This document shows, one piece after another, positions 1-64,000 of a stretch of 64,000 nt of DNA. The stretch spans positions 620,001 to 684,000 of the forward strand of contig NZ_CP147915.1 of NCBI RefSeq assembly GCF_039645585.1, written 5' to 3'. The position numbers and the translations under genes are program-made. This stretch comes from Sulfurimonas sp. HSL-1656 (GTDB taxonomy: Bacteria > Campylobacterota > Campylobacteria > Campylobacterales > Sulfurimonadaceae). Numbering within the stretch: position 1 is the first letter of the stretch; every line of letters begins with the position of its first letter. The notes below the pieces were generated by a model, which was not told where the DNA came from, did not search any database, and saw only the letters and a program-made list of their open reading frames with translations.

Positions 1-68
1 ATACGCTTTAGAGCTGGGCTTTAGCACGAATCTGCTACCCTTTCACATCCGTTGGATGGAGGTGAGGT

Positions 69-1283
69 TTGGTTCGGGTCTTTTGGCTGCTTTTGGCGCC
101 CCTGGTGCTGTTGGCATCGTCGGTGGAAACCTACAAATGGAGCGAGGGTGAGAGTTACCTGATGTTCCTGGAGCGCCTCCATCTTCCGCAGGCACTTTAT
201 TACGATATCGACAGCGACGACCAGAAGCTGACGGAGGAACTCCGCAGCGGCATCCCCTACCAGGTGATGCATGACCGCAACGGCACCATCGAACAGGTGC
301 TCATTCCCGTTTCCGACGAACTGCAGCTGCATCTTTACCGCAAAGACGGGGGCTTCGCCTTTGAAGCAATTCCGGTAATCGCTTCGACCAAGCGCGAGTC
401 GATCTCGCTTTCCATCGAAAACTCCCCCTACTACGATATCCTCAAAGCGACCGGTTCCCGCTCACTGGCGCATGCCTTCGTCGCGGGGTTCAAAAACTCC
501 CTCAACTTCCGCCGCGATCTGCGCAAGGGGGACAAGCTCGTGATGGTCTATACGCAGAAGTACCGTCTCGGAAATCCGTTCGGCATGCCCGAGCTGCTGG
601 TCGGCATGGTCGAAATGCGGGGGAAACGCCACTCGGTCTACCTCAACAGCGACGAACGCTACTATGATGAAAAAGGGCGCCAGGTCGAAGGGTTTCTGCT
701 CTCGCGTCCGGTCCGCAGCGGCCGTGTGAGTTCCGGGTTTACGCTGCGCCGATTCCACCCGATCCTCAAACGCTACCGTGCCCACCTCGGGGTGGATTAC
801 GCCGCGCCGAGGGGCACACCTGTCGTGGCTGCCGGCAGCGGAACCGTTATTTTTGCGGGTCGCTCGCGCGGGTACGGCAATCTTATCAAGGTCCGGCATG
901 GGGACGGGTATGTGACGCTGTATGCCCACCTGAAGGCTTTCAGACGCGGTATCCGCAGCGGCAAACCGGTCAAGCAGGGGCAGGTGATCGGCTACGTCGG
1001 AAGTACGGGGCTCTCGACGGGTCCGCACCTGCACTTCGGACTGTACAAGAACGGCCGTGCGATCAACCCGGCCCGCGTGGTCCAGGTGACGACAAAACAG
1101 CTCGGCGGCAAAGCGCTCAAAGCTTTCAGGGGTGAAATGGCACGCCTGGATGCGCTGGTCGCCGATGTGATGGTGCATCCGCAGGAGGCCGTCAAGGTCG
1201 AGACGATCGACAACGCCTGCTACATCGATCCCGAAAGCTGCCGTCCGCTGAAGAAGGGGGAGAACAATGAAACACATCAGTGA
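69..1283 (+). CDS. M23 (LytM-type) peptidoglycan metallopeptidase
   Basis: The 404-residue product has an N-terminal hydrophobic export signal (about residues 2-18), a long periplasmic middle part, and a C-terminal M23 peptidase domain at about residues 220-345. The zinc ligands are visible as HLGVDYA (His and Asp near residues 238-242) and HLHFG (near 320), the usual HxxxD and HxH motifs. The family cuts peptide cross-links of peptidoglycan in the periplasm and affects cell shape or division in Campylobacterota. The start is a TTG at 69, chosen because GGAGGTGAG lies about 5 bases upstream. The end overlaps mgtE by 17 bases, suggesting co-transcription. The specific bond cut cannot be told. 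Bases 1-68 may hold the end of an upstream gene, but it is too short to identify. Confidence 0.85.
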   Translation: MVRVFWLLLAPLVLLASSVETYKWSEGESYLMFLERLHLPQALYYDIDSDDQKLTEELRSGIPYQVMHDRNGTIEQVLIPVSDELQLHLYRKDGGFAFEAIPVIASTKRESISLSIENSPYYDILKATGSRSLAHAFVAGFKNSLNFRRDLRKGDKLVMVYTQKYRLGNPFGMPELLVGMVEMRGKRHSVYLNSDERYYDEKGRQVEGFLLSRPVRSGRVSSGFTLRRFHPILKRYRAHLGVDYAAPRGTPVVAAGSGTVIFAGRSRGYGNLIKVRHGDGYVTLYAHLKAFRRGIRSGKPVKQGQVIGYVGSTGLSTGPHLHFGLYKNGRAINPARVVQVTTKQLGGKALKAFRGEMARLDALVADVMVHPQEAVKVETIDNACYIDPESCRPLKKGENNETHQ

Positions 1284-2613
1284 GATCAAACACGCGTTCG
1301 ACCAGTTTCTGCTGGGCAAATCGGAACACCTTCCCCACGCCAGCGAGATTTCGTACCTGCTTAAAAACATCCACCAGGAGAGCCCGGAAGATTTCCGCGG
1401 GATGCTGGGCCGGATCCCCCAGGATGTCCGGGGGGAGGTCCTGCTCGAACTGCCCGAAAAGCTCAAAGAGGATGCGATCGAGCACTACTCCAGCGATGAG
1501 CTGGCCGAGGCGGTCGAAGGGCTGGATTCGGATGATGCGGCGGAACTGATCGAGGACATCGTCGATTTCGACGAAGACAAGTCCGAAGCCGTTTACGAGC
1601 AGCTCGACGAGGAAGACCGCGAAGACATCGACAAGATCCGCAGCTACGAGGATGACCAGGCCGGCGCCTGGATGCAGACGGAGCTCTTCGAGGCGACGCT
1701 CGACGAGACGGTACGCATCGCCATCGCACGGCTCAAACACCTGAAAGAGGAGGGGGAGCTGGAAAATGTCCACCAGCTCTACATCGTCAACGACGAACAC
1801 CGGCTGGTGGCGACCGTCGCCCTGGAAGACATGATCCTGATGGATTTCGAGCAGACCTTCCGTGCGCAGCTGACGACGAAAGCGTTCCGTTCGGTCAAGG
1901 CGACCGATGACATTGACGAGGTTGCGACGATCTTCGAACAGTACGACGTTGCGGTGCTGCCGGTCGTCGACCATGAAAGCCGGCTGGTGGGGCGGATCAC
2001 CTCGGACGACATCTACGACGTCATCGAAGAGCGCGCCACCGAGCAGATCTATAACCTCGCCGGGGTCAACGACGAAGTCGAACAGGAAGAGGGCATCAAG
2101 GGGGTCTTCAAGAACCGCGCCAGCTGGCTCTTCGTCAACCTGCTTACGGCCATTCTCGCCTCGGCGGTCATCGGCCTTTTCGATGCGACGATCGCGGCCT
2201 ACGTTCCGCTGGCGATCCTGATGCCCATCGTCGCGTCGATGGGGGGCAATGCGGGCACCCAGACCCTGACGGTCATGGTGCGCCAGATGGCGCTGGGGGA
2301 TATCGAGTTCGGCAACGCCAAGTCGGCGCTCTACAAGGAGATCGCCGTCGCGCTGCTCAACGGCCTGCTCTTTGCCCTGATTATGGGGCTGATCGCCTGG
2401 GCATGGTTCCAGCTGCCGCTGCTGGGGATCGTCATCGGTATGGCGATGATCATCAACCTCTTTATCGCCGGTTTCTTCGGCGCCTCCATCCCCCTGCTGC
2501 TCAAGCGCCTCAACATCGATCCGGCGGTCGGCTCGACCGTTTTGCTGACGACGGCAACGGACGTCTTCGGCTTCTTCAGCTTCCTTGGACTGGCCAAGGT
2601 CATTCTGCTCTGA
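1267..2613 (+). CDS. mgtE: MgtE-type magnesium channel/transporter
   Basis: The 448-residue protein has the full MgtE layout: an acidic N-terminal MgtE domain (about 1-130), two CBS domains (about 135-255) and a C-terminal membrane domain of five helices (about 285-448) containing the PIVASMGGNAGTQTLTV signature of the pore. The family is a Mg2+-gated inner-membrane channel in which cytoplasmic Mg2+ bound between the N and CBS domains closes the pore. Its ATG lies inside the end of the preceding peptidase gene and follows a good ribosome site (AAGGGGGAG), so the two are probably one transcript. Length is normal for the family. Confidence 0.93.
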   Translation: MKHISEIKHAFDQFLLGKSEHLPHASEISYLLKNIHQESPEDFRGMLGRIPQDVRGEVLLELPEKLKEDAIEHYSSDELAEAVEGLDSDDAAELIEDIVDFDEDKSEAVYEQLDEEDREDIDKIRSYEDDQAGAWMQTELFEATLDETVRIAIARLKHLKEEGELENVHQLYIVNDEHRLVATVALEDMILMDFEQTFRAQLTTKAFRSVKATDDIDEVATIFEQYDVAVLPVVDHESRLVGRITSDDIYDVIEERATEQIYNLAGVNDEVEQEEGIKGVFKNRASWLFVNLLTAILASAVIGLFDATIAAYVPLAILMPIVASMGGNAGTQTLTVMVRQMALGDIEFGNAKSALYKEIAVALLNGLLFALIMGLIAWAWFQLPLLGIVIGMAMIINLFIAGFFGASIPLLLKRLNIDPAVGSTVLLTTATDVFGFFSFLGLAKVILL

Positions 2614-2948
2614 TCATTCCTTTCTTCCTATCTGTAGAACGAATGTTTTTGTTCCCCTTCTTCTTTGCACCCCAGGGTATCCTCTCTTGAGGCTGCGCCT
2701 CAATTCACCTTGTCTTGTGCAAAGCAGAAGCCAAACCGGGAAGAAGAAAGTACAAAGGGCTGGCGCCTTCGGCAACATCCAACCATTAATTATCCGCTCG
2801 ATCCGCTAATGACCATTTCGGATTTGACCTTTCAACCGAAGTAAGACACGCTGTTTTTCAGGGAAAAGTTAAAGATACAAGGTGCGGTTTACTTGTGTAT
2901 GCTCGAGGGAACTGGGCCCGCCGCAGAGGCGGACACAGCGTCAGTGTT
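2614..2948. other. 335-base intergenic stretch between convergent genes
   Basis: This stretch separates mgtE from the convergently transcribed TonB receptor gene. It is more AT-rich than its flanks. I see no open frame with coding character, no clear promoter and no classic terminator. Short GC-rich arms near 2913-2935 (CCCGCCGCAGAGGCGG) could form a weak stem at the end of the receptor gene. Confidence 0.5.
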
Positions 2949-4970
2949 TTAGAATTTGTATGAGACGTTGGCGTAGTAGTAGCGGCCCGGCTCGTTCAGC
3001 AGCATGACGTCGCCCGTAGGGTCGAGGCTGAGGAGCGTCAGGTCTTTATAGGTGTTGGAAACGGCATAGGTCGCGTTGAAGACATTGTCGACGCCGAGGA
3101 TCAGACCGAAGTTGCGGTTGATACGGTGATCGACTTTGAGGTTCATGACCGCCCAGGCACCGATGGCCTGTTCGCCGTTTTCCGCATCGTAACGGTCCCA
3201 TTGGTGCGCGGCGACCCCTTCGATGGTCGCCATACTGTCGTCACGATAGTTCCAGTTGAGGGCCAGGTGACCTTTGAGCGGCGGGATATCGGCGAGGTTG
3301 GTGCCGTTCTGGTCTCTGAGCGCACTGTCTTTTTTGCCGTACTGGTATGCCGCACCGAAGTCGACATAGACAGCATCGCTTGCATACCATGTCCCTGCCA
3401 TTTCGGCACCCCAGATCGTGGCATCCACGTTCTCGAAATTGTTCTGGGTGATCGTCGGCGTCGCGTTGAAATAGATGTAGTTTTTCAGGCGGCTGTAGAA
3501 GAGGCGCGTCTTCAGGTTGAAATTGCTGTAGGTGTTCGTCATCCCGAGGTCGGCTTCGTAGTTCGTCGTCTGGTCAAGATCGGGCGTACCGACGATCATG
3601 CCGCTTTTCTGGAAGTAGAGCTCGCGGGCATCCGGAACGCGCGAAGCCATACCGATGCCGCCGAAGAAGCCGAGGGTCTCCGTCACGCCGTAGTCGGCAA
3701 AGAGGTTGAGGCCGACGGAGGTGTAGTCGTTGTCCTGCAGGGCGGGATTGCCCGAGGTGATGGCCGTATCGTCATAGCGCAGTCCCAGTTTGTAGGCGGC
3801 GTTGCGATAGCGTTTTTCCAGTTCGGCGAAAAAGGCGACGTTGCGGGTGTCGGCGTCGTTGATGCTGGGGCCCATATAGGTGCCGTTCATGTCATAAGCG
3901 CCGTCCCAGTTGCGGAGGCTGCCGTCGAGTCCGAAGGTAATATCCATCGTATCGGAAACGGCCGTCGTGTTTTTGAGGGTCGCCCCCTGGATCGTGGAGG
4001 TGAGGTGGTTGGTCATCGTCCCCATCATCGCGGAGGATTTGCGCCATTCGGTCCACATCGGGTGGTCGACGTAGGAGTAGTAGTAGGTCGCGCTCAGCTC
4101 CTTGGACCAGCTTGCCAAATCTGTGGCAGCGTACTGGACGTTGTAGAGGTCGGAGTTGTCGTAGCGGGCGTCCATCCCGGAGTTGGGGTAGAGGACACCG
4201 TCACTGCGGTTGCCCGTATAGCCCAGGCGCAGTTCCTGGTTTTCGGCCAGGTTGACAAAGAGTTTCGCCATCACGGAACGTTTCGCGTAGGCGCTGCGGT
4301 CGCGTTCGGACGGCAGGTATGCGTTCGGGGCTTTGGCGGTACCCGCGGCGACGGCGTTGTCGATCTGCTCGGCGAAGGTATTGCCGCTGCCGTCCTCGTA
4401 CTGACCGCTCCATTCGCCCGAGACGCCGATCAGCGCGCGGACCGTATCGTTCCCGCCGGTGAGGGTGCCGGCGACTTTCGAGTAGCCGAAGCTGCCGATG
4501 CCCGCGTTGAAGTTGCCGTGAACCCCTTTTTCCGGCTGGACGGTGTCGACGGTCACGAGTCCGCTGAGGGTCCCGGCGTGTTCGACGTCATACGGTCCTT
4601 CGACCACGCTGATCGAGGAGATGTTGTTCGTGATGACATGCGAGGTCGGCGGGTCCATGCGGTTGGGGCAGGCGCCGTAGATCTTGCCGCCGTCGACGAT
4701 GACGTTGATGTTGTCGCGCTTCTGGCCGCGGAGGATGATGTCGTTCGCGATACCGCTGCGGCGTACCAGGGTGATGCTCGGCACCTGTTTGGCCAGTGCC
4801 TCGGCGGTGTCGGCGGATTTGATCTCTTCGGTGTTGACGTCGCTGAGCGATGAGCTTTCGACGACGATGCCGCCGAGCGTCGCCACGCCGCTCTCTGTCA
4901 CGTTGTTTTCCGCAGCGTCATTCGCAAGCAGCGCGGCCGCCGCGAGGGAAACCAGTAGCGTTTTCTTCAT
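2949..4970 (-). CDS. TonB-dependent copper receptor (OprC/NosA-like)
   Basis: A 673-residue outer-membrane TonB-dependent receptor with a short signal peptide (MKKTLLVSLAAAALL), a plug domain (about 45-160) and a 22-strand barrel ending in aromatic YYYANVSYKF. The plug carries CPNRMDPPTSH at residues 101-111. This Cys/Met/His cluster is the recognisable copper-binding motif of the OprC/NosA family, proteins linked to copper import and, in some denitrifiers, nitrous oxide reductase maturation. GAAGGAT precedes the ATG at 4970. The gene stands alone with convergent and divergent neighbours and no TonB/ExbBD nearby. Copper as substrate is inferred from the motif. A siderophore receptor is the alternative but would not explain the motif. 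Confidence 0.85.
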   Translation of the reverse strand: MKKTLLVSLAAAALLANDAAENNVTESGVATLGGIVVESSSLSDVNTEEIKSADTAEALAKQVPSITLVRRSGIANDIILRGQKRDNINVIVDGGKIYGACPNRMDPPTSHVITNNISSISVVEGPYDVEHAGTLSGLVTVDTVQPEKGVHGNFNAGIGSFGYSKVAGTLTGGNDTVRALIGVSGEWSGQYEDGSGNTFAEQIDNAVAAGTAKAPNAYLPSERDRSAYAKRSVMAKLFVNLAENQELRLGYTGNRSDGVLYPNSGMDARYDNSDLYNVQYAATDLASWSKELSATYYYSYVDHPMWTEWRKSSAMMGTMTNHLTSTIQGATLKNTTAVSDTMDITFGLDGSLRNWDGAYDMNGTYMGPSINDADTRNVAFFAELEKRYRNAAYKLGLRYDDTAITSGNPALQDNDYTSVGLNLFADYGVTETLGFFGGIGMASRVPDARELYFQKSGMIVGTPDLDQTTNYEADLGMTNTYSNFNLKTRLFYSRLKNYIYFNATPTITQNNFENVDATIWGAEMAGTWYASDAVYVDFGAAYQYGKKDSALRDQNGTNLADIPPLKGHLALNWNYRDDSMATIEGVAAHQWDRYDAENGEQAIGAWAVMNLKVDHRINRNFGLILGVDNVFNATYAVSNTYKDLTLLSLDPTGDVMLLNEPGRYYYANVSYKF

Positions 4971-5064
4971 TTTTATCCTTCATTCGATTGCATTCAAAAC
5001 CACAAATACTAGAGAAAAAGTGTTAAGGGGGTGTTAAATTGCCGCGGCGGATCGGCGGGTGCGT

Positions 5065-5070
5065 TACAAT
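5065..5070 (+). promoter_or_regulatory. -10 box of a probable leaderless gene
   Basis: TACAAT followed by GGCGCTC and then ATG at 5078. The distance puts the expected transcription start on or next to the ATG, and no Shine-Dalgarno sequence is present. Confidence 0.5.
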
Positions 5071-5077
5071 GGCGCTC

Positions 5078-5227
5078 ATGAATGCAAAAACGAAACAGAT
5101 CATCAAAATTATCCTGCTGCTCGCAGGGTCGGGTTTCTTCCTTTTTCAGGGCTTTTCGCTGCTCTTTACCGAGCAGGAGGTGACGCCGGAGAAGGTCGAA
5201 GCCGTTATTGGGGGCAGCGCAGAGTAA
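5078..5227 (+). CDS. small single-pass membrane protein, unknown function
   Basis: A 49-residue protein starting MNAKTKQ with one strong membrane helix (about residues 8-30, IIKIILLLAGSGFFLF) and a short acidic tail. I do not recognise the family. ATG 5078 was chosen over ATG 5069 because the latter lies inside the -10 box TACAAT (5065-5070), and 5078 sits where transcription should begin. The last 23 bases overlap the 3' end of the agmatine deiminase gene on the other strand. The reading frame is short, so reality as a gene is likely but not certain. Confidence 0.5.
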   Translation: MNAKTKQIIKIILLLAGSGFFLFQGFSLLFTEQEVTPEKVEAVIGGSAE

Positions 5228-6251
5228 CGCAGGCGGGGAACTGCATCGTCACGCAGTGCAGCGAACCGTGCTGGCGGATCAGGATGCTGCAGTCGATGCC
5301 GATGATCTCCCGGCCGGGGAAGAGCGTTTTGAAAACGGCCAGCGCCTCGTCGTCATGGGGGTCGTTGTAGACCGGGACGAGGACGGCGCCGTTGATGATG
5401 AGGAAGTTGGCGTAGGTCGCCGGCAGCCGCTCGTCCTCGAAATAGATCGCATCGGTCATCGGCAGCGGGACGAGGGTGAAGGGTTCGCCGCGGTCGTTAC
5501 GGAGTTCCCGGAGCTCCTGTTCCATCTTTTGCAGGGCGTCGAAGTGCTCGTCGGCGGCATCCGTGCACCGGACGTAGCAGATGGTGTCGGCGTCGCAGAA
5601 GCGGGCGAGGGTGTCGATGTGGCTGTCGGTGTCGTCCCCGGCGAGGTAGCCGGAGGTCAGCCAGAGGGTCCGTTTGACCCCCAGGGTCTCGGCAAGGACG
5701 GCCTCGATCTCCGCACGGCCTGTCAACGCGCTGTTGCGGTTGGGGTTCAGGAGACACTCTTCGGTGACGAGCAGCAGCCCCTCCCCGTTGCTTTCGATCC
5801 CGCCCCCTTCGAGAATAAAACGGTGTGAAGCGACCGGTGCGCCGTAGTGCTGCGCGATCGCCGCGGTCATCGCACTGTCTTTGGCCGCTTCAAACTTGCC
5901 GCCCCAGCCGGTGAAAACAAAGTCCTGGATAAGGCATCCCTCTGTTGTCTCGACGGTAATGCCGCTGCAGTCCCGCGCCCAGGTGTCATCGGTGTCATAC
6001 TGTACGAAATGCAGGTTCGTCCCCGGAGCGACGTAGCGCTGCACCCGGGCGATGTCGTCACAGACGATCAGGCAGGGCTGGAAACGGGCGACGCCTTCGG
6101 CGATACGGGCAAAAGTTTGGCACGCTTCGTCGAGGTAGGGCGCCCAGTCACTGTCGGCGTGGGGAAAGATCAGCTGGACAAAGGATTGGGGTTCAAACTC
6201 CGCAGGGAGACGTTTTACGTGATAGGTTTGCATCTTCTCTTCAACATTCAA
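5205..6251 (-). CDS. aguA: agmatine deiminase / peptidyl-arginine deiminase family protein
   Basis: A 348-residue member of the PAD_porph family, converting agmatine to N-carbamoylputrescine in cytoplasmic polyamine synthesis. Visible family features are KRLPAEFEPQ near the N terminus, DDTWARDCSG, EGGGIESNGEG, DSHIDTLARF with the catalytic His, and the nucleophile Cys in HCVTMQFP near the C terminus. The start is uncertain: ATG 6251 fits a nearly leaderless transcript from the shared palindromic promoter, while ATG 6233 follows GAAGAGAAG and would begin MQTYHVKRLP. It is divergent from alr. No carbamoylputrescine amidase gene is nearby. Confidence 0.88.
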   Translation of the reverse strand: MNVEEKMQTYHVKRLPAEFEPQSFVQLIFPHADSDWAPYLDEACQTFARIAEGVARFQPCLIVCDDIARVQRYVAPGTNLHFVQYDTDDTWARDCSGITVETTEGCLIQDFVFTGWGGKFEAAKDSAMTAAIAQHYGAPVASHRFILEGGGIESNGEGLLLVTEECLLNPNRNSALTGRAEIEAVLAETLGVKRTLWLTSGYLAGDDTDSHIDTLARFCDADTICYVRCTDAADEHFDALQKMEQELRELRNDRGEPFTLVPLPMTDAIYFEDERLPATYANFLIINGAVLVPVYNDPHDDEALAVFKTLFPGREIIGIDCSILIRQHGSLHCVTMQFPACVTLRCPQ

Positions 6252-6256
6252 TTTAT

Positions 6257-6270
6257 GACATTATAATGTC
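6257..6270. promoter_or_regulatory. palindromic bidirectional -10 region between aguA and alr
   Basis: GACATTATAATGTC is a perfect 14-base palindrome. It places TATAAT on the plus strand at 6262-6267 (5 bases before the alr ATG) and TATAAT on the minus strand at 6265-6260 (8 bases before the longest aguA start). The two -10 boxes overlap, so polymerase can presumably load in only one direction at a time. Confidence 0.65.
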
Positions 6271-6272
6271 GT

Positions 6273-7292
6273 ATGGCTTTTATCACCCTAGACCGCAAAG
6301 CGTTCCACCACAACCTTAACATGATCTCGAAACAGCTGCAGAGCCGTGAGAAAATCGCACTCGTCCTCAAGGATAACGCCTACGGGCACGGCTTAAAGCA
6401 GGTCGCGCAGATCGCAAGCAAATACGGGATCGGGCGGGCCGTCGTCCGCACGATCGAAGAGGCGGAACAGGTCCGGGACAAATTCAACTATATTCTCGTT
6501 CTCGCGGATATGCCGGCGGTGCTGATGCCTGCTTACTGCTTTACCATCAACGCGATGGAGCAGATCAAGAGTTTTCCCCCCGGAAGCCGGGTGGAGCTCA
6601 AGGTCGATACGGGAATGCACCGAAACGGCGTCCCGCCGCACCTGCTGCACCACGCCTTTGAAAAGATCAGCAAGAACGGATTGAAACTCGAGGGGGTCTT
6701 TACCCACCACCGCAGCGCGGACGAGATGGGGAGCGAATATTTCTGGCAGCGCCACACCTTTGAAAGCGTTAGACGCGAAGCGCTGATGCTGGCCAAACGC
6801 TACGGCTTTCCGAGGCTCCGCTTCCACTCCGCGAACTCCGCCGCGACCTTTAGAAGCCATGAAGGGCACGATGACATGGTGCGCGTCGGTATCGCGGCGT
6901 ACGGCTGCCTGGAGATGCCGCAGGCTCTGCCGCAGCCGGACCTGCTTCCCATCCTCTCGCTCTGGGGCGAAAAGATCTCACAGCGGCGCCTGAACCAGGG
7001 CGAACGGGTCGGATACGGCGGGTGCTTCGGCGCCGACCGCCAGATGCAGATCAGCAATTACGATGTCGGGTATGCCGACGGGCTGCTGCGCACGGCATCG
7101 AACCGCTATACCGCGCCCGGCGGCGAGATGCTGCTGGGGCGCGTCTCCATGGATAACTGCAGTTTTGCCAGTGATGCGGAGCAGCTGCTCATCTTCGACG
7201 ATGCCCGCAGCTACGCGGCCGCGGCGGGGACCATCTCGTATGAAGTCCTGGTCGGGCTGAATCCCCGCCTGCCGCGCAAGATCATCGAATAG
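6273..7292 (+). CDS. alr: alanine racemase
   Basis: A 339-residue PLP enzyme interconverting L- and D-alanine for peptidoglycan. The PLP lysine is K33 in LVLKDNAYGHG. The catalytic tyrosine is in NYDVGYADGLLR (about residue 265), and GRVSMDNCSF is the usual C-terminal motif. Slightly short for the family (about 360) but complete. The ATG at 6273 has no Shine-Dalgarno sequence and lies 5 bases after TATAAT, so the mRNA is probably leaderless. Confidence 0.93.
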   Translation: MAFITLDRKAFHHNLNMISKQLQSREKIALVLKDNAYGHGLKQVAQIASKYGIGRAVVRTIEEAEQVRDKFNYILVLADMPAVLMPAYCFTINAMEQIKSFPPGSRVELKVDTGMHRNGVPPHLLHHAFEKISKNGLKLEGVFTHHRSADEMGSEYFWQRHTFESVRREALMLAKRYGFPRLRFHSANSAATFRSHEGHDDMVRVGIAAYGCLEMPQALPQPDLLPILSLWGEKISQRRLNQGERVGYGGCFGADRQMQISNYDVGYADGLLRTASNRYTAPGGEMLLGRVSMDNCSFASDAEQLLIFDDARSYAAAAGTISYEVLVGLNPRLPRKIIE

Positions 7293-7308
7293 CGCGATGC
7301 CTCACTGT

Positions 7309-7701
7309 CTAAGCGGTGACTTTGATCACCGCTTCGGCGAATATGACCCCGTCAATTCCTTCATAGGCCATCGCTTCCATCTGCTCCTCATCCTCGATAT
7401 AGGTCAGGATTTTGGCATCGAAAAGATAGGTTTCGGCGACTTTCTGTACCGAACGCGCCAGGGCCGGGTCGACCAGGATGAAGCGTGCCCCCGCGTTTTC
7501 GGCGAAGAGGGCGTCTTTGACGGAGGCGGCTTCGAGGGCAAACGGGATGCCGTTCGCACCGCAGTAGGCGACGAGGTCGAGGTTCGCCGCGCCCCATGCG
7601 AAAAGCACGGTGCTGCCCGGCGGCGTCGATGCGATCGCTTCGGGGCCGTCGATGTGGTAGAAGGATTCCGATGCCAGATGGGGGTGACCGAAGATCAGCA
7701 T
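7309..7701 (-). CDS. conserved-looking hypothetical protein
   Basis: A 130-residue soluble protein that I do not recognise. It has alternating beta/alpha character (MLIFGHPHL, STVLFAWG, ARFILVD, AKILTYIED, DGVIFAEAVIKV), suggesting a small Rossmann-like or flavodoxin-like fold. No catalytic motif stands out. It is the last gene of the ribA-rsmG-PP0621 operon, starting one base after the preceding stop with a clear AAGGAG ribosome site. Function cannot be assigned from sequence. Confidence 0.7.
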   Translation of the reverse strand: MLIFGHPHLASESFYHIDGPEAIASTPPGSTVLFAWGAANLDLVAYCGANGIPFALEAASVKDALFAENAGARFILVDPALARSVQKVAETYLFDAKILTYIEDEEQMEAMAYEGIDGVIFAEAVIKVTA

Positions 7702-7702
7702 C

Positions 7703-7933
7703 TCAGGCTCCTTCCATGCAGCTTTTCGAACAGTAATATTTCCCCTCTTTGATAAAGGCTTCCTTGACGCTGACGAAGACGCCGCACGCTTCGCACGGTA
7801 CCATCGTGTCGTCGTCGCTCTTTTTCGCGGCGCTGTCGGACTTCGGCTGCTTCGTTACGGGGGTGCTTTTTTTGAAGAAGATGAAATAGACGGCGGCGAT
7901 AACACCGAGGATGAGAAGGATTTTCAAGAGCAT
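7703..7933 (-). CDS. PP0621-family small membrane protein with zinc-ribbon-like tail
   Basis: A 76-residue protein with one N-terminal membrane helix (MLLKILLILGVIAAVYFIFF), a short linker, and a cytosolic C-terminal motif with four cysteines: VPCEACGVFV and GKYYCSKSCMEGA. This CxxC...CxxxC pattern matches the PP0621 family of short proteins of unknown role and probably binds zinc. It overlaps the end of rsmG by 10 bases, indicating translational coupling. Confidence 0.75.
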   Translation of the reverse strand: MLLKILLILGVIAAVYFIFFKKSTPVTKQPKSDSAAKKSDDDTMVPCEACGVFVSVKEAFIKEGKYYCSKSCMEGA

Positions 7934-8517
7934 GCGGTCTCCTTGGGCGGGTTAATGAGAAGGTAGTGCCGCTCATCGGTTTCGATGATACGGTAGGGCA
8001 GATCTTCCGGGACTTCATTATAGACGTTCTCGCCTTTGTAAAAGAGGAGCATCGTCTCCGCATCCCGGTAGGGGGCGCTGAGGTTCAGGAGCATCCCGGT
8101 GTCGGTGACGGCCCGCGAGGTGATGAGGTCGAAGCGCTGGTCGGGAAGCGCCTCGACGCGGCAGTTTTCCACGGTGACGTTTTCCAGTTTCAGCGTCGCT
8201 TTGACGAACTGCAGAAACCCGGCCCGTTTCTGCAGCGGTTCGACGAGCGTCCAGTGTGTCTGGGGCTGTGCCATCGCGAGGATCAGTCCGGGGAACCCGG
8301 CTCCCGTGCCGATATCCATCGCCGTCGCAACCGGCGGCAGGAAGGTGACGGGATAGAGGGCGTCATAGAGGTAGTACTCGATCGTCGCGGCGTCTTTGTA
8401 GCCGCTGAGGTTGTGGATCTTGTTCCACTGCAGCAGAAGATCGCGGTAGCGCTCCAGGTGGGAGGCGAGATAAGAGGGGGCATCGGGCAGGGTGGCGATC
8501 TTCTGGGCGAATGTCAT
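7924..8517 (-). CDS. rsmG: 16S rRNA (guanine-N7)-methyltransferase RsmG
   Basis: A 197-residue class I SAM methyltransferase. Family marks are WNKIHNLSGYKD, the SAM loop MDIGTGAGFPGLILA, and LITSRAV. RsmG methylates N7 of G527 in the 530 loop of 16S rRNA. ATG 8517 was chosen because the protein then begins as in the family. A longer frame to 8631 would add out-of-character residues inside ribA. It starts 2 bases past the ribA stop and is the second gene of the operon. Confidence 0.9.
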   Translation of the reverse strand: MTFAQKIATLPDAPSYLASHLERYRDLLLQWNKIHNLSGYKDAATIEYYLYDALYPVTFLPPVATAMDIGTGAGFPGLILAMAQPQTHWTLVEPLQKRAGFLQFVKATLKLENVTVENCRVEALPDQRFDLITSRAVTDTGMLLNLSAPYRDAETMLLFYKGENVYNEVPEDLPYRIIETDERHYLLINPPKETACS

Positions 8518-8518
8518 G

Positions 8519-9088
8519 TTAAATGAGGTGCCCCATCTGCTCTTTTTTGACCTGAAGATAGTTCTCGTTGTGCTCGTTGGGGTCGATGACGATGGGCAGC
8601 CGCTCGACGATCTCAACCCCCTCCAGCGCATTGATCTTCTGCGGGTTGTTGGTCAGCAGGCGGATCTTCGTAATGCCGTAGTGGGCCAGGATGAACTGGA
8701 CCATCTCGTAGGTGCGTTCGTCGGCCGCAAAGCCCAGCTGGTGGTTGGCGGCGACGGTGTCGAACCCTTTATCCTGCAGCGCATAGGCGTTGATCTTGTT
8801 GAGCAGGCCGATATTGCGGCCCTCCTGGCGCAGGTAGATGACGATGCCGCCCTCTTTTTCGATCATGTTGAGGGCGAAAGCCAGCTGGTCACCGCAGTCG
8901 CATTTGAGACTGCCCAGGGCATCCCCGGTGAGGCACTCGGAGTGGACCCGCACGATCGGGGTCTCGCCGAAGGGTTCCCGCAGGATCGCCAGGTGCTCTT
9001 TATAGCCCTGCTTGAAGGCCTGGACTTTGAACTTCCCGAAACGTGACGGGAGGTTGGCAACATCAGAAATTTTTATATTTTGAAGCAA
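8519..9088 (-). CDS. ribA: GTP cyclohydrolase II
   Basis: A 189-residue stand-alone GTP cyclohydrolase II, the first step of riboflavin synthesis (GTP to diaminohydroxyphosphoribosylamino-pyrimidine). The zinc site ECLTGDALGSLKCDCG has the three cysteines, and YLRQEGRNIGL and LLTNNPQKI are family signatures. There is no DHBP synthase fusion, unlike many bacteria. The start is a TTG at 9088, with an alignment-consistent N terminus but a weak ribosome site. Transcription probably starts at the minus-strand TATAAT at 9124-9129. First gene of ribA-rsmG-PP0621-unknown. Confidence 0.92.
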   Translation of the reverse strand: MLQNIKISDVANLPSRFGKFKVQAFKQGYKEHLAILREPFGETPIVRVHSECLTGDALGSLKCDCGDQLAFALNMIEKEGGIVIYLRQEGRNIGLLNKINAYALQDKGFDTVAANHQLGFAADERTYEMVQFILAHYGITKIRLLTNNPQKINALEGVEIVERLPIVIDPNEHNENYLQVKKEQMGHLI

Positions 9089-9114
9089 AAACAGTTCTTT
9101 AACGATGGAATTGT

Positions 9115-9129
9115 TACAATGCGATTATA
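9115..9129. promoter_or_regulatory. divergent -10 boxes for hemB (+) and ribA (-)
   Basis: TACAAT (plus, 9115-9120) and ATTATA, read as TATAAT on the minus strand (9124-9129), face each other three bases apart. Predicted starts give leaders of about 25-30 bases on each side. The geometry resembles the metF/serB promoter. Confidence 0.55.
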
Positions 9130-9150
9130 GCAAAATTGTCAAGGGTAAAC

Positions 9151-10116
9151 ATGTTCCAACGTTTCCGCCGTAACCGGCTCAACTCTCACCTGCGTGCTTT
9201 GGTGCGCGAATACCACGTCCGTGCGGACGATTTCATCTATCCTCTTTTCGTGCGTTCGGGCGAAGGCATCAAGAGCGAAGTGGCGTCGATGCCCGGCGTC
9301 TACCAGATGAGTATCGACGAAGCGATCCGGGAGTGCGAGACGCTCAAGGCGCTGGGGATCTACTCCATTATCCTCTTCGGGATCCCCGACGTCAAGGACT
9401 CCGTCGGCTCCGATGCCCTGGATGAGAACGGCATCATCGCCACGGCCGTCAAGGCAATCAAACGGGCCCACCCCGAGATATTCGTCGTCACCGACCTCTG
9501 CTTCTGCGAGTACACTGACCACGGCCATTGCGGTATCATCGACCATGTACACGAAACCGTCGACAACGATGCGACGCTCGCCATCTCCGGCCAGCAGGCG
9601 ATCGTCCATGCCCAGGCGGGCGCGGACATGATCGCCCCTTCGGGGATGATGGACGGGATCATCGAGACCCTGCGCACGGCACTCGACGGCAACGGCTACG
9701 AGAACCTCCCGGTGATGAGCTATTCGACGAAGTTCGCCAGCGGCTACTACGGCCCGTTCCGTGACGTCGCCGAATCGACACCGTCGTTCGGGGACCGTGC
9801 CACCTACCAGATGGACCCGGCCAACCGCCGCGAGGCGATCGCCGAGAGCATCGCCGACGAGATGCAGGGGGCGGACATCCTGATGGTCAAACCGGCCCTG
9901 GCCTACCTTGACATTATCCGCGATATCCGCGAAGCGACCTCCCTGCCGCTCGCGGTCTACAACGTCAGCGGCGAATACGCCATGCTCAAGCATGCCGGCA
10001 AAGCCGGGCTGATCGATTACGAACGGGTGATGATGGAGACGATGCTGGGCTTCAAACGCGCCGGTGCGGACATCATTATCAGCTACCACGCCAAAGAGGT
10101 GGCGGGGCTGCTGTAA
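9151..10116 (+). CDS. hemB: delta-aminolevulinic acid dehydratase (porphobilinogen synthase)
   Basis: A 321-residue HemB joining two aminolevulinate molecules to porphobilinogen in haem synthesis. The Schiff-base lysine is in [14 protein letters not shown] and the second lysine in [29 protein letters not shown] has the three cysteines of the zinc-dependent class. The start ATG 9151 follows AAGGGTAAAC, better than the TTG at 9136. The preserved zinc cysteines distinguish it from Mg-only enzymes. Confidence 0.96.
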
Positions 10117-10135
10117 GCTTTTTCACACTTTACGC

Positions 10136-10141
10136 TATAAT
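10136..10141 (+). promoter_or_regulatory. -10 box of argF
   Basis: TATAAT followed by GGGCGC, 44 bases before the argF ATG, in the short gap after hemB. No good -35 box is seen. Confidence 0.5.
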
Positions 10142-10185
10142 GGGCGCTTTCATTCCGGGGAGACCCGTTACGCCGTGAGCAGACA

Positions 10186-11106
10186 ATGCGACACTTTTTA
10201 ACCCTCAGAGATTACACGAAAGAGGAGATCCTCTCCATCATCGACCTCGGACTGCAGATCAAGTCCGAGTGCAAACGCCGCGAGCACAAGCCCTACCTGG
10301 ACAAGCAGACGCTGGCGATGATCTTCGAGAAGAGTTCGACACGGACCCGCGTCAGTTTTGAGACCGGGATCTACCAGCTCGGCGGACAGGGGCTTTTCCT
10401 CTCCAACCGCGACATCCACCTTGGCCGTGGCGAACCGGTCAAAGATACGGCCCGCGTCATCTCCTCTATGTGCGACATGGTGATGATCCGCACCTTTGAG
10501 CATAGCATGCTCGAAGAGTTTGCCTCCTACTCAAAAGTCCCCGTCATCAATGGCCTTACCGACAGCTACCACCCGGTGCAGCTTCTGGCGGATTATATGA
10601 CGATGATCGAACACGGCCAGGCGGAGAACCCTGTTGTCGCCTATGTCGGCGACGGCAACAACATGACCCACTCCTGGCTGATGCTCGCCGCGAAGCTCGG
10701 GTTCGAACTGCGGGTCGCGACGCCGAAGGGGTACGAGGTGGATGCTGCGATCCTCGAAGATGCCCTGGCGATGGCCGCGCAGAGCGGTGCCGTCATCAAG
10801 GTCGGGAACGATCCGGAAGAGGCTATTGCCGGTGCGACGGTCGTCACCACGGACACCTGGGCCTCCATGGGGCAGGAAGACGAGAAAGAGCAGCGCATTC
10901 GCGATTTCGCCGGCTACATCGTCGACGAAGCGAAGATGGCGCTTGCCGGGCAAGATGCGATCTTCCTGCACTGTCTGCCCGCCTACCGCGGACAGGAAGT
11001 GAGCGCAGAGGTCCTCGAAGGGCCGCATAGCGTCATCTTTGACGAGGCGGAAAACCGCCTGCATGCGCAAAAAGGATTGATGGTCTGGCTCGATCGGGCA
11101 CGTTAA
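10186..11106 (+). CDS. argF: ornithine carbamoyltransferase
   Basis: A 306-residue OTCase making citrulline from ornithine and carbamoyl phosphate in arginine synthesis. Signatures are [12 protein letters not shown] (carbamoyl phosphate loop), [11 protein letters not shown], and [11 protein letters not shown] (ornithine side, with the catalytic Cys). Length is typical. It has its own -10 box and appears to be monocistronic. Confidence 0.95.
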
Positions 11107-11117
11107 AATCTGTTTAA

Positions 11118-11146
11118 TTGACTTTGGTGCTCCTTCACCCTATAAT
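11118..11146 (+). promoter_or_regulatory. near-consensus sigma-70 promoter of the five-haem cytochrome gene
   Basis: TTGACT (11118-11123), a 17-base spacer and TATAAT (11141-11146). This is one of only two near-consensus -35/-10 pairs I found in the window, suggesting strong basal expression of the cytochrome gene. Confidence 0.75.
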
Positions 11147-11167
11147 AGTTTTAATCATAATTAAACT
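11147..11167. promoter_or_regulatory. imperfect palindrome at the expected transcription start
   Basis: A 21-base AT-rich sequence with arms AGTTT and AAACT and partial inner symmetry (TAAT/ATTA) directly downstream of the -10 box. Its position suits an operator for a dimeric repressor, but no regulator is identified and AT-rich symmetry can arise by chance. Confidence 0.3.
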
Positions 11168-11187
11168 GTTAAAAAGGGACCAAGGTC

Positions 11188-12390
11188 ATGAAACGTTTTG
11201 CCGCGACTCTCCTGACGTTTGCCGCTATCGGCGCCTCACTGTATGCTACGGAGGCTGCCCCCGAACTGAACTCTCAGTACCACGACTCTAGCAAGTGTAA
11301 AGCCTGCCACGCCACCATTGTCAATGAATGGGCCGGTTCCTATCACGCCAAATCACATTATAAACATGACGAGTACCTTCGCCAGTCGATGGAGTACTAC
11401 GCGCGTAAAACGCGCAAACCGATCAACGCCGTCAAGGTCGAGTGTGCCGCCTGCCATAACCCCCGTGTTGCCGTGACAAAAACGGATATCAACTACCAGA
11501 TCGACGTTCTGATGGGACTGGATGAAGGGAGCGAGGTCAATGCCGCGGTCAGCGACAGTGCGCTCTCCGAGGGGGTCAACTGCCTCGTCTGCCACAATGT
11601 CGACAGCATCAAACACGATCTTCCCGCGGACAAGCGCGGGGTGCACCGAATCCAGTGGAACCCGGTCGGTATCATGAGCGGCCCGATCGAGGACGCGAAG
11701 TCTCCGTATCATAAGACGCAGTACCGCGATTTCTTCGGCAAAGACCCCAAGCAGCTCTGTTTCGTCTGCCACGCCAATGACCGTTCAACGGAGAACTTCG
11801 TCTTTGCGAACACGCAGAATGAGTACAAAGATACGAAAAAACAGTGTGCCGACTGCCACATGAGCCCGAAAAAAGAGGGATTTGCATCAAACCTCCCGAT
11901 CGACAACGGCAAACCGAAGAAACGGATGGTCCGCGAGCACGGGTTTGTCGGTGCCCATACGAACTGGCTCTGGCAGGATGCCCTGGGGATTGAAGCGAAA
12001 AAGAGCGGGGACAGCTTTATCGTGACGCTCACCAATGAGAACCCGCACAATATCCCGACGGGATTCGGTGCAAGGGAGCTGATCCTCGACGTCATCTACC
12101 GCAGCGGCTCGAAAGTGATCGAGACCAAGAGTATTTCGATGACCCAGCACTATACGGATAAACGCGGCAAGCCGACCATTCCACACCTGGCGGCATCCGC
12201 GACCGAGGATATGTCCGTACCGGCACGCGGTACCAAAACCTTCAAAGTCCCGATGGTCAAGGGAACAGGGCAGGTGACATTCGAACTCCACTACCGTTTG
12301 GTGAATGATGAGATCAGGTCACTGCTGGAGCTCAAACAGCCGCAGTGGAGCGAGAAGAAGTTTATCAACCGTACGACTATTAGGCTCTAA
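11188..12390 (+). CDS. exported five-haem c-type cytochrome (cytochrome c-554-like)
   Basis: A 400-residue periplasmic protein with a signal peptide (MKRFAATLLTFAAIGASLYA) and five CxxCH haem motifs in order: CKACH, CAACH, CLVCH, CFVCH and CADCH, all in the first 230 residues. The C-terminal 150 residues have no haem and look beta-rich, including NPHNIPTGFGAREL, a motif seen near the end of several multihaem cytochromes. The family moves electrons in the periplasm. Whether this one is a reductase subunit or a carrier cannot be told. A near-consensus promoter precedes it. No partner oxidoreductase is adjacent. Confidence 0.85.
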   Translation: MKRFAATLLTFAAIGASLYATEAAPELNSQYHDSSKCKACHATIVNEWAGSYHAKSHYKHDEYLRQSMEYYARKTRKPINAVKVECAACHNPRVAVTKTDINYQIDVLMGLDEGSEVNAAVSDSALSEGVNCLVCHNVDSIKHDLPADKRGVHRIQWNPVGIMSGPIEDAKSPYHKTQYRDFFGKDPKQLCFVCHANDRSTENFVFANTQNEYKDTKKQCADCHMSPKKEGFASNLPIDNGKPKKRMVREHGFVGAHTNWLWQDALGIEAKKSGDSFIVTLTNENPHNIPTGFGARELILDVIYRSGSKVIETKSISMTQHYTDKRGKPTIPHLAASATEDMSVPARGTKTFKVPMVKGTGQVTFELHYRLVNDEIRSLLELKQPQWSEKKFINRTTIRL

Positions 12391-12391
12391 A

Positions 12392-12410
12392 GCGGGACCG
12401 CTGATCCCGC
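12392..12410. terminator. hairpin between convergent cytochrome and small-protein genes
   Basis: GCGGGA (12392-12397) and TCCCGC (12405-12410) form a 6-bp GC-rich stem right after the cytochrome stop codon, with only a short TT tail. It could end transcripts from both sides. Confidence 0.45.
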
Positions 12411-12620
12411 TTAGCGGTTGATGAGTTTGATCATCACCTCGTCGTCCGCCGTATCGGCAGGACGAAAGAAGTGTTTCCCGCAGAACTGATCGTTGATCGT
12501 TCTGCACAACCCTTTCGCATAGATCATCGCGGCATCTTTGGTCTCAAACGACATTTCCGAATCAATGTTTCTCGCATCTTTAAAGCAGCCGCACTCTTTT
12601 TCCAACTTTACCGTCACCAT
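12411..12620 (-). CDS. small Cys/His-motif protein, paralogue 1
   Basis: A 69-residue cytosolic protein with no recognised family. It begins MVTVKLEKECGCFK and shares this and a later FCGKHFF motif with the gene at 12757-12966, so the two are tandem paralogues. The spaced CGC, C and CxKH residues suggest metal or redox chemistry, which is inference. ATG 12620 was chosen because AAGGAAAG precedes it and both copies then start alike. It lies downstream of its paralogue on the same strand, 137 bases away, with its own ribosome site. Confidence 0.7.
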   Translation of the reverse strand: MVTVKLEKECGCFKDARNIDSEMSFETKDAAMIYAKGLCRTINDQFCGKHFFRPADTADDEVMIKLINR

Positions 12621-12756
12621 TGTTCTTTCCTTTTCGTGTGTTTTACAGAGATAAAACTGCGGATGCATCGGCTGTTCTACTGCGATGACAACGAGAAGGA
12701 ATTCAGGCGTTGTAACCGGAAATATGCGGTGAATGGAAGGGGGTGTGATGAACGGC

Positions 12757-12966
12757 TTAGCCGTTCATCGCGAGGTTGATTGTCATTTCGTTTTCTGCTG
12801 TTTCGGTGACGCGGAAAACGTGTTTCTGGCAGAAGGTTTCGTTCATATCCGCACAGAGTTCCTGGGCATACATGAGGGCATCATCTTTGCTCTCAAAGGT
12901 TTTGACCGCTTCATAGTCCGAACGTTTGAAGCAGCCGCACTCTTTTTCCATTTTAACTGTGATCAT
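12757..12966 (-). CDS. small Cys/His-motif protein, paralogue 2
   Basis: A 69-residue protein starting MITVKMEKECGCFK with a second motif FCQKHVFRV, a tandem paralogue of the neighbouring 12411-12620 gene. Both share the order ECGCFK, then an alanine-rich helix with a Cys (ELC or GLC), then FCxKHxF and an acidic stretch. GAGGATAG precedes ATG 12966. Length and motif order are fully conserved between copies while the rest has diverged, so both are probably functional. The function is unknown. Metal binding is a guess from the Cys/His pattern. Confidence 0.7.
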   Translation of the reverse strand: MITVKMEKECGCFKRSDYEAVKTFESKDDALMYAQELCADMNETFCQKHVFRVTETAENEMTINLAMNG

Positions 12967-13064
12967 TTTTCTATCCTCAATAAAATTCAGGAGCAGCATT
13001 CTACAGGCGATGGTTTAAGGAGGAGTAAAAATTTGCAGTCAGGTCGCCCGGGGTGGGCGCGGCG

Positions 13065-14030
13065 TCAGTAAGCGGCGCCGGTGACGCTGCGGACCTTCTC
13101 CGTGATCTCGCGGGCGGCTTCACTGGCCTTGGCCGCACCGGCTTTGAGGATATCGCGGACCTCGTCCTGGTGCGCCTCGTAGTAGGCGCGCTTTTCGCGG
13201 TAGGGGCGGAAGTGTTCCCAGATGACTTCGGCCAGGTAGAGCTTGAAGTGGCCGTGCCCTTCGCCGCCGCGCTCGTAGCGCTCCTGCAGGGCGAGGCACT
13301 CATCCTCGTCGAGGAAGAGTTTGGCGATATTGTAGACGTTGCATCCGCGCCACTCTTTGGGCTCCTCCATCGGGACGGCTTCGGTGACGATCTTTTTGAT
13401 CGTCTTGAGCTGCGCCTTCTCGTCGCCGAAGATATTGATCGTGTTGCCGTAGCTTTTGCTCATCTTCTGGCCGTCGATGCCCGGGACCGTCGCCACGTTT
13501 TCGTCGACGCGGAATTCGGGCAGCTTCAGGATGTCGCCGTAGGCATTGTTGAAACGGATGGCGATATCACGCGCGATCTCGACGTGCTGGATCTGGTCTT
13601 TGCCGACGGGAACGACATCGACGTCGTAGAGCAGGATGTCCGCGGCCATCAGCACCGGGTAGGCGAAGAGGCTGTGGTTGGCGGAAATGCCTTTTGCCAC
13701 CTTGTCTTTGTAGCTGTGGGCACGCTCGAGCAGTCCCATCGGGGTGAAGGAGGAGAGAAACCAGTAGAGCTCGAGGACCTCTTTGACGTCGCTTTGGACC
13801 CAGAAGGTCGATTTTTCCGGGTCGATGCCCAGGGCGAGAAAATCGGTGGCGGCCTGCATCGTCAGTTCAGAGAGGCGTGCACCGTCCTGGACCGTCGTCA
13901 TGGCGTGATAGTTGGCGATAAAGGCAAAAACCTCGTTCTCCGCCTGCGAATCGACCATGGCTTTGATCGAGCCGAAATAGTTGCCGATATGCAGGTCACC
14001 GGAGGGTTGGATGCCCGTAAAAACTCTCAT
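13065..14030 (-). CDS. trpS: tryptophanyl-tRNA synthetase
   Basis: A 321-residue class I aminoacyl-tRNA synthetase. The HIGH-type motif is LHIGNYFGS near the N terminus after TGIQPSGD (diagnostic of TrpS), and the KMSKS motif is GQKMSKSYGN. It charges tRNA-Trp. The ATG at 14030 follows GAGGAGAAAC. A minus-strand TATAAT at 14055-14060 gives a leader of about 18 bases. Confidence 0.96.
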   Translation of the reverse strand: MRVFTGIQPSGDLHIGNYFGSIKAMVDSQAENEVFAFIANYHAMTTVQDGARLSELTMQAATDFLALGIDPEKSTFWVQSDVKEVLELYWFLSSFTPMGLLERAHSYKDKVAKGISANHSLFAYPVLMAADILLYDVDVVPVGKDQIQHVEIARDIAIRFNNAYGDILKLPEFRVDENVATVPGIDGQKMSKSYGNTINIFGDEKAQLKTIKKIVTEAVPMEEPKEWRGCNVYNIAKLFLDEDECLALQERYERGGEGHGHFKLYLAEVIWEHFRPYREKRAYYEAHQDEVRDILKAGAAKASEAAREITEKVRSVTGAAY

Positions 14031-14134
14031 TGTTTCTCCTCTTTTAGTCGCGGCATTATAGCGTAAGAGGTTGAAAAGGGGCGCAGCGCCCCTTGGACGG
14101 CGGAATAGTTGATATCAATTTAGATATCTTCTGT

Positions 14135-14140
14135 TATACT
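14135..14140 (+). promoter_or_regulatory. -10 box of hpf
   Basis: TATACT 29 bases before the hpf ATG. An AT-rich stretch precedes it, but no well-spaced -35 box is seen. Confidence 0.4.
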
Positions 14141-14169
14141 TTTTTTATCCCAAAAAAAAAGGATTTTCG

Positions 14170-14499
14170 ATGAATACTCCTATTCGCACAAAAGATATTA
14201 CTCTGACGGACAACACCCGCGACCACGTTCAAAAAGCCAAAGAACAGTTTATGAAATTCGGACTCGATATTACGACGATCAATGTGCTTCTGAGCAAAGT
14301 GAAAAACGGTGTTGAAGCGGAATTTGACATTCATATCGCCCACAACACGCCTGTCGTCATTACACAGCAGGACGACGATCTCGATGCAGCGATCGATATG
14401 GCCGTAGAGCGCGCGAACAAAGCGCTCCGCCGTCTGCATGACAAACTCAAATCCCACCGCGGCCCCGGCCTGAAAGATCTCGAGGTCCAGGAAGCCTAA
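14170..14499 (+). CDS. hpf: short ribosome hibernation promoting factor (HPF/RaiA family)
   Basis: A 109-residue protein of the sigma-54 modulation/S30EA family. The fold can be read from TDNTRDHVQKAKEQF, then beta strands with EAEFDIHIA, and the DLDAAIDMAVERANKALRR helix with KLKSHRG. It binds the small subunit near the tRNA sites and silences ribosomes in stationary phase. It has only the N-terminal domain, so it is the short form. A clear AAGGATTTTCG precedes the ATG. trxC follows 5 bases after its stop. Confidence 0.9.
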   Translation: MNTPIRTKDITLTDNTRDHVQKAKEQFMKFGLDITTINVLLSKVKNGVEAEFDIHIAHNTPVVITQQDDDLDAAIDMAVERANKALRRLHDKLKSHRGPGLKDLEVQEA

Positions 14500-14504
14500 G
14501 GGTC

Positions 14505-14936
14505 ATGGAAAAGCGCAAAGTGGTCTGCCCCCACTGCGGGCAGGTCAATGCCGTCCCGGTCAAAGAGACCTATGCCAAGGCCAACTGCGGCCACTGCAGA
14601 CACTCCCTGCTCGATACGAAACCCATCGCCCTCGATCCAAGCGCCTTCGACAACCAGATCGCCAACAGCGACATTCCGGTCATCGTCGATTTCTGGGCAC
14701 CGTGGTGCGGCCCCTGCCGCATGATGGCCCCGGCGTTCGAGGAAGCGGCCTCCTCCTTCGTGCTGAAAGCCCGCTTCGCCAAGGTCAATACGGAAGAGCA
14801 GCAGGCACTGGCATCGCGCTTTCATATCCAGTCCATCCCGACGCTGATCGCCTTCAAAGGGGGGTGGGAAGTCGACCGGGTTTCCGGCGCCCTCAGCGCC
14901 GAGCAGCTCCGGCAGTGGGTCGGACGTTTTCTCTGA
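14505..14936 (+). CDS. trxC: thioredoxin 2 (zinc-ribbon thioredoxin)
   Basis: A 143-residue thioredoxin with an N-terminal zinc ribbon (CPHC at about 8-11 and CGHC at about 28-31) followed by a thioredoxin fold with active site FWAPWCGPCR. This is the TrxC layout, a cytosolic disulfide reductase associated with oxidative stress. It is co-transcribed with hpf (5-base gap). The stop codon TGA doubles as the TG element of the next gene's extended -10 promoter. Confidence 0.93.
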   Translation: MEKRKVVCPHCGQVNAVPVKETYAKANCGHCRHSLLDTKPIALDPSAFDNQIANSDIPVIVDFWAPWCGPCRMMAPAFEEAASSFVLKARFAKVNTEEQQALASRFHIQSIPTLIAFKGGWEVDRVSGALSAEQLRQWVGRFL

Positions 14937-14942
14937 TATAAT
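14934..14942 (+). promoter_or_regulatory. extended -10 promoter overlapping the trxC stop codon
   Basis: TGATATAAT: the TGA at 14934-14936 is the trxC stop and provides the TGn of an extended -10 whose TATAAT is 14937-14942. The next ATG (14951) is 8 bases downstream, so the leader is only a few bases or absent. Confidence 0.55.
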
Positions 14943-14950
14943 GCTGCCCC

Positions 14951-15592
14951 ATGAAACGGGGCATGACATTGAAATTACTTCTTCTACTTCTTTTTACCTT
15001 GACACTGGCAGCGGCAGACAATAATGTGACCGGCGATGAGCGTGAATGGTCCGTACGCGTCGGATACGGTTTTTCCGATGAGAGCGACCTGGGGGAGATC
15101 ATCTCCATGATGGGCGACCAGCACCCGGCGGGGACCTCGGCCGGCGGCGTCGAACTGGGCTACCGCTTTTCGCAGGAGACCTGGGGACTGCCCATTGATT
15201 TTTACCTCAAAGGTGGCGTAAACCGCTTCTTCGAGAACGGCCATCAGCCCGATTTTATGGAAATGACCATCTATATCAAGGCCTACTGGAACTTCCGGCC
15301 GTGGGAGCGGACGATCCGTCTGGGCTTCGGCGAAGGGGCCTCCTACGCCTGGGGTATCCCCTATGTCGAGAAGCTTGAGGCCCAGGCCGAGGGCGATCAC
15401 AACTCCCGCTTCCTCAACTACCTCGACGTCTCGCTCGATTTCGACCTGGGGCGTATGGTCGGCTACCGGCCGCTTTACGATACCTATGCCGGGTATGCCC
15501 TCAAGCACCGGTCGGGCATCTACGGCGCGATCAACGGCGTCCGCCGCGGCGGATCGAACTACAACCTTTGGTATGTCGAACACAACTTTTAG
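14951..15592 (+). CDS. outer-membrane beta-barrel protein, PagL/MipA-like in outline
   Basis: A 213-residue exported protein with a signal peptide (MTLKLLLLLLFTLTLAAA) and amphipathic beta strands ending in YNLWYVEHNF, as expected of a small outer-membrane barrel. Near the C terminus YALKHRSGIYG gives an H-x-S-G arrangement that loosely recalls the lipid A 3-O-deacylase PagL (His/Ser active site) but is not convincing alone. Other options are MipA- or OmpW-like barrels. ATG 14951 and ATG 14963 are both possible starts. The first is nearly leaderless from the TGATATAAT promoter. Confidence 0.6.
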   Translation: MKRGMTLKLLLLLLFTLTLAAADNNVTGDEREWSVRVGYGFSDESDLGEIISMMGDQHPAGTSAGGVELGYRFSQETWGLPIDFYLKGGVNRFFENGHQPDFMEMTIYIKAYWNFRPWERTIRLGFGEGASYAWGIPYVEKLEAQAEGDHNSRFLNYLDVSLDFDLGRMVGYRPLYDTYAGYALKHRSGIYGAINGVRRGGSNYNLWYVEHNF

Positions 15593-15602
15593 GAGTCTAT
15601 AG

Positions 15603-16037
15603 ATGGAATATTACACTTGGATACTCGCCTTTCACGTTATGAGCCTTATCAGCTGGATGGCCGTGCTGTTTTACCTGCCGCGCCTCTTTGTCTACCATAC
15701 CGAACATGCCGGAAATGCCGGCTTCGTCGAGGTCGTCAAGATCCAGGAATACAAGATCTACCACTATATCGGTGTGCCCGCGATGTGGGCAACGATCCTG
15801 AGCGGCGGGGCGATGATCGCACTGAACCCTTCGCTGTTCCAGAGCGGCGGCTGGCTGCATGCGAAACTGACGGCGGCCCTGCTGCTGATCATCTACCACT
15901 TTACGCTTGGACGCTACAAGAAGCAGCTGGCCGAGGGAACATGCACCAAAAGCGGGAAGTTCTTCCGCGCCTACAACGAAGTTCCGACCCTGCTGATGAT
16001 TTTTATCGTCATCATGGTCATTATCAAACCTTTCTAA
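15603..16037 (+). CDS. hemJ: protoporphyrinogen IX oxidase HemJ
   Basis: A 144-residue inner-membrane protein with four helices. It fits the HemJ (UPF0093/CopD-like) family: an N-terminal helix with the conserved His in AFHVMSLISWMA, RLFVYH, and a final helix after FFRAYNEVPTLLMI. The family oxidises protoporphyrinogen IX to protoporphyrin IX, the penultimate step of haem synthesis, consistent with hemB nearby and several c-type cytochromes. AGGAG precedes the ATG. The 3' end overlaps the minus-strand GGDEF-like gene by 4 bases. Confidence 0.9.
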   Translation: MEYYTWILAFHVMSLISWMAVLFYLPRLFVYHTEHAGNAGFVEVVKIQEYKIYHYIGVPAMWATILSGGAMIALNPSLFQSGGWLHAKLTAALLLIIYHFTLGRYKKQLAEGTCTKSGKFFRAYNEVPTLLMIFIVIMVIIKPF

Positions 16038-16969
16038 TCCTGCAGGGCCTCCGCCTCGGCGAGGCAGGCAAGTCCGAAAGCCTCCGCATCGGTTGTAGGG
16101 TCATATTCCAGGGTCTGAATGCTCCGAAGATGATCACTCTCGAGAATATGCTGCAAACGCTCCGTCAGGGGGGTGAGGTCCGCGATACGGGTATGCGGCG
16201 TCAGCAGTGCGAACGAAACGGCTGAGAGCCGAAAGAGTTTTTCTTCCCTGCGGCAGCTGTTTTGCATATCCGTGACCAGCCGTTTCAGGCTCCTTCCGCG
16301 GACGGCATCTTTGGCAAAGACCATCACAACGACGGAAAGCGGCGCATGTCCGCGCTGTGTATCCAGCGCATGTACCGTACACTCCTCGATGAAGGCTTTG
16401 GCATTGTAGAGCCCGGTCTGGAGGTCTACGGACTGATGCCCCTCCAGATCGACACGGACATACCGGTAGATGAGGTAGAAGAGGTAGAGGATCAGCAGCG
16501 TGCCGAAAAGCCCGAGCATAAAGAGGGTGTTGAGCAGGCGTTCGCTTTTTACTTTCATGACATTATTCAGATCGAAGAGTGCATGATTGCTGTGCAGCAA
16601 GCAAAGCTCTCCCCCTTCTTTCAGCGTTTCATCCGTCGTACCTGATGTCATTTTGATCGTGTCCCAACATGCTCTCATAGCGCCATAGCTTCTCGCTAGA
16701 GTCACTTCGGTCTTGTCTGGGTTCAAGAGGGCGGGATAGAGCGCTTCAGTGGAGAGAAAGGCCTCGTCAATTTCCGACGCTTCCCTGCCATTTTCTACCC
16801 CATTGTTGAGATAGAGCTGCATGGAACCATCGATTAATATGAGGCGCTTGAGCAGTACTTCATCATTCTCACGCTTGTCGAGCTGGTAGGAGACGGTGAA
16901 GTATGCAAGCGGCAGCAGTAACACGAGCATGACGGTAAAAACTGCCAAAAAACTGGACCAATTTTTCAC
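16034..16969 (-). CDS. membrane protein with degenerate GGDEF-like domain
   Basis: A 311-residue protein with an N-terminal membrane helix (about 7-27), a periplasmic region of about 115 residues, a second helix (about 147-167) and a cytosolic domain opening with DLQTGLYNAKAFIEE, the normal start of a GGDEF domain (D-x-LTGLYN). The active-site loop that should read RxGGDEF is replaced by FRLSAVSFALL, so cyclase activity and the metal site are lost. It may act as a sensor or adaptor. What the periplasmic part senses is unknown. It is transcribed towards hemJ and stands alone. Confidence 0.75.
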   Translation of the reverse strand: MKNWSSFLAVFTVMLVLLLPLAYFTVSYQLDKRENDEVLLKRLILIDGSMQLYLNNGVENGREASEIDEAFLSTEALYPALLNPDKTEVTLARSYGAMRACWDTIKMTSGTTDETLKEGGELCLLHSNHALFDLNNVMKVKSERLLNTLFMLGLFGTLLILYLFYLIYRYVRVDLEGHQSVDLQTGLYNAKAFIEECTVHALDTQRGHAPLSVVVMVFAKDAVRGRSLKRLVTDMQNSCRREEKLFRLSAVSFALLTPHTRIADLTPLTERLQHILESDHLRSIQTLEYDPTTDAEAFGLACLAEAEALQD

Positions 16970-17085
16970 ATACGCTCCTTTTTGATGGATTGTAGTGGAA
17001 ATAACTAAAAATTATTATGCCATATTTGACTGTTTGTGGGCTGCTTTCACCTTGGAACGCCAGAGAGGTCTCGACGCTTTTTCGT

Positions 17086-17091
17086 TATAAT
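17086..17091 (+). promoter_or_regulatory. -10 box of der
   Basis: TATAAT 24 bases before ATG 17116, in the 140-base gap between the divergent GGDEF-like gene and der. No strong -35 is visible. Confidence 0.5.
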
Positions 17092-17115
17092 TGCAAAAAA
17101 TAAATTGGGATGTTG

Positions 17116-18534
17116 ATGAAAAAACTAGCCATTATCGGCCGTCCGAACGTAGGGAAAAGCTCCTTTTTCAATCGTCTGCTGAAAGAACGGGATGCCATTA
17201 CGTCGGAGATGGCGGGGACGACGCGCGACGTTAAAAAACGTGTTGCCACGGTCCTTGACCGGGAGGTCGAAGTCCTCGATACCGGCGGGCTCGACGAAGG
17301 AAGCGAACTCTTTGACAAGGTACGCGAAAAGTCGATCACTGCCGCGAAAGAGGCGGATATTATCCTGTTCATGGTCGACGGCAAGAACCTGCCGATCGAA
17401 GAGGACAAGAAGCTCTTCCACGAACTCGAAGCGATGGGCAAAAGCATGGCCCTCGTCGTCAACAAGATCGATAACGACAAGATGAATGAGAAGGTGTGGG
17501 AGTACTACGAGTTCGGAACCCAGACGATCTTCGGTATCTCCGTCTCCCATAACCGCTCCATCAACCCGCTGCTCGAATGGATCGCCAAACAGCTGCCCTA
17601 CATCCCCAAGGCCGAAGAACTGGCTGCGGCGGAACCGGATATGATGGATGAGTTCGACGACCTGCTCGATGCGTACATGGAGGATGAGGAAGAGAGCTCC
17701 ATCTACGACGAAAACGACGAAATGAAAGAGAGCGATGAGGATCCGAACCATATCAACGTGGCGATCATCGGCCGGGTCAACGTCGGGAAGAGCTCTATGC
17801 TCAACGCCCTGCTGGGGGAAGAGCGTTCCGTCGTCAGCGATGTCGCCGGGACCACCATCGATCCCATCGACGAAACGATCACACGCGATGACAAGACCAT
17901 CACCTTTATCGATACGGCCGGTATCCGCAAGCGCGGGAAGATCGAGGGGATCGAACGTTATGCGCTCTACCGCACCCGTACGATGCTCGAGCGGGCAAAT
18001 CTCGCCCTGCTGGTGCTCGATGCTTCCGAGCCGTTCACGGACCTCGATGAGAAGATCGCCGGCCTCATCGATGACAACCGCCTCGCCTGTATGATCGTGC
18101 TCAACAAATGGGACAAGGCGCCCAAAGAGGACTACGACAAGATCGTTCAGCAGGTGCGCGACCGTTTCAAGTTCCTGCACTATGCGCCGGTCATTACCGT
18201 TTCGGCACTGACGAAGCAGCGCATCCACAAGCTCTACGACATGATCATCCAGATCAACGACAACTACTCGCAGCGCATCACGACCTCGCGCCTCAACGAG
18301 GCGCTGGGCTTCGCGATGCGTAAACACCCGATCCCTTCGATGAACGGGCAGATGATCCGCATCTACTACGCCACGCAGTACGCGTCGCGCCCGCCGCAGA
18401 TCGCGCTGATCATGAACAAGCCCAAGGGCCTGCACTTCACCTACCGCCGTTTCCTCGCCAACCAGCTGCGCGAGGCCTTCAATTTCGAGGGGACCCCGCT
18501 GCTCTTCAAAGCGAAGAAGCGGGGCGAAAAGTAG
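17116..18534 (+). CDS. der: GTPase Der (EngA), ribosome biogenesis
   Basis: A 472-residue double GTPase. Domain 1 has GRPNVGKSSFFNRL, DTGG and NKID; domain 2 has GRVNVGKSSMLNAL, DTAGIR and NKWD; a KH-like C-terminal domain follows. An acidic linker (about 178-208) joins the G domains. Der acts in late 50S assembly. ATG 17116 (MKKLAIIGRPN) was preferred over ATG 17110 because GGGAT sits at a better distance. Confidence 0.95.
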   Translation: MKKLAIIGRPNVGKSSFFNRLLKERDAITSEMAGTTRDVKKRVATVLDREVEVLDTGGLDEGSELFDKVREKSITAAKEADIILFMVDGKNLPIEEDKKLFHELEAMGKSMALVVNKIDNDKMNEKVWEYYEFGTQTIFGISVSHNRSINPLLEWIAKQLPYIPKAEELAAAEPDMMDEFDDLLDAYMEDEEESSIYDENDEMKESDEDPNHINVAIIGRVNVGKSSMLNALLGEERSVVSDVAGTTIDPIDETITRDDKTITFIDTAGIRKRGKIEGIERYALYRTRTMLERANLALLVLDASEPFTDLDEKIAGLIDDNRLACMIVLNKWDKAPKEDYDKIVQQVRDRFKFLHYAPVITVSALTKQRIHKLYDMIIQINDNYSQRITTSRLNEALGFAMRKHPIPSMNGQMIRIYYATQYASRPPQIALIMNKPKGLHFTYRRFLANQLREAFNFEGTPLLFKAKKRGEK

Positions 18535-18537
18535 GGC

Positions 18538-19326
18538 TCAGCCCGCGGCCAGAAGCAGCGGCTCCTCTTCGACCTGCTGCCGGTGGAAATGCAGCAGTTT
18601 CCACTCCCCCTCCATCGTCTCCACCACCGCCGTACACGATTCCACCCAGTCGCCGCAGTTGAGGTAGTGTATCCCGTCGATGTCACGGTTCTCCGCTTTG
18701 TGGATGTGCCCGCAGATCACCCCGTCGAATTCCCTCCGCTTCGCTTCGGATACGAGTACCTGTTCGTAATCGTCAATGAACATGACCGCTTTTTTGACGC
18801 TCTGCTTGGCGAAGTTTGAAAGGGACCAGAACCGTTTGTACCCGATCAGGCTCCGGATACGGTTGATGGGTTTGTTGAGCTTCAGCAGCATTTCATAGCT
18901 GATATCGCCGAACTTGGCCAGCCACTTTTTTGTCATCGTGATACTGTCGAAAAAGTCGCCGTGGGTGACGAGGTACTCCCGCCCGTCGGCCGCGGTAAAG
19001 TGGTGTTCGTTCGTCACTTCGATATTGTCGCCCAGGGTCAGGGGGAGAAAGGAGCGGACAAATTCGTCGTGGTTGCCGAGCACGTAGACGATCCTGGTTC
19101 CCTTGCGGGCACGGCGAAGCAGTTTCTGAATGACGTCGGAGTGCTCCTGCGGCCAGCTCCAGCGGCGGCGCAGCGCCCAGCCGTCAATGATGTCGCCGAC
19201 AAGAAAGAGGTGCTCGCATTCGAAATCGCGGAAAAATTCGAGCAGGGCGTCGGCCTGGGAGTGGCGGGACCCCAGGTGGATGTCGGAGAGAAAGACGGAA
19301 CGGTATCGCGTGGCGCTGTTATCCAT
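18538..19326 (-). CDS. LpxH-like metallophosphoesterase (UDP-2,3-diacylglucosamine diphosphatase family)
   Basis: A 262-residue calcineurin-like phosphoesterase. Metal motifs are LSDIHLGS (D-x-H), GDIIDGW, GNHDEF, VTHGDFFD and CGHIHKAE, in the usual order. It resembles the LpxH/LpxH2 group that removes UMP from UDP-diacylglucosamine in lipid A synthesis, but related proteins act on other substrates. ATG 19326 was chosen because the upstream ATG 19368 lies within the predicted -10 box (TATGGT, 19364-19369). It is divergent from a GT4 glycosyltransferase, which would suit a shared role in cell-envelope glycolipids. Confidence 0.82.
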   Translation of the reverse strand: MDNSATRYRSVFLSDIHLGSRHSQADALLEFFRDFECEHLFLVGDIIDGWALRRRWSWPQEHSDVIQKLLRRARKGTRIVYVLGNHDEFVRSFLPLTLGDNIEVTNEHHFTAADGREYLVTHGDFFDSITMTKKWLAKFGDISYEMLLKLNKPINRIRSLIGYKRFWSLSNFAKQSVKKAVMFIDDYEQVLVSEAKRREFDGVICGHIHKAENRDIDGIHYLNCGDWVESCTAVVETMEGEWKLLHFHRQQVEEEPLLLAAG

Positions 19327-19363
19327 TTGTGTCACTTTGGTTTGGTTTGTGAAACCATACTCC

Positions 19364-19371
19364 ACCATAAT
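19364..19371. promoter_or_regulatory. overlapping divergent -10 boxes (phosphoesterase / glycosyltransferase)
   Basis: ACCATAAT contains CATAAT on the plus strand (19366-19371, 6 bases before ATG 19378) and TATGGT on the minus strand (19369-19364). The offset between boxes equals that in the aguA/alr palindrome. Confidence 0.45.
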
Positions 19372-19377
19372 TGCGAA

Positions 19378-20529
19378 ATGGATACAAAGGTATTACTGAT
19401 CAGCGACACGGTTTACGACGCCAACGGGGTGTCGCGTTTCATTCAGGATATGGCGGCACAGTCGCGCCAGAGGGACGGCCGCTTTTCCGTATTGAGCTCG
19501 TCCCCGTTGGGCGGGCAGTCGACCGAGAACAATATCGTCAACATTCGGCCCTTCTGGTATGTCCGGATGCCTTTTTACAAAGAGCAGTACCTCACGATCG
19601 TACCGCCTTGGATGCAGATGTACCGCTACGTCAAAGCGGCATCCCCGGACGTCATCCATATCTCGACACCGGGGCCGCTGGGGATCTGTGCCATGCTTAT
19701 CGCGAAGCGGTGCGGTATCCCCGTGGCGGGGACCTACCATACGGATTTTCCCTCCTATATCCGTAAACAGATGAAGCTGGAACTGGCCGAAGCGGTGACG
19801 CGGAGGTTCATGCGTTTCTTTTTTCAGCGCATGCAGCGGGTCTTCTCCAGGTCGCAGCACTACATGACGGTGTTGGAAGATGAACTGAATATGGAAGCGC
19901 GGAAATTGCGATTCCTGCCGCCGGGGAGCAACACGGAGCGTTTTTCGCTCCTGCACCGGGATGCATCGGTCTGGCCCCGTTTCGACATCCGCTCCGACAG
20001 CCTGAAGATCCTCTACGTCGGGCGGCTCAGCGTCGAGAAGAACTTCCTCTTCGTTGTCGATCTCTTCGAAGCGCTTCAGCAGCGTTGCGACGTGCCGCTC
20101 TCCCTGATCGTCGTCGGGGAGGGGACCCTGGCCGAGAGCGTGAGCCGGCGGCGCAACAGCCATATCCATCTGCTGGGCCTGCAGGGCGGCCCGGACCTCT
20201 CCGCGCTCTATGCCTCGTCGGACCTGATGCTCTTCGCCTCCGTCACCGAAACGCTGGGGCAGGTCGTGATGGAGGCCCAGGCTTCCGGACTTCCCTGCAT
20301 CGTCAGCGACCAGGGAGGCGTGACCGATACCGTTGAACACGGTAAAACAGGCTACTGCCTCTCTGTGGCAGATATGTCCGCATGGACGGACGCTGCATTG
20401 AAGCTTATTGCCGACAAAGGGCTCCGCGAACGTATGGGCAGTGCGGCACATGGAAGGATGCAGGGGCGTTCGATCGTGCAGACCTATGAGCGCTTTATGC
20501 AGGCGCATGATGAGATCGTTAAGAGTTAA
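19378..20529 (+). CDS. GT4-family glycosyltransferase (GT-B fold)
   Basis: A 383-residue glycosyltransferase. The N-terminal half opens LLISDTVYDANGVSRF and has the GTYHTDFPSY motif typical of GT4 enzymes acting on lipids. The C-terminal half has ILYVGRLSVEKNF and the nucleotide-sugar motif ETLGQVVMEAQASGLP (E-x7-E). Many relatives are alpha-mannosyl- or glucosyltransferases making glycolipids. The exact sugar is unknown. ATG 19378 sits 6 bases after a -10 box without a ribosome site, so it is probably leaderless. The final codons and stop lie inside the GTTAAGA repeat array. Confidence 0.85.
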   Translation: MDTKVLLISDTVYDANGVSRFIQDMAAQSRQRDGRFSVLSSSPLGGQSTENNIVNIRPFWYVRMPFYKEQYLTIVPPWMQMYRYVKAASPDVIHISTPGPLGICAMLIAKRCGIPVAGTYHTDFPSYIRKQMKLELAEAVTRRFMRFFFQRMQRVFSRSQHYMTVLEDELNMEARKLRFLPPGSNTERFSLLHRDASVWPRFDIRSDSLKILYVGRLSVEKNFLFVVDLFEALQQRCDVPLSLIVVGEGTLAESVSRRRNSHIHLLGLQGGPDLSALYASSDLMLFASVTETLGQVVMEAQASGLPCIVSDQGGVTDTVEHGKTGYCLSVADMSAWTDAALKLIADKGLRERMGSAAHGRMQGRSIVQTYERFMQAHDEIVKS

Positions 20530-20587
20530 GAGTTAAGAGTTAAGAGTTAAGAGTTAAGAGTTAAGAGTTAAGAGTTAAGAGTTAAGA
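20518..20587 (+). repeat. tandem heptamer array, (GTTAAGA) x 10
   Basis: Ten perfect head-to-tail copies of the 7-base unit GTTAAGA (70 bases). The array begins within the last codons of the glycosyltransferase gene (GTT AAG AGT TAA), so that gene's stop comes from the second unit. All three frames of the repeat hit TAA within 21 bases, so copy-number change would not extend the protein. Perfect identity of all units suggests recent expansion and probable length variation between strains. Confidence 0.95.
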
Positions 20588-20624
20588 GCGCGCAGTGCTG
20601 AGAGCGCAAGGCGCGAGAGCTTTC

Positions 20625-20677
20625 CGCTGAGGAAAACTCAGCGTTAGCGCAGTCGGAGGGGCTTTTGCTCCTTCGAC
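20625..20677. terminator. two hairpins between convergent glycosyltransferase and peroxiredoxin genes
   Basis: Hairpin 1 is CGCTGAG-GAAAA-CTCAGCG (20625-20643), a perfect 7-bp stem. Hairpin 2 runs from GTCGGAGGGGC to GCTCCTTCGAC around a TTTT loop (20652-20677), 11 bp allowing G-U pairs. Neither has a long T-run. They probably separate the convergent transcripts. Confidence 0.5.
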
Positions 20678-20691
20678 GTACAGTTGGTATA

Positions 20692-21288
20692 TTAGAGCTC
20701 TTCGGAGTGTTTTGCGAGGTATTCGGCAACACCGGCAGTGTCGGCTTTCATACCCTCGTCACCCTTGTTCCAGCCGGCAGGACAGACTTCGCCGTGCTCG
20801 TTGGTGAAGAGCATCGTGTCGACCATACGCAGCATCTCGTCGATGTTACGGCCGAGCGGCAGGTCGTTGATGACCGCGTGGCGGACCGTACCGTCAGTGT
20901 CGATCAGGAAAGAGCCGCGCAGTGCAACGCCGCCGTCGAGCAGGACGTCGTATGCTTTGGAGATCTCTTTTGTCAGGTCAGCGACGAGCGGATAGCGGAC
21001 CTGGCCGATACCGCCGTTTTCAACCGGTGTGTTCTTCCACGCGAAGTGGCTGAACTGGGAGTCGACGGAAACGCCGATAACGTTGACGCCGCGATCCTGG
21101 AACTCCTGGAGACGGTGGTCAAACGCGATGATCTCTGACGGGCAGACGAAGGTGAAGTCCAGCGGGTAGAAGAAGAGAACAGTCCCTTTTTCGCCGAAGT
21201 TTTCGTAAAGGTTGAAGTTGTCGACGATCTGGTTGTCGCCGAGGACGGTTGTAGCGGTAAAGTCCGGTGCTTTTTGTGTAACGAGCAT
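20692..21288 (-). CDS. typical 2-Cys peroxiredoxin (AhpC/TSA)
   Basis: A 198-residue peroxiredoxin. The peroxidatic cysteine is C49 in DFTFVCPSE and the resolving cysteine is in GEVCPAGW (about 170). The GGIGQVRYPL motif and the C-terminal helix are those of typical 2-Cys enzymes. It reduces H2O2 and organic peroxides, usually with thioredoxin, such as the TrxC in this window. AGGAG precedes the ATG. A 5' leader hairpin lies upstream. Confidence 0.95.
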   Translation of the reverse strand: MLVTQKAPDFTATTVLGDNQIVDNFNLYENFGEKGTVLFFYPLDFTFVCPSEIIAFDHRLQEFQDRGVNVIGVSVDSQFSHFAWKNTPVENGGIGQVRYPLVADLTKEISKAYDVLLDGGVALRGSFLIDTDGTVRHAVINDLPLGRNIDEMLRMVDTMLFTNEHGEVCPAGWNKGDEGMKADTAGVAEYLAKHSEEL

Positions 21289-21315
21289 GTGTGAAACTCC
21301 TGTTTTTGGTCTAAA

Positions 21316-21353
21316 CGCACGACTGAAACCATGTGGAACGTTTCAGCCGTGCG
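21316..21353 (-). promoter_or_regulatory. 5' leader stem-loop of the peroxiredoxin mRNA
   Basis: Arms CGCACG-A-CTGAAAC and GTTTCAG-C-CGTGCG pair over 13 of 14 positions around a 10-base loop. A plausible minus-strand -10 (TAGAAT, 21367-21372) would start the transcript just before this hairpin, so it may protect the mRNA 5' end or mark an operator. Confidence 0.5.
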
Positions 21354-21452
21354 CTTAATGGTGCACATTCTATTCAAATACTCTTTTAAAAAAAATTATC
21401 CTTTAGAAAAGGCGTCGTCGCTTTAACATCACTTCAGCACAGCGCATCTGGT

Positions 21453-21521
21453 CTCGGTTATGCAAACGTCCCGGCGAAAGGTGCAAAGCAGGGATGGCTG
21501 TCATGCCAGGTGTTCCCGGAA
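21453..21521 (+). promoter_or_regulatory. candidate structured RNA, weakly GEMM (c-di-GMP-I)-like
   Basis: The order of motifs recalls c-di-GMP-I riboswitches: CGG, GCAAAC (21462-21467), a GAAA-containing loop (GGCGAAAGG), GCAAAGC (21483-21489), a variable stem, then TGCCAGGT and CCCGG (21504-21519). Arms CGG/CCGG and GCA/TGC could pair. Spacing between the two GCAAA blocks is 21 bases, slightly short, and the second stem is shorter than in known examples. This is resemblance by eye only. Confidence 0.3.
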
Positions 21522-21632
21522 GCTTAAAAACGGCACAGGGAAACCCGCAGGCGCGTCTATATAGGGTTTTGGAAGTGCCCTTTGGCTATACTTCCGTGAT
21601 TTTTAGCTTTTTGCTATCTTTCATCAAACCTG

Positions 21633-21677
21633 GGCACCTCATAAGCCCCCCGAAATGACGGGGGTTTTTGAGGTGCC
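21633..21677 (+). terminator. nested hairpin with T-run upstream of metK
   Basis: Outer arms GGCACCTCA and TGAGGTGCC pair perfectly (9 bp). Inside, CCCCC and GGGGG form a second stem followed by TTTTT (about 21646-21668). The inner part looks like an intrinsic terminator, while the outer arms could form an alternative structure. It lies about 23 bases before the metK GTG, so it may be a metK attenuator or end an upstream small RNA. Confidence 0.55.
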
Positions 21678-21700
21678 TGATTTTACGATAAAGGAAAGAT

Positions 21701-22858
21701 GTGTCTAAAGAGTATATTTTTACTTCCGAATCCGTCACTGAAGGACATCCGGACAAGATGGCCGACCAGATCAGCGATGCGATCCTAGACGATATTATTT
21801 CAAAAGATCCCACTTCCCACGTTGCCTGTGAAACCCTGGTTTCCAATGGATTCTGCGTTATCGCCGGCGAATTGAAGACCCATGCGTATACCCCGATGCA
21901 GGATATCGTACGCCGTGTCGTCAAAGAGATCGGCTATACAGACTCCACCTACGGGTTCGATCACCGTTCTGCCGCGGTCCTCAACGCGATCGGCGAGCAG
22001 TCCCCGGAGATCGACCAGGGTGTCTCCCGCGAAGGCGGCGAGATCGGTGCCGGCGACCAGGGGCTGATGTTCGGGTACGCCTGCCGCGAAACCGACGTGC
22101 TGATGCCGCTGCCGATCTACCTCGCGCACCGCATTACGGAGCGTCTGGCCGAAGCGCGCAAAGAGGGGATCATCCCCTACCTGCGTCCCGACGGCAAGGC
22201 CCAGGTCAGTGTCCGCTACATCGACGGCAAGCCTGTCAGCGTCGAAACGGTTGTCGTCTCGACCCAGCACCATGAGAACATCCCGCAGGAGCAGATCCAC
22301 AAGGATGTCATCGAAGAAGTGATCAAGCATGTTATCCCGGCCGATCTGCTCAGCCCGGATATCGTCTACCACATCAACCCGACCGGTTCCTTCGTTGTCG
22401 GGGGACCGCAGGGTGATGCCGGTCTGACCGGCCGTAAGATTATCGTCGACACCTACGGCGGTTCCTGTCCGCACGGCGGCGGGGCGTTCAGCGGCAAAGA
22501 CCCGACCAAGGTCGACCGCTCTGCGGCGTACGCAGCGCGTTACGTGGCAAAGAACCTTGTGGCATCGGGCGCCTGTGAGCGTGCGACGATCCAGGTCGCC
22601 TATGCCATCGGTGTCGTCGAACCGATTTCGATCATGGTCGATACCCACGGCACGGCCGTCGTCTCCGAAGAGAAGATCGAGGCGTGCGTCCGCGAGCTTT
22701 TCGACCTGACACCCAAGGGCATTATCGAGACCCTCGATCTGCTGCGCCCGATCTACCGTAAAACGGCGGCATACGGCCATTTCGGCCGCGAACTCCCTGA
22801 ATTTACCTGGGAGAAGACGGACAAAGCCGAAGCAATCCGCTCCTATCTCGGACTGTAA
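21701..22858 (+). CDS. metK: S-adenosylmethionine synthetase
   Basis: A 385-residue MetK making SAM from methionine and ATP. Signatures are [32 protein letters not shown] and [19 protein letters not shown]. The start is GTG 21701 with AAAGGAAAG just upstream. A terminator-like hairpin sits in the leader, but there is no SAM-I box. SAM made here feeds RsmG and OvoA in the same window among many others. Confidence 0.97.
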
Positions 22859-22869
22859 GCCGGGATCGT

Positions 22870-22908
22870 ACGGGAAAAGGCGGTGCCGAAACGGCCGCGT
22901 TTCCCCGT
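22870..22908 (+). terminator. long imperfect hairpin after metK
   Basis: ACGGGAAAAGGCGG and CCGCGTTTCCCCGT pair at 12 of 14 positions around an 11-base loop, 11 bases after the metK stop. There is no T-run directly after it. Likely a 3' end-protecting or terminating structure. Confidence 0.45.
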
Positions 22909-23049
22909 CATATACGCCGTTTCACCCCATTTGCCTGTTACCAATCTTCAGCCTCTTTTTTGCCATATCATTTCAGCCCGTTTTTTTAGGAATCATTAAA
23001 GTTCTTTCGCTAAACTTTTTTCACATCTACCATAATTGAAGGAGAAAAT

Positions 23050-23334
23050 ATGGCAGTTTTGATTAACGACACATGTATCAACTGCGGTGCTTGTATTGAT
23101 GAATGCCCGGTTGAGGCGATCGTAGACGAGGATGATAACCCGACGGGTGAAGAGATCTACTACGTTTACGGTGACAAGTGTGTCGAATGTGTAGGCCACC
23201 ACGATGAGCCTGCATGTGCGACAGCCTGCCCGACTGAGGGTTGTATCGTTTGGGACGCCGTCGGTGAAAGCCCTTCCAGCCGTGATGATATCACGGACGA
23301 TATGCGCAACGACCACGTACCGGTTGTTGAGTAA
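23050..23334 (+). CDS. 2[4Fe-4S] ferredoxin (YfhL/Allochromatium type)
   Basis: A 94-residue ferredoxin. The first cluster motif is CINCGACIDECP (CxxCxxCxxxCP). The second has the widened spacing CVECVGHHDEPACATACP that marks the Allochromatium vinosum/YfhL type, and a further Cys lies in the C-terminal tail. These carry low-potential electrons in the cytosol. It has a clear AAGGAG site, stands alone, and ends with a UUCG hairpin terminator. Confidence 0.93.
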   Translation: MAVLINDTCINCGACIDECPVEAIVDEDDNPTGEEIYYVYGDKCVECVGHHDEPACATACPTEGCIVWDAVGESPSSRDDITDDMRNDHVPVVE

Positions 23335-23354
23335 TCGATTCATATAATGTACCC

Positions 23355-23372
23355 TTGCGCCTTCGGGCGCAA
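23355..23372 (+). terminator. UUCG-loop hairpin after the ferredoxin gene
   Basis: TTGCGCC-TTCG-GGCGCAA is a perfect 7-bp stem capped by a stable UUCG loop, followed by pyrimidine-rich CCCTTCTTCT. A probable intrinsic terminator. Confidence 0.65.
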
Positions 23373-23433
23373 CCCTTCTTCTACAATTCTCCCGAAAATT
23401 TCCCGTTTCATTAGAATCAGATCTTTTTTTTGC

Positions 23434-23439
23434 TATAAT
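23434..23439 (+). promoter_or_regulatory. -10 box of ndk and downstream genes
   Basis: TGCTATAAT gives an extended -10 with TATAAT at 23434-23439, 35 bases before the ndk ATG. It could drive ndk-yceD-rpmF-plsX-fabH as one operon, since the gaps between these genes are 0-21 bases. Confidence 0.55.
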
Positions 23440-23474
23440 TCCACCCTATTTTTGACTACTATAGGAGATACCGA

Positions 23475-23888
23475 ATGGAACAAACACTTTCCATCATTAA
23501 GCCGGATGCCGTAGCGAAGGGTGTTGTCGGCAAGATTCTTGATCGTTTTGAAAGCAATGGTCTGCGCGTCGCAGCGACAAAGATGCTTCAGCTTTCCCGC
23601 AAAGACGCTCAGGATTTCTATGCTGTTCACAAAGAACGCCCTTTCTTTACTGACCTGGTTGAGTTCATGGTCAGCGGACCGGTGGTGGTCAGCGTTCTTG
23701 AAGGTGAAAACGCCGTAGCCAAAAATCGTGACCTGATGGGCGCGACAAACCCGCAGGAAGCGGCAGCGGGCACGATCCGCGCTGATTTCGCGGAAAACAT
23801 CGATGCCAACGCGGTTCACGGCAGCGACTCTCTTGAGAACGCTGAGATCGAAATTCGTTTCTTCTTCGCACAGAGAGAGATCTCCTAA
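23475..23888 (+). CDS. ndk: nucleoside diphosphate kinase
   Basis: A 137-residue NDK balancing NTP and dNTP pools. It begins [13 protein letters not shown] and carries the phosphohistidine in [17 protein letters not shown] precedes the ATG. It is the first gene of a compact group leading into yceD, rpmF, plsX and fabH (5-base gap to yceD). Confidence 0.97.
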
Positions 23889-23893
23889 CGCAG

Positions 23894-24241
23894 ATGAACA
23901 TCCCGTTTCGTCGCATTACGGCCGACCCTCATCCCTTCGTTCTGGAGAAGAACGGCATGCGGATCGAGGGGACGCTTCGCAAGTATCGCAGCGGTCTTGT
24001 ACTGCTCGAAGCGACGATGCAGGGGAGTCTTGACGTAGATTGCTATCTCTGCGGCGATTCCTTTGCTATAATGCCGGATGAAAAAGTCGAATTTCTGATT
24101 TCTGACGGTGTTTTTCATGGTCAGGATGAGACATATGATGTTGTCGAGATGCATGGCGATGCCATCGATCTTGACGAAGTGTTCGATTCGGAAATCGCTT
24201 CGATCGAAAGCGATTACCATGCCTGCCCCAAATGCAGGTAA
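23894..24241 (+). CDS. DUF177/YceD family protein
   Basis: A 115-residue protein with CYLCGDSF and a C-terminal HACPKCR. Its position just before rpmF, plsX and fabH is the conserved place of DUF177 (YceD), a protein tied to 23S rRNA accumulation in some bacteria. The Cys pairs may bind zinc. The gap to ndk is 5 bases and to rpmF is 21. Confidence 0.82.
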   Translation: MNIPFRRITADPHPFVLEKNGMRIEGTLRKYRSGLVLLEATMQGSLDVDCYLCGDSFAIMPDEKVEFLISDGVFHGQDETYDVVEMHGDAIDLDEVFDSEIASIESDYHACPKCR

Positions 24242-24262
24242 TCTACAAAGAAAGGAAATAAC

Positions 24263-24412
24263 ATGGCAGTACCTAAGAGACGCGTATCTCACACGCGTGC
24301 AGCAAAACGCCGCACCCACTACAAAATCAAACTGGCACGTCCGGTCAAAGACAGTGACGGCACCTACAAAATGCCGCACCATGTCAATCCGACAACCGGC
24401 GAGTATAAATAA
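24263..24412 (+). CDS. rpmF: 50S ribosomal protein L32
   Basis: A 49-residue ribosomal protein beginning [17 protein letters not shown] and ending NPTTGEYK, typical L32. It lacks the zinc-binding cysteines found in some L32 forms. AAAGGAAAT precedes the ATG. It sits between yceD and plsX as in many bacteria. The plsX TTG start directly abuts its TAA stop. Confidence 0.97.
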
Positions 24413-25411
24413 TTGAAGGTCAAAATCGCGATTGACGCGATGGGTGGGGACTTCGGTCCCGAGCCTATTGTCAAAGGAACGATTGAGGCCCTGAAGCACT
24501 ACCGTTTTGAGCCGATCCTTGTCGGAAAGAAAGAGGAGATTTTGCCTTTGATTCCGGGCGGGTTCAAAGACAAGATTTCGATTGTCGAAGCGGAGGACGT
24601 CATTGCGATGTCCGACGCGGCGACCGATGCACTCAAGCGCAAAGAGAGCTCCATCTTCAAGGCAGTTGAACTTGTGCGCAACGGCGAGGCGGACGGTGTC
24701 GTCTCCGCCGGGCACAGCGGGGCGACGATGTCCGTGGCGACCCTGCGCCTGGGACGTCTCAAGCACGTCCTGCGCCCGGCGCTGGTCACCCTGATGCCGA
24801 ACAAGAAGAAAAAACGCACCGTGCTCCTGGACGTCGGTGCCAACGTCGACTGCAAGCCTGAGCACCTGGCGCAGTTTGCCGTGATGGGAAGCTGTTACGC
24901 ACACGATATGTGGGCGATCAACCTTCCGACCGTCGGTCTTCTGGCCAACGGTGAGGAGGAGTCCAAGGGCAATGACGTCACCAAGGGTGCTTTCCAGCGG
25001 CTTCGGACGATGGAAGGGTTCGTCGGCAACGTCGAGGGACGCGATATTTTCAACGGTACCGTTGATGTCGTCGTATGCGACGGCTTTATCGGGAACCTCG
25101 TCCTCAAGTCTTCAGAGGGTGTCGCCAGCACGATTACCCACCTGATCAAGGACTACATCCGCAAATCCCCCATCGCGATTACGGGGGCACTGCTGATGCG
25201 CAAGGTCTTCAAGCTCCTGAAAAAAGAGCTCGATTACGCGGAGGTCGGCGGTGCGCCGCTGATCGGGGTCAAGGGGTGTGCGATCGTCAGCCACGGCAAA
25301 AGCAACTCCAAAGCGATTAAAAACGCGATCAAACAGGCGATCGACTTTGTCGACACAGGCGTCAACGTTCATATCGAACGGGCCCTGGATGACGCCGTCA
25401 ACAAAGGATAA
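24413..25411 (+). CDS. plsX: phosphate acyltransferase PlsX
   Basis: A 332-residue PlsX forming acyl-phosphate from acyl-ACP, the first step of the PlsX-PlsY route to phospholipids. It begins [16 protein letters not shown] and contains [19 protein letters not shown] and VVCDGFIGN. The start is TTG 24413, zero bases after the rpmF stop, with only a weak ribosome site inside rpmF, which suggests translational coupling. Confidence 0.96.
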
Positions 25412-25414
25412 TCC

Positions 25415-26419
25415 ATGTACGCAGCTTTTCGTTCCATCGGGGCATACGTCCCCGAACGCATTCTGACCAACGCCGATCTGGAAAAAATGGTCGATACGTC
25501 CGACGAGTGGATTACGAAGCGTACCGGTATCAAAGAACGCCATATTGCGGCGGAGAATGAGTTTACCAGCGATATGGGAGCCAAAGCGGCCGCACAGGCG
25601 ATTGAACGCGCAGGGATTGCCAAAGAGGATATCGACCTCGTGATCTGTGCGACGATTTCGCCGGACTACTTCAATATGCCCTCAACCGCCACGATTATCT
25701 CGGCGAAACTGGGACTGCCGCAGGTGATGGCCTTCGATATCTCCGCGGCCTGTACAGGGTTCGTCTATGTCGTGAGCATGGCCAAGGCCTTTATCGAGTC
25801 GGGGATGAAGAAGAACGTGCTCGTCATCGGTGCAGAGAAGCTCAGCGCCATCACCGACTACACCGACCGCACCACCTGTATTCTTTTCGGCGACGGTGCC
25901 GGCGCGGCCGTTATCAGTGCGACCGAGAACAAAGCTGAAGCGATCCTCGATGTCCATACGGGGGCAGACGGTACTTATGCCGACCTGCTGATGACGCCGA
26001 ACGGCGGAACGGGTTCGGCCCACGATGCCCTTGATGCCGAAGCGCAGACCGGCTGCTTTATGCAGATGAAGGGGAATGAGACCTTCAAAGTCGCCGTCCG
26101 TACCCTGACCAACGATGTCAAGGCGATCCTGGCCGAAAACGGTATGAGTGCCGACGATGTCAAACACTTCGTACCGCACCAGGCGAACTACCGCATCATC
26201 AAAGCGGTCGGTGACGCCCTGAACCTGCGCGACGAGCAGGTCGTGCTGACGGTCCATAAATACGGCAATACATCCGGATCATCCATCCCCATCGCGATCA
26301 ATGACCTTTTTGAGAGCGGTAAGCTTGAAAAAGGCGATATGATGCTGCTCGATGCCTTCGGCGGCGGACTGACATGGGGAAGCGCCCTGGTTCCGTTTGC
26401 AGGACCGGCATCCGTGTGA
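25415..26419 (+). CDS. fabH: 3-oxoacyl-ACP synthase III
   Basis: A 334-residue KASIII that condenses acetyl-CoA with malonyl-ACP to start fatty acid synthesis. The catalytic triad is visible: Cys in ISAACTGF, His in VPHQANYR and Asn in [10 protein letters not shown]. It follows plsX by 3 bases. Its TGA stop overlaps an extended -10 box for the next gene. Confidence 0.97.
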
Positions 26420-26425
26420 TATAAT
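26417..26425 (+). promoter_or_regulatory. extended -10 promoter overlapping the fabH stop codon
   Basis: TGATATAAT: the TGA (26417-26419) ends fabH and supplies the TGn element of TATAAT (26420-26425). The arrangement is identical to that at the trxC end. Confidence 0.6.
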
Positions 26426-26454
26426 CCCCGGGACATCGGACAGGAAAGAGGCAC

Positions 26455-26721
26455 ATGGTTTACGCAGCGATCGGACTTTCACTACTCTTTGTATTTCTGC
26501 TCATTGCATTTAACGTCCGTTCGAACCACTGGCGCAACCGCCGCAATCAACAGCGCCGCGAGGTCCCTGACCGCCGTGTGAACAAAGGGCGGCGCAAACG
26601 CAACAACCTGGATCACGAGAGCAGCCTCCCCGACCGCCGCCACGGCGGAGACCGCCGCGTCGGACCGGAAACCCGCCGTCACAAAAAGCGCCGTGCGGAA
26701 GACCGCCTTGGCCACAGTTGA
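26455..26721 (+). CDS. small arginine-rich membrane protein, unknown
   Basis: An 88-residue protein with one N-terminal membrane helix (IGLSLLFVFLLIAFNV) and a very basic cytosolic tail with repeated DRR/RR motifs (VPDRRVNKGRRKR, LPDRRHGGDRR). I recognise no family. The tail could bind nucleic acid or acidic lipid, which is inference. AGGAAAGAG precedes the ATG. The end overlaps the HIT gene by 14 bases. Confidence 0.65.
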   Translation: MVYAAIGLSLLFVFLLIAFNVRSNHWRNRRNQQRREVPDRRVNKGRRKRNNLDHESSLPDRRHGGDRRVGPETRRHKKRRAEDRLGHS

Positions 26722-27079
26722 CCTCCCCCTTCTTTTCATAGAGACCCATGACAGCGAAGTCCCGTGGCTGAAGATCTTCGTGCGCCGCGGCGTACGCGAA
26801 TTCAGCGAATGCACGGCCGAAGAGAAAACGGCGATCTGGGACGCTCTTGACGTGATCGAGCGTGAGATGCTTGACTACTACCGCCCCGAAAAGATCAATA
26901 TCGCCTCTTTCGGCAATATGCTGCCGCAGGTACACTGGCACATTATGGCCCGTTTCAAAGAGGACAGTTACTTCCCCGAGCCCATGTGGGGGCCGCGGCA
27001 GCGCGAAGGGGTACTCGCGCTGCCGCCGATGGAGCTTTTCCTTGAGCGCCTGCGCCGTAAACTCCTCCCCGAACCCTGA
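26708..27079 (+). CDS. HIT-family protein
   Basis: A 123-residue HIT-fold protein with PQVHWHIMARF, matching the HxHx(H) nucleotide-binding motif except that the third His is replaced (H-W-H-I-M). SFGNMLPQVHWH and YFPEPMWG mark a subgroup of HIT proteins common in proteobacteria. The substrate is unknown, possibly a nucleotide conjugate. TTG 26708 was chosen because GGAAG lies 6 bases upstream. GTG 26693 is the alternative, adding five residues. Confidence 0.75.
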   Translation: MATVDLPLLFIETHDSEVPWLKIFVRRGVREFSECTAEEKTAIWDALDVIEREMLDYYRPEKINIASFGNMLPQVHWHIMARFKEDSYFPEPMWGPRQREGVLALPPMELFLERLRRKLLPEP

Positions 27080-27129
27080 CTTCATCCCTTTTTTGTTAGA
27101 ATAGGACGAAAACGAAACAAAGGATAGTT

Positions 27130-29241
27130 TTGCACCGTTTTCACTCCTATCCGGTCAGACTGGACGGAACGGACCCGAAGGGGACGCGTGAGGCGATCCG
27201 TCATGATTTCCTGGCAGCTTTTTCACTTTTCGAATCCCTCTTTGACCTGTTGAAAGACGAGCGTGTCTTTTACCGGTACTCCGAACCGACCCGCCATCCG
27301 ATGATCTTCTATTTCGGGCATACGGCTACGTTTTATATCAATAAACTCGTGCTCGCGAAAGTGATCGATAAGCGTATCAACCCGGAGTTTGAATCACTCT
27401 TCGCGATCGGCGTGGACGAGATGGCCTGGGACGATATGGACAATGCACGCTATAACTGGCCGGCTGTCGATGCGGTCCGGGCGTACCGTGACAGGGTCAA
27501 AGCACTGGTCCTAGAACTGATCGATACGCTTCCGCTGCAGTTGCCCATAACGCAGGTGAGCCCCTGGTGGGTCATCCTGATGGGGATCGAACACGAACGC
27601 ATTCATATCGAAACGTCCAGCGTGCTGCACCGCCAGATGCCGCTGGAGTTGGTCAAACCGTCCACCGCTTTTCGCTATTGCGAGGAGTACGGTGATGCAC
27701 CGGAAAACGGCATGGTTGCCATCACAGGCGCGACGGTCCATCTGGGCAAAATGAAATCGGACCCTTATTACGGCTGGGATAACGAATACGGAAGTGCAGC
27801 GGAAACCGTGGCGGATTTCCGGGCATCCAGGATGCTGGTCAGCCACGGGGAATACCTCGCTTTTGTCGATGCGGGCGGGTATGAAAAAGCGGATTACTGG
27901 GACGAAGAGGGCGCGGCCTTCCTCGAACGAAGCGGTGTGAAACATCCCTCCTTCTGGGTACCCAAGGAGGGGGGCGGCTACAGCCTCCGGCTGCTCGACC
28001 GGGAGATCGACCTGCCGATGAACTGGCCGGTGGAGGTGAACTGTCTCGAGGCGCAGGCCTTCTGCCGTTTCAAAAGCGCCCAGGAAGGGCGGCACGTCCG
28101 CCTGCCGACCGAAGCAGAGTGGGTGCGAATGCTTGAGCTGTCCGACGTGCTGGACGGCGAACGGTTTGACGATGCCAAAGCGAATATCAATTTCAATCAC
28201 TTCGCTTCCTCCGTCCCCGTCGATACCTTTTTGCAGGGCGGACTGTACGATGTCGCTGGGAACGTCTGGCAGTGGACGTCGACCCCCATTGACGGTTATG
28301 AAGGGTTCGAGCCGCATCCGGTCTACGACGATTTTTCCACGCCGACCTTTGACGGTAAGCATAATCTTATCAAAGGCGGATCGTGGGCCTCGACGGGGAA
28401 CGAGACCCTGCGGCATTCCCGTTACGCCTTCCGACGCCACTTCTACCAGCACGCGGGCTTCCGCTACGTCGAGGCCGACGCCCTGTCCGAAAGCATGCCG
28501 GGGAATATCTACGAGACGGACAGCCTGGTGGCGCAGTACTGCGAATTCCAGTACGGGCCGGAATATCTCGGCGTCAGGAACTTTGCGCGCAGCTGCGCGA
28601 AGTACGCTATCGCTTTCAGCGCCTCTACCCCCCGGAAACGGGCGCTGGACCTCGGGTGTGCGACGGGACGTGCCGCTTTCGAACTGGCGCGGGTCTTCGA
28701 CGACGTCACCGGGATCGATTTCTCCGCCCGCTTCATCCAGGTCGCGGCGGCGCTGAAAGAACGGGGCGAAATCGCCTATGAAAGGGTAGAGGAGGGAGAT
28801 GTTACGACCCGCCAGCTGCACACGCTCGAAGCGTTCGGCCTGCAGGAAGCGGCCCGCAACGTACAGTTCTGGCAGGGGGATGCCTGCAACCTCAAGGCGC
28901 ATTTCGTCGGCTACGACCTGATTATGGCCACCAACCTGATCGACCGCCTCTACGAACCGGAACGTTTTTTAGGTACGGTGCATGCGCGGCTCAACGAGGG
29001 GGGCATTCTCGTGCTGACATCACCGTATACCTGGCTGGAGGAGTATACGCAAAAGCCGAACTGGATAGGCGGTTATTATGACGAGGAGGGGAAGGCGGTC
29101 GACGGGCTTACGGGGCTCAAGGCGATCCTCTCAGCGCATTTCGAGCTGCTGGAGAGTTTTGACGTGCCTTTCGTGATCCGCGAGACGGCGCGCAAATACC
29201 AGCATACGCTCTCTCAGATGAGCGTCTGGAAAAAGCGTTAA
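27130..29241 (+). CDS. ovoA: 5-histidylcysteine sulfoxide synthase / 4-thiohistidine N-methyltransferase OvoA
   Basis: A 703-residue enzyme with the three OvoA parts: an N-terminal DinB-like iron domain (about 1-170) with HERIHIETSS supplying iron ligands, a formylglycine-enzyme-like domain (about 190-440; GGLYDVAGNVWQW, KGGSWAS, RHSRYAFRRHF) and a C-terminal SAM methyltransferase (about 480-700; ALDLGCATGRAAFELA). It oxidatively joins cysteine to histidine and methylates the product, giving ovothiol A after C-S cleavage. The start is TTG 27130 after AAAGGATAG. No separate C-S lyase gene is nearby. metF converges on its end, overlapping 4 bases. Confidence 0.92.
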   Translation: MHRFHSYPVRLDGTDPKGTREAIRHDFLAAFSLFESLFDLLKDERVFYRYSEPTRHPMIFYFGHTATFYINKLVLAKVIDKRINPEFESLFAIGVDEMAWDDMDNARYNWPAVDAVRAYRDRVKALVLELIDTLPLQLPITQVSPWWVILMGIEHERIHIETSSVLHRQMPLELVKPSTAFRYCEEYGDAPENGMVAITGATVHLGKMKSDPYYGWDNEYGSAAETVADFRASRMLVSHGEYLAFVDAGGYEKADYWDEEGAAFLERSGVKHPSFWVPKEGGGYSLRLLDREIDLPMNWPVEVNCLEAQAFCRFKSAQEGRHVRLPTEAEWVRMLELSDVLDGERFDDAKANINFNHFASSVPVDTFLQGGLYDVAGNVWQWTSTPIDGYEGFEPHPVYDDFSTPTFDGKHNLIKGGSWASTGNETLRHSRYAFRRHFYQHAGFRYVEADALSESMPGNIYETDSLVAQYCEFQYGPEYLGVRNFARSCAKYAIAFSASTPRKRALDLGCATGRAAFELARVFDDVTGIDFSARFIQVAAALKERGEIAYERVEEGDVTTRQLHTLEAFGLQEAARNVQFWQGDACNLKAHFVGYDLIMATNLIDRLYEPERFLGTVHARLNEGGILVLTSPYTWLEEYTQKPNWIGGYYDEEGKAVDGLTGLKAILSAHFELLESFDVPFVIRETARKYQHTLSQMSVWKKR

Positions 29242-30134
29242 TCCAGTAGTTTGGCCGCGACCTCGAACTGGTTGGCCATCATGAGGTGTACTTTCGGGTG
29301 CAGGGCCATGATGTCGTCGAAGAGCTGCTTGCTCAGGTCGAAGCCGATCTTGTAGGCATCGTCCGCATCCTTCGCACTGCCGAGGGCTTCGAGCCAGGAG
29401 GGCGGGACGTGGATCCCCGGCACATGGGCATCGAGGAACTGGGCCGTGCGCAGTTTCGTAATGGGGAAGAGCCCGAGGACGAGCTGGGCCGACGTGCCGT
29501 GTCTGGCATTGGCGTCGGCCATGAGTTCGAGCAGCAGCTTGGCATTGTCGAGGTCGAAGACAGGCTGGGTGATGATGCCCTGCGCCCCGTGTTCGACTTT
29601 TTTGGCCATCTTCTTGTAGAGGCTTTTGGGATTGCGGGCGAAGGAGTTGACGACGGCAAGGGGGAGAATCGGCTTCGGGGCGACGGTGAAGGCTTTCCCT
29701 TCCAGGTCGGTGCCGGCATTAAAAGCGGCGATGATGTCCAGCAGAAGGGTACTGTCGCTTTCAAACACCCCTTTGGCCTCTTTCTGGTCGGAGTTCTTGG
29801 CCGGGTCGCCGGTCAGGGCGAGGATGGCGCGGACGCCGGCCTCATTGGCGCCGAGCAGGTCGCTTTGCAGGGCGATGCGGTTGCGGTCGCGCATGCTCAT
29901 GGTCGCCAGGACCGGTTTGCCGAAACGCTGCTGCATAAGTGCGGCGGCGAAGAGGGCGTTGTATTTCAGTTTTGCCAGGGGGTTGTCGGTCGTGCTGAAC
30001 GCATCGACCCGTTCAGGCAGACCGAGGGCTTCGAGCGTGTCGATGACGGGGGCAAAGGAGGCGGAGTGCGACGGTGTCGTCTCGAGACTGACATAACGTC
30101 CGTTTTTTAGCTTTGCTTCCAGTGCGTCAAACAC
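29238..30134 (-). CDS. metF: methylenetetrahydrofolate reductase
   Basis: A 298-residue MetF-like flavoprotein reducing 5,10-methylene-THF to 5-methyl-THF for methionine synthesis. The TIM-barrel is recognisable from SLETTPS, LALTGDPAK, the QGIITQPVFD motif and GLFPITKL. The start is GTG 30134 after CAGGGG. It shares a palindromic promoter with serB and overlaps the end of ovoA by 4 bases. Confidence 0.88.
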   Translation of the reverse strand: MFDALEAKLKNGRYVSLETTPSHSASFAPVIDTLEALGLPERVDAFSTTDNPLAKLKYNALFAAALMQQRFGKPVLATMSMRDRNRIALQSDLLGANEAGVRAILALTGDPAKNSDQKEAKGVFESDSTLLLDIIAAFNAGTDLEGKAFTVAPKPILPLAVVNSFARNPKSLYKKMAKKVEHGAQGIITQPVFDLDNAKLLLELMADANARHGTSAQLVLGLFPITKLRTAQFLDAHVPGIHVPPSWLEALGSAKDADDAYKIGFDLSKQLFDDIMALHPKVHLMMANQFEVAAKLLD

Positions 30135-30154
30135 GATTTACCCCTGCGGTGCGA

Positions 30155-30172
30155 TATAATGGCGCCATTATA
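30155..30172. promoter_or_regulatory. 18-base perfectly palindromic bidirectional promoter (metF / serB)
   Basis: TATAATGGCGCCATTATA is a perfect palindrome giving TATAAT to serB (plus, 30155-30160) and TATAAT to metF (minus, 30172-30167). Each predicted start falls in the other direction's -10 box, so initiation in the two directions should exclude each other. Confidence 0.7.
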
Positions 30173-30196
30173 ACCAAGGGAGCGTAAAGGAGAGAT

Positions 30197-30820
30197 ATGC
30201 GGCTATGTGTGTTTGATTTTGACTCGACGTTGATGGACGGAGAGACCATCGATTTTTTTGCCGAGGCGCTGGGAATCGGCGAAGAGGTCGCCGCCATCAC
30301 GGAGCGGGCCATGAACGGGGAGCTTGACTTCTTCGAGAGCCTTCAGCAGCGCGTCAAGCTGCTCAAAGGGCTGGATGTGGAGACCGTCGAGCGCATCAGC
30401 CGCAATCTTCCCTATATGCCGGGTGCCAAAGAGACGATCGCGGCATTGAAAGCCGAGGGGATCACCGTGGTCTGTTTCAGCGGCGGGTTCCGGACGGCGA
30501 CCTCCTATGCCAAAGAGATCCTCGGCTTTGACGCGGACTTCTCCAATGCGCTGCACGCCAAAGAGGGTAAACTGACCGGTGAAGTCGGCGGGGATATGAT
30601 GTTCAACTGGTCCAAAGGGGATATGCTTGTACGGCTCCAGGAGCTGCTCAAGGTGACACCGGAAGAGACGATGGTCGTCGGGGACGGTGCCAACGACATA
30701 AGTATGTTCGCGCATGCCGGGACACGGGTCGCTTTCTGTGCGAAACCGGTTTTGAAAGAGGCGGCGAACATTATCATCGACACCAAAGATCTTCGCGAGA
30801 TCCTGGGACGGCTCGTATGA
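30197..30820 (+). CDS. serB: phosphoserine phosphatase SerB
   Basis: A 207-residue HAD phosphatase, last step of serine synthesis. Motif I is FDFDSTLMDGE, motif II is FSGGFR, and the later motifs are K plus GDGANDISMF. Length is that of the core SerB without an ACT domain. AAAGGAGAG precedes the ATG. The next gene overlaps by 4 bases (ATGA). Confidence 0.93.
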   Translation: MRLCVFDFDSTLMDGETIDFFAEALGIGEEVAAITERAMNGELDFFESLQQRVKLLKGLDVETVERISRNLPYMPGAKETIAALKAEGITVVCFSGGFRTATSYAKEILGFDADFSNALHAKEGKLTGEVGGDMMFNWSKGDMLVRLQELLKVTPEETMVVGDGANDISMFAHAGTRVAFCAKPVLKEAANIIIDTKDLREILGRLV

Positions 30821-31131
30821 ATCTCTGGGAACGCTACAACGAAGAACAGCTGCTGGGTGCCACTCTGGCAGAGCTGACCGGATTGCCGCTGATGCAGTGC
30901 GAGGAGAAAACGCTTTTCGAAGTCCTCAAGCGCCACCTGACGCGCAAAGAGCTGCGCAGCTGGGTGATGGCCCGGGGCGGTGCCGATACGGCAGCGATCA
31001 GCACGGAGACCGGACTGAATGACGAAGAGATCGGCAAGGCTGTTCATAAAGCCGCCAAAAAGATACGACAGCCCAAACTCCGCAGTGAGTTCCAGCAGCT
31101 CCTGGCGAACCTGGAAGCGGAGTATGAATAA
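30817..31131 (+). CDS. hypothetical protein following serB
   Basis: A 104-residue, mostly helical, charged cytosolic protein. The middle contains a helix-turn-helix-like stretch (AISTETGLNDEEIGKAVHKAA), but I do not recognise a family. It overlaps serB by 4 bases, so it is translationally coupled. Function is unknown. DNA binding is only a possibility. Confidence 0.65.
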   Translation: MNLWERYNEEQLLGATLAELTGLPLMQCEEKTLFEVLKRHLTRKELRSWVMARGGADTAAISTETGLNDEEIGKAVHKAAKKIRQPKLRSEFQQLLANLEAEYE

Positions 31132-31217
31132 CGGAGAATGTTAAGATTTCTTTATCTTTCGTTCAGGCTGTCGTGATAGAATTGTGTTACTTTAACGGTG
31201 AAGGAGGGATGGCAAGA

Positions 31218-31553
31218 ATGAAAAAATCACTATCGGCCCTGTTGGGCGCGGCACTGCTGCTCGGTACCTTTTCGACGGCGGCGAATGCCGATGTCAAACG
31301 GGGGCAGAAAGCCTATTTGAAAAAGTGTAAACGCTGCCACGGCAACGGTACCAAAGGGGCCGCGATGAAGACCCAGAAAGAGTGGGCGGACGCGTTTGCG
31401 GATGATGCGGCGCTTTTTAAGGCGTGGCATAAAGATGATGCGAAAGCGATGCAATACATCAACAGCAGCCGCTTCAAAAAAGATGCCCCGAATCTCAAGG
31501 ACTTCCTCTACGAATACGGTTCCGATTCCGGCAACGTTCCCTCCTGCGGCTGA
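31218..31553 (+). CDS. small exported monohaem cytochrome c
   Basis: A 111-residue protein with a signal peptide (MKKSLSALLGAALLLGTFSTAANA), one haem motif CKRCH, and a likely distal methionine among AMKTQ or AMQYI. It is a class I-like small periplasmic electron carrier. ATG 31218 was chosen because AAGGAGG sits 9 bases upstream and the signal peptide starts there; ATG 31209 is too close to that site. A classic terminator follows. Confidence 0.85.
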   Translation: MKKSLSALLGAALLLGTFSTAANADVKRGQKAYLKKCKRCHGNGTKGAAMKTQKEWADAFADDAALFKAWHKDDAKAMQYINSSRFKKDAPNLKDFLYEYGSDSGNVPSCG

Positions 31554-31563
31554 CGCTCAACCG

Positions 31564-31585
31564 CCGTCCTTTCGGGACGGTTTTT
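31564..31585 (+). terminator. intrinsic terminator after cytochrome c
   Basis: CCGTCC and GGACGG form a 6-bp stem around TTTCG, followed by TTTTT (31581-31585). It lies between the convergent cytochrome and ankyrin genes. Confidence 0.85.
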
Positions 31586-31589
31586 CTCC

Positions 31590-33002
31590 CTACTCCGACG
31601 CTTCGTCACTGTTGATCTCAATCGCACCATACTCCTGTAACAGCTCCACGATCCGTTTGCGCTGATGTTTCTGCGCGATGCGCATGGCACTCATCCCCTG
31701 CGGCGAGATACGGTTGACGTCGCAGCCGCATTCGCACAGAAAACGGCAGACGTCAATGTGGTTGTAGTAGACGGCCAGCATCAGGGCGCTCCAGCCGTAG
31801 TGGTCGATACGGTCGATGTCCGCATAGTTGCTGATAAGGACTTCGACCGCGGTCTGCCGTCCCATCGATGCGGCGACCATCAGGGCCGTACGCCCGTTCT
31901 TGTCGGTATAGTTGACATCGCTTCCGAGCTGCATCAGCAGGCGAAGATGTTTTTTGATCCCCTCATCCTGGCGCCGGGCCACGGTGTGAAAAAGCGGGGT
32001 CCACCCCGCGCGGTTCGTGGGAATATCGGTGTGCGCACCGCGGTCAAGCATGACTCGGAGCAGGTGACGGTAGCTGTCGGCGATTTCGGGGTAGGTTTCG
32101 ATCCCGCGGTGCACCAGCGTGAGCGGGGTGTGCAGACCGTCATGCGTCAGGATATTCGCCCCGTGGCGGATCAGCGCGGCGGCGCCGTCGGGATTGCCGT
32201 TGCGCAGGGCGATGGTGAGGGCCGTGGCATGGTTGTCGGTGCGGTGCTCCAGGGTGGGGTAGCGCAGCAGCAGCTTTTCCAGGAGCCGGACGAACTTCGG
32301 GTGGGAAGCGGCAATGATGACCGGCGTGATGCCGTGCAGGTCCCCGGCGTCGATGAAGAGCCCCTTGTTGAGCAGGTAGGTGACCAGTTTCGGGTTATTC
32401 CCGAAGACGGCGTGGTGCAGCAGGGTCCGGTTCTGCGCATCGCGTCTGGAGAGTTCCATCGGCGTGGCCTCGGCATTGACGATGGCGTAAAGGTTGCCGT
32501 TGGATGCCAAGTCAAAGAGGTCCGGTTCCGCCGGCAGGTCGAAAACCGGGCGCACCTCTTCAAGCAGGGAGAGAAGCGTTTTGCTTTTCTGGGCCTTGGC
32601 GATCGCTGTCGGGGTGACGCCTTCACTGTTTTCCGTGTGCGGACGGGCACCGTACTGCAGCAGCTGCAATACGATTTCCGGATCGCCGAGCTTGACGGCG
32701 ACATGCAGGGGGGTCTCAAGCTCGCGGTCCGCGAGGTTGGGGTTGGCACCGTGCATCAGGAGGGATTCGACGATCCGTGTCCGCTGGAGCATGACGGCCA
32801 TCATCAGGGGCGGACGGTGGCCGAAGGCATGGTAGTCGACATCGAACCCCTCTTCGATCATGGAAAGCAGGGTGGCTTTGTCGTCGCTGCGGATGGCATT
32901 GAAAAAAGCCTCGCTTTTGTGTTCGATGATCTCCCCGGCAGTGGGGTCGTAGAGATGCGTTCCCAAAAGCATGGCACTGTGCAGACGCTCCATAAAGGGC
33001 AT
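31590..33002 (-). CDS. ankyrin-repeat protein
   Basis: A 470-residue protein made almost wholly of ankyrin repeats, about ten to twelve, with consensus pieces such as ETPLHVAVKLGDPEIVLQLL, NRTLLHHAVFGNNPKLV, GRTALMVAASMGRQTAVEVL and GWSALMLAVYYNHIDVCRFL. There is no signal peptide, so it is probably cytosolic. Ankyrin proteins mediate protein-protein contacts and the partner is unknown. ATG 33002 follows CAGGAG. It is monocistronic. Confidence 0.9.
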   Translation of the reverse strand: MPFMERLHSAMLLGTHLYDPTAGEIIEHKSEAFFNAIRSDDKATLLSMIEEGFDVDYHAFGHRPPLMMAVMLQRTRIVESLLMHGANPNLADRELETPLHVAVKLGDPEIVLQLLQYGARPHTENSEGVTPTAIAKAQKSKTLLSLLEEVRPVFDLPAEPDLFDLASNGNLYAIVNAEATPMELSRRDAQNRTLLHHAVFGNNPKLVTYLLNKGLFIDAGDLHGITPVIIAASHPKFVRLLEKLLLRYPTLEHRTDNHATALTIALRNGNPDGAAALIRHGANILTHDGLHTPLTLVHRGIETYPEIADSYRHLLRVMLDRGAHTDIPTNRAGWTPLFHTVARRQDEGIKKHLRLLMQLGSDVNYTDKNGRTALMVAASMGRQTAVEVLISNYADIDRIDHYGWSALMLAVYYNHIDVCRFLCECGCDVNRISPQGMSAMRIAQKHQRKRIVELLQEYGAIEINSDEASE

Positions 33003-33094
33003 AACGGCTCCTGCAATTGAATGGATTTTGTTCTATCCTATCATAAAAGTGTAAAAGGGGATTGAAGAAATAGGTGAAAAAATGGGCTTAAAGC

Positions 33095-33114
33095 TCCGAA
33101 GCGGGTGCTTCGGA
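33095..33114 (-). terminator. hairpin after the rpsF-ssb-rpsR operon
   Basis: TCCGAAGC-GGGT-GCTTCGGA is a perfect 8-bp stem just past the rpsR stop. On the minus strand a T6 run follows about 14 bases later. Confidence 0.55.
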
Positions 33115-33121
33115 AGTGAAA

Positions 33122-33385
33122 TTACTTGATAATTTCGAACGGGTTGACGACAACTTCCTTACGGGAAATTGTGTACGGGATGATCGCGGCGGAGCGTGCA
33201 CGCTTGATGGCGATCGTAACCATGTCCTGGTGGCGCTTGCAGTTACCTGTCAGGCGGCGCGGCATGATTTTGTAGCGCTCAGAGAGTGAGTGCTTGAGGC
33301 TAGAAGCGTCTTTGTAGTCGATAAAGTCGACTTTCGCTTCACAGTATTTGCAATAACGTTTTTTATATTTGCGTTTTTCTGCCAT
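33122..33385 (-). CDS. rpsR: 30S ribosomal protein S18
   Basis: An 87-residue S18 with [10 protein letters not shown] near its end and an N-terminal zinc-ribbon-like set ([11 protein letters not shown], later NCKRHQ), i.e. the Cys-containing form of S18. Last gene of rpsF-ssb-rpsR. Confidence 0.97.
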
Positions 33386-33411
33386 GGTTTTTTTCCTTGC
33401 TGTCTATTATT

Positions 33412-33945
33412 CTAGAATGGGATTTCGTCTTCGTCGATATCGATTTCCGGAATCGTGTTCTCCGGCATCTGCTGTTTCGGCGGCTGGTAGGCGTTCTGCG
33501 GCTGCGGCTGCTTCGGCGGGTTGTAACCCTGCTGCGGTGCATTGTAGCCCTGGGAACTCGGGGCGTTGTAGCCGCCGTTGCCCGTCGGGGCACCGTAGCC
33601 TCCCTGCTGTTCCATGTCGCCGCGTCCGTCGAGCATTTTCATCTCTTCGACGTTGACGGAATGTTTCGAGCGTTTCTGCCCGTTCTGATCGGTCCACTGT
33701 TCAAGCATCAGTCTGCCTTCGACGAGGACTTTGCTCCCCTTACGAAGGTACTGGTTTGCGATCTCGCCGCTGCGGCCGAAGAAGGTGATATCGATGAACA
33801 TCGTCTCATCGACCATTTCGCCGCTCTGTTTCTTGAACTTGCGGTTGGTCGCAATGCCGGTTTTGGCGATGGCCATACCGCCTTGCGTGTAGCGCAGCTC
33901 AATGTCGCGTGTAAGATTGCCTACCAGGATGACTTTGTTGAACAT
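33412..33945 (-). CDS. ssb: single-stranded DNA-binding protein
   Basis: A 177-residue SSB. The OB fold starts MFNKVILVGNLTRDIELRYT, then comes a Gln/Pro/Gly/Asn/Tyr-rich flexible linker (about 112-165), and the acidic tip ends DEDEIPF, the partner-binding tail. Located between rpsF and rpsR as in many bacteria. It protects ssDNA in replication and repair. Confidence 0.97.
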   Translation of the reverse strand: MFNKVILVGNLTRDIELRYTQGGMAIAKTGIATNRKFKKQSGEMVDETMFIDITFFGRSGEIANQYLRKGSKVLVEGRLMLEQWTDQNGQKRSKHSVNVEEMKMLDGRGDMEQQGGYGAPTGNGGYNAPSSQGYNAPQQGYNPPKQPQPQNAYQPPKQQMPENTIPEIDIDEDEIPF

Positions 33946-33964
33946 GTGGAAACTCTCCTACTGC

Positions 33965-34339
33965 TTAAGAAGCGGCGCTCTCGCTGCTCTCTTCGGTTTT
34001 TGCCGGCTGTTTTGTCTTCTCGACCATATCGTTCCATGCTTTGACTTCGCGCTTGGAATCGTATTTGATCGTGACGAAACGGAGGAGTTCCTCGTTGATG
34101 CGGAAGCGGCGTTCGATCTCCGCGATCGCAGACGGCTCGATCGTGTAATAGACAACGTGGAAGTAACCACGCGGGCTTTTTTCAATCGGGTAGGCCATTT
34201 TGCGCATACCCATCTCGTCGCGTGCTACGATTTGGCCACCGTTTTCAGTGATGACTTCTTCGATCGCAGCGATGCTGTTTTTGATCTCTTCTTCTGTCAG
34301 TGTCGGTTTGACGATGACAAGGTTTTCGTAATGTCTCAT
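33965..34339 (-). CDS. rpsF: 30S ribosomal protein S6
   Basis: A 124-residue S6, starting MRHYENLVIVKPTLTEEE with KMAYPIEKSPRGYF in the middle and an acidic, Lys/Glu/Ser-rich tail. AAGGAG precedes the ATG. First gene of the rpsF-ssb-rpsR operon. Its promoter lies in 34340-34548, where I cannot single out one -10 box. Confidence 0.97.
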   Translation of the reverse strand: MRHYENLVIVKPTLTEEEIKNSIAAIEEVITENGGQIVARDEMGMRKMAYPIEKSPRGYFHVVYYTIEPSAIAEIERRFRINEELLRFVTIKYDSKREVKAWNDMVEKTKQPAKTEESSESAAS

Positions 34340-34548
34340 GTAGAGTATTTCTCCTTATGGTTTCATCCCTTATGGATCTCGGTCACGGGTCATCCCGCGC
34401 GATAATATGCAGTGCGTCGCAAAGCACAAAGAGTAAGGAACGCGCAATATTACATAATTACGGCTTAATTTAAGGTGAAATTCAGAAGCAAGATCGTGAC
34501 TTCTCCGCAGGGAGTTGTGCAGAAGTGCTGAGCGTATGGAGTGCAACG

Positions 34549-35520
34549 CTATAAAAGCGACTGGACCTTTAAGAAGGCGGCGGCCAGCAGAGCGTTTTTG
34601 CTCCCACCGCCGGCCGATTTCATCTGCAGCTCCGTCTCGCCGAGCAGGGCCATCAGGCGGGTGTACTGCGGCTGCTTGAAACGCACGCTCTGCTGTGAAC
34701 GCTCCTGCTCGATGCGCGGGGGAAGTTTATAGCCGAGGATCTTGGCCGAATCCGCCGCGCCGCTCAGGCGGATGGAGGCGTAGAAGAGGTAGAGCTGGGC
34801 GATATGGTTGGAGAGCGCCGTCAGCAGCCTGATCTCGTCTTCGCCGTGTTCGAGCAGGCGGCGCATCAGGGGAACGAAATCCTGTTTCTGCAGCAGCGTG
34901 TCGATCAGCTGGTCGACCTTGACTTCGGCGACCCCGTAGACGAGCTCGTCGATCTCTTTGATGCCGATACGGCCCTGCAGCAGGGAGAACTTGTCGAGTT
35001 CGTTGATGGTGAGGGCCAGGTCGCCGTTTTGCGATTCGAGCAGGTGGCTGGCGGCGTAGGGATCGAGGTTGATTCCCCTGGAGGCCGCCTCGTTCAGCAC
35101 GATCTGGCGCGCTTCATTGGGAAAGGGGCGGAAGAGCCGGACGTCGGCGCCGCCCGATTTCGGGCCGAAGGCAGCCGTGGCGCTTTTTTTGAAATCGGTG
35201 CCGAAATAGGCGTAGATGAAGAGGTTGCCGGGATTCTTCTGCACCAGTCCGATCAAGGCCGTAAGGTCGTTTTTGGGCAGCTTTTTTTCGCTTTTGATGA
35301 CGAGGACGTTGCGGCCGCCGAAGAGCGACCCCTGCGAGAGGTGCGCCTTGGCGTTCGCGAACTGGTACTCGTCGAAGTAGACGCTGAGGATGTTCGGGTC
35401 CTCGACGTCGGCGAGCTGCTTGGTGTAATGTTCGATCAGGAAATGGCTCTCGCCGTAGAGCATGACGGCGCCGGGAGCCTTGCCCTGGCGGATCAGGTTG
35501 TCAAGCTCCTGCCGTTTCAT
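34549..35520 (-). CDS. holA: DNA polymerase III subunit delta
   Basis: A 323-residue delta subunit of the clamp loader, which opens the sliding clamp. Recognisable pieces are GAVMLYGESHFLIEHY, the SLFGGRNVLVIKSEKK strand and DLALTINELDKFSL. The AAA+ fold lacks a working Walker A, as usual for delta. It overlaps rnr by 4 bases (ATGA-type) and is the second gene of the pair. Confidence 0.88.
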   Translation of the reverse strand: MKRQELDNLIRQGKAPGAVMLYGESHFLIEHYTKQLADVEDPNILSVYFDEYQFANAKAHLSQGSLFGGRNVLVIKSEKKLPKNDLTALIGLVQKNPGNLFIYAYFGTDFKKSATAAFGPKSGGADVRLFRPFPNEARQIVLNEAASRGINLDPYAASHLLESQNGDLALTINELDKFSLLQGRIGIKEIDELVYGVAEVKVDQLIDTLLQKQDFVPLMRRLLEHGEDEIRLLTALSNHIAQLYLFYASIRLSGAADSAKILGYKLPPRIEQERSQQSVRFKQPQYTRLMALLGETELQMKSAGGGSKNALLAAAFLKVQSLL

Positions 35521-37496
35521 TCACGCTCCTTGGAGAGGGTCGCATGGGACTCCACGGTGCGGACGTAGGTCGTGTGGATCCGCGCGGTGGCAAGGTTGAC
35601 ATTCTCGATGCGTAGTTCGATATCGTCGAAGAGCATGACGGGCTCGTTCGTGACGACTTTGACCTTGGCTCCGCGCAGCGGTCCGGTGATCTCGGCACGC
35701 AGTTCCGGGTCGGTCGCGTAGACGCGCGCCGGGAAGACCTCGCCAATGTGTTCATTGGCCCAGCGGGCGAACTTGCGGTCCATGAAACGCACTTCGATGT
35801 CGCTCGCCTCGCGCTCTTTGTCGCTGATGGCGAAACAGAGCGCGTCGATGTTGCGCAGGACGTAGGAACCCTCCTCTTTGTCGCCGCGCTGGATCGCCTT
35901 GAGCAGCCGGTGGACGATGAGGTCGGAGTAGCGGCGGATGGGGGAGGTGAAGTGGGTGTAACGCTCGAAGCCCAGCCCGAAGTGGCCGACGTTGTCAGGG
36001 GCGTAGCGCGCCTGCATCTGGGAACGGATGATGAGGGTATCGACCTCGTGCCCGATCCCGCGTTTCTCGGCCTCATGCTGGATCCCGGTAATGGTCTCCT
36101 TGAGGCTCTCTTTCTGTTCGGCGATGATCCCGATACCGGCCAGTTCGGTGTAGAGGCTCTGCAGCTTGGCCGGGCTCGGGGGTTCGTGGATACGGAATAC
36201 GCCGCGCTCGTACATGGCTGCAGCCGCCTTGTTCGCCAGCAGCATACAATCCTCGATGAGGGCGTGCGAGGGCGTCTCTTCCGAGACGGTCGTCTCCACG
36301 ATGTTCTGCGCGTCGTCGAGGGCCATCTCCAGCTCCTCGGAACGAAAGTCGAAACCGACCTTGAGGCGCTTTTCGCGCAGGGCCTCGGTCAGCTTACGCA
36401 GTTCGAAAAGGTTGGCGATGACGGTGCGTTCGTCGTCGTTTGCCGGTGCCGCTTTGCCGGGGGCCTCGAAAAGCGCATCCACCTCTTCGTAGTTGAAACG
36501 GCGCTTGGAGTGGATGATCGTCTCGTAGAGTTCCGTCTCGACGACCTCGAGGCTTTCGGGGTCGAGGACCATTTTGAACGTGTAGGCGAGGCGGTCGACA
36601 TGGGGCTGCAGGGAGCAAAGGGTCTCGGAGAGTTCGCGCGGCAGCATCGGGATGGAACGGTGGGGCAGGTAGATGGAGAAGCTGCGGTAGATCGCCTCGG
36701 CATCGATGGGGCCGAAGGGGGTGACGTAGGCGCTGACGTCCGCGATGGCCACGTAGAGGGTGTGCGACTCGGGCAGGTAGCAGACGGCGTCGTCGAAGTC
36801 CTTGGCCGTGACGGGGTCGATGGTGCAGAAGGGGAGGTGGCGCAGATCCTTGCGGCCGGGGAATTTCGAGGCGTCGACCGTTTTGTCGAAACTGGCGGCA
36901 AGCTTTTTTACCTCTTCGTCGAAATCATCGTGCTTGTTGTACATGGCGAGAACGATCTTTTCATCGACGAGAGGATCGGCCAGGTTGCCCAGCACCTCCA
37001 TGATCTCGCCGTTCTGGTTGTTGACCTTGAAAAGGGTGCCCTCTTCGTAGCCGGCGAGGGCTTCGGCACTGAGCGGGACCCCGGCGGGGTAGTCGTTGCG
37101 GATATCGAGTACCGATTTGACGCCGTTCTGGACCTTGACGTAGGCGACGCTGAAGGTCTCCGCCCGCCCGACGACGGCGACAATCTTTGCCGAGGGTCTG
37201 CCCCGGCGTCCGAGCAGGCGTTTGACGATGACGAGGTCCCCCTCTTTGGCATCGCCGAGGTCATGTTCGTCGATGAAGAGGTCGCGGACATTGGCACCGA
37301 GGACCTGCAGGTAGGCACCGCTGCCCGACTGGTTCATGGCGATGGCGCCGGCGCGGTACTGGGAGGGGAGGCGGTAGATGCCCTCTTCGAGCACGACAAG
37401 GCCCTCTTGGAGCCATTGCGCGACGAGGTCCTTTTCCGTTTCGGCGACGTCCTGGGCATAGAGTCCGACGGTCAATCTGACAAGGAGTGATTTCAT
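35517..37496 (-). CDS. rnr: RNase R/VacB family 3'-5' exoribonuclease
   Basis: A 659-residue RNase II/R family enzyme. The RNB active site is CTIDPVTAKDFDDAVCY with its aspartates, and SPIRRYSDLIVHRLL is the other hallmark. Shorter than E. coli RNase R (about 813), as in other Campylobacterota. The C terminus ends soon after the RNB domain, so the S1 domain appears reduced or missing. It degrades structured RNA processively. A minus-strand TATAAT at 37520-37525 gives a short leader. Confidence 0.92.
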   Translation of the reverse strand: MKSLLVRLTVGLYAQDVAETEKDLVAQWLQEGLVVLEEGIYRLPSQYRAGAIAMNQSGSGAYLQVLGANVRDLFIDEHDLGDAKEGDLVIVKRLLGRRGRPSAKIVAVVGRAETFSVAYVKVQNGVKSVLDIRNDYPAGVPLSAEALAGYEEGTLFKVNNQNGEIMEVLGNLADPLVDEKIVLAMYNKHDDFDEEVKKLAASFDKTVDASKFPGRKDLRHLPFCTIDPVTAKDFDDAVCYLPESHTLYVAIADVSAYVTPFGPIDAEAIYRSFSIYLPHRSIPMLPRELSETLCSLQPHVDRLAYTFKMVLDPESLEVVETELYETIIHSKRRFNYEEVDALFEAPGKAAPANDDERTVIANLFELRKLTEALREKRLKVGFDFRSEELEMALDDAQNIVETTVSEETPSHALIEDCMLLANKAAAAMYERGVFRIHEPPSPAKLQSLYTELAGIGIIAEQKESLKETITGIQHEAEKRGIGHEVDTLIIRSQMQARYAPDNVGHFGLGFERYTHFTSPIRRYSDLIVHRLLKAIQRGDKEEGSYVLRNIDALCFAISDKEREASDIEVRFMDRKFARWANEHIGEVFPARVYATDPELRAEITGPLRGAKVKVVTNEPVMLFDDIELRIENVNLATARIHTTYVRTVESHATLSKERE

Positions 37497-37591
37497 GGCG
37501 GCTTTTCGTTTTTTAGCAGATTATAGCGTATAGGAGAACTTATGCTAAAATTTGCGACTACCCGAAACCAATTTATGACAGGAGAAAAACA

Positions 37592-37927
37592 TTGCAGTTT
37601 ATTGACAGTGAAGCGGTATTGAAACAGCTCGGTTATACGCCGAACGAGGCATTGATGGAGCAGATCGAACGGATCGAAGCGAATACCGTCGGATATGACA
37701 AGATCCAGAAACACATCCTTGACCTGCACGAGCAGCTCAAAGTCGATGACAGTTTTGTGGCACTTTCCAACACCAAAGACTGTTTCAAGATCAAGATCGA
37801 GGCGCCGAGCGATGAACGCAAAGCCGAAGCCGTGGAGCGCCTGAACCATTTCACCGAAAAATACAAGATCGACCTGGAGCAGGTCCCGGGCAAAGAGACC
37901 TACTACATTCTGGGGTACAGCAAGTAG
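37592..37927 (+). CDS. hypothetical cytosolic protein
   Basis: A 111-residue protein, helical then alpha/beta, with no recognised motif. It starts MQFIDSEAVLKQLGYTP and ends TYYILGYSK. The start is a TTG at 37592 with AGGAG 8 bases upstream. It is divergent from rnr and followed by a long hairpin and the GreA-like gene. It looks like a conserved lineage-specific protein; function unknown. Confidence 0.7.
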   Translation: MQFIDSEAVLKQLGYTPNEALMEQIERIEANTVGYDKIQKHILDLHEQLKVDDSFVALSNTKDCFKIKIEAPSDERKAEAVERLNHFTEKYKIDLEQVPGKETYYILGYSK

Positions 37928-37953
37928 CCCGATGCCAGTGGAGCCGATGATAC

Positions 37954-37993
37954 CTCAGAAATGCAAGGTGAGTAACCTCACGTTGCATCTGAG
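37954..37993 (+). promoter_or_regulatory. 16-bp three-segment hairpin upstream of the GreA-like gene
   Basis: Segments CTCAG, ATGCAA and GTGAG pair with CTCAC, TTGCAT and CTGAG around a TAAC loop, interrupted by small bulges. It lies 26 bases after one gene and 32 before the next. It may end the upstream transcript or be a leader structure for the Gre factor. Confidence 0.55.
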
Positions 37994-38025
37994 TAAAATA
38001 GCTGAGATAGGAGAGAGGTTGAACT

Positions 38026-38556
38026 TTGTCAAAAGTTGAACCGATGACCCCCGAAGGGTATGATCTACTCGTCCGGGAGTTCAAATACCTCAAAGAGATC
38101 GAAAAACCCCGGGTCAACCATGAAAAACAGGTGGCGGCGGAGCTCGGCGACCGCAGTGAAAACGCGGAGTATCACGCCGCCAAGGAGAAACTCCGGCATA
38201 TCGACAAGCGTCTTTTCTACCTTAACGGCATGATCGAAAAAGCCCGGGTGATCGACCCCGCCGGACTCGACCACAGCCGGGTGCATTTCGGCGCGACGGT
38301 TACCCTCGAACGGGTTGAAGACGGGGAAGAGGAGCGTTACACGATCTGCGGTGTGCTCGAGAGCGAACCCGAGATCGGACTGATCTCCGTACACGCCCCC
38401 CTGGCCCGGGCCGTGATGGGCAAGGAGGAGGGCGACGAGTTCCGCGTCCGGCTCCCCGCGGGCCAACGCGTCTACGAGGTGCTCGCCGTCGAGTATATCC
38501 CGCTCTTTTCACTGAAAAAGCAGGTCCGCGGCGAAGCGGATTTCCGCTTCGCCTGA
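38026..38556 (+). CDS. greA: GreA/GreB transcription elongation factor
   Basis: A 176-residue Gre factor. The coiled-coil tip motif DRSENAEYHAAKEKLR is present, with the two acidic residues (D, E) that act in the RNA polymerase secondary channel to rescue backtracked complexes. The C-terminal FKBP-like domain is complete. A short extra tail makes it slightly longer than usual (about 158). The start is TTG 38026 preceded by GGAGAGAGG; ATG 38044 is the alternative. Whether it is A- or B-type is not decided. Confidence 0.85.
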   Translation: MSKVEPMTPEGYDLLVREFKYLKEIEKPRVNHEKQVAAELGDRSENAEYHAAKEKLRHIDKRLFYLNGMIEKARVIDPAGLDHSRVHFGATVTLERVEDGEEERYTICGVLESEPEIGLISVHAPLARAVMGKEEGDEFRVRLPAGQRVYEVLAVEYIPLFSLKKQVRGEADFRFA

Positions 38557-38619
38557 CCACTTCCCGTCTCCTGTCGGTACCCGTCGCAGGCGACGTCGGG
38601 AAATTCAACTCCCCTTTGC

Positions 38620-38625
38620 TATAAT
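38620..38625 (+). promoter_or_regulatory. -10 box of purL
   Basis: TATAAT 31 bases before the purL GTG. A small stem CGTCG-CAGG-CGACG lies just upstream and may close off the Gre gene transcript. Confidence 0.5.
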
Positions 38626-38656
38626 CCTACCCACTATTTACGCGTAAGGAAATGCA

Positions 38657-40870
38657 GTGAACCAACCACTTGAAAACATCAATGAGGTTTTGGCCCAACA
38701 CAAACTCTCCCAGCTTGATTATGCCCATATCAAAGAGATTCTCGGGCGTGAACCGAACCTGGTTGAAATCGGTATCTTTTCGGCAATGTGGTCGGAGCAC
38801 TGCAGTTATAAATCCTCCAAAAAACACCTGAGCGGTTTCCCGACAAAGGCGCCGTGGGTCATCCAGGGACCGGGCGAGAATGCCGGGGTGATCGACATCG
38901 GCGACGGCTACGCGGCCGTCTTCAAAATGGAGAGCCACAACCACCCCTCCTTTATCGAACCGTACCAGGGTGCCGCGACAGGCGTCGGCGGGATCATGCG
39001 CGACGTCTTTACGATGGGCGCACGCCCGGTCGCAAGCCTCAACGCCCTGCGTTTCGGCAACGTGCACGGCGACGATGAAACGGCACACCATCAGCGCTAC
39101 CTCGTGCGCGGCGTCGTCGAGGGGATCGGCGGCTACGGCAACTGTATGGGCGTGCCCACGATCGGCGGCGAGATCAGTTTCGATGAGTGCTACAACGGCA
39201 ATATCCTCGTCAACGCCTTCAACCTCGGCGTTGCGAAGGCCGACGAGATCTTCTACGGCCGTGCGGAGGGGATCGGCAACCCGGTCATCTACGTCGGCTC
39301 GAAAACGGGCCGCGACGGTCTCGGCGGGGCGGTCATGAGCTCCGACTCCTTCACCGAGGAGTCCAAGTCGCTGCGCCCGACGGTTCAGGTCGGCGACCCG
39401 TTCACGGAGAAGCTGCTGCTCGAAGCGTGCCTCGAGCTCTTCAAGACCGACTACGTCATCGGTATCCAGGATATGGGTGCGGCGGGCCTGACGTCGAGCT
39501 CGTTTGAGATGGCGGGCCGTTCCGGTTCGGGGATGATCATGCACCTCGACCGTGTGCCGGCGCGCGAAGAGGGGATGATGCCGTACGAATTCATGCTCTC
39601 CGAATCCCAGGAGCGGATGCTGCTCTGTGCGAAAAAGGGAAGTGAACAGGCGATCATCGATATCTTCGAGAAGTGGGACCTCGATGCCGCCGTCGTCGGC
39701 GAAGTCACCGCCACGGGCCGGATGGAGCTCTTCTGGCACGGCGAGAAGTGTGCCGACGTCCCGGTTGACCCGGTCTCCGAAGAGGCCCCTATTCTCGACC
39801 GCCCGACGGCGCGCCCGGCCTACCTTGACACGATCAAGGGCGTCTCCATTGACGATTTCGAAACCCCGTCCAACCAGGAGGCATTCGAAAAACTGATGGC
39901 ATCGATGGAGGTCGTCGACAAGGCGTGGGTCTACGAACAGTACGACTCCATGGTCCAGACGAACACCGTCAAAAAAGGGGGGATGCTCGACGCCTCCGTC
40001 GTCCGTGTCAAAGAGAACGGCCGTGCATTGGCGATGAGCTCGGACTGTAATGTCCGCTACTGCTACGTTGATCCGAAAAACGGTGCCGCTGCTGCCGTCG
40101 TCGAAGCGGGGCGTAACGTCGCGATGAGCGGTGCACGTCCGTTGGCGATTACCGACTGTCTGAACTACGGCAACCCGGAGAACCCGGAAGTGATGTGGCA
40201 GTTCGCCGAAGGGTGTCTGGGGATCAAAGAGGCGTGCGCCGAACTCAACACCCCTGTTATCGGCGGGAATGTCTCCCTCTACAACGAAACCAACGGCGTC
40301 TCCGTTTTCCCGACCCCGGCGATCGCGACCGTCGGGGTTAACGACGACGAGAACAAGGTCCTGATGTCTTCTTTCCAGAAAGCCGGCAACCTGCTTTACC
40401 TCGTCGGCGAGACGAAGAGCGAGTTCGGCGGTTCACTCTATATGAAAGAGATCTGCCACACCGTCGCGGGCGAGATGCCTGCGATCGACTATAAGAAGGA
40501 ACTGGCACTCTGGGACCTCGTCATCGAGGCGAACAAGCAGGGGCTGCTCTCCTGCGCCAAAGACCTCAGCTCCGGCGGGGCGGCGGTCGCGCTCGGCAAG
40601 ATGGCGGCGACCAGCGGCCTGGGCTGCGACGTCACGATGACGGTCGCGGATGCGCGTGACATCTTCGCTGAGAGCATGGCCCGCGCCATCATCGAGGTCG
40701 CGCCGGAGAGCGCGGCAGCCTTTGAAGCGATGGCGGGCGGCCTTGCCTGCGAGAAGATTGGTACGGTCGGCGGCGACAGCGTGAAGATCAATGATGTTCT
40801 TCTTCCGCTGGCGACCCTGGATGACCTCTACTTCAATACCTTCAAGAGGGTCGTCGAACAGGATATCTGA
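38657..40870 (+). CDS. purL: phosphoribosylformylglycinamidine synthase subunit PurL
   Basis: A 737-residue small-type PurL, converting FGAR to FGAM in purine synthesis with PurQ and PurS. Visible are [14 protein letters not shown], the ATP site [19 protein letters not shown], the [12 protein letters not shown] loop, and the pseudo-symmetric second half ([23 protein letters not shown]). Length matches the three-subunit type, so purQ and purS should lie elsewhere. The start is GTG 38657 after AAGGAA. Confidence 0.96.
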
Positions 40871-40881
40871 CCCCCGCTCCC

Positions 40882-40936
40882 GGTGTCGTGTACCGCTAGG
40901 ACACCCTGCATGTCCGGCCGCTTTGGTCCGGATGTG
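40882..40936 (+). terminator. two hairpins after purL
   Basis: GGTGTC/GACACC (40882-40905) and CATGTCCGG/CCGGATGTG (40909-40936, 9 bp with two G-U pairs) follow the purL stop. The second is followed by a T-rich stretch. They lie upstream of the promoter of the next gene, so they belong to the purL 3' end. Confidence 0.5.
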
Positions 40937-40984
40937 ATTCACCTTTGTCATGCTTTTCCGTGATAAAATAAACAGCCTGTCCGT

Positions 40985-40990
40985 TATAAT
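40985..40990 (+). promoter_or_regulatory. -10 box of the leaderless GGDEF-EAL gene
   Basis: TATAAT then GGTGCT then ATG 40997. The predicted transcription start is the A of the ATG. No Shine-Dalgarno sequence is present. Confidence 0.6.
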
Positions 40991-40996
40991 GGTGCT

Positions 40997-43399
40997 ATGA
41001 GCACTCAGAACAAACTTCTCTTATTTTTTATCATGCTGCTGATTCTCTTTTTCAGTGTCAGCGAGACGTGGATGCTCTTCTACGGCCTGAAAAAAACCAA
41101 AGAGGAGTGGCACGCCCAAAACGGCATTAATGTCAACACGATCCTTGACCTGCAGAAGCAGGGGGTCGCCGTCGTGGCGCTCGCACTGGCGAACAACCCG
41201 ACAGTGAAGGCTGCCTACCGCGAGAACAATCCCCAGATGATCATCGATGCCGTGCTGCCTTTTTGGAAGCAGGTACATACGCAGGATATGATTTACGAGA
41301 TCCACTTCTTCAAGCCGCCCGCGATCTCCTTTGTCAATTTTTCAAATGTCGGTTCTATCGGTACCAATGTCAGTCGCGTCAGACGGGACATGGTCTGGGT
41401 GACCTCTTCTTTCAAAGCAAGCAGTCACCTGATGATGTGCAAAACCTATGCAGGGGTCAGGGCGACTTATCCCATCGTTGATGCGAACGGTACGATGCTC
41501 GGCGGCCTCTCCCTTGGGAAAAAAGTCGGATGGATTCCTGCGACACTAAAAGACACTTCTTCGAAAGAGGCGTTTCTGGTCTATACGAAAGCGCCGACAC
41601 AGAACCTCTCGGAGCACTATTACCAGCAGTTCATGGAGGGCAAAGAGGCACTCGGCGACTATATTTTCGCGCAGCGGACCCTGCCCATCAGCAAAGCAGA
41701 GTTTTCCGGGATCGACTTTTCCAAACCGCAGCAGTCGTTTGAAACCGGGGGGCGGGAGTATGAGCTTGACCTCTACCCCCTGTATGATTTCAACCATGAC
41801 GTTATGGCGTATATCGGTGTCCTCAACAGTCTGGATGCCTTCAGTACACGGCTTTGGACGAGGCTGTTGACCAATCTTCTGCTGGTGGGGAGTACGTTCG
41901 CCGTGCTTTTCCTTCTTTTCAGAAAGCGTGTCAGGAAAACCTTTGCGCTGATATCCCAGATGAAAACGTTGACACAGCACTTTAAAAACAATCGGTTCGA
42001 CCCTTTGAAAGGCTATGACCTGGAGAGGCTGGAAGCACAGAAGGGGCAGGACGAGATCCGCGGCCTGCAGCTCGATATCTTGCAGATGGGCCGGGCGCTG
42101 CAGTCATACCACGATGAGATGCAGAGCACGGTCGAAGAGAAGACGGCGGCTCTTTCCCGGGCCAACCGTGAACTGGAACACCGGCTTTATTCCGACCATC
42201 TGACCGGCCTGCCCAATCGGAATGCCCTGTTCCGGGACGCACCGCACTGGCCTTCCCCCGCCGTGGCGACGATCGATATCAACGGGTTCAAAACGATCAA
42301 CGATCTCTACGGGGTTGAGCTCGGGAACCGGCTGCTGAAAGAACTGGGGAGTTTCTGTCAGGCATTTTTGGCAGACGAGCCGATCACTGTATACCGTATC
42401 AGTGCGGATGAATTCGTATTGGCCGCCGCGGAAGGGTATGAGGAGGCAGCATTTACCGGCCTGGTCGTCCGCTTGATCGCTGCCGCGGAGAAACACCGCT
42501 TTATCGTCGAAAACGCGGACCTGGAACTCTATATCGAACTCGTGGCCGGTATTGCCTTCGGACACGGCAAACTGATCGAAAAAGCGGACATGGCACTCGT
42601 TTACGCCAAGAAAACACGGCGGGATTACGTGGTCTATACGGATGCGCTGGGCCTTGACCGTGCACATGAGGAGAGTATCGCACTGATGCGGCGCCTGAAA
42701 CAGGCGGTCGAAGGCGGGCATATCACGGTGGTATATCAGCCAATCGTCGACCGTGAGGGTACGGTGAAGAAGTATGAATCACTGCTGCGCATCCGTGAAG
42801 GCGATACGCTTCTGTCGCCCCATTCGTTTCTGGCATTCGCAAAAAAGACGCGCTATTACAAACTGATGACCCGGGCCGTGGTGGACAAGACGTTTGCGTA
42901 CTTTGCCGGTACATCGATGCAGTTTACGATCAATCTGACGGCACAGGATATTCTCGACAGCGATACCGTGGCTTATCTCTATGGCAAGCTGGAGCAGAGC
43001 GGTCTTGCCCGCAACGTCGTTTTTGAGATTGTTGAGTCTGAGAGCCTGCAGGGGATGGACGCATTCGAGACTTTTGTCGAAGCGGTCAAAAACCGCGGAG
43101 CCAAAGTGGCTATTGATGATTTTGGATCGGGGTATTCGAACTTCTCCTATCTCTTGAAACTTGCACCGGACTACCTGAAAATAGACGGATCGCTGATCAA
43201 AGAGATCCACACCGATGCGAATGCCTACGCCATCGTCCAGACGATTGTCGGCTTTGCCAAAACGCTCGGGATACGGACCATTGCCGAGTATATCCACTCA
43301 GAGGCTGTCTTTGACGTGTGCAAGACGCTCGGTATCGATGAGTTCCAGGGGTACTATTTCGGTGCGCCGGAAAAAGAGATCCCGGACGTTGAAACGTAG
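40997..43399 (+). CDS. Cache-GGDEF-EAL membrane signalling protein
   Basis: An 800-residue protein with a membrane helix (about 8-28), a Cache-type periplasmic sensor (about 35-280), a second helix (about 288-308), a HAMP-like linker, a GGDEF domain (about 395-535) and an EAL domain (about 560-795). The cyclase motif reads RISADEF instead of RxGGDEF, so the active site is degenerate and may only bind GTP. The EAL domain keeps the key residues (YESLLR, NLTAQD, FEIVESE, IDDFGSGYSN, KIDGSLI, AEYIHSE), so it is likely a c-di-GMP phosphodiesterase. The ligand of the Cache domain is unknown. Predicted leaderless. Confidence 0.88.
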   Translation: MSTQNKLLLFFIMLLILFFSVSETWMLFYGLKKTKEEWHAQNGINVNTILDLQKQGVAVVALALANNPTVKAAYRENNPQMIIDAVLPFWKQVHTQDMIYEIHFFKPPAISFVNFSNVGSIGTNVSRVRRDMVWVTSSFKASSHLMMCKTYAGVRATYPIVDANGTMLGGLSLGKKVGWIPATLKDTSSKEAFLVYTKAPTQNLSEHYYQQFMEGKEALGDYIFAQRTLPISKAEFSGIDFSKPQQSFETGGREYELDLYPLYDFNHDVMAYIGVLNSLDAFSTRLWTRLLTNLLLVGSTFAVLFLLFRKRVRKTFALISQMKTLTQHFKNNRFDPLKGYDLERLEAQKGQDEIRGLQLDILQMGRALQSYHDEMQSTVEEKTAALSRANRELEHRLYSDHLTGLPNRNALFRDAPHWPSPAVATIDINGFKTINDLYGVELGNRLLKELGSFCQAFLADEPITVYRISADEFVLAAAEGYEEAAFTGLVVRLIAAAEKHRFIVENADLELYIELVAGIAFGHGKLIEKADMALVYAKKTRRDYVVYTDALGLDRAHEESIALMRRLKQAVEGGHITVVYQPIVDREGTVKKYESLLRIREGDTLLSPHSFLAFAKKTRYYKLMTRAVVDKTFAYFAGTSMQFTINLTAQDILDSDTVAYLYGKLEQSGLARNVVFEIVESESLQGMDAFETFVEAVKNRGAKVAIDDFGSGYSNFSYLLKLAPDYLKIDGSLIKEIHTDANAYAIVQTIVGFAKTLGIRTIAEYIHSEAVFDVCKTLGIDEFQGYYFGAPEKEIPDVET

Positions 43400-43512
43400 A
43401 ATACACCGTTTTGATGAAAAGATGGCGGAGATGATCAGGTCTAAAGGGACGATCTGAAGTCCCGGCCCGGTTTACATGATCCCCGCATCCCGCGGGGCCG
43501 AAACGAAGCGGG

Positions 43513-44622
43513 TTATTTGACCCAGACGACGTCTTTGCCGCGGAACGGGGTACCGTCAAGCAGCGTGCCGGTTACTTCGAGATACTGGACACCGAGCTCA
43601 AGACCGCTGACGACCGACTGCGTGTCGAAGTGCATGACAAGATCCATATAACCGTCGGCACCCAGTGTCGTACACTCATCCTTCAGCGGCTCTTCGCTGA
43701 ACCCGCCGGTATAGACGGTTGCATTGTCCTCGTAGCTGTAATGGACCGGTGAGACGCCATTGACGGTGACGCTACTGACGTTGATGTCGTTGACGTCAAG
43801 CATATCCGATCCGAGAATCGCCATGGGAATCACCCCTTTTGACTTGGTCGTGATCGGGTTCGGGCAGCTGCGCGGGTGCACGTCGAAGTCCACCGGTGTT
43901 TCAGTAATAATGGTCTCGTAGATACATTTGTCGAAGACTTCTTCCAGGATGGCTGCCTGAAGTGCAGGGTTGCTCAACTCGTTGATATTCCAGGTGTATC
44001 CCCCGGTCTCAACGGCAAGGCTGCCCGGATTCATGCCGTAGTCATCATACGTTCTGTTAAAGCCGGGGTTGATAATGCCGTAAAACGTGGCGTTGTGCGC
44101 CTGCATGGCGGCGATGGCCACCGGCTTGTTATGCCACGGGATCCAATAGCTCGTGTCCGTGATATCACCGTCGTCGGCATCTTCGTTGGAAAGAAGGATG
44201 ACACAGGCACCGGCATCATCTCTGAACTTGTTCGTAGGTGTTTCCATGGCACCGGACATACTGCGTGCCACTGCGGCAAAGCCGGGTTCATAACCAGTAC
44301 CGCCCCCGTTAAGTGTATGGAGTTGGGTGTTGAAGAGGTTGATGTCCGTCGTCAGAGGGGTTAAAACAACCGGATTCGTCGTACTGTCCAGCGGGTTGAC
44401 CGCCCCGGTATACCCATAGCCGAAAGCGACCAGACCGAGTTGGAAGTCAATACCTTCGTTAACAAGTTTGTCAACAAGGACATGAACGTTGTTTTTAACA
44501 ACGTTGATATAGGAGTTCATACTGCCCGAGTTGTCGATAACAAAGACGATATCACCTTTTTGCGCTGCAAGCGTGCCGGCCAGAGCCATGGCTGCGAGGG
44601 ATGAAACAAGTAGCTTTTTCAT
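43513..44622 (-). CDS. exported von Willebrand factor A domain protein
   Basis: A 369-residue protein with a signal peptide (MKKLLVSSLAAMALAGTLAA) followed directly by a VWA domain (about 22-235) with the metal-binding MIDAS motif IDNSGSM. The C-terminal part (about 250-369; VDFDVHPRSCPNPI, KGVIPMAILGSD, DGYMDLVMHFDTQ, GTPFRGKD) matches a repeat-like domain often found in secreted surface or PEP-CTERM proteins. Metal-dependent adhesion or matrix binding is the likely role. AAGGAT precedes the ATG. A structured leader and hairpin lie upstream. Confidence 0.82.
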   Translation of the reverse strand: MKKLLVSSLAAMALAGTLAAQKGDIVFVIDNSGSMNSYINVVKNNVHVLVDKLVNEGIDFQLGLVAFGYGYTGAVNPLDSTTNPVVLTPLTTDINLFNTQLHTLNGGGTGYEPGFAAVARSMSGAMETPTNKFRDDAGACVILLSNEDADDGDITDTSYWIPWHNKPVAIAAMQAHNATFYGIINPGFNRTYDDYGMNPGSLAVETGGYTWNINELSNPALQAAILEEVFDKCIYETIITETPVDFDVHPRSCPNPITTKSKGVIPMAILGSDMLDVNDINVSSVTVNGVSPVHYSYEDNATVYTGGFSEEPLKDECTTLGADGYMDLVMHFDTQSVVSGLELGVQYLEVTGTLLDGTPFRGKDVVWVK

Positions 44623-44659
44623 TGCGTAGATCCTTTGAGAGTGTAATGGACAATTGATC

Positions 44660-44725
44660 TTTGGCAGCTAGACAATCCCGGTGGACTCACAGCTTTCCGC
44701 CCCCCGGTGGAGGGTTGGCTTTTCA
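44660..44725 (-). promoter_or_regulatory. candidate structured leader RNA of the VWA gene, weakly GEMM-like
   Basis: On the minus strand the order is GCCAACC (44719-44713), a C/G-rich hairpin (CCTCC-ACC-GGGGG), CGGAAAGCT (about 44700-44691), a variable stem and AGCTGCC ending at 44663. The pairing AGCT...AGCT and block order recall c-di-GMP-I riboswitches, but the GCAAA blocks are altered (GCCAA, GGAAA). It ends about 40 bases before the VWA ATG. Confidence 0.28.
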
Positions 44726-44743
44726 GACAACATTAATTCACAA

Positions 44744-44768
44744 AAAGATAGGTAAACTAACTATCTTT
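44744..44768 (-). terminator. 8-bp hairpin followed by T-run on the minus strand
   Basis: AAAGATAG and CTATCTTT pair perfectly around a 9-base loop. On the minus strand it continues into TTTTTG. It may be a terminator for upstream transcripts or an operator for the VWA gene. Confidence 0.45.
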
Positions 44769-44937
44769 GAAAAGTAATATAAAATAGCAATACTTAATGA
44801 AAAATGAAAAAAATGTAACACTGGGAAAAAAGTCGAAAAGGGGTGTTACTTATTGAAAAGATGTTCTGAAGTGAAAATTTCCGTAGCAGTAATATGCGGG
44901 TCGGAAGCGTGTCGTGGTACGAGGAGGCTAATGATAC

Positions 44938-45066
44938 TCAGCGCATTTTGAACGCCAGGGTGTAGTCTTCATAATCCAGGTAGGTAAACCGGAAAAAGAA
45001 GCCGTCCAGGCGTCTGCAGCACACGGTAAAGATGTTGGTAGACTCTGATTTCATGTAAGAGATCAT
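44938..45066 (-). CDS. possible very small protein (38-42 residues)
   Basis: A short frame with GC-rich, gene-like codons, reading MKSESTNIFTVCC then RRLDGFFFRFTYLDYEDYTL from ATG 45054 (or 4 residues more from ATG 45066). The frame is closed by a stop just upstream, and no good ribosome site is seen. It could be a real small protein, a gene remnant or chance. No family recognised. Confidence 0.25.
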   Translation of the reverse strand: MISYMKSESTNIFTVCCRRLDGFFFRFTYLDYEDYTLAFKMR

Positions 45067-45152
45067 AGTGCGCTTGCATTACGACCGGGGGACAGATCCG
45101 CAACGGTTTGATTACGGCAAGGCAGTGTATGATCGTAAAGGGAATGAAAACG

Positions 45153-47087
45153 TTAGCGGTGCGTTTGCGCAATACGTCGGAACTCCTCTTTGAGTGCTAT
45201 GAAGACATCGACGATCTGCGGGTCGAAATGGTTCCCGCGTCCCTCGAGAATGATTGCTTCGGTCTGTTCGAATGAGAAGGCCTCTTTATAGTAGCGCCGG
45301 CTGATCAGGGCATCATAGACATCCGCCAGAGCCATCAGCCGCGCTTCGAGGGGGATGGCTTCCCCGGAAAGCCCCTGGGGATAGCCGCTTCCGTTCCACT
45401 TCTCATGGTGGGAGTAGGCGATATTGCGGGCGACGCGGAGCATGGCATTGTCATGGTAGCTGTTGATGGCGTTGTCGAGGATCTCTTTGCCGTAAGTCGT
45501 ATGGAGTTTCATCGTCTCGAACTCTTCGGGCGTCAGGCTACCCGGTTTTTTGAGAATATGGTCGGGAATGCCGACCTTGCCGATATCGTGCAGCGGCGCG
45601 GTATGAAAAAGCTGCTCGATGTAACTCTCATTGAGGGTTTCGTGGTAAGCTCCCTTCCGTGCCATCGCCATCGCAAGAAGTTTGACATAGTTTTTGGTGC
45701 GGATGATATGGGCCCCTGTCTCGGTATCGCGGGTTTCCGCAACGAGGGCCATGCTGTCGAGGGCAGCCTGGTGGGAGTGGCTGAGCTGCTCGTAAAACTG
45801 CTTGCGCTGGGTGTAGCCGATGACCGCGATGGAGAGGGCGGTGATGAGGAAGCTGACGGCCAGCGGGGAGAGGAAATAGCCCGGAGCGATGGAGAGGGAA
45901 TAGATCAGCGCGGTAACGGCGGCGGCGCTGTAGAGCAGCGTCATACTGCTGAAGAAGATGATGATAGAGAGATAGCGTCTGCGCCGGAACATGATCAGCG
46001 CTGCCATAGCACTCAGAAACGAGAGCAGCATGTTCAGCGGCGGGAAGATCCCGGGCTGTGAGATGAGGTCTCCGTTCAGTACGTTCTCGATCAGCGTGGC
46101 ATGCATATAGATACCGGGCAGTGTTTCCCCGGGGGCCACGGTATAACGGTCATGCAGCCCGACGGCTGTGGCGCCGACCAGCACGAATTTTCCCCGGATC
46201 GCTTCGGGATCTACCCGGCCGCGGAGGAGGTCGACGGCGGAGATACGCCGATAGGTGTCTTTGGGATAGAAACGGAGCAGAACGTTGGCATGGGCGTCGG
46301 TGTAGAAACGATGGTCGCCGAGCTCGGCCTGGAGGCCGTAGGGGGTGTCACTCAGCTGCATCTGCGGCGGGAACCGCCCTGAGGTGAGCAGCATGGCCGC
46401 AGTGAGTGCGGCGATGGGTTCCTGGTCGAAGCGCATTGCCAGCGCCATTCGGCGGAAGACACCGTCGCGGTCTGCATGGGCATTGATAAAACCGGTCGAG
46501 TGTGCCTGTGCCTGCAGTTCGGGGATATTGCACAGCAGCCCGACACCGGTGTAAAGGGTGTCGATTTCTGTTACATCGATATGGTAACCGGGTTTTTCAA
46601 AACAGACGGAAGCATCACCGTCGCGCTTGTTTTTTAGATAGAGCGGCAGCAGCAGCGGCAGGCTGCCGATCGTGTCCGCCAGCAGGCTGTCGTTATCGTA
46701 AAGCTGGTCCGGGAGGCCCTCGATGTGCAGGGAAAGACCGAAATAGTTGCGGTAAAACGCTATCAGCTCCTGCGGCGAGGTCCGGTCATTTTCGGGAAAG
46801 ATGATGTCCGCTGCAATTGCGGCAGGCTTGTAGGCGCCGATCTGTTCAAGCAGCTTGGCCGTCAGGACCCTCGGCCAGGGCCATTGCCCCAGCGTTTCGA
46901 GGCTTTCGTCGTCGATCTCGACGATCACCGTTGCCGGTTCGCCAAGCTGCAGCGGAGAGACGGCCGTAGCGATCCGTTTATAGAGGTCGTAAAGGAGGTT
47001 GTCGCTTTGCTGCAGCAGGGCAGTAGGGTAAGCGGCAAGATAAAAGAGCAGCGTCGTGATGGCGACGACGATGTAAAATTTCCGCAT
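45153..47087 (-). CDS. CHASE2 sensor with HD-GYP c-di-GMP phosphodiesterase domain
   Basis: A 644-residue membrane protein: N-terminal helix, large periplasmic CHASE2 domain (about 30-335; VIVEIDDESLETLGQWPWPR, GKFVLVGATAVGLHD), three membrane helices (about 345-420), then an HD-GYP domain (about 435-640) with HDIGKVGIPD and HHEKWNGSGYPQGL. HD-GYP enzymes hydrolyse c-di-GMP and the motifs are intact. CHASE2 is usually coupled to cyclases or kinases. It follows FecR and OmpA genes with gaps of 2-4 bases, so the three probably form one sensory unit. Confidence 0.92.
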   Translation of the reverse strand: MRKFYIVVAITTLLFYLAAYPTALLQQSDNLLYDLYKRIATAVSPLQLGEPATVIVEIDDESLETLGQWPWPRVLTAKLLEQIGAYKPAAIAADIIFPENDRTSPQELIAFYRNYFGLSLHIEGLPDQLYDNDSLLADTIGSLPLLLPLYLKNKRDGDASVCFEKPGYHIDVTEIDTLYTGVGLLCNIPELQAQAHSTGFINAHADRDGVFRRMALAMRFDQEPIAALTAAMLLTSGRFPPQMQLSDTPYGLQAELGDHRFYTDAHANVLLRFYPKDTYRRISAVDLLRGRVDPEAIRGKFVLVGATAVGLHDRYTVAPGETLPGIYMHATLIENVLNGDLISQPGIFPPLNMLLSFLSAMAALIMFRRRRYLSIIIFFSSMTLLYSAAAVTALIYSLSIAPGYFLSPLAVSFLITALSIAVIGYTQRKQFYEQLSHSHQAALDSMALVAETRDTETGAHIIRTKNYVKLLAMAMARKGAYHETLNESYIEQLFHTAPLHDIGKVGIPDHILKKPGSLTPEEFETMKLHTTYGKEILDNAINSYHDNAMLRVARNIAYSHHEKWNGSGYPQGLSGEAIPLEARLMALADVYDALISRRYYKEAFSFEQTEAIILEGRGNHFDPQIVDVFIALKEEFRRIAQTHR

Positions 47088-47091
47088 AGCG

Positions 47092-47688
47092 CTACCGGAA
47101 CGTCATCTCGACACGGCGGTTTTTCGGTTCGTTGGTCTCATCCGGGGTCTGAACCTGGAGAAGGTACTCCCCCAGGCCGTCGGTCTGGCAGCGAAGCATT
47201 GCGACATGCTGCTGTTCAAGCATCGTCCTGAGTGCCGAGGCCCGTTTCTCGGAGAGGGAAAGATTGTAAGAAGCGCTTCCCGTCGTGTCGGTGTAGCCTG
47301 TGATGGCAACGTGAAGAGGACTCAGCTCCCGGAGCAGCGGAAGGATCATGACGAGATCACGGTGTGATTTCGGGGTGAGGTCGGCACTGTTGTTTTCGAA
47401 ATAGACGGTGAGGGTCAGCGGCGGAGGGGGGACGGCGGCAAAGGTGTCGGCGTCGTCGGCAGTCAGTGCAACATCCGACACCGTTACAGGAGCAGTTGGA
47501 GCCTCTGAACTGCTCTCCAGCGTGGTCCCCTCATAAGGCGTGTCAATGGTGACGCTCCCGCCTTCCGTGGTGACGATAATGGTATTTCTGCTGCTGTTAT
47601 TGTCCAGCAGGACGACTTCCGTCCCGGAGGGCTCCATCACGAGGGCGGTGACGACAATTACGAGGGAGACAAGGAGAATTTCGACCAT
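47092..47688 (-). CDS. OmpA-family protein with N-terminal membrane anchor
   Basis: A 198-residue protein with an N-terminal hydrophobic segment (MVEILLVSLVIVVTALVM), a low-complexity Ser/Thr/Val linker, and a C-terminal OmpA domain (about 90-198) with VYFENNSADLT, VAITGYTDTTG and RRVEMTFR. The domain binds peptidoglycan. With an uncleaved anchor it would tether the inner membrane to the wall. Second gene of fecR-ompA-CHASE2/HD-GYP. Confidence 0.85.
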   Translation of the reverse strand: MVEILLVSLVIVVTALVMEPSGTEVVLLDNNSSRNTIIVTTEGGSVTIDTPYEGTTLESSSEAPTAPVTVSDVALTADDADTFAAVPPPPLTLTVYFENNSADLTPKSHRDLVMILPLLRELSPLHVAITGYTDTTGSASYNLSLSEKRASALRTMLEQQHVAMLRCQTDGLGEYLLQVQTPDETNEPKNRRVEMTFR

Positions 47689-47690
47689 AG

Positions 47691-48116
47691 TTAGTGTACC
47701 TTTACGAAAAAGCGGGTGCCCCGTACCCCGATGGTTCCCTCGGGGACTCTGAAGGTGACGGATTCAGGGGAGAGCTTACCGATCTTCCCGGTCTCCACGA
47801 TGGCGCTTCCTTCATTCAAAGAGAGGTCGAGGCGGTAGTTTTTTTGACTCGGTTCAAAGAGATAGTCGTCAATTTTCAGCAGACTCTTGTGCCCCAGTGC
47901 GACCGTGCTGCCGTCATTGAAAACGATGCTCAGCGCCCCCTCTTTCCCGGTATAAAGGATATCGCCGCGGTAGAGTTCCTCGCGGCCCGCCTGTGGGGTG
48001 ATCACGCTACTTCCCCTGCGGATACCGACCTCGTTTTTCTGACTTTCGAGCACAGCAACGGCTTCGGCGGACCAGAGCTGAAGCGTCAAAAGACAAAGAA
48101 GTAGGATGCGTTTCAT
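47691..48116 (-). CDS. exported FecR-domain protein
   Basis: A 141-residue protein with a signal peptide (MKRILLLCLLTLQLWS) and a FecR domain: GSSVITPQAG, LYRGDILYTG, SIVFNDGSTVALG, LNEGSAIVETG and VPEGTIGVRGTRFFV. It lacks the anti-sigma N terminus of true FecR. It belongs to the periplasmic type that is often genetically linked with CHASE2 proteins. ATG 48116 follows AAGGTGAG. First gene of the operon, with a good promoter upstream. Confidence 0.88.
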   Translation of the reverse strand: MKRILLLCLLTLQLWSAEAVAVLESQKNEVGIRRGSSVITPQAGREELYRGDILYTGKEGALSIVFNDGSTVALGHKSLLKIDDYLFEPSQKNYRLDLSLNEGSAIVETGKIGKLSPESVTFRVPEGTIGVRGTRFFVKVH

Positions 48117-48149
48117 CGGCTCACCTTGGCAGGGGTGCATTTTTTATAG

Positions 48150-48179
48150 ATTGTATGACAAATTGTGTCTAATTGTCAA
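48150..48179 (-). promoter_or_regulatory. sigma-70 promoter of the FecR operon with internal inverted repeat
   Basis: On the minus strand TTGACA (48179-48174), an 18-base spacer and TACAAT (48155-48150), about 27 bases of leader. TGACAA and TTGTCA arms flank the spacer, which may be an operator for a dimeric regulator. Confidence 0.65.
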
Positions 48180-48265
48180 TCTTGTGTTCTGTGAACAGGA
48201 GATATAGAGCGCATCGTGTTTGTTCTGTACTTCGGCGCAGCAGCAGGGCAGATAGGTGGATGACG

Positions 48266-48475
48266 TTAATGTCTAAAGAGAAAGAGAAGGAGTGAAAGCA
48301 TGATGCTGGTAATCACCATGGAGGTCAAGGGGATGTAGATACGGGAGTGTTCGTTTTCGATGCGGATGTCGCCGGGGAGTCTACCGAACCAGCCGAAGAG
48401 GCCCGGCATGAAATGCAGCAGCAGGCCGACAACGACCAGCAGGGTGCCGGCGATGATCAGCCATTTTGCCGTCAT
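48266..48475 (-). CDS. DUF2905 small membrane protein
   Basis: A 69-residue protein with two membrane helices and the motif FGRLPGDIRIENEHSRIYIP, diagnostic of DUF2905. Function is unknown. It overlaps the SulP gene by 4 bases and ends the valS-sulP-DUF2905 operon. Confidence 0.85.
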   Translation of the reverse strand: MTAKWLIIAGTLLVVVGLLLHFMPGLFGWFGRLPGDIRIENEHSRIYIPLTSMVITSIMLSLLLFLFRH

Positions 48476-50010
48476 ACGTTAACCGCAACCTTGTATGTCG
48501 GGTCGGTGACCTCGTAGGTGCAGTGGGGGCCGGCGGCCTTGAGGAGCTTTTTGCAGTCTTCGCTCAGGTGCCGCAGCGTGAGTTGTTTGTTGGCATCCTC
48601 GTACTTGCGGGTGATCGTGTCGATCGCTTCGACGCCGGAAGCGTCCATGACCCGCGCGTTTTGGAAGTCGATCACGACGCGCGGGGGGTCCCGGTCGATC
48701 GTAAAGGTGTCGAAGAAGCTCGCCGTCGAACCGAAGAAGAGGGGGCCGTCGAGTTCATACACCTTCGTCCCGTCCGCTTCGACCTGGCTTTTGGCGTAGA
48801 TGCGCGCGTGTTTCCAGGCAAAGACAAGGGCGGAGATGATGACGCCGGAGATGACGGCGATGGCCAGGTCCTCCACGATCGTGATCAATGTGACGGCGAC
48901 CATGACGAAGGCGTCGGAGCGCGGCATGTGCCGGATATGGCTGAAACTGCTCCATTCGAAGGTGCCGATGCTGACCATGAACATGATGCCGACCAGCACG
49001 GCGATCGGGATGACGTTGAGCACGTCGGTGAGCGACGCGACAAGCACCATCAGGCCGACGGCGGCGGTGACGCCGGAGAGTCGTCCGAGGCCGCCGGAGG
49101 TGTAGTTGATGATGGACTGGCCGATCATCGCACACCCCGGCATCCCGCCGAAGAGCCCGCAGGTCATGTTCCCGGTCCCGAGCGCGATACACTCCTGGTT
49201 GCCGCTGCCGCGGGTGCCGCTCATCTCGTCAAGCACGGCCAGGGTCAGCAGGGATTCGATCAGGCCGACAAGGGCCATAATGACGGCATAGGGCAGGACG
49301 ACGAGGATCGCACCCGGGTCGAGGATGAAGTCCGGGATATGGAAAGAGGGGAGTTGCCCTTTGAATTCGGAAAGGTTCGCCATATCGCCGACGGTACCGG
49401 TCTGCAGGCCGAAAAGGTAGGCGACGAGGGTAAGCGCCACGATGGCGACGAGACCGGCCGGGACCGCTTTGGTGTAGCGCGGCAGCACGAACATGATCAG
49501 CATCGTGATGGCGACGAGGGCGTACATGATGACGCCTTCCCCTTCAAAGAACTTGAACTGCGCCGTGGCGATGACGATGGCCAGACCGTTGACGAAGCCG
49601 TACATCGCCGGCTGGGGGACGAGGCGGATGAACTTGCCCATTTTAAAGACGCCGAAAAGCACCTGGATGGCTCCCGTCAGCAGGGCGGCGAGGGTGACGT
49701 ACTGCAGGACGCCCCAGGCCAGCTCTTCCCCGCCGAGCCCCTGTGCACGCAGGAGGCCGGAGACTTCCAGGGTCAGGCCGATGAGGACGACGGCGACGGA
49801 GCCGGTCGCCCCGCTGATCATCCCGGGCTTGCCGCCGATCAGCGCCGTGATAAGCCCCAGGATAAAAGCGGTGTAGAGGCCGACGATGGGACTTACTTCG
49901 GCGATGAAAGCGAAGGCGATCGCTTCGGGCACGAGAGCAACGGCAACGACGAGCCCGGAGAGGACGTCGTTTTTGATGTTATCGGTACGGTAGTTCTGGA
50001 GGTTGAACAT
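48472..50010 (-). CDS. SulP-family anion transporter with STAS domain
   Basis: A 512-residue inner-membrane SulP/SLC26 carrier. The membrane part (about 1-385) opens DVLSGLVVAVALVPEAIAFAF and contains the GATGSVAVVLIGL and PGCAMIGQSIIN stretches. A C-terminal STAS domain (about 400-500) has VVIDFQNARVMDASGVEAI. Substrate could be sulfate, bicarbonate or another anion. The C-terminal part is not informative. It overlaps valS by 1 base. Confidence 0.92.
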   Translation of the reverse strand: MFNLQNYRTDNIKNDVLSGLVVAVALVPEAIAFAFIAEVSPIVGLYTAFILGLITALIGGKPGMISGATGSVAVVLIGLTLEVSGLLRAQGLGGEELAWGVLQYVTLAALLTGAIQVLFGVFKMGKFIRLVPQPAMYGFVNGLAIVIATAQFKFFEGEGVIMYALVAITMLIMFVLPRYTKAVPAGLVAIVALTLVAYLFGLQTGTVGDMANLSEFKGQLPSFHIPDFILDPGAILVVLPYAVIMALVGLIESLLTLAVLDEMSGTRGSGNQECIALGTGNMTCGLFGGMPGCAMIGQSIINYTSGGLGRLSGVTAAVGLMVLVASLTDVLNVIPIAVLVGIMFMVSIGTFEWSSFSHIRHMPRSDAFVMVAVTLITIVEDLAIAVISGVIISALVFAWKHARIYAKSQVEADGTKVYELDGPLFFGSTASFFDTFTIDRDPPRVVIDFQNARVMDASGVEAIDTITRKYEDANKQLTLRHLSEDCKKLLKAAGPHCTYEVTDPTYKVAVNV

Positions 50011-52634
50011 CAGGCTCCCTGCAGGCTCTCGAGCTGGTCGAGGATCTTGCGCTGTTTGTTCTGGGCGTCAACGAGGGCCTCGCGGTTGGTGGCGACGACA
50101 TCTTCCGGCGCGTTGGCGACGAAGCGCTCGTTATTGAGCATGCCGGCCAGTTTGGCGATCTCTTTCTCCAGCTTCGCGTTCTGCTTCTCCAGCCGATCGA
50201 TGATCGGCGCGAGGTCGATGGAACCGGTCGGGATAAAGACTTCGACCTTCTCCCCGACGTCGCTGACGGCATTGTCCATCTTCTCTGTGACGAAACCGAC
50301 CTTCTCGACCTTGCCGAGGCGGCAGATGTAGGCATCCATCGCACCGGTGGTCACGGCATCCGTCTTGACGTAGGCCTCTTCGATCTTCTGGTTGCCCATG
50401 TCGATAAGGGTCTTCGCACGGCGGACGGTGACGATGGCGTCCATGATGACGTCGAACATCGCCTCGATTTGCATATCGCGTTCGCCCGCGTCCGGATAGC
50501 GGCTGATCATGATGGAGTCGCCGTTCTCCAGCGATGTGCCGGAGAGCTCGTGGTAAAGGTACTCGGTCATGAACGGCATGAACGGGTGCAGCAGCTTCAT
50601 GGAGGCTTTGAAGATGGCGCCCAGTTCCGGTACGCTCTCTTTGCTCACCTTGGAAAGCTCGATGCCCCAGTCACAGAACTCGTTCCACAGGAAGCGGTAG
50701 AGGACCGTGGCCGCGTCGTTGAAGCGGTACTCGTCGAGGAATCCGCGGGTCTCAACGACGGCGGCATTGAAGCGGCTCTGCATATAGCGTCCCAGGTCGG
50801 TTGTGACCGTGATGTTTTCCAGGTCGTCGAAGGTTTCGACGTTCATTTGGAGGAACTTCGCCGCGTTGTAGAGCTTGTTGGTGAAGTTGCGGCTCAGTTC
50901 CAGCTTCTCTTCGCTCAGGCGGATGTCGCGCCCCTGGACGGCGAGGACAGCCAGCGTGAAACGCAGGGCGTCGGCGCTGTATTTTTCGACCATATCGAGC
51001 GGGTCGATGACGTTGCCCTTGGACTTGGACATTTTCTGGCCGTTTTCGTCACGTACCAGCGCGTGCAGGTAGATGTGGTCAAAGGGGAGTTTACCCATGA
51101 AGGTTTCGCCCATGAGCATCATCCGCGCGACCCAGAAGAAGAGGATGTCGAAGCCGGTGATCAGCAGGCTGTTCGGGTAGAAGTTCTTGAGGTCGTCGCT
51201 CTCGAAGAGCTTGTCCATGACCGGATCGCCGTTGCCCCAGCCCAGGGTCGAGAAGGGCCAGAGCGCCGAGGAGAACCAGGTGTCGAGAACGTCGGGGTCC
51301 TGAACGATGTTCTTGGAAGAGCAGTGCGGACACGCTTCAGGTTCCTCCTGCTGTGACGCCCACTCATGGCCGCAGTCGTTGCAGTAGAAGACCGGGATGC
51401 GGTGGCCCCACCAGAGTTGGCGGGAGATACACCAGTCGCGCAGGTCGTTCATCCAGGCGTTGTAGCTGTTGATCCAGTGCTGCGGGAAGAACTTGACGAG
51501 ACCGTCGTTGACCTTCTCGATGCTGCCGCGGGCCGTTTCGGCACGAACGAACCACTGTTTGGAGATGTACGGCTCGACGACGTTCTTACAGCGGTAACAG
51601 TGGCCGACCTGGTGGACGTGGTCTTCGATCTTCTCGACGAAGCCCTCCTCTTCGAGGCGCTTGACGATGACCTCGCGCGCTTCGAGGCGTTCGAGCCCTT
51701 TGAACTCGCCCGCGAAGTCGTTGAGGATCCCTTTTTCGTCGAAAACGGTGATGAATTCGAGGTCATGGCGTTTGCCGACTTCGTAGTCGTTCGGGTCATG
51801 CGCCGGGGTGACCTTGACCATTCCGGTCCCGAACTCCATGTCGACGTGCTCGTCGGCAATGATGGGGATCTCGCGATCGATCAGCGGCAGTTTGAGCTTT
51901 TTGCCGATGAGATTTTTGTAGCGCTCGTCATCCGGGTGAACCATGACGGCGGTATCGCCGAAGTAGGTTTCCGGGCGGGTCGTGGCGACGACGATGTGAC
52001 CGCTGCCGTCGGCGTAGGGGTAGCGGACGTGGTAGAAGTGGCCGTTATGCTCTTCATACTCGACTTCGATGTCGGAGAGGGCACCGTCATGGGTACACCA
52101 GTTGACCATGTAGTTGCCGCGGACGATCAGCCCTTTGTCGTAGAGATTGACGAAGGCTTCCTTGACCGCGGATTTCAGTCCTTCGTCCATCGTAAAGCGC
52201 TCGCGGCTCCATGCCGGGGAGACGCCCATTTTGCGCAGCTGGCCGACCATGATCCCGCCGGACTCTTCCTTCCATGCCCAGACGCGTTCCAGGAACTTCT
52301 CGCGTCCGAGGGCTTCTTTGGTGGTTCCCTCGTCGAGCAGCTGTTTCTCGACGACGTTCTGCGTGGCGATCCCCGCGTGGTCCGTGCCGGGCTGCCACAG
52401 TGTCTTGTAGCCGTCCATCCGCTTGTAGCGGACGATGATGTCCTGGAGGGTGAAAGTGAGGGAGTGGCCGATGTGCAGGCGCCCGGTGACATTAGGCGGC
52501 GGCATCATGATGGCGAAGTTCTTGCCTTCTTTCTGGATGGCTTTGTTCCCGTCGATTTCGAAATAGCCGCGCGCTTCCCAGATAGGGTAGAACGCCGATT
52601 CGACGGATGAAGGATCATAGCTTTTTTTTGACAT
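50010..52634 (-). CDS. valS: valyl-tRNA synthetase
   Basis: An 874-residue class I synthetase. HIGH motif GRLHIGHSLT, KMSKS motif GQKMSKSKGN, the zinc-like CNDC...CPHC insertion, and a C-terminal coiled coil (LEKQNAKLEKEIAKL) typical of ValS. It charges tRNA-Val and edits threonine. A minus-strand TATAAT at 52706-52711 is its probable promoter. Confidence 0.97.
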   Translation of the reverse strand: MSKKSYDPSSVESAFYPIWEARGYFEIDGNKAIQKEGKNFAIMMPPPNVTGRLHIGHSLTFTLQDIIVRYKRMDGYKTLWQPGTDHAGIATQNVVEKQLLDEGTTKEALGREKFLERVWAWKEESGGIMVGQLRKMGVSPAWSRERFTMDEGLKSAVKEAFVNLYDKGLIVRGNYMVNWCTHDGALSDIEVEYEEHNGHFYHVRYPYADGSGHIVVATTRPETYFGDTAVMVHPDDERYKNLIGKKLKLPLIDREIPIIADEHVDMEFGTGMVKVTPAHDPNDYEVGKRHDLEFITVFDEKGILNDFAGEFKGLERLEAREVIVKRLEEEGFVEKIEDHVHQVGHCYRCKNVVEPYISKQWFVRAETARGSIEKVNDGLVKFFPQHWINSYNAWMNDLRDWCISRQLWWGHRIPVFYCNDCGHEWASQQEEPEACPHCSSKNIVQDPDVLDTWFSSALWPFSTLGWGNGDPVMDKLFESDDLKNFYPNSLLITGFDILFFWVARMMLMGETFMGKLPFDHIYLHALVRDENGQKMSKSKGNVIDPLDMVEKYSADALRFTLAVLAVQGRDIRLSEEKLELSRNFTNKLYNAAKFLQMNVETFDDLENITVTTDLGRYMQSRFNAAVVETRGFLDEYRFNDAATVLYRFLWNEFCDWGIELSKVSKESVPELGAIFKASMKLLHPFMPFMTEYLYHELSGTSLENGDSIMISRYPDAGERDMQIEAMFDVIMDAIVTVRRAKTLIDMGNQKIEEAYVKTDAVTTGAMDAYICRLGKVEKVGFVTEKMDNAVSDVGEKVEVFIPTGSIDLAPIIDRLEKQNAKLEKEIAKLAGMLNNERFVANAPEDVVATNREALVDAQNKQRKILDQLESLQGA

Positions 52635-52820
52635 GGATGTCCCCGTATTCTGCGCTTGTTTGGTTCAGATTTTGAAATGAATGAAGGCGCTTAAATTTTA
52701 GGCGGATTATAGCGAAACGGAGGTAAAATGCCGGACTCAACAGCGTAAAGCCGTCATCTTGACAGCCGAATTTTCCCGCATCTCACCCGTAAGAGCGAAG
52801 TCTACCCGCAAAGGACAGCA

Positions 52821-54902
52821 GTGCCCCTTTCCCGTCTCAATGAAGAGCAGTATAAAGCAGCAACCGCAGCATTCGGCCACAACCTGATCATCGCCTCTGC
52901 CGGTACGGGAAAGACGTCGACCATTGTCGGGCGGATTGCGCATTTGCTGGGGCAGGGTGTGCAGCCCCACGAGATCCTGCTGCTCACCTTTACGAATAAA
53001 GCGGCGGCGGAGATGGTCGAACGTGTCGCCTCCTTTTTCGGGACGGAGAAGGCGGGCCAGATCGATGCCGGGACCTTCCATGCCGTCAGCTACCGCTGGC
53101 TCAAGAGGCAGCAGGGCAAGGTCGTCCTCAAACAGCAGCGCGAACTGAAAACCCTTTTCCGCAGCGTCTATGAAAAGCGCAGTTTTCACCACCTGGAGGG
53201 GGAAAACGAACCCTACGGCGCTAATTACCTCTATGACCTCTACTCCTACTACCAGAATACGGAGATGGACAAGAGTTTCGAGATGTGGATTGCGGAGCGG
53301 CAGGAAGAGCATGACCGTTTTGCGATGATCTATGCCGACATCATCGACGAGTTCGAGGAGCTCAAAACCCAGTACGGTTTTTTGAATTTCAACGACCTGC
53401 TCCTGCAGATGCGCAAGCTCTGCGAACGGATGGAGCTGGGGTACAAAGAGGTGCTTGTCGACGAGTACCAGGATACCAATGCACTGCAAGGGACGCTCAT
53501 CGACGCGATGAGTCCACCGTCGCTCTTCTGTGTCGGAGATTATGACCAGTCGATCTACGCCTTCAACGGGGCGGATATCTCCATTATCGGTTCCTTTTCG
53601 CAGAAGTACCCTGACGCCGACGTCCATACCCTCTCTAAAAACTACCGCTCTACGGTCCCTATCCTCTCCCTGGCGAACAAGGTGATTGCTAAGAATGAAC
53701 GCATCTACCCGAAACAACTCGAGGTGACCCGTGATCATACCGCGACGCCGCCGAAGCTGCTGGTCTACGACGAACTCTTCGAACAGTACCACGGCATTGC
53801 GGAGATGATCGGCAAGAGTGCCACCGAGCATGAGGAGATCGCCGTCATTTTCCGTAACAACTCCAGCGCGGACGGGATCGAGGCGGCACTGCGGGAAAAG
53901 GGGATCGCCTGCCGCCGGCGCGGCGGGGTCAGCTTCTTCGACGCCAAAGAGGTAAAGTTTATTCTCGATATCTACACGCTGCTCGTCAACGAGAGCGACA
54001 TGATGGCGTTCATCCATGTATTCGAACATGCCAAAGGGGTGGGAAGCGCTCTGGCGAAGGAACTCTACGTGGCGCTGCAGTTCCTTGGCGGCGGTTCCAT
54101 GCTCCGCGGGTTGTATACGCCCGATCTGAAGATCAGCAATCCTTTCGAGAAACGGAAACTGAACCACCAGCTCGGACTCTTCGATGATTTTCTCGAGCTC
54201 GGGCATGCCGGCCGTTTTGCCGAGGTGATCAGTGACAAGAAACTGCTGAAGAACCCCGTGCTGAAGCATCCGAAGCTGACCAAAGACGGGGCGAAAATGC
54301 TCTCACAGTTCTATACGCTGCTGCAGGCGATCAAAAACCTTTCGCGCCCCCAGAATGTCGTACAGAAGATAGCCGCTTCCGATCTCTATGCGGCGGTCGC
54401 GGAGCAGCTGGCCGTCCGACGTGCCATTCTGCCTGACGGCCAGGTTGACGCGAAGCTTAAAACGGAAGCGCTGGAACGTATCCGCCGCAAACCGGCGGTA
54501 CTCCAGGAACTGGCAAAGCCCTACAAAGAGCATGAACGTTTCCTCAATGCCATGATTCTTGGTTCCCAGGACCTGACACAGGGCGAAGGGGTGCATCTTC
54601 TCAGTATCCATGCTTCCAAAGGCCTGGAATATAAAGAGGTCTATGTCATAGACCTGATGGACGGGCGTTTCCCCAACCGAAAACTGATGGGTAAGGGGGG
54701 CAGCCTGGATGAGGAGCGGAGGCTCTTTTATGTGGCGGTGACCCGGGCCAAAGATATCCTCTATCTCAGTTTTGCCAAATACGACAGGATCAAAAAGGCA
54801 CAGTTCGTGCCGTCGATATTCCTGTACGAAGCCGGAATGCTTAAAGAGGACGAAGAGTACAGAATGCTTGTGAAGAAAGAGGAAGCGAAAGAGGAGAAAT
54901 AA
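52821..54902 (+). CDS. UvrD/Rep/PcrA-type DNA helicase
   Basis: A 693-residue SF1A helicase. Motif I is ASAGTGKTSTIV, Ia LLTFTNKAA, II VDEYQDTN, III GDYDQSIYAFNGA, IV LSKNYRST, V VHLLSIHASKGLEYKEVY and VI RRLFYVAVTRAK, all intact. Used in repair and fork restart; assignment to UvrD, Rep or PcrA is not certain. The start is GTG 52821 after AAAGGAC, with a leader of about 90 bases from a TAAAAT (52724-52729). Confidence 0.92.
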   Translation: MPLSRLNEEQYKAATAAFGHNLIIASAGTGKTSTIVGRIAHLLGQGVQPHEILLLTFTNKAAAEMVERVASFFGTEKAGQIDAGTFHAVSYRWLKRQQGKVVLKQQRELKTLFRSVYEKRSFHHLEGENEPYGANYLYDLYSYYQNTEMDKSFEMWIAERQEEHDRFAMIYADIIDEFEELKTQYGFLNFNDLLLQMRKLCERMELGYKEVLVDEYQDTNALQGTLIDAMSPPSLFCVGDYDQSIYAFNGADISIIGSFSQKYPDADVHTLSKNYRSTVPILSLANKVIAKNERIYPKQLEVTRDHTATPPKLLVYDELFEQYHGIAEMIGKSATEHEEIAVIFRNNSSADGIEAALREKGIACRRRGGVSFFDAKEVKFILDIYTLLVNESDMMAFIHVFEHAKGVGSALAKELYVALQFLGGGSMLRGLYTPDLKISNPFEKRKLNHQLGLFDDFLELGHAGRFAEVISDKKLLKNPVLKHPKLTKDGAKMLSQFYTLLQAIKNLSRPQNVVQKIAASDLYAAVAEQLAVRRAILPDGQVDAKLKTEALERIRRKPAVLQELAKPYKEHERFLNAMILGSQDLTQGEGVHLLSIHASKGLEYKEVYVIDLMDGRFPNRKLMGKGGSLDEERRLFYVAVTRAKDILYLSFAKYDRIKKAQFVPSIFLYEAGMLKEDEEYRMLVKKEEAKEEK

Positions 54903-54906
54903 GAGG

Positions 54907-54932
54907 ACGCTGCGAGAGCGTCTTCTTTCTTA
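54907..54932. terminator. terminator between helicase and pilus operon
   Basis: GACGCT-GCGAG-AGCGTC (54907-54923) followed by TTCTTTCTT. It closes the helicase transcript and may also act on the convergent pilus operon. Confidence 0.7.
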
Positions 54933-56177
54933 ACCACGACCTTGAACGGCGTCGTTGAGTGACCACATTGGCAGGAAGATACCAAGGGCAAGCAGCAAAA
55001 CCATGGCCGCAATGATAAAGAGCATGATCGGTTCGATCGCTTCGGCCAGACCATCGATAATCTGGTCAAAGCGCATCTTGTAATAGTCTGTGACTTTTTC
55101 CAACATTGAGTCAAGTTGACCACCCTGCTCACCGGCGGAGATCATCTGGATGATCATGTTCTCAAACAAACCGGTATCTGCAAGCCCCTCACTGAGCGAT
55201 GACCCCTTTTCAACAGCCTGACGCACAGTTGACAATTTTTCCTGCAGGGGTAGATTGTCAATCATCGCAATTGACGTTTCGAGTGCGTCGGCAATCGGAA
55301 TACCCGCTTTGACCAGAGCCGAAAAGACCAGCGTAAAACGGTTAAGCGTCGAGTACATGATCAGGTTCTTGATGAGATAGGTTTTTAGCAGGAGCTGGTG
55401 CCACCTGAATCTAAACTCCCGGTTGGTATTGAGCATATATCTGAAAATGATAATGAACACGATCAGAGCGGCTAGCACATAAGGGCCAAAGTTGTTGAAA
55501 AGATACTCCAGTTTCAACAGAATAATTGTCGGTAACGGCAGGTCGGCATGAAGCTCTTCAAAAATCTTTTTGAACTGCGGTACGACATAGGAGATCAGAA
55601 TAGTGAATGCGACAGCCATGGCAATCATGACATTACGCGGGTAGGCCATTGCTTTTTTGAATTTGATAACGTTGCGCCGTATCTCTTCGAGCATATCGGC
55701 AAGCTGGTAGAGCGATTCAGCCATATTACCGGTCTGCTCACCGAGCTCGACCATCGCCAGCGTAAGCCCGCCGAGTTGGAAGCGAAAGTTCTCCATTGAT
55801 TTAGACATGCTGGAACCAGAGTTGATGTCTTCAGCGATTGATGAAAAAATCTCTTCTAGTACAGGGTCGTTGGCTGCACGTGCAATTTCATTCAATGCAT
55901 CGTGCACTGAGATCCCGGCATTAGTCATAACCGCTAGCTGCCGAATTGCAGCAATCAGGGAGTCTGGCTTAACCTTTTTCTTTTTGACATTGCCAATGAC
56001 ACGCTCTTTAAAGTGCTTAAGCTGGTCTTCCAGCGGTGCCGCACCTTCGGTGACATTGACGACGATCCCCGGATAACGTACTTTCGCAATATACATTGCC
56101 TCTTTTTTTCCGTCGGCATAAAAGCCGTGCTGTACCTTTTTACCTTTGGCCAGGACTGTTGCGAGATAGTATTTCAT
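54930..56177 (-). CDS. mshG: type IV pilus / T2SS inner-membrane platform protein (MshG/GspF-like)
   Basis: A 415-residue GspF-family protein with two homologous F domains (about 80-200 and 280-400) and three membrane helices. Typical motifs are RQLAVMTNAGISVHDAL, ELGEQTGNM and SALVKAGIPIADAL, then ISAGEQGGQLDSML. It forms the platform on which the pilus is assembled, driven by the ATPase MshE encoded just upstream (4-base overlap). Last gene of the cluster; no pilin gene follows. Confidence 0.9.
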   Translation of the reverse strand: MKYYLATVLAKGKKVQHGFYADGKKEAMYIAKVRYPGIVVNVTEGAAPLEDQLKHFKERVIGNVKKKKVKPDSLIAAIRQLAVMTNAGISVHDALNEIARAANDPVLEEIFSSIAEDINSGSSMSKSMENFRFQLGGLTLAMVELGEQTGNMAESLYQLADMLEEIRRNVIKFKKAMAYPRNVMIAMAVAFTILISYVVPQFKKIFEELHADLPLPTIILLKLEYLFNNFGPYVLAALIVFIIIFRYMLNTNREFRFRWHQLLLKTYLIKNLIMYSTLNRFTLVFSALVKAGIPIADALETSIAMIDNLPLQEKLSTVRQAVEKGSSLSEGLADTGLFENMIIQMISAGEQGGQLDSMLEKVTDYYKMRFDQIIDGLAEAIEPIMLFIIAAMVLLLALGIFLPMWSLNDAVQGRG

Positions 56178-57910
56178 TCTTTTGCCACCCTTAAGACTTC
56201 TTCGATGGTTGTTTTACCTTCGACAACCTTTTTCATCCCATTTTGGAACATACTAACAAAACCTTCCTGAATTGCCTGTTTCATCATCTCCTCTTTGGAG
56301 GCGCTCCTGGCAATCATACTGCTGAGCGTTTCAGTGATGGGCAGTACCTCACTGATCATCTCCCGGCCCAGATAGCCGCTGCCGTTGCACTCTTTGCATC
56401 CTATACCATGGTAGAAGACCGTTTCGGGCGGAAGGTATGCTTTATACTCTTTAAGCAGGCTGGGTGGTACCTCAAGCTCTTTTTTACAGTGAGGACAGAT
56501 TTTACGCACCAGACGTTGTGCCTGAACGGCAACGACGGCCCCGCTGATAAGGTAGGGTTCAATGCCCATGTCCGCCATACGGGGCAGGGCGCTGATGGCA
56601 TCATTCGTATGCAGTGTTGAGATGACGAGGTGACCGGTCAAAGCCGCCTTGATCGCAATCTCCAGGGTTTCGTGGTCACGGATTTCACCGATCATGATCT
56701 TGTCCGGGTCCTGACGCAAAATGGAGCGTAGTGCTGCGGCAAAGGTCATGCCGACCTGAGGATGCACCTGGACCTGCTGAATGAGATTCATCCGGTATTC
56801 GACAGGGTCTTCAACGGTAATGACTTTATCTTCCACATTACGCAGTTCGTTGAGGGCGCCGTAAAGTGTTGTTGTTTTCCCCGAACCGGTCGGTCCGGTA
56901 ACAAGGAGGATACCGTGGGGTTTTTTGAGTGCCTGGATAAGCTTTTTGTACCCATCGGTATCCATACCGGCATCTTCCAGTCGGATCAGGGCCTTCTCTT
57001 TATCCAAAATACGCATAACAATCGACTCGCCGTAGAGAATCGGCAGCGTGGAGAAACGGAAGTCATATTCACGGTCTCCGACCATGGCGGAGAAACGACC
57101 GTCCTGCGGCTTGCGCTTTTCGGCGATATCAAGATTAGAGAGGAGTTTGAAGCGCGAGGCCAGCGGCGGATAGATATCCTGGTCAAAGATGAAGATTTCG
57201 GCAAGTTTACCGTCTACCCGCGCCCGAACGACGCAGTTATTTTCTGTCGGCTCAATATGGATGTCACTGGCCCGGCTTTTGATACAGGTTTTTAGAATAA
57301 CGTTGATCAGCTGCAAAATGGAGGAAGCATCTTTTTGTTCCTCCGGGGATCCAATAGTGTTGAGCTCTTTACGGATGTTGTCAACAAGACCTTTGACACT
57401 GCTTTTAATGTCGATCTTGAAAAGATAGGACTGTATCTGCTTTCCTGAAGAGATCGCTACTTGTAGTGGCTTGCGTGGAAATACACGCTGAATGGCTTCC
57501 TGGGCATCGATATTAAGCGGATCGGCGAATGCCACGGTAATACTCATATCGCTTTCTGCTACCGGCAGGGCATTGGAACGTTGCAGAAGATTCAGGGGAA
57601 CACGCTCAGCGAGACGGTAATCCATATCGATCGAATCGAGATCGATATACTGGATCTCCAGGACTTCAGCCAGGTATTCGAGGACCGCCCTTTCCGGAAG
57701 GAAAGTGTACTGTTTGAGAATTTCCAGGTCATATTTGCCTGCCCGGATCTGTTCGACGACAAAACGTTTGACAAAATTGAGTGAAACGGCACCGACTTTC
57801 GTCAGTGTTTCCAGCAGAATCTCCTCTTTGACCCCGACCTTTACAAGGCGGTCAATCTGGGTCTGAGAGATATGCTTTTTTTCCAGAAGATCGTGAGTTA
57901 TTCTATCCAC
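56174..57910 (-). CDS. mshE: pilus assembly ATPase (MshE/GspE family)
   Basis: A 578-residue secretion ATPase. N-terminal MshEN-type domain (about 1-170), Walker A GPTGSGKTTTLYGALNEL, Asp box, Walker B (IMIGEIRDHETLEIA), His box, and the four-Cys zinc module CPHC...CKEC. MshEN domains in relatives bind c-di-GMP, which would link this pilus to the cyclic-di-GMP enzymes in this window; the binding residues were not verified. Confidence 0.93.
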   Translation of the reverse strand: MDRITHDLLEKKHISQTQIDRLVKVGVKEEILLETLTKVGAVSLNFVKRFVVEQIRAGKYDLEILKQYTFLPERAVLEYLAEVLEIQYIDLDSIDMDYRLAERVPLNLLQRSNALPVAESDMSITVAFADPLNIDAQEAIQRVFPRKPLQVAISSGKQIQSYLFKIDIKSSVKGLVDNIRKELNTIGSPEEQKDASSILQLINVILKTCIKSRASDIHIEPTENNCVVRARVDGKLAEIFIFDQDIYPPLASRFKLLSNLDIAEKRKPQDGRFSAMVGDREYDFRFSTLPILYGESIVMRILDKEKALIRLEDAGMDTDGYKKLIQALKKPHGILLVTGPTGSGKTTTLYGALNELRNVEDKVITVEDPVEYRMNLIQQVQVHPQVGMTFAAALRSILRQDPDKIMIGEIRDHETLEIAIKAALTGHLVISTLHTNDAISALPRMADMGIEPYLISGAVVAVQAQRLVRKICPHCKKELEVPPSLLKEYKAYLPPETVFYHGIGCKECNGSGYLGREMISEVLPITETLSSMIARSASKEEMMKQAIQEGFVSMFQNGMKKVVEGKTTIEEVLRVAKE

Positions 57911-57922
57911 TTCAGACTGCCT

Positions 57923-58471
57923 TTAACGGTAAATATGCTGTTTTGTTAATATTGTATCATAATATTCAGTGATGCCCAGATTCAGGGAGCGACCGGTACG
58001 CTGAAGGAAAAGTTGATAACTTCGACGCGCATTTTTCGGATCGCTGAAAACATAGGTATCACCGTTCCTGACAAACTTGTTTGCACTGTAGAGATCAAAC
58101 ACCCGCGAGAGAAGATGATCGGATGTGGGAAGGTTGAGACCGGTGATCGGTGCACGCTCCTCCAGGGCATTGAGCAAGAGATTTTTTTGCAGCAGAATCG
58201 CTGTAAAATAGGTGGCATTTTTGCGTGCCTCAGGAGAGTTTTTCAACATGACAATAGGCAGTGCAAGCCGGTCGATCCGATCGGCTTCAAGGCATGCAAA
58301 AGCATAGAGTGAGACAAACCGTTCATCGTCTTGATGGCGCTGAAGCTCTTTCACCCCTGCATTGCAGGCTTGAATGTACTGACCGTTTTGATAGAGTCTG
58401 TAGAGTCCACTGCTGTCGGAAGCGGCAAGTAGCAATGGCATGAGCGCCAAAAGTGAAGCGAAGTGCTTCAT
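57923..58471 (-). CDS. exported TPR-like protein of the pilus cluster, unknown
   Basis: A 182-residue protein with a signal peptide (MKHFASLLALMPLLLAAS) and helical hairpins reminiscent of TPR repeats (YRLYQNGQYIQACNAGVKEL). Not recognised as a known Msh protein. It lies between mshN-like and mshE with a 4-base overlap at its start, so it is part of the operon and probably a periplasmic assembly factor. Confidence 0.65.
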   Translation of the reverse strand: MKHFASLLALMPLLLAASDSSGLYRLYQNGQYIQACNAGVKELQRHQDDERFVSLYAFACLEADRIDRLALPIVMLKNSPEARKNATYFTAILLQKNLLLNALEERAPITGLNLPTSDHLLSRVFDLYSANKFVRNGDTYVFSDPKNARRSYQLFLQRTGRSLNLGITEYYDTILTKQHIYR

Positions 58472-59412
58472 TCAAGGGCGCCTTTCTCCATCTGGTCCAG
58501 GGCGAGTTTGGCTTTGACGGAGCTGCTCTCCTGGATATAGCTTTTCAGCGTTTTGATCGCCATCTCCTTTTGATCCATTTTATAAAGTGACTTGGCGAAA
58601 ATAAGCCATGAATCCTCAATCGTACTGTCAAGTTCATTGGTGATCAGCGCATAATTGTATGCCTGCTGGTAGTTGCCGATATTATAATAACGTTTGGCGA
58701 CAAAGAGACTCAGAACAGGGTTCTTGCTCTTTTTGAAACGGGCAATGACGTCTTGAATGTCTTTCATGTCGTCGTCGCGCAGGATCGTCATGCCACCTGA
58801 ATCTTCTACATCTTCCACGGACTCTTGGGGTCTTTCGTTACGGCTTTGCATGGCTTTGACAGCCTTCTGAGGCTGGATAGACGGCAAAGACTCTGCTTGA
58901 GGGGATGGCGCTTCAATGGTTTGGATTTCTTCTTCCGGTGGTGCTGAAATGACGGGAGCGGGAGCAGGTGCTTGTTTGACGGGCCTTGGCTTTACAGAAG
59001 GTGCAACATCCTTGATAACGGGAGCCGGTTGTGTATTAACGTGTGCATAGTAGTCCATCACATCGGATTCCATCTCTTCCATGAACTCCATAGAAGGGGT
59101 AAGTTTCATTGTGGGGGCTGCAGTTTGCTCATTCGTCGGAGAAGATGGCGTTGCATTGACTTCAGCAGTAACCACCTGAGACGGCTCGACGTCTTGAAGG
59201 GTGGACGGGACGGTCGTTGTTGTTTGAATCGAAGAAGGTTTGACCACATCGGCTGATTTGATTTCTGATGGTAGTTGTGTATCGGGCGTCATGAGCACAA
59301 TGGTCACGATAATAACTGTGAGTGCAGCAACCCCACTGCCTATCATATAAGGGATCAGGCGCACACGACGATATTTTTTCCAGCGCTGTTCGAGTTCAGG
59401 AACGTTAAGCAT
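58468..59412 (-). CDS. MshN-like membrane protein with TPR tail
   Basis: A 314-residue protein with one membrane helix (about 20-42, LIPYMIGSGVAALTVIIVTI), a long Pro/Ser/Thr/Glu-rich periplasmic linker and C-terminal TPR-like repeats (about 215-310; FVAKRYYNIGNYQQAYNYAL). This layout matches MshN of MSHA pilus operons. ATG 59412 was preferred; a TTG at 59430 would add six residues. It overlaps the mshM-like gene by 8 bases. Confidence 0.7.
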   Translation of the reverse strand: MLNVPELEQRWKKYRRVRLIPYMIGSGVAALTVIIVTIVLMTPDTQLPSEIKSADVVKPSSIQTTTTVPSTLQDVEPSQVVTAEVNATPSSPTNEQTAAPTMKLTPSMEFMEEMESDVMDYYAHVNTQPAPVIKDVAPSVKPRPVKQAPAPAPVISAPPEEEIQTIEAPSPQAESLPSIQPQKAVKAMQSRNERPQESVEDVEDSGGMTILRDDDMKDIQDVIARFKKSKNPVLSLFVAKRYYNIGNYQQAYNYALITNELDSTIEDSWLIFAKSLYKMDQKEMAIKTLKSYIQESSSVKAKLALDQMEKGALE

Positions 59413-60217
59413 GGATAAACCCCGTTTCAATACCTGCCATCTCGATCATCTTGCGGTTAATGGACGTATAGTTGATCTGAGTCGGTTGATTCTCTTCATA
59501 CCATGATGCAATACTGAAAAGGGCGAAGAGCAGTTTGTTCGTATTTCGGTAATTGCCTTCGGTCAGTTCATGGATCCAGCGGACATTCTTGTCATTGAAC
59601 ATATTGGCAACATCAAAACAGTTCGACCGGAGCAGTTTTTTCTGAATGTAGATTTTCAGTTCTGCGGCGGAAGCGTTGAGCAACTCTTGTGCCTCCCAGA
59701 TGCGTGATTGGAAGTGTTCTTTGGCAATAACATCTTCCTGCTCCGTTTTGTGGAGGGAGATAATAAACTTGATCTGTCGTGTGTCGGAGATGAGACGTAT
59801 TTTTTCCAACAGAGCTGTCGAATACATCTGTGCTTCATCCAGCAAAATAACCGGCGCTGTTTCAAAGGTATACTGCGCAGCCAGTTCATTAAAACGTGTA
59901 AAATGAATTGGTTCGTCTGTAATGTAGTCGAAAACATCCCGTGCCAGCGAGCGGAAAAACGCGTCCTCATCCGTGATCGGAGTCTGGTAGAGAACGATTT
60001 TTTGCCGGTCATGCAGCTCTTTATAGATGCGGCTGAGCATCATACTTTTCCCTGTCCCGGGTTTGCCGAACAATAGAATCATTTTGAGGGGTTTTTTAAT
60101 GGCTTCCATCAGGGATCTGTAGACGATGGCGACGCGATCAAGCTGCACGTATGCATTCGCGTCGACGACATCGAGAAAGACCTCTTTGGAAACGTCAAAG
60201 AGGTTGTTATTCTGCAT
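59405..60217 (-). CDS. mshM: AAA ATPase of the ExeA/MshM family
   Basis: A 270-residue AAA+ ATPase with Walker A FGKPGTGKSMML and Walker B VILLDEAQMY, then sensor-like SDTRQIKFIISLHK. It is the MshM/ExeA-type ATPase thought to help place the secretin and its peptidoglycan passage. It overlaps the secretin gene by 11 bases. Confidence 0.82.
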   Translation of the reverse strand: MQNNNLFDVSKEVFLDVVDANAYVQLDRVAIVYRSLMEAIKKPLKMILLFGKPGTGKSMMLSRIYKELHDRQKIVLYQTPITDEDAFFRSLARDVFDYITDEPIHFTRFNELAAQYTFETAPVILLDEAQMYSTALLEKIRLISDTRQIKFIISLHKTEQEDVIAKEHFQSRIWEAQELLNASAAELKIYIQKKLLRSNCFDVANMFNDKNVRWIHELTEGNYRNTNKLLFALFSIASWYEENQPTQINYTSINRKMIEMAGIETGFIHA

Positions 60218-61852
60218 TGGCCTCGTCAGCAGTTGTATTATTGGTGTCGAGTCCTACTTCTTTGTCGGTAAACTTGGTATAGCCAAGATCTGAAAGAGAG
60301 ATGGTATTGTTCTCTTTCTTGATGATATGTGGCTCGATAACAATGACAAGTTCAGTCGTATCAACAGCTTTTTCTTCATATTTGAAAAGATAGCCAAGTC
60401 CCGGGATGTCGCCAAGAAGAGGGACTTTATTAGTATGCATGCTTTCAGACTTGTCAATAAGACCACCGATAACAATGCTGTTGCCGTCTTTGACAGTAAC
60501 GACGGAGGCAAGCTGGCGACGATCAAGGTCCGGCGGCATAGTACGTTTTTGCTGCTCCGTTTCATCACTGTTCAACTTGATACGTGTTTGGCTGATGGAC
60601 GGGTTGATTTTCAACGTAATGGTGTTGTCATTTGCGATTTCCGGAGTGATGTCCAGGAGGACGCCTGCAAAAATGGAGTTGACAACGTCATTCTGGGTTG
60701 TTTGTGATGTTCCCGAAGAACTACCTGCAAGAATGTTGGATTGCTGGATTTTATAAAATACTCAGTACCGACGGTAATCAATGCAGGTTGGTTGTTCAGA
60801 GTAAGGACCTTTGGATTTGAGATCGCATCGACATCCCCCTGTGTCTCGAGGAATTTGACCAATTCGTTTATGGTGTTCCCTCCATACATTCTCAGTAGGG
60901 ATGCAGGGCCACTATAGCCACCTGCGCCTCCTGTAAGGATCTGACCTGCTGTGTCAAATTCACTGACATTGAGAGCGTCAAGTTTATCAACGGTGAGATT
61001 AAGGTTCTGAAGGGCATAGATCTGAGACCAGTCGATACCGTTTGATTTGACATCACTAAGAGTGACAGCCATCATACGCACATCAATGAGTACCTGGTAC
61101 TGAATCTTTTTCTGAAGCTCTTTAAGATATTTCTCAAGACGCTGCTGTTGGCGTACTGTTGCCGTGACTGTAACAAGACCTGCATTTTTATTGACAATGG
61201 GGGCTTCCGCCTGGTAGAAGTCCGTTGGACGGTTGAGGACACGCTGCAGCTCAAGGTCAAGCTCTTCCCAGAATTTGACTTCGTCCAAGGATTCGATTTT
61301 GATACCGGACGTATTATTCTGAGTAATCTGTTTTGAACCATAACCAAGATCCTGACCGGCTCCACTGCTGCTCCCGCCACTTGATCTGTTTGAGCCACTA
61401 GTGTTGTTAGATGATGCATCTGTCGCTTGAGAACTACTCAGAAGAATGTCAGTACTACCGATACTTTTGCGGGCACTGATGATGTAGTCAATATTGTACG
61501 TCTGCGTCTCAATGAAAGAGATTTTGAGAAGATTATTCTCCAGCGTATAGTTCAGGTTGTTGTCGACGAGGAGAATATCCAAAACTTCATTCAGCGTCAG
61601 GTTTTTCAGGTTTGTCCGCTGAAGACGTTTGGACATCTTCTTTTCCGCTTCATTATCATTGATGATCAGTGTCAGTTCACACTCATCGCTCAGCTGATCA
61701 ATGTACTTGGAGATCGTCATCCCTTTCGCACCGCTGATGGAAAAGAGCTCGTAGGTACAGTCTGCTGCCTGCACCGATGAGGCCAACAGCACTGCCGCGG
61801 CTACCGAAGTGAGTGACTTGTTGATTTTTTGGAATGGAGTCATGTTTTTCAT
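60207..61852 (-). pseudogene. mshL: MshL-type secretin gene broken by a one-base frameshift
   Basis: The first frame (61852 down to about 60755) encodes a signal peptide, secretin N domains and the start of the secretin core, including YQVLIDVRMMAVTLSD and SNPKVLTLNNQPALITVGTEYF. It then runs out of frame and stops at 60611. The next frame continues the core exactly (YKIQQSNILAGSSSG, VNSIFAGVLLDITPEI, LKINPSISQTRIKL, SVVTVKDGNSIVIGGLID, VPLLGDIPGLGYLF) to 60207. Restoring one T in the TTTT run (minus strand, 60759-60756) yields about 548 residues. Sequencing error, a true mutation or a -1 slip on UUU are all possible. Confidence 0.85.
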
Positions 61853-61861
61853 CGTCTTTCC

Positions 61862-62293
61862 CTATTTGGCGTTGATTTGGATTTTTGGGTTCTTCTTCTT
61901 CAAAGTGAGCGTAAGCTGTTTTTTCTTCTTCTGAAGTAAGACGCTGTCACGTTCAATTTTCACGATAGCATACCCGTAGATGGTGTCATTTTGCTTATAC
62001 CATTTACCGTCAATCAATGCCGTATGGCTGTTGATGACAGATTCAAGCGTCAAAGGTGGCTTAGGCACATAACGCTGCACATAGGTTGTAGTTCCCTTTT
62101 TTGTTTGAGGCGGCTGATTGAGAATCAGCTGTGCTCTGAACGGATCCTTCAGGCCAAATAGGGCAGCTGACGATACCCCTGTTCTTGGGGGTTTGATGGC
62201 TGCAATCTCCTGATCGACCCATTGCATGTCAGGTTGGATATCCTGTGCAAATGCGAACAGAGGCAGCATGAGTATTAGTAGTTTCGTTTTCAT
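61862..62293 (-). CDS. MshK-like periplasmic protein
   Basis: A 143-residue exported protein with a signal peptide (MKTKLLILMLPLFAFA), a Pro-rich middle (RYVPKPPLTLESV) and a PilP/GspC-like short beta domain (ALIDGKWYKQNDTIYGYAIVKIERDSVLLQ). Its position between mshJ and mshL, and ATG overlapping the previous stop (TAATG), support MshK, a link between inner membrane proteins and the secretin. Confidence 0.7.
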   Translation of the reverse strand: MKTKLLILMLPLFAFAQDIQPDMQWVDQEIAAIKPPRTGVSSAALFGLKDPFRAQLILNQPPQTKKGTTTYVQRYVPKPPLTLESVINSHTALIDGKWYKQNDTIYGYAIVKIERDSVLLQKKKKQLTLTLKKKNPKIQINAK

Positions 62294-62925
62294 TAGTAAG
62301 TGATCCCCCATACTGATGAGTTGACATCGAGTTCCAGTTTTTCTTTGGCACTCAGGCTGAGACCGTGCAGGTCGATAACCAGATCACTCTGTTCCATGGC
62401 GTTGATGAATTTGAGCATGTTGTCGAACTCACCTGACGCAAAGACTTTGATGTCAAGTACGTGACCAAACTTCTCTTTTTCCAGAGCCCTTTTATTGCTC
62501 AAGACAGCGAGCTTGACGCTGTATTTCTTGGCATTTTCTGCGATCGAGTCAATATATTTACCCCAGGCTTCTTCATTATAGAAGAGTTCAGAGATCTGAC
62601 TGATCTTGTAGTTGATATATTCGTTTTTCTCTTTGACAGCCAATGTTTCCGCTTTAATGGCTTCAATTTGGGCTTCAATCTGATGAATTTCGCTTTCTGG
62701 ATGCATTGCGAGATAATGCTCATCTGCTCTGAGCTTTTGTTCGACGGCAATCCGTTCTGCCTTCACCTGCTGATATTCGCGCTCAGCACTTTCCCAAAAT
62801 AAGAGGTAGGAGAAAGCTATAAGCGCTACGGCGATCATGCCGTATATCATATAGACCTCACCCTGTTTCTTACTAGAAAAAGACTGGTCTATTGGATAGA
62901 GGTATTGTTCAATATTAAATTTCAT
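62293..62925 (-). CDS. MshJ/PilO-like inner membrane protein
   Basis: A 210-residue protein with a single membrane helix (about 26-45) and a long coiled-coil stretch (about 46-110; QVKAERIAVEQKL, EAQIEAIKAETLAVKEK) followed by a PilO-like alpha/beta domain ending VNSSVWGITY. This is the PilO/MshJ layout, part of the inner-membrane alignment complex. It overlaps the MshI-like gene by 4 bases. Confidence 0.78.
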   Translation of the reverse strand: MKFNIEQYLYPIDQSFSSKKQGEVYMIYGMIAVALIAFSYLLFWESAEREYQQVKAERIAVEQKLRADEHYLAMHPESEIHQIEAQIEAIKAETLAVKEKNEYINYKISQISELFYNEEAWGKYIDSIAENAKKYSVKLAVLSNKRALEKEKFGHVLDIKVFASGEFDNMLKFINAMEQSDLVIDLHGLSLSAKEKLELDVNSSVWGITY

Positions 62926-64000
62926 TTCAGCACCACCTTCAGATCACCGCGATAATAGCTGGTGTTATCATCCAATTCGATTTTTTCGATGTTGTAATGA
63001 AAACGCTGTGTCCGGTTCTTTGTCATAAACTCAACCAGGTCGGTGATTTGTTTGTCTTTTTTTGCCATAACACTCAAGTTGAATGCTTTTTCATTTTCAT
63101 CTTGCGCATATGAGATGTCAGACACACCGACGTCAAATCGGTTCATCTCCCTGGTGAGTTCAGCCATGATTTCAGCTTTCATCGGATAATTAACTTTGAC
63201 ATCATGAATCTTGATCAAAGTGGCTTTCCGCTCTTCAAAAAGTTCGTTTTCTGCATCAAGCAGTTTCTGCGCTTCAGCCTTTCGTGCCAGGTTCAAATTG
63301 ATGGTCTCTTCCCGTGTCACTTTGATGGCATGCGTTTCTCGGTACTGTTTCTCCAGCAATGCTTTCCGTACGCTTTCGGCATACCCCATCGTCCAGTAGG
63401 TGACAGGGTAAGCGAACGCCACGACAAGCGAAAGTGCAGTTACGGCGAAGAGCTTCCCGCTGTGGCGCTGGAAGAACGGCGGCGGCCGATGGTAGATAGA
63501 GAAATTGACGTCATAGCGTGCGGCTTTGTCCGTACGGACATACAGCTGCATCAGCTGGTGGATCTGGTCAATGTAACTGTCCGTCGCAAAACCGTAGGAG
63601 AAGTCGAACGCCTTGGCTTCAAAACCAAGGTAGGTTTGGCAATATTCGTCAACGCCGGCGATCGAACCGATCTGTGAACCGATGTAGATCTCTTCGATCG
63701 TTTCGATTTCATAGGCACGTTTAGCGTAGTTGAGAACGTCGTTGATATGGAGGAAAAGCTCACCGAAGAGTTTGATCAGATACTTCTGATACTCCGGATT
63801 TTGTGTCGCAAGGCCTTCCGTTGCCAGCAGCGTCTGGAAATCAACAAGATCGATCTGCTCGCCAAGAAGTTCACAAAAACGCTCATGCATATCGCGGAAA
63901 GAGTACTTCAGGCTTTTCGTGTAAACGAATTCTTGCTCGTTGTAGAGCGTGAAGAACGCGTCGTTCTCCTGGAAGTAGATATAGCAATGGGCGCCGTAGC
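62922..64000 (-). CDS. MshI-like (PilM/PilN-type) protein, 5' end beyond the window
   Basis: The frame stays open to the window edge (upstream of ATG 63890 it reads YGAHCYIYFQENDAFFTLYN and continues), so the true start is outside. The visible part has an actin-like PilM region, then a membrane helix (LFAVTALSLVVAFAYPVTYW) and a PilN-like coiled-coil and beta domain. This matches MshI, which fuses both functions in MSHA clusters. At least 359 residues are visible. Confidence 0.8.
   Translation of the reverse strand, partial: YGAHCYIYFQENDAFFTLYNEQEFVYTKSLKYSFRDMHERFCELLGEQIDLVDFQTLLATEGLATQNPEYQKYLIKLFGELFLHINDVLNYAKRAYEIETIEEIYIGSQIGSIAGVDEYCQTYLGFEAKAFDFSYGFATDSYIDQIHQLMQLYVRTDKAARYDVNFSIYHRPPPFFQRHSGKLFAVTALSLVVAFAYPVTYWTMGYAESVRKALLEKQYRETHAIKVTREETINLNLARKAEAQKLLDAENELFEERKATLIKIHDVKVNYPMKAEIMAELTREMNRFDVGVSDISYAQDENEKAFNLSVMAKKDKQITDLVEFMTKNRTQRFHYNIEKIELDDNTSYYRGDLKVVLK

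Follow-up and report, generated by a model that had tools for sequence, protein, structure and literature searches.

At position 40997 of a stretch of 64,000 nucleotides from the chromosome of Sulfurimonas sp. HSL-1656 (hereafter the window), an ATG follows a TATAAT box at a distance of only six bases, which raises the question of whether transcription and translation of this gene would begin at the same place, and of how many other genes share the arrangement. The genome is a single contig of 2,556,179 bases, of which the window covers positions 620001–684000, and the GC content of the window is 55.5%. The original prediction had listed five ATGs in the window that follow a −10 box by 5–8 bases in the absence of a Shine–Dalgarno (SD) sequence, and reading the sequence at all five confirmed this. 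The boxes are TATAAT, TACAAT or CATAAT and lie 11–14 bases from the start, and no SD core (AGGA, GGAG, GAGG or AAGG) is present between box and ATG at 5078, 6273, 14951, 19378 or 40997. The features are as follows.

5065–5070, plus strand: −10 box TACAAT, followed by the spacer GGCGCTC (7 bases) and ATG 5078; box kept at four loci (L083, L091, L095 and L099).
5078–5227, plus strand: leaderless-type open reading frame of 49 amino acids with a hydrophobic stretch; protein 88–100% identical in four loci of relatives.
6262–6267, plus strand: −10 box TATAAT of alr, spacer of 5 bases, inside the palindrome GACATTATAATGTC (6257–6270).
6273–7292, plus strand: leaderless-type alanine racemase gene alr, 339 amino acids (Pfam); 22 of 38 loci leaderless-type.
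14937–14942, plus strand: −10 box TATAAT, spacer of 8 bases, ATG 14951; directly abuts the TGA (14934–14936) of a thioredoxin gene (identified by Pfam) upstream.
14951–15592, plus strand: leaderless-type gene for an OMP_b-brl-like protein of 213 amino acids (Pfam match below cut-off).
19366–19371, plus strand: −10 box CATAAT, followed by the spacer TGCGAA (6 bases) and ATG 19378; conserved in L091, L095 and L099.
19378–20529, plus strand: leaderless-type glycosyltransferase gene, 383 amino acids (glycosyltransferase domains found by Pfam on a longer frame from 18961).
40964–40969, plus strand: second −10-like box, TAAAAT, whose use would produce an SD-less leader of about 20 nt; absent from this place in the orthologous locus L104.
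40985–40990, plus strand: −10 box TATAAT, followed by the spacer GGTGCT (6 bases) and ATG 40997.
40997–43399, plus strand: leaderless-type gene with dCache_3, GGDEF and EAL domains (Pfam), 800 amino acids; 6 of 9 evaluable loci leaderless-type, including its own.

For four of the sites (5078, 6273, 14951 and 19378), box, spacing and ATG are all kept in three relatives of the same genus (G004, G005 and G007), and for many of the orthologous proteins the alignment begins at the predicted start codon. The box and spacer of alr are identical in six near relatives (L083 and L085–L089); its closest named match, 96% identical, comes from the metagenome-assembled genome Campylobacterales bacterium AP10.010. 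Each site also has features of its own. The 49-amino-acid protein (5078–5227) is conserved in the genus, and an in-frame ATG nine bases upstream of its start overlaps its own −10 box. The sequence GACATTATAATGTC around the alr box is a perfect palindrome that may also fire a divergent gene of the peptidyl-arginine-deiminase family (5205–6233, minus strand), and could thus give one leaderless (alr) and one leadered transcript. Only 14 bases separate the thioredoxin stop codon from ATG 14951, and these accommodate both promoter box and spacer. The CATAAT at 19366–19371 overlaps the listed ATG of a divergent metallophosphatase frame (18538–19368, minus strand), whose true start may be further inside. 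No tRNA was found within the window by ARAGORN, and no Rfam family matched there at gathering scores.

The site at 40997 had been put forward as the clearest case and as encoding a c-di-GMP enzyme. The predicted product indeed carries EAL and GGDEF domains well above the Pfam cut-offs (PF00563, 196.2 bits against 31.3; PF00990, 57.3 bits against 23.8). Inspection of the translation by eye, against the usual motifs, revealed ESLLR, DDFGSG and KIDG, with SADEF in place of GGDEF. Since the EAL motifs are kept and GGDEF is degenerate, the protein is more probably a phosphodiesterase whose cyclase domain is inactive than a cyclase. The string TATAAT-GGTGCT-ATG is exactly as described, and the 15-base TATAATGGTGCTATG at this start occurs once in the genome, which rules out a repeat. 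Two points count against calling it the clearest case: the second box TAAAAT, and that no close orthologue turned up in the searched genomes of the genus. What supports the site is orthologues from other genera, several of which retain the box: L104 (52% identity) keeps TATAAT with an 8-base spacer and has no TAAAAT there, and four more (L105, L106, L110 and L111) show a box at the spacing of leaderless starts. L108 fits only if its start is an ATG nine bases upstream, L107, L109 and L113 appear SD-led, and the start of L112 was not reached.

Globally, the arrangement is in clear excess. TATAAT-N4-9-ATG occurs 110 times in the genome compared with 33 times for the reversed pattern, and among the 100 matches listed, spacers of 4, 5, 6, 7, 8 and 9 bases account for 5, 10, 39, 20, 16 and 10, respectively. 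Gene starts were studied in 464 kb of sequence (18% of the genome), made up of the window and 20 sampled stretches of 20 kb each. The GC content was 54–61% in 18 of the 20 stretches, and 43% and 49% in the remaining two; the one at 43% (L040, genome positions 1110001–1130000) may be a foreign island. A purpose-built, simple gene finder, which sets starts by coding potential and start codon only and ignores upstream motifs, called 390 genes covering 81% of the sample, with some genes missed. Counting as −10-like any TATAAT with at most one change in which the second A and the last T are retained, we observed boxes beginning 11, 12 and 13 bases ahead of 2, 11 and 5 of the 382 called starts, respectively, and about one per position at 14–20 bases. 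A second, broad population of boxes was present 32–38 bases before these starts. The 18 starts with a box at 11–13 bases compare with 3.0 expected from positions 14–20 (P = 4e-9) or 6.2 expected from positions 41–59 (P = 8e-5), the less favourable background making the excess about threefold rather than sixfold. With the window removed, 15 of 328 starts remained, against 3.0 or 4.3 expected (P = 7e-7 or 4e-5).

When nearby alternative ATGs were allowed, 25 of the 390 genes fitted at 11–13 bases (26 at 11–14), and the same procedure at five decoy spacings gave 3, 5, 6, 6 and 3 genes. Corrected for the decoys, about 20 of 390 called genes (∼5%, or roughly one in twenty) look leaderless, which by area would correspond to about 110 in the genome. 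By a crude rule, 195 of 367 genes with an evaluable neighbour are the first of their transcription unit, so the leaderless share of units may approach, very roughly, 10%. Leaderless translation had been expected to be common in this chromosome; the class appears to be real, but at these modest shares the word calls for qualification.

Not all of these genes need be read only from their own box. Some of the ATGs, for example 14951, could mainly be read from polycistronic mRNA, with the box serving as a secondary promoter. This is a proposal about single sites and is compatible with the leaderless reading of the class; we consider it unlikely. ATG 14951 lies just 14 nt past the thioredoxin stop codon, and 9 of the 26 sampled leaderless-type genes are at most 60 nt behind a gene on the same strand and hence not first in their unit by the crude rule, so transcription from a promoter further upstream may also reach some of them. 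However, ATG 14951 lacks an SD core from which internal initiation could proceed, and three relatives conserve its box; nor does the proposal suit 5078, 6273 and 19378, each of which has its upstream neighbour on the opposite strand.

The sequence between box and start has a character of its own. ATG is preferred as the start codon: TATAAT-N5-7 precedes ATG 75 times (16 reversed) and GTG or TTG 43 times (26 reversed), the latter also a weak excess (Fisher's P = 0.006 for the preference). Transcription usually starts at a purine preceded by a pyrimidine, and the base before the ATG is C or T in 33 of the 39 matches listed at spacer length 6, compared with 96 of 179 SD-led ATG starts (P = 0.0003). 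The same tendency was weak in the sampled leaderless-type genes (20 of 26, P = 0.03). Their spacers are also poorer in A than the sequence behind the boxes of leadered genes, both at the fourth base after the box (8% versus 33%) and at the sixth (15% versus 41%; 26 versus 64 sequences).

SD-led initiation is present alongside. An SD core (here including TAAG) was detected at 210 of 382 called starts, leaving 172 without one in the tested stretch, and GGATCACCTCCTT, the usual 3′-end sequence of 16S rRNA, which holds the anti-SD, occurs three times in the genome, presumably within 16S genes. Together, these two observations support the expectation that two initiation modes coexist.

To what extent the arrangement recurs in the phylum was read from orthologous starts, at the best-matching loci only. 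For alr, these were 38 loci (the best 30 of 76 matched genomes, two others, and six more from further searches); for the EAL gene at 40997, 11 loci out of 43 matched genomes, after exclusion of a twelfth that was 22% identical; and for two genes from the sample, NFACT and a small gene with an S4 domain, the best 30 of 77 and of 115, respectively. The SD-led control trpS, chosen for its −10 box about 30 bases upstream in this genome, was read at the best 30 of 77. The leaderless arrangement was present at 22 of 38 loci for alr, 6 of 9 evaluable for the EAL gene, 12 of 29 evaluable for NFACT, 4 of 30 for S4 and 0 of 29 evaluable for trpS. These counts include the genome itself, in which all but trpS had been picked as leaderless-type; excluding it gives 21 of 37, 5 of 8, 11 of 28, 3 of 29 and 0 of 28. 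Of the alr loci, eight come from the genus or are near-identical (L083 and L086 possibly representing one organism), and 14 of the 30 others fit. Internal in-frame ATGs rarely fitted (alr 1 of 271, EAL 2 of 110, NFACT 3 of 147, S4 0 of 34, trpS 0 of 223). On their counts, S4 and NFACT were dropped as phylum-wide examples. Of the remaining orthologues, some had an SD core, others began with GTG or TTG, and others showed neither of these signals.

Across the phylum, TATAAT-N5-7-ATG exceeded its reversed control in 135 of 150 genomes. The excess is not universal, as exemplified by one family of seven genomes (f9; 1626 versus 1593 reversed, ratio 1.02). Only one of the 150 has a higher ratio than this genome (4.7), which ranks 22nd by excess; AT-rich genomes have a high background, so that these ratios are not comparable across GC contents.

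Taken together, the fixed spacing, the preference for ATG, the pyrimidine before it, the recurrence in relatives and the clean controls make leaderless initiation the best reading, and we put the probability that the five sites represent a minority class of leaderless genes beside SD-led genes at roughly 0.87. At an individual site whose box is weaker, for instance CATAAT before 19378, the prediction could nevertheless prove wrong. The housekeeping RNA polymerase, most likely with sigma-70, would recognize a −10 box that ends about six bases before the ATG, and judging from geometry and conservation, transcription would begin on the A of the ATG or within one or two bases of it. The resulting mRNA would have neither leader nor SD, and the ribosome would have to start on a 5′-terminal AUG. 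Such AUGs are typically loaded by the intact 70S ribosome. At many other genes, the box about 32–38 bases upstream would give leaders of roughly 20–25 nt.

Alternatively, the genes might be leadered and simply lack an SD, with transcription starting upstream (at 40997, from TAAAAT), the close box being incidental and ribosomes beginning without SD. There is a candidate for such a promoter in the −10-like box at 40964–40969, and starts without an SD core are not rare by our crude test (172 of 382). Incidental boxes, however, would not cluster at 11–13 bases, nor would they recur before the ATG in orthologues that are only ∼40–55% identical, and we regard this reading as very unlikely. Hardest of all to credit is that the sites are random matches selected by eye from a single window: an exact TATAAT-N5-ATG does occur at 24067–24080, where no gene starts, and a relaxed pattern (one box change, no SD filter) precedes 12 ATGs, on the two strands of the window together, whose frames run for 30 codons or more, namely the five named and seven others, but the genome-wide excess, the decoy spacings and the recurrence in relatives all argue against it. 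The match at 24067 itself leads into a frame of just 6 codons and appears fortuitous; the ATG at 62838 (minus strand), from the relaxed set, is also among the 26 sampled genes.

Of the 26 sampled genes, 24 were scanned for protein families, four of them being the window genes described above. The other 20 include RecR, RadC, RNase HII, an rRNA adenine dimethylase (RrnaAD), NFACT and S4; CorA, a P-type ATPase, a Na/H exchanger, a radical SAM protein, an acyltransferase and an amidoligase; and nitroreductase, ABC transporter, molybdopterin-binding and cytochrome domains, with four genes lacking a family. Three of the 20 are thus of DNA repair or RNase H type and three are ribosome-related, which we treat as a lead only. 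The small S4-domain gene (L039:13046–13294) and the NFACT gene (L033:8632–9978) are both leaderless-type in this genome; they appear to resemble the ribosome-rescue factors RqcP and RqcH, respectively.

Leaderless mRNAs are known from the same phylum. In Campylobacter jejuni, dRNA-seq identified 19 of 471 5′ UTRs shorter than 10 nt, 12 of which begin on the first base of the start codon, and the main text describes the leaderless cases as all starting with ATG, with a TAnAaT box and no ribosome binding site (PMC3847290, 2013). Our candidates share the box type, the ATG and the missing ribosome binding site; start sites were measured in that study, whereas here they are predicted from sequence, in a GC-richer genome. 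The same text reports a search for this build upstream of 23 genes in 42 genomes of Epsilonproteobacteria, Sulfurimonas included, in which orthologues alternated between leaderless and leadered and one gene (cj1247c/hp0820, upstream of uvrC) was predicted leaderless in all species. The mixture of signals at our non-leaderless orthologues likewise indicates that genes switch state, as described there for its own gene set. We rejected the idea that the small S4 gene is cj1247c/hp0820, since its next gene is a glycosyl transferase of family 3, not uvrC. The main text of PMC3847290 makes no mention of 'alanine racemase' or of the presumed C. jejuni gene tag for it, and a literature search combining leaderless, alanine racemase and promoter returned no title on this phylum.

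Predictions of this kind sometimes fail: according to PMC11955535, ribosome profiling supports six of about 20 predicted C. jejuni leaderless cases, with one leadered and 14 unclear. Zheng et al. (2011; PMC3160421) list leaderless genes in 2 of 26 epsilon-proteobacterial genomes, at an average of 2.9%. Their TA-led genes resemble ours in having a TANNNT-type signal about 12 bp before the start and in being read as leaderless; our ∼5% and their 2.9% come from different methods and are not strictly comparable. In Deinococcus-Thermus, PMC12340547 describes leaderless expression from a −10 region likewise adjacent to the open reading frame as an important expression mode, whereas here it would serve a small minority beside SD-led genes. 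As far as sequence evidence goes, this genome is thus a further well-supported instance of a mechanism and phenomenon already published for the phylum.

A more speculative extension, which we hold to be possible rather than probable, is that the leaderless state is a maintained, switchable regulatory character in the phylum and not noise. The alr, dCache-GGDEF-EAL, NFACT and S4 genes would then shift between a box at about 12 and one at about 30–35 bases, and an A-poor spacer ending in a pyrimidine would leave the A of the ATG as the favoured start point. If so, leaderless genes for ribosome rescue and DNA repair (in the sample, RqcH-like NFACT, RqcP-like S4, RecR, RadC and RNase HII) could be translated under conditions of impaired normal initiation. 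Independently of this extension, the analysis provides a set of candidate leaderless genes, among them the gene for a c-di-GMP enzyme and alr, whose leaderless arrangement is met again in different families. It does so in a GC-rich member of the phylum, where the low background of TATAAT makes the signature unusually clear, and where start-codon prediction that relies on SD sequences may misplace about one start in twenty.

Follow-up and report, generated by a model that had tools for sequence, protein, structure and literature searches.

A one-base deficit in the mshL-type secretin gene of Sulfurimonas sp. HSL-1656, very probably recent and unprogrammed

The secretin gene and its pilus cluster

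The window analysed here, a 64-kb stretch of the Sulfurimonas sp. HSL-1656 genome (G000), carries on its minus strand an MshL-type secretin gene (60207-61852) that is open in two frames meeting at a run of four T residues (60755-60758). The first-frame ORF (60611-61852, 413 aa) encodes a Secretin_N_2 domain (PF07655) and only positions 2-37 of the 169 positions of the Secretin domain; it reads past the T4 site and terminates ~42 codons beyond, these last ~42 residues being out of frame. The remainder of the Secretin domain (PF00263 positions 42-169) is encoded in the -1 frame, which is open from 60755 as far as 60207. The minus-strand sequence at the junction is 5'-GAG TAT TTT ATA AAA TCC-3' (60763-60746). 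Joining the frames at TTT, one base back, gives a secretin of 548 aa (...ITVGTEYFYKIQQSNILAGS...) that reads GTEYF-YKIQQSN across the junction with zero residues lost, in full agreement with the original prediction, which had placed the split at this run and had EYF followed by YKIQQSN restored by a -1 slip at UUU. Just downstream of the T4 run, an A4 run (60749-60752) is an alternative single-tRNA slip site, and a slip there would also restore the secretin frame with one residue changed. The first-frame stop TGA overlaps a second-frame TTG in the sequence TTGA (60611-60614), where reinitiation could possibly yield a candidate 135-aa fragment lacking ~42 residues of the secretin domain.

Against TIGR02519 (pilus_MshL; cut-off 250.2), the joined protein reaches 273.2 bits and covers model positions 2-290 of 290, while the two listed ORFs taken singly reach 116.1 and 104.2 bits, both below the cut-off. 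The gene sits in an MSHA-like biogenesis cluster, adjoined by genes for a T2SSE protein with an MshEN domain, a T2SSF protein and an AAA ATPase. The rest of the cluster (54930-63998, minus strand) comprises T2SSF/MshG-like, MshE-like ATPase, AAA ATPase/MshM-like and accessory genes, all of which are intact, differ in length by at most one residue from their orthologues in the congener G005, and show purifying selection.

The cluster has some further peculiarities. Several of the biogenesis genes between 54930 and 63998 show unusually high silent-site divergence from the nearest congener, with most proteins still conserved: dS is ~1.0-1.2 for the secretin and 1.0 for the T2SSF-like gene, whereas 77 other genes in the sample have a median of 0.23. 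The G+C content of the cluster is 44-50% versus ~57%, and is low in both genomes. Allele exchange with a distant donor is a possible source of this divergence. Just beyond the window, a low-G+C island (40-45%; G000:601851-610102, equivalent to L087:1851-10102) contains three tandem type IV pilins adjoining glycosyltransferase-like genes; the corresponding stretch of G005 encodes four pilins amid a mostly different gene set, and this comparison of gene content suggests a hypervariable pilin locus.

The pilus had been expected to depend entirely on this gene, as no second secretin had been seen in the window. Within the 64 kb this holds, and no other secretin was found there; the genome does, however, encode one further secretin at G000:2124 kb, adjoining a GspE-like ATPase. 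This protein is probably no replacement for MshL, because the congeners carry both a secretin of the 2124-kb type and an intact mshL.

The junction among relatives and the age of the break

Homologues were sought in 60 related genomes and in a single scan of contigs from GTDB, and full-length matches were obtained. Translated alignment of 76 homologous loci (this gene excluded; some represent the same contig from two collections) revealed a single stop-free frame across the junction in 71. A break at this site occurs in none of the 76, the remaining five being partial contigs or broken elsewhere. The three complete congeners (G004, G005 and G007) have a full-length ORF of 540-554 aa with 89-94% protein identity. 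One of the loci broken elsewhere belongs to the G018 MAG (L024:1492-3029 and L062:3001-4538, one contig present in both collections), where the secretin lacks query residues 420-457 and the frame changes; this is probably a fault of the MAG assembly.

At the DNA level, all 77 of the triplet sets read at the site are in frame and follow the pattern TAY/TTY TTY TAY, and 35 of them are TATTTTTA(T/C). Compared with the frame of its relatives, the window reads as one base short at the T run, and since every set is in frame and 35 share this form, the loss of one T is the simplest event. The T run itself is, as judged from these alignments, not conserved: runs of five T are frequent among relatives, and many other triplets are interrupted by C, such as TACTTCTAC.

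Both halves of the secretin are under purifying selection when compared with G005, the closest congener, bearing out the expectation that both would be conserved. For the half downstream of the break, dN is 0.019 and dS 1.22, and the amino-acid changes unique to each lineage number one here versus four in G005. No decay was detected in the downstream half, nor any further disabling change in the secretin gene. At ~0.6 synonymous changes per site along this branch, a half that had escaped selection throughout should have gathered ~250 nonsynonymous ones; with a single lineage-specific change seen, the time without selection is limited by our estimate to about 2% of the branch at most. As the downstream half is free of decay, the break is either very recent or absent from the DNA of the cell.

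Origin of the missing base

Taken together, the mshL T run appears to lack one base by comparison with every relative checked at this position, and the change is very probably recent and unprogrammed, being either a base-call error or a fresh loss of function. These two readings are judged about equally likely, with error slightly ahead. A homopolymer base-call error in the closed assembly has roughly an even chance of being the cause, and a genuine loss-of-function mutation, newly arisen in the sequenced clone, is nearly as plausible. All other explanations combined are improbable.

The general accuracy of the assembly was gauged by comparing two 400-kb blocks of the genome (800 kb) with G005, and one block also with G007; the comparison with G005 covered ~638 genes and 217,000 codons, and the G+C content was 56.9% in the first 400-kb block. 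A survey for split genes on unfiltered ORFs gave many false splits, and a codon-usage filter and reading of the main candidates at the DNA level were then applied. No convincing frameshift of a conserved gene other than the secretin was found in these 800 kb (~638 genes). The other listed splits, most of which were read at the DNA level, appear to be spurious or antisense ORFs, or to reflect alternative starts and start-site extensions; small N-terminal splits were classed as start differences as a group. With no second convincing case in the sample, the error rate of the assembly is low, which argues somewhat against a base-call error at this site. The assembly is otherwise accurate, though a single residual error in 800 kb is quite possible. 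Pilus genes are often lost in culture, which favours a real mutation.

The original prediction had listed, next to a recent break and a sequencing error, a recoding or phase-variation switch, and it is these latter parts that are not supported: none of the homologues checked is broken at the site, no recoding signal was found and the tract measures just four bases. That full-length MshL is made by programmed or tolerated -1 ribosomal frameshifting at U_UUU (or A_AAA) is very unlikely. The exact rejoining of the two frames would fit such a mechanism, as would the strong purifying selection on both halves, but a break that is new or absent predicts the same selection equally well. The rejoining is also weak evidence, since slip sites are common and some deletions are restorable by chance: a U_UUU or A_AAA site is present in 630 of 728 sampled genes (87%), and a slip at such a site would restore 6% of simulated one-base deletions placed at random and 12% of those in A/T runs of at least four bases. 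The site UAU UUU AUA AAA permits single-tRNA slips only, as no slippery heptamer X_XXY_YYZ lies in frame, and no obvious Shine-Dalgarno-like stimulator is found upstream of it. Downstream, the predicted RNA fold was no better than that of shuffled sequences (z of 0.17 over 90 nt and -0.89 over 50 nt, in a test that covers folds other than pseudoknots). The two-frame architecture is not conserved, and no homologue has or needs a slip. The prediction had further raised homologues that end in the first frame; none do, which again speaks against recoding. A literature search on frameshifting in secretins returned nothing relevant. A variant in which the deletion is real and slippage at U_UUU provides full-length secretin for a few gates, the leaky frameshift setting pilus number, is even harder to credit.

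Phase variation, with the T run gaining and losing length as an on-off switch for the pilus, merits as little belief. In other bacteria, phase variation is a classic feature of pilus genes, but known phase-variable tracts usually repeat one nucleotide at least 7-8 times, and a run of four (five in many relatives) is far shorter and not hypermutable. The C-interrupted triplets with which relatives encode the same residues indicate that no tract is maintained. A long-standing pseudogene in a lineage that has abandoned its MSHA-like pilus is equally far-fetched: the first-frame ORF holds only a small part of the secretin domain, but the C-terminal half carries one lineage-specific substitution against the ~250 neutral ones expected over the whole branch, the gene has no second disabling change, and the remaining cluster genes are intact and under purifying selection.

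Consequences and comparison with known systems

If the deletion is real, translation would stop ~42 codons after the break with most of the secretin domain missing, and, given what secretins do, the MSHA-like pilus would presumably be left without its outer-membrane gate. The strain would then be a natural mshL-null for comparison with its intact congeners. The gene would probably be annotated as a pseudogene and the strain judged incapable of forming the pilus, a verdict that a sequencing error at this base could make wrong. Beyond annotation the finding matters little.

Among known systems, -1 programmed ribosomal frameshifting of the dnaX and IS3-family type shares with this locus a -1 shift that joins both frames, and is set apart from it by the heptamer, the structural signal and the conservation, all of which are absent here. 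Long-read-only bacterial assemblies usually retain homopolymer-length errors (PMC8812927), and the frameshift of an otherwise intact gene by one base missing from a T run is analogous to these, although the run here is short and the secretin is the only convincing case in 800 kb. The gene described here matches MshL, the secretin of MSHA-type pili (TIGR02519; PF00263), in that its joined protein lies above the family cut-off, with MshE-like and T2SSF-like genes alongside; it differs in that the cut-off is exceeded only by the two-frame reading and by neither listed ORF.
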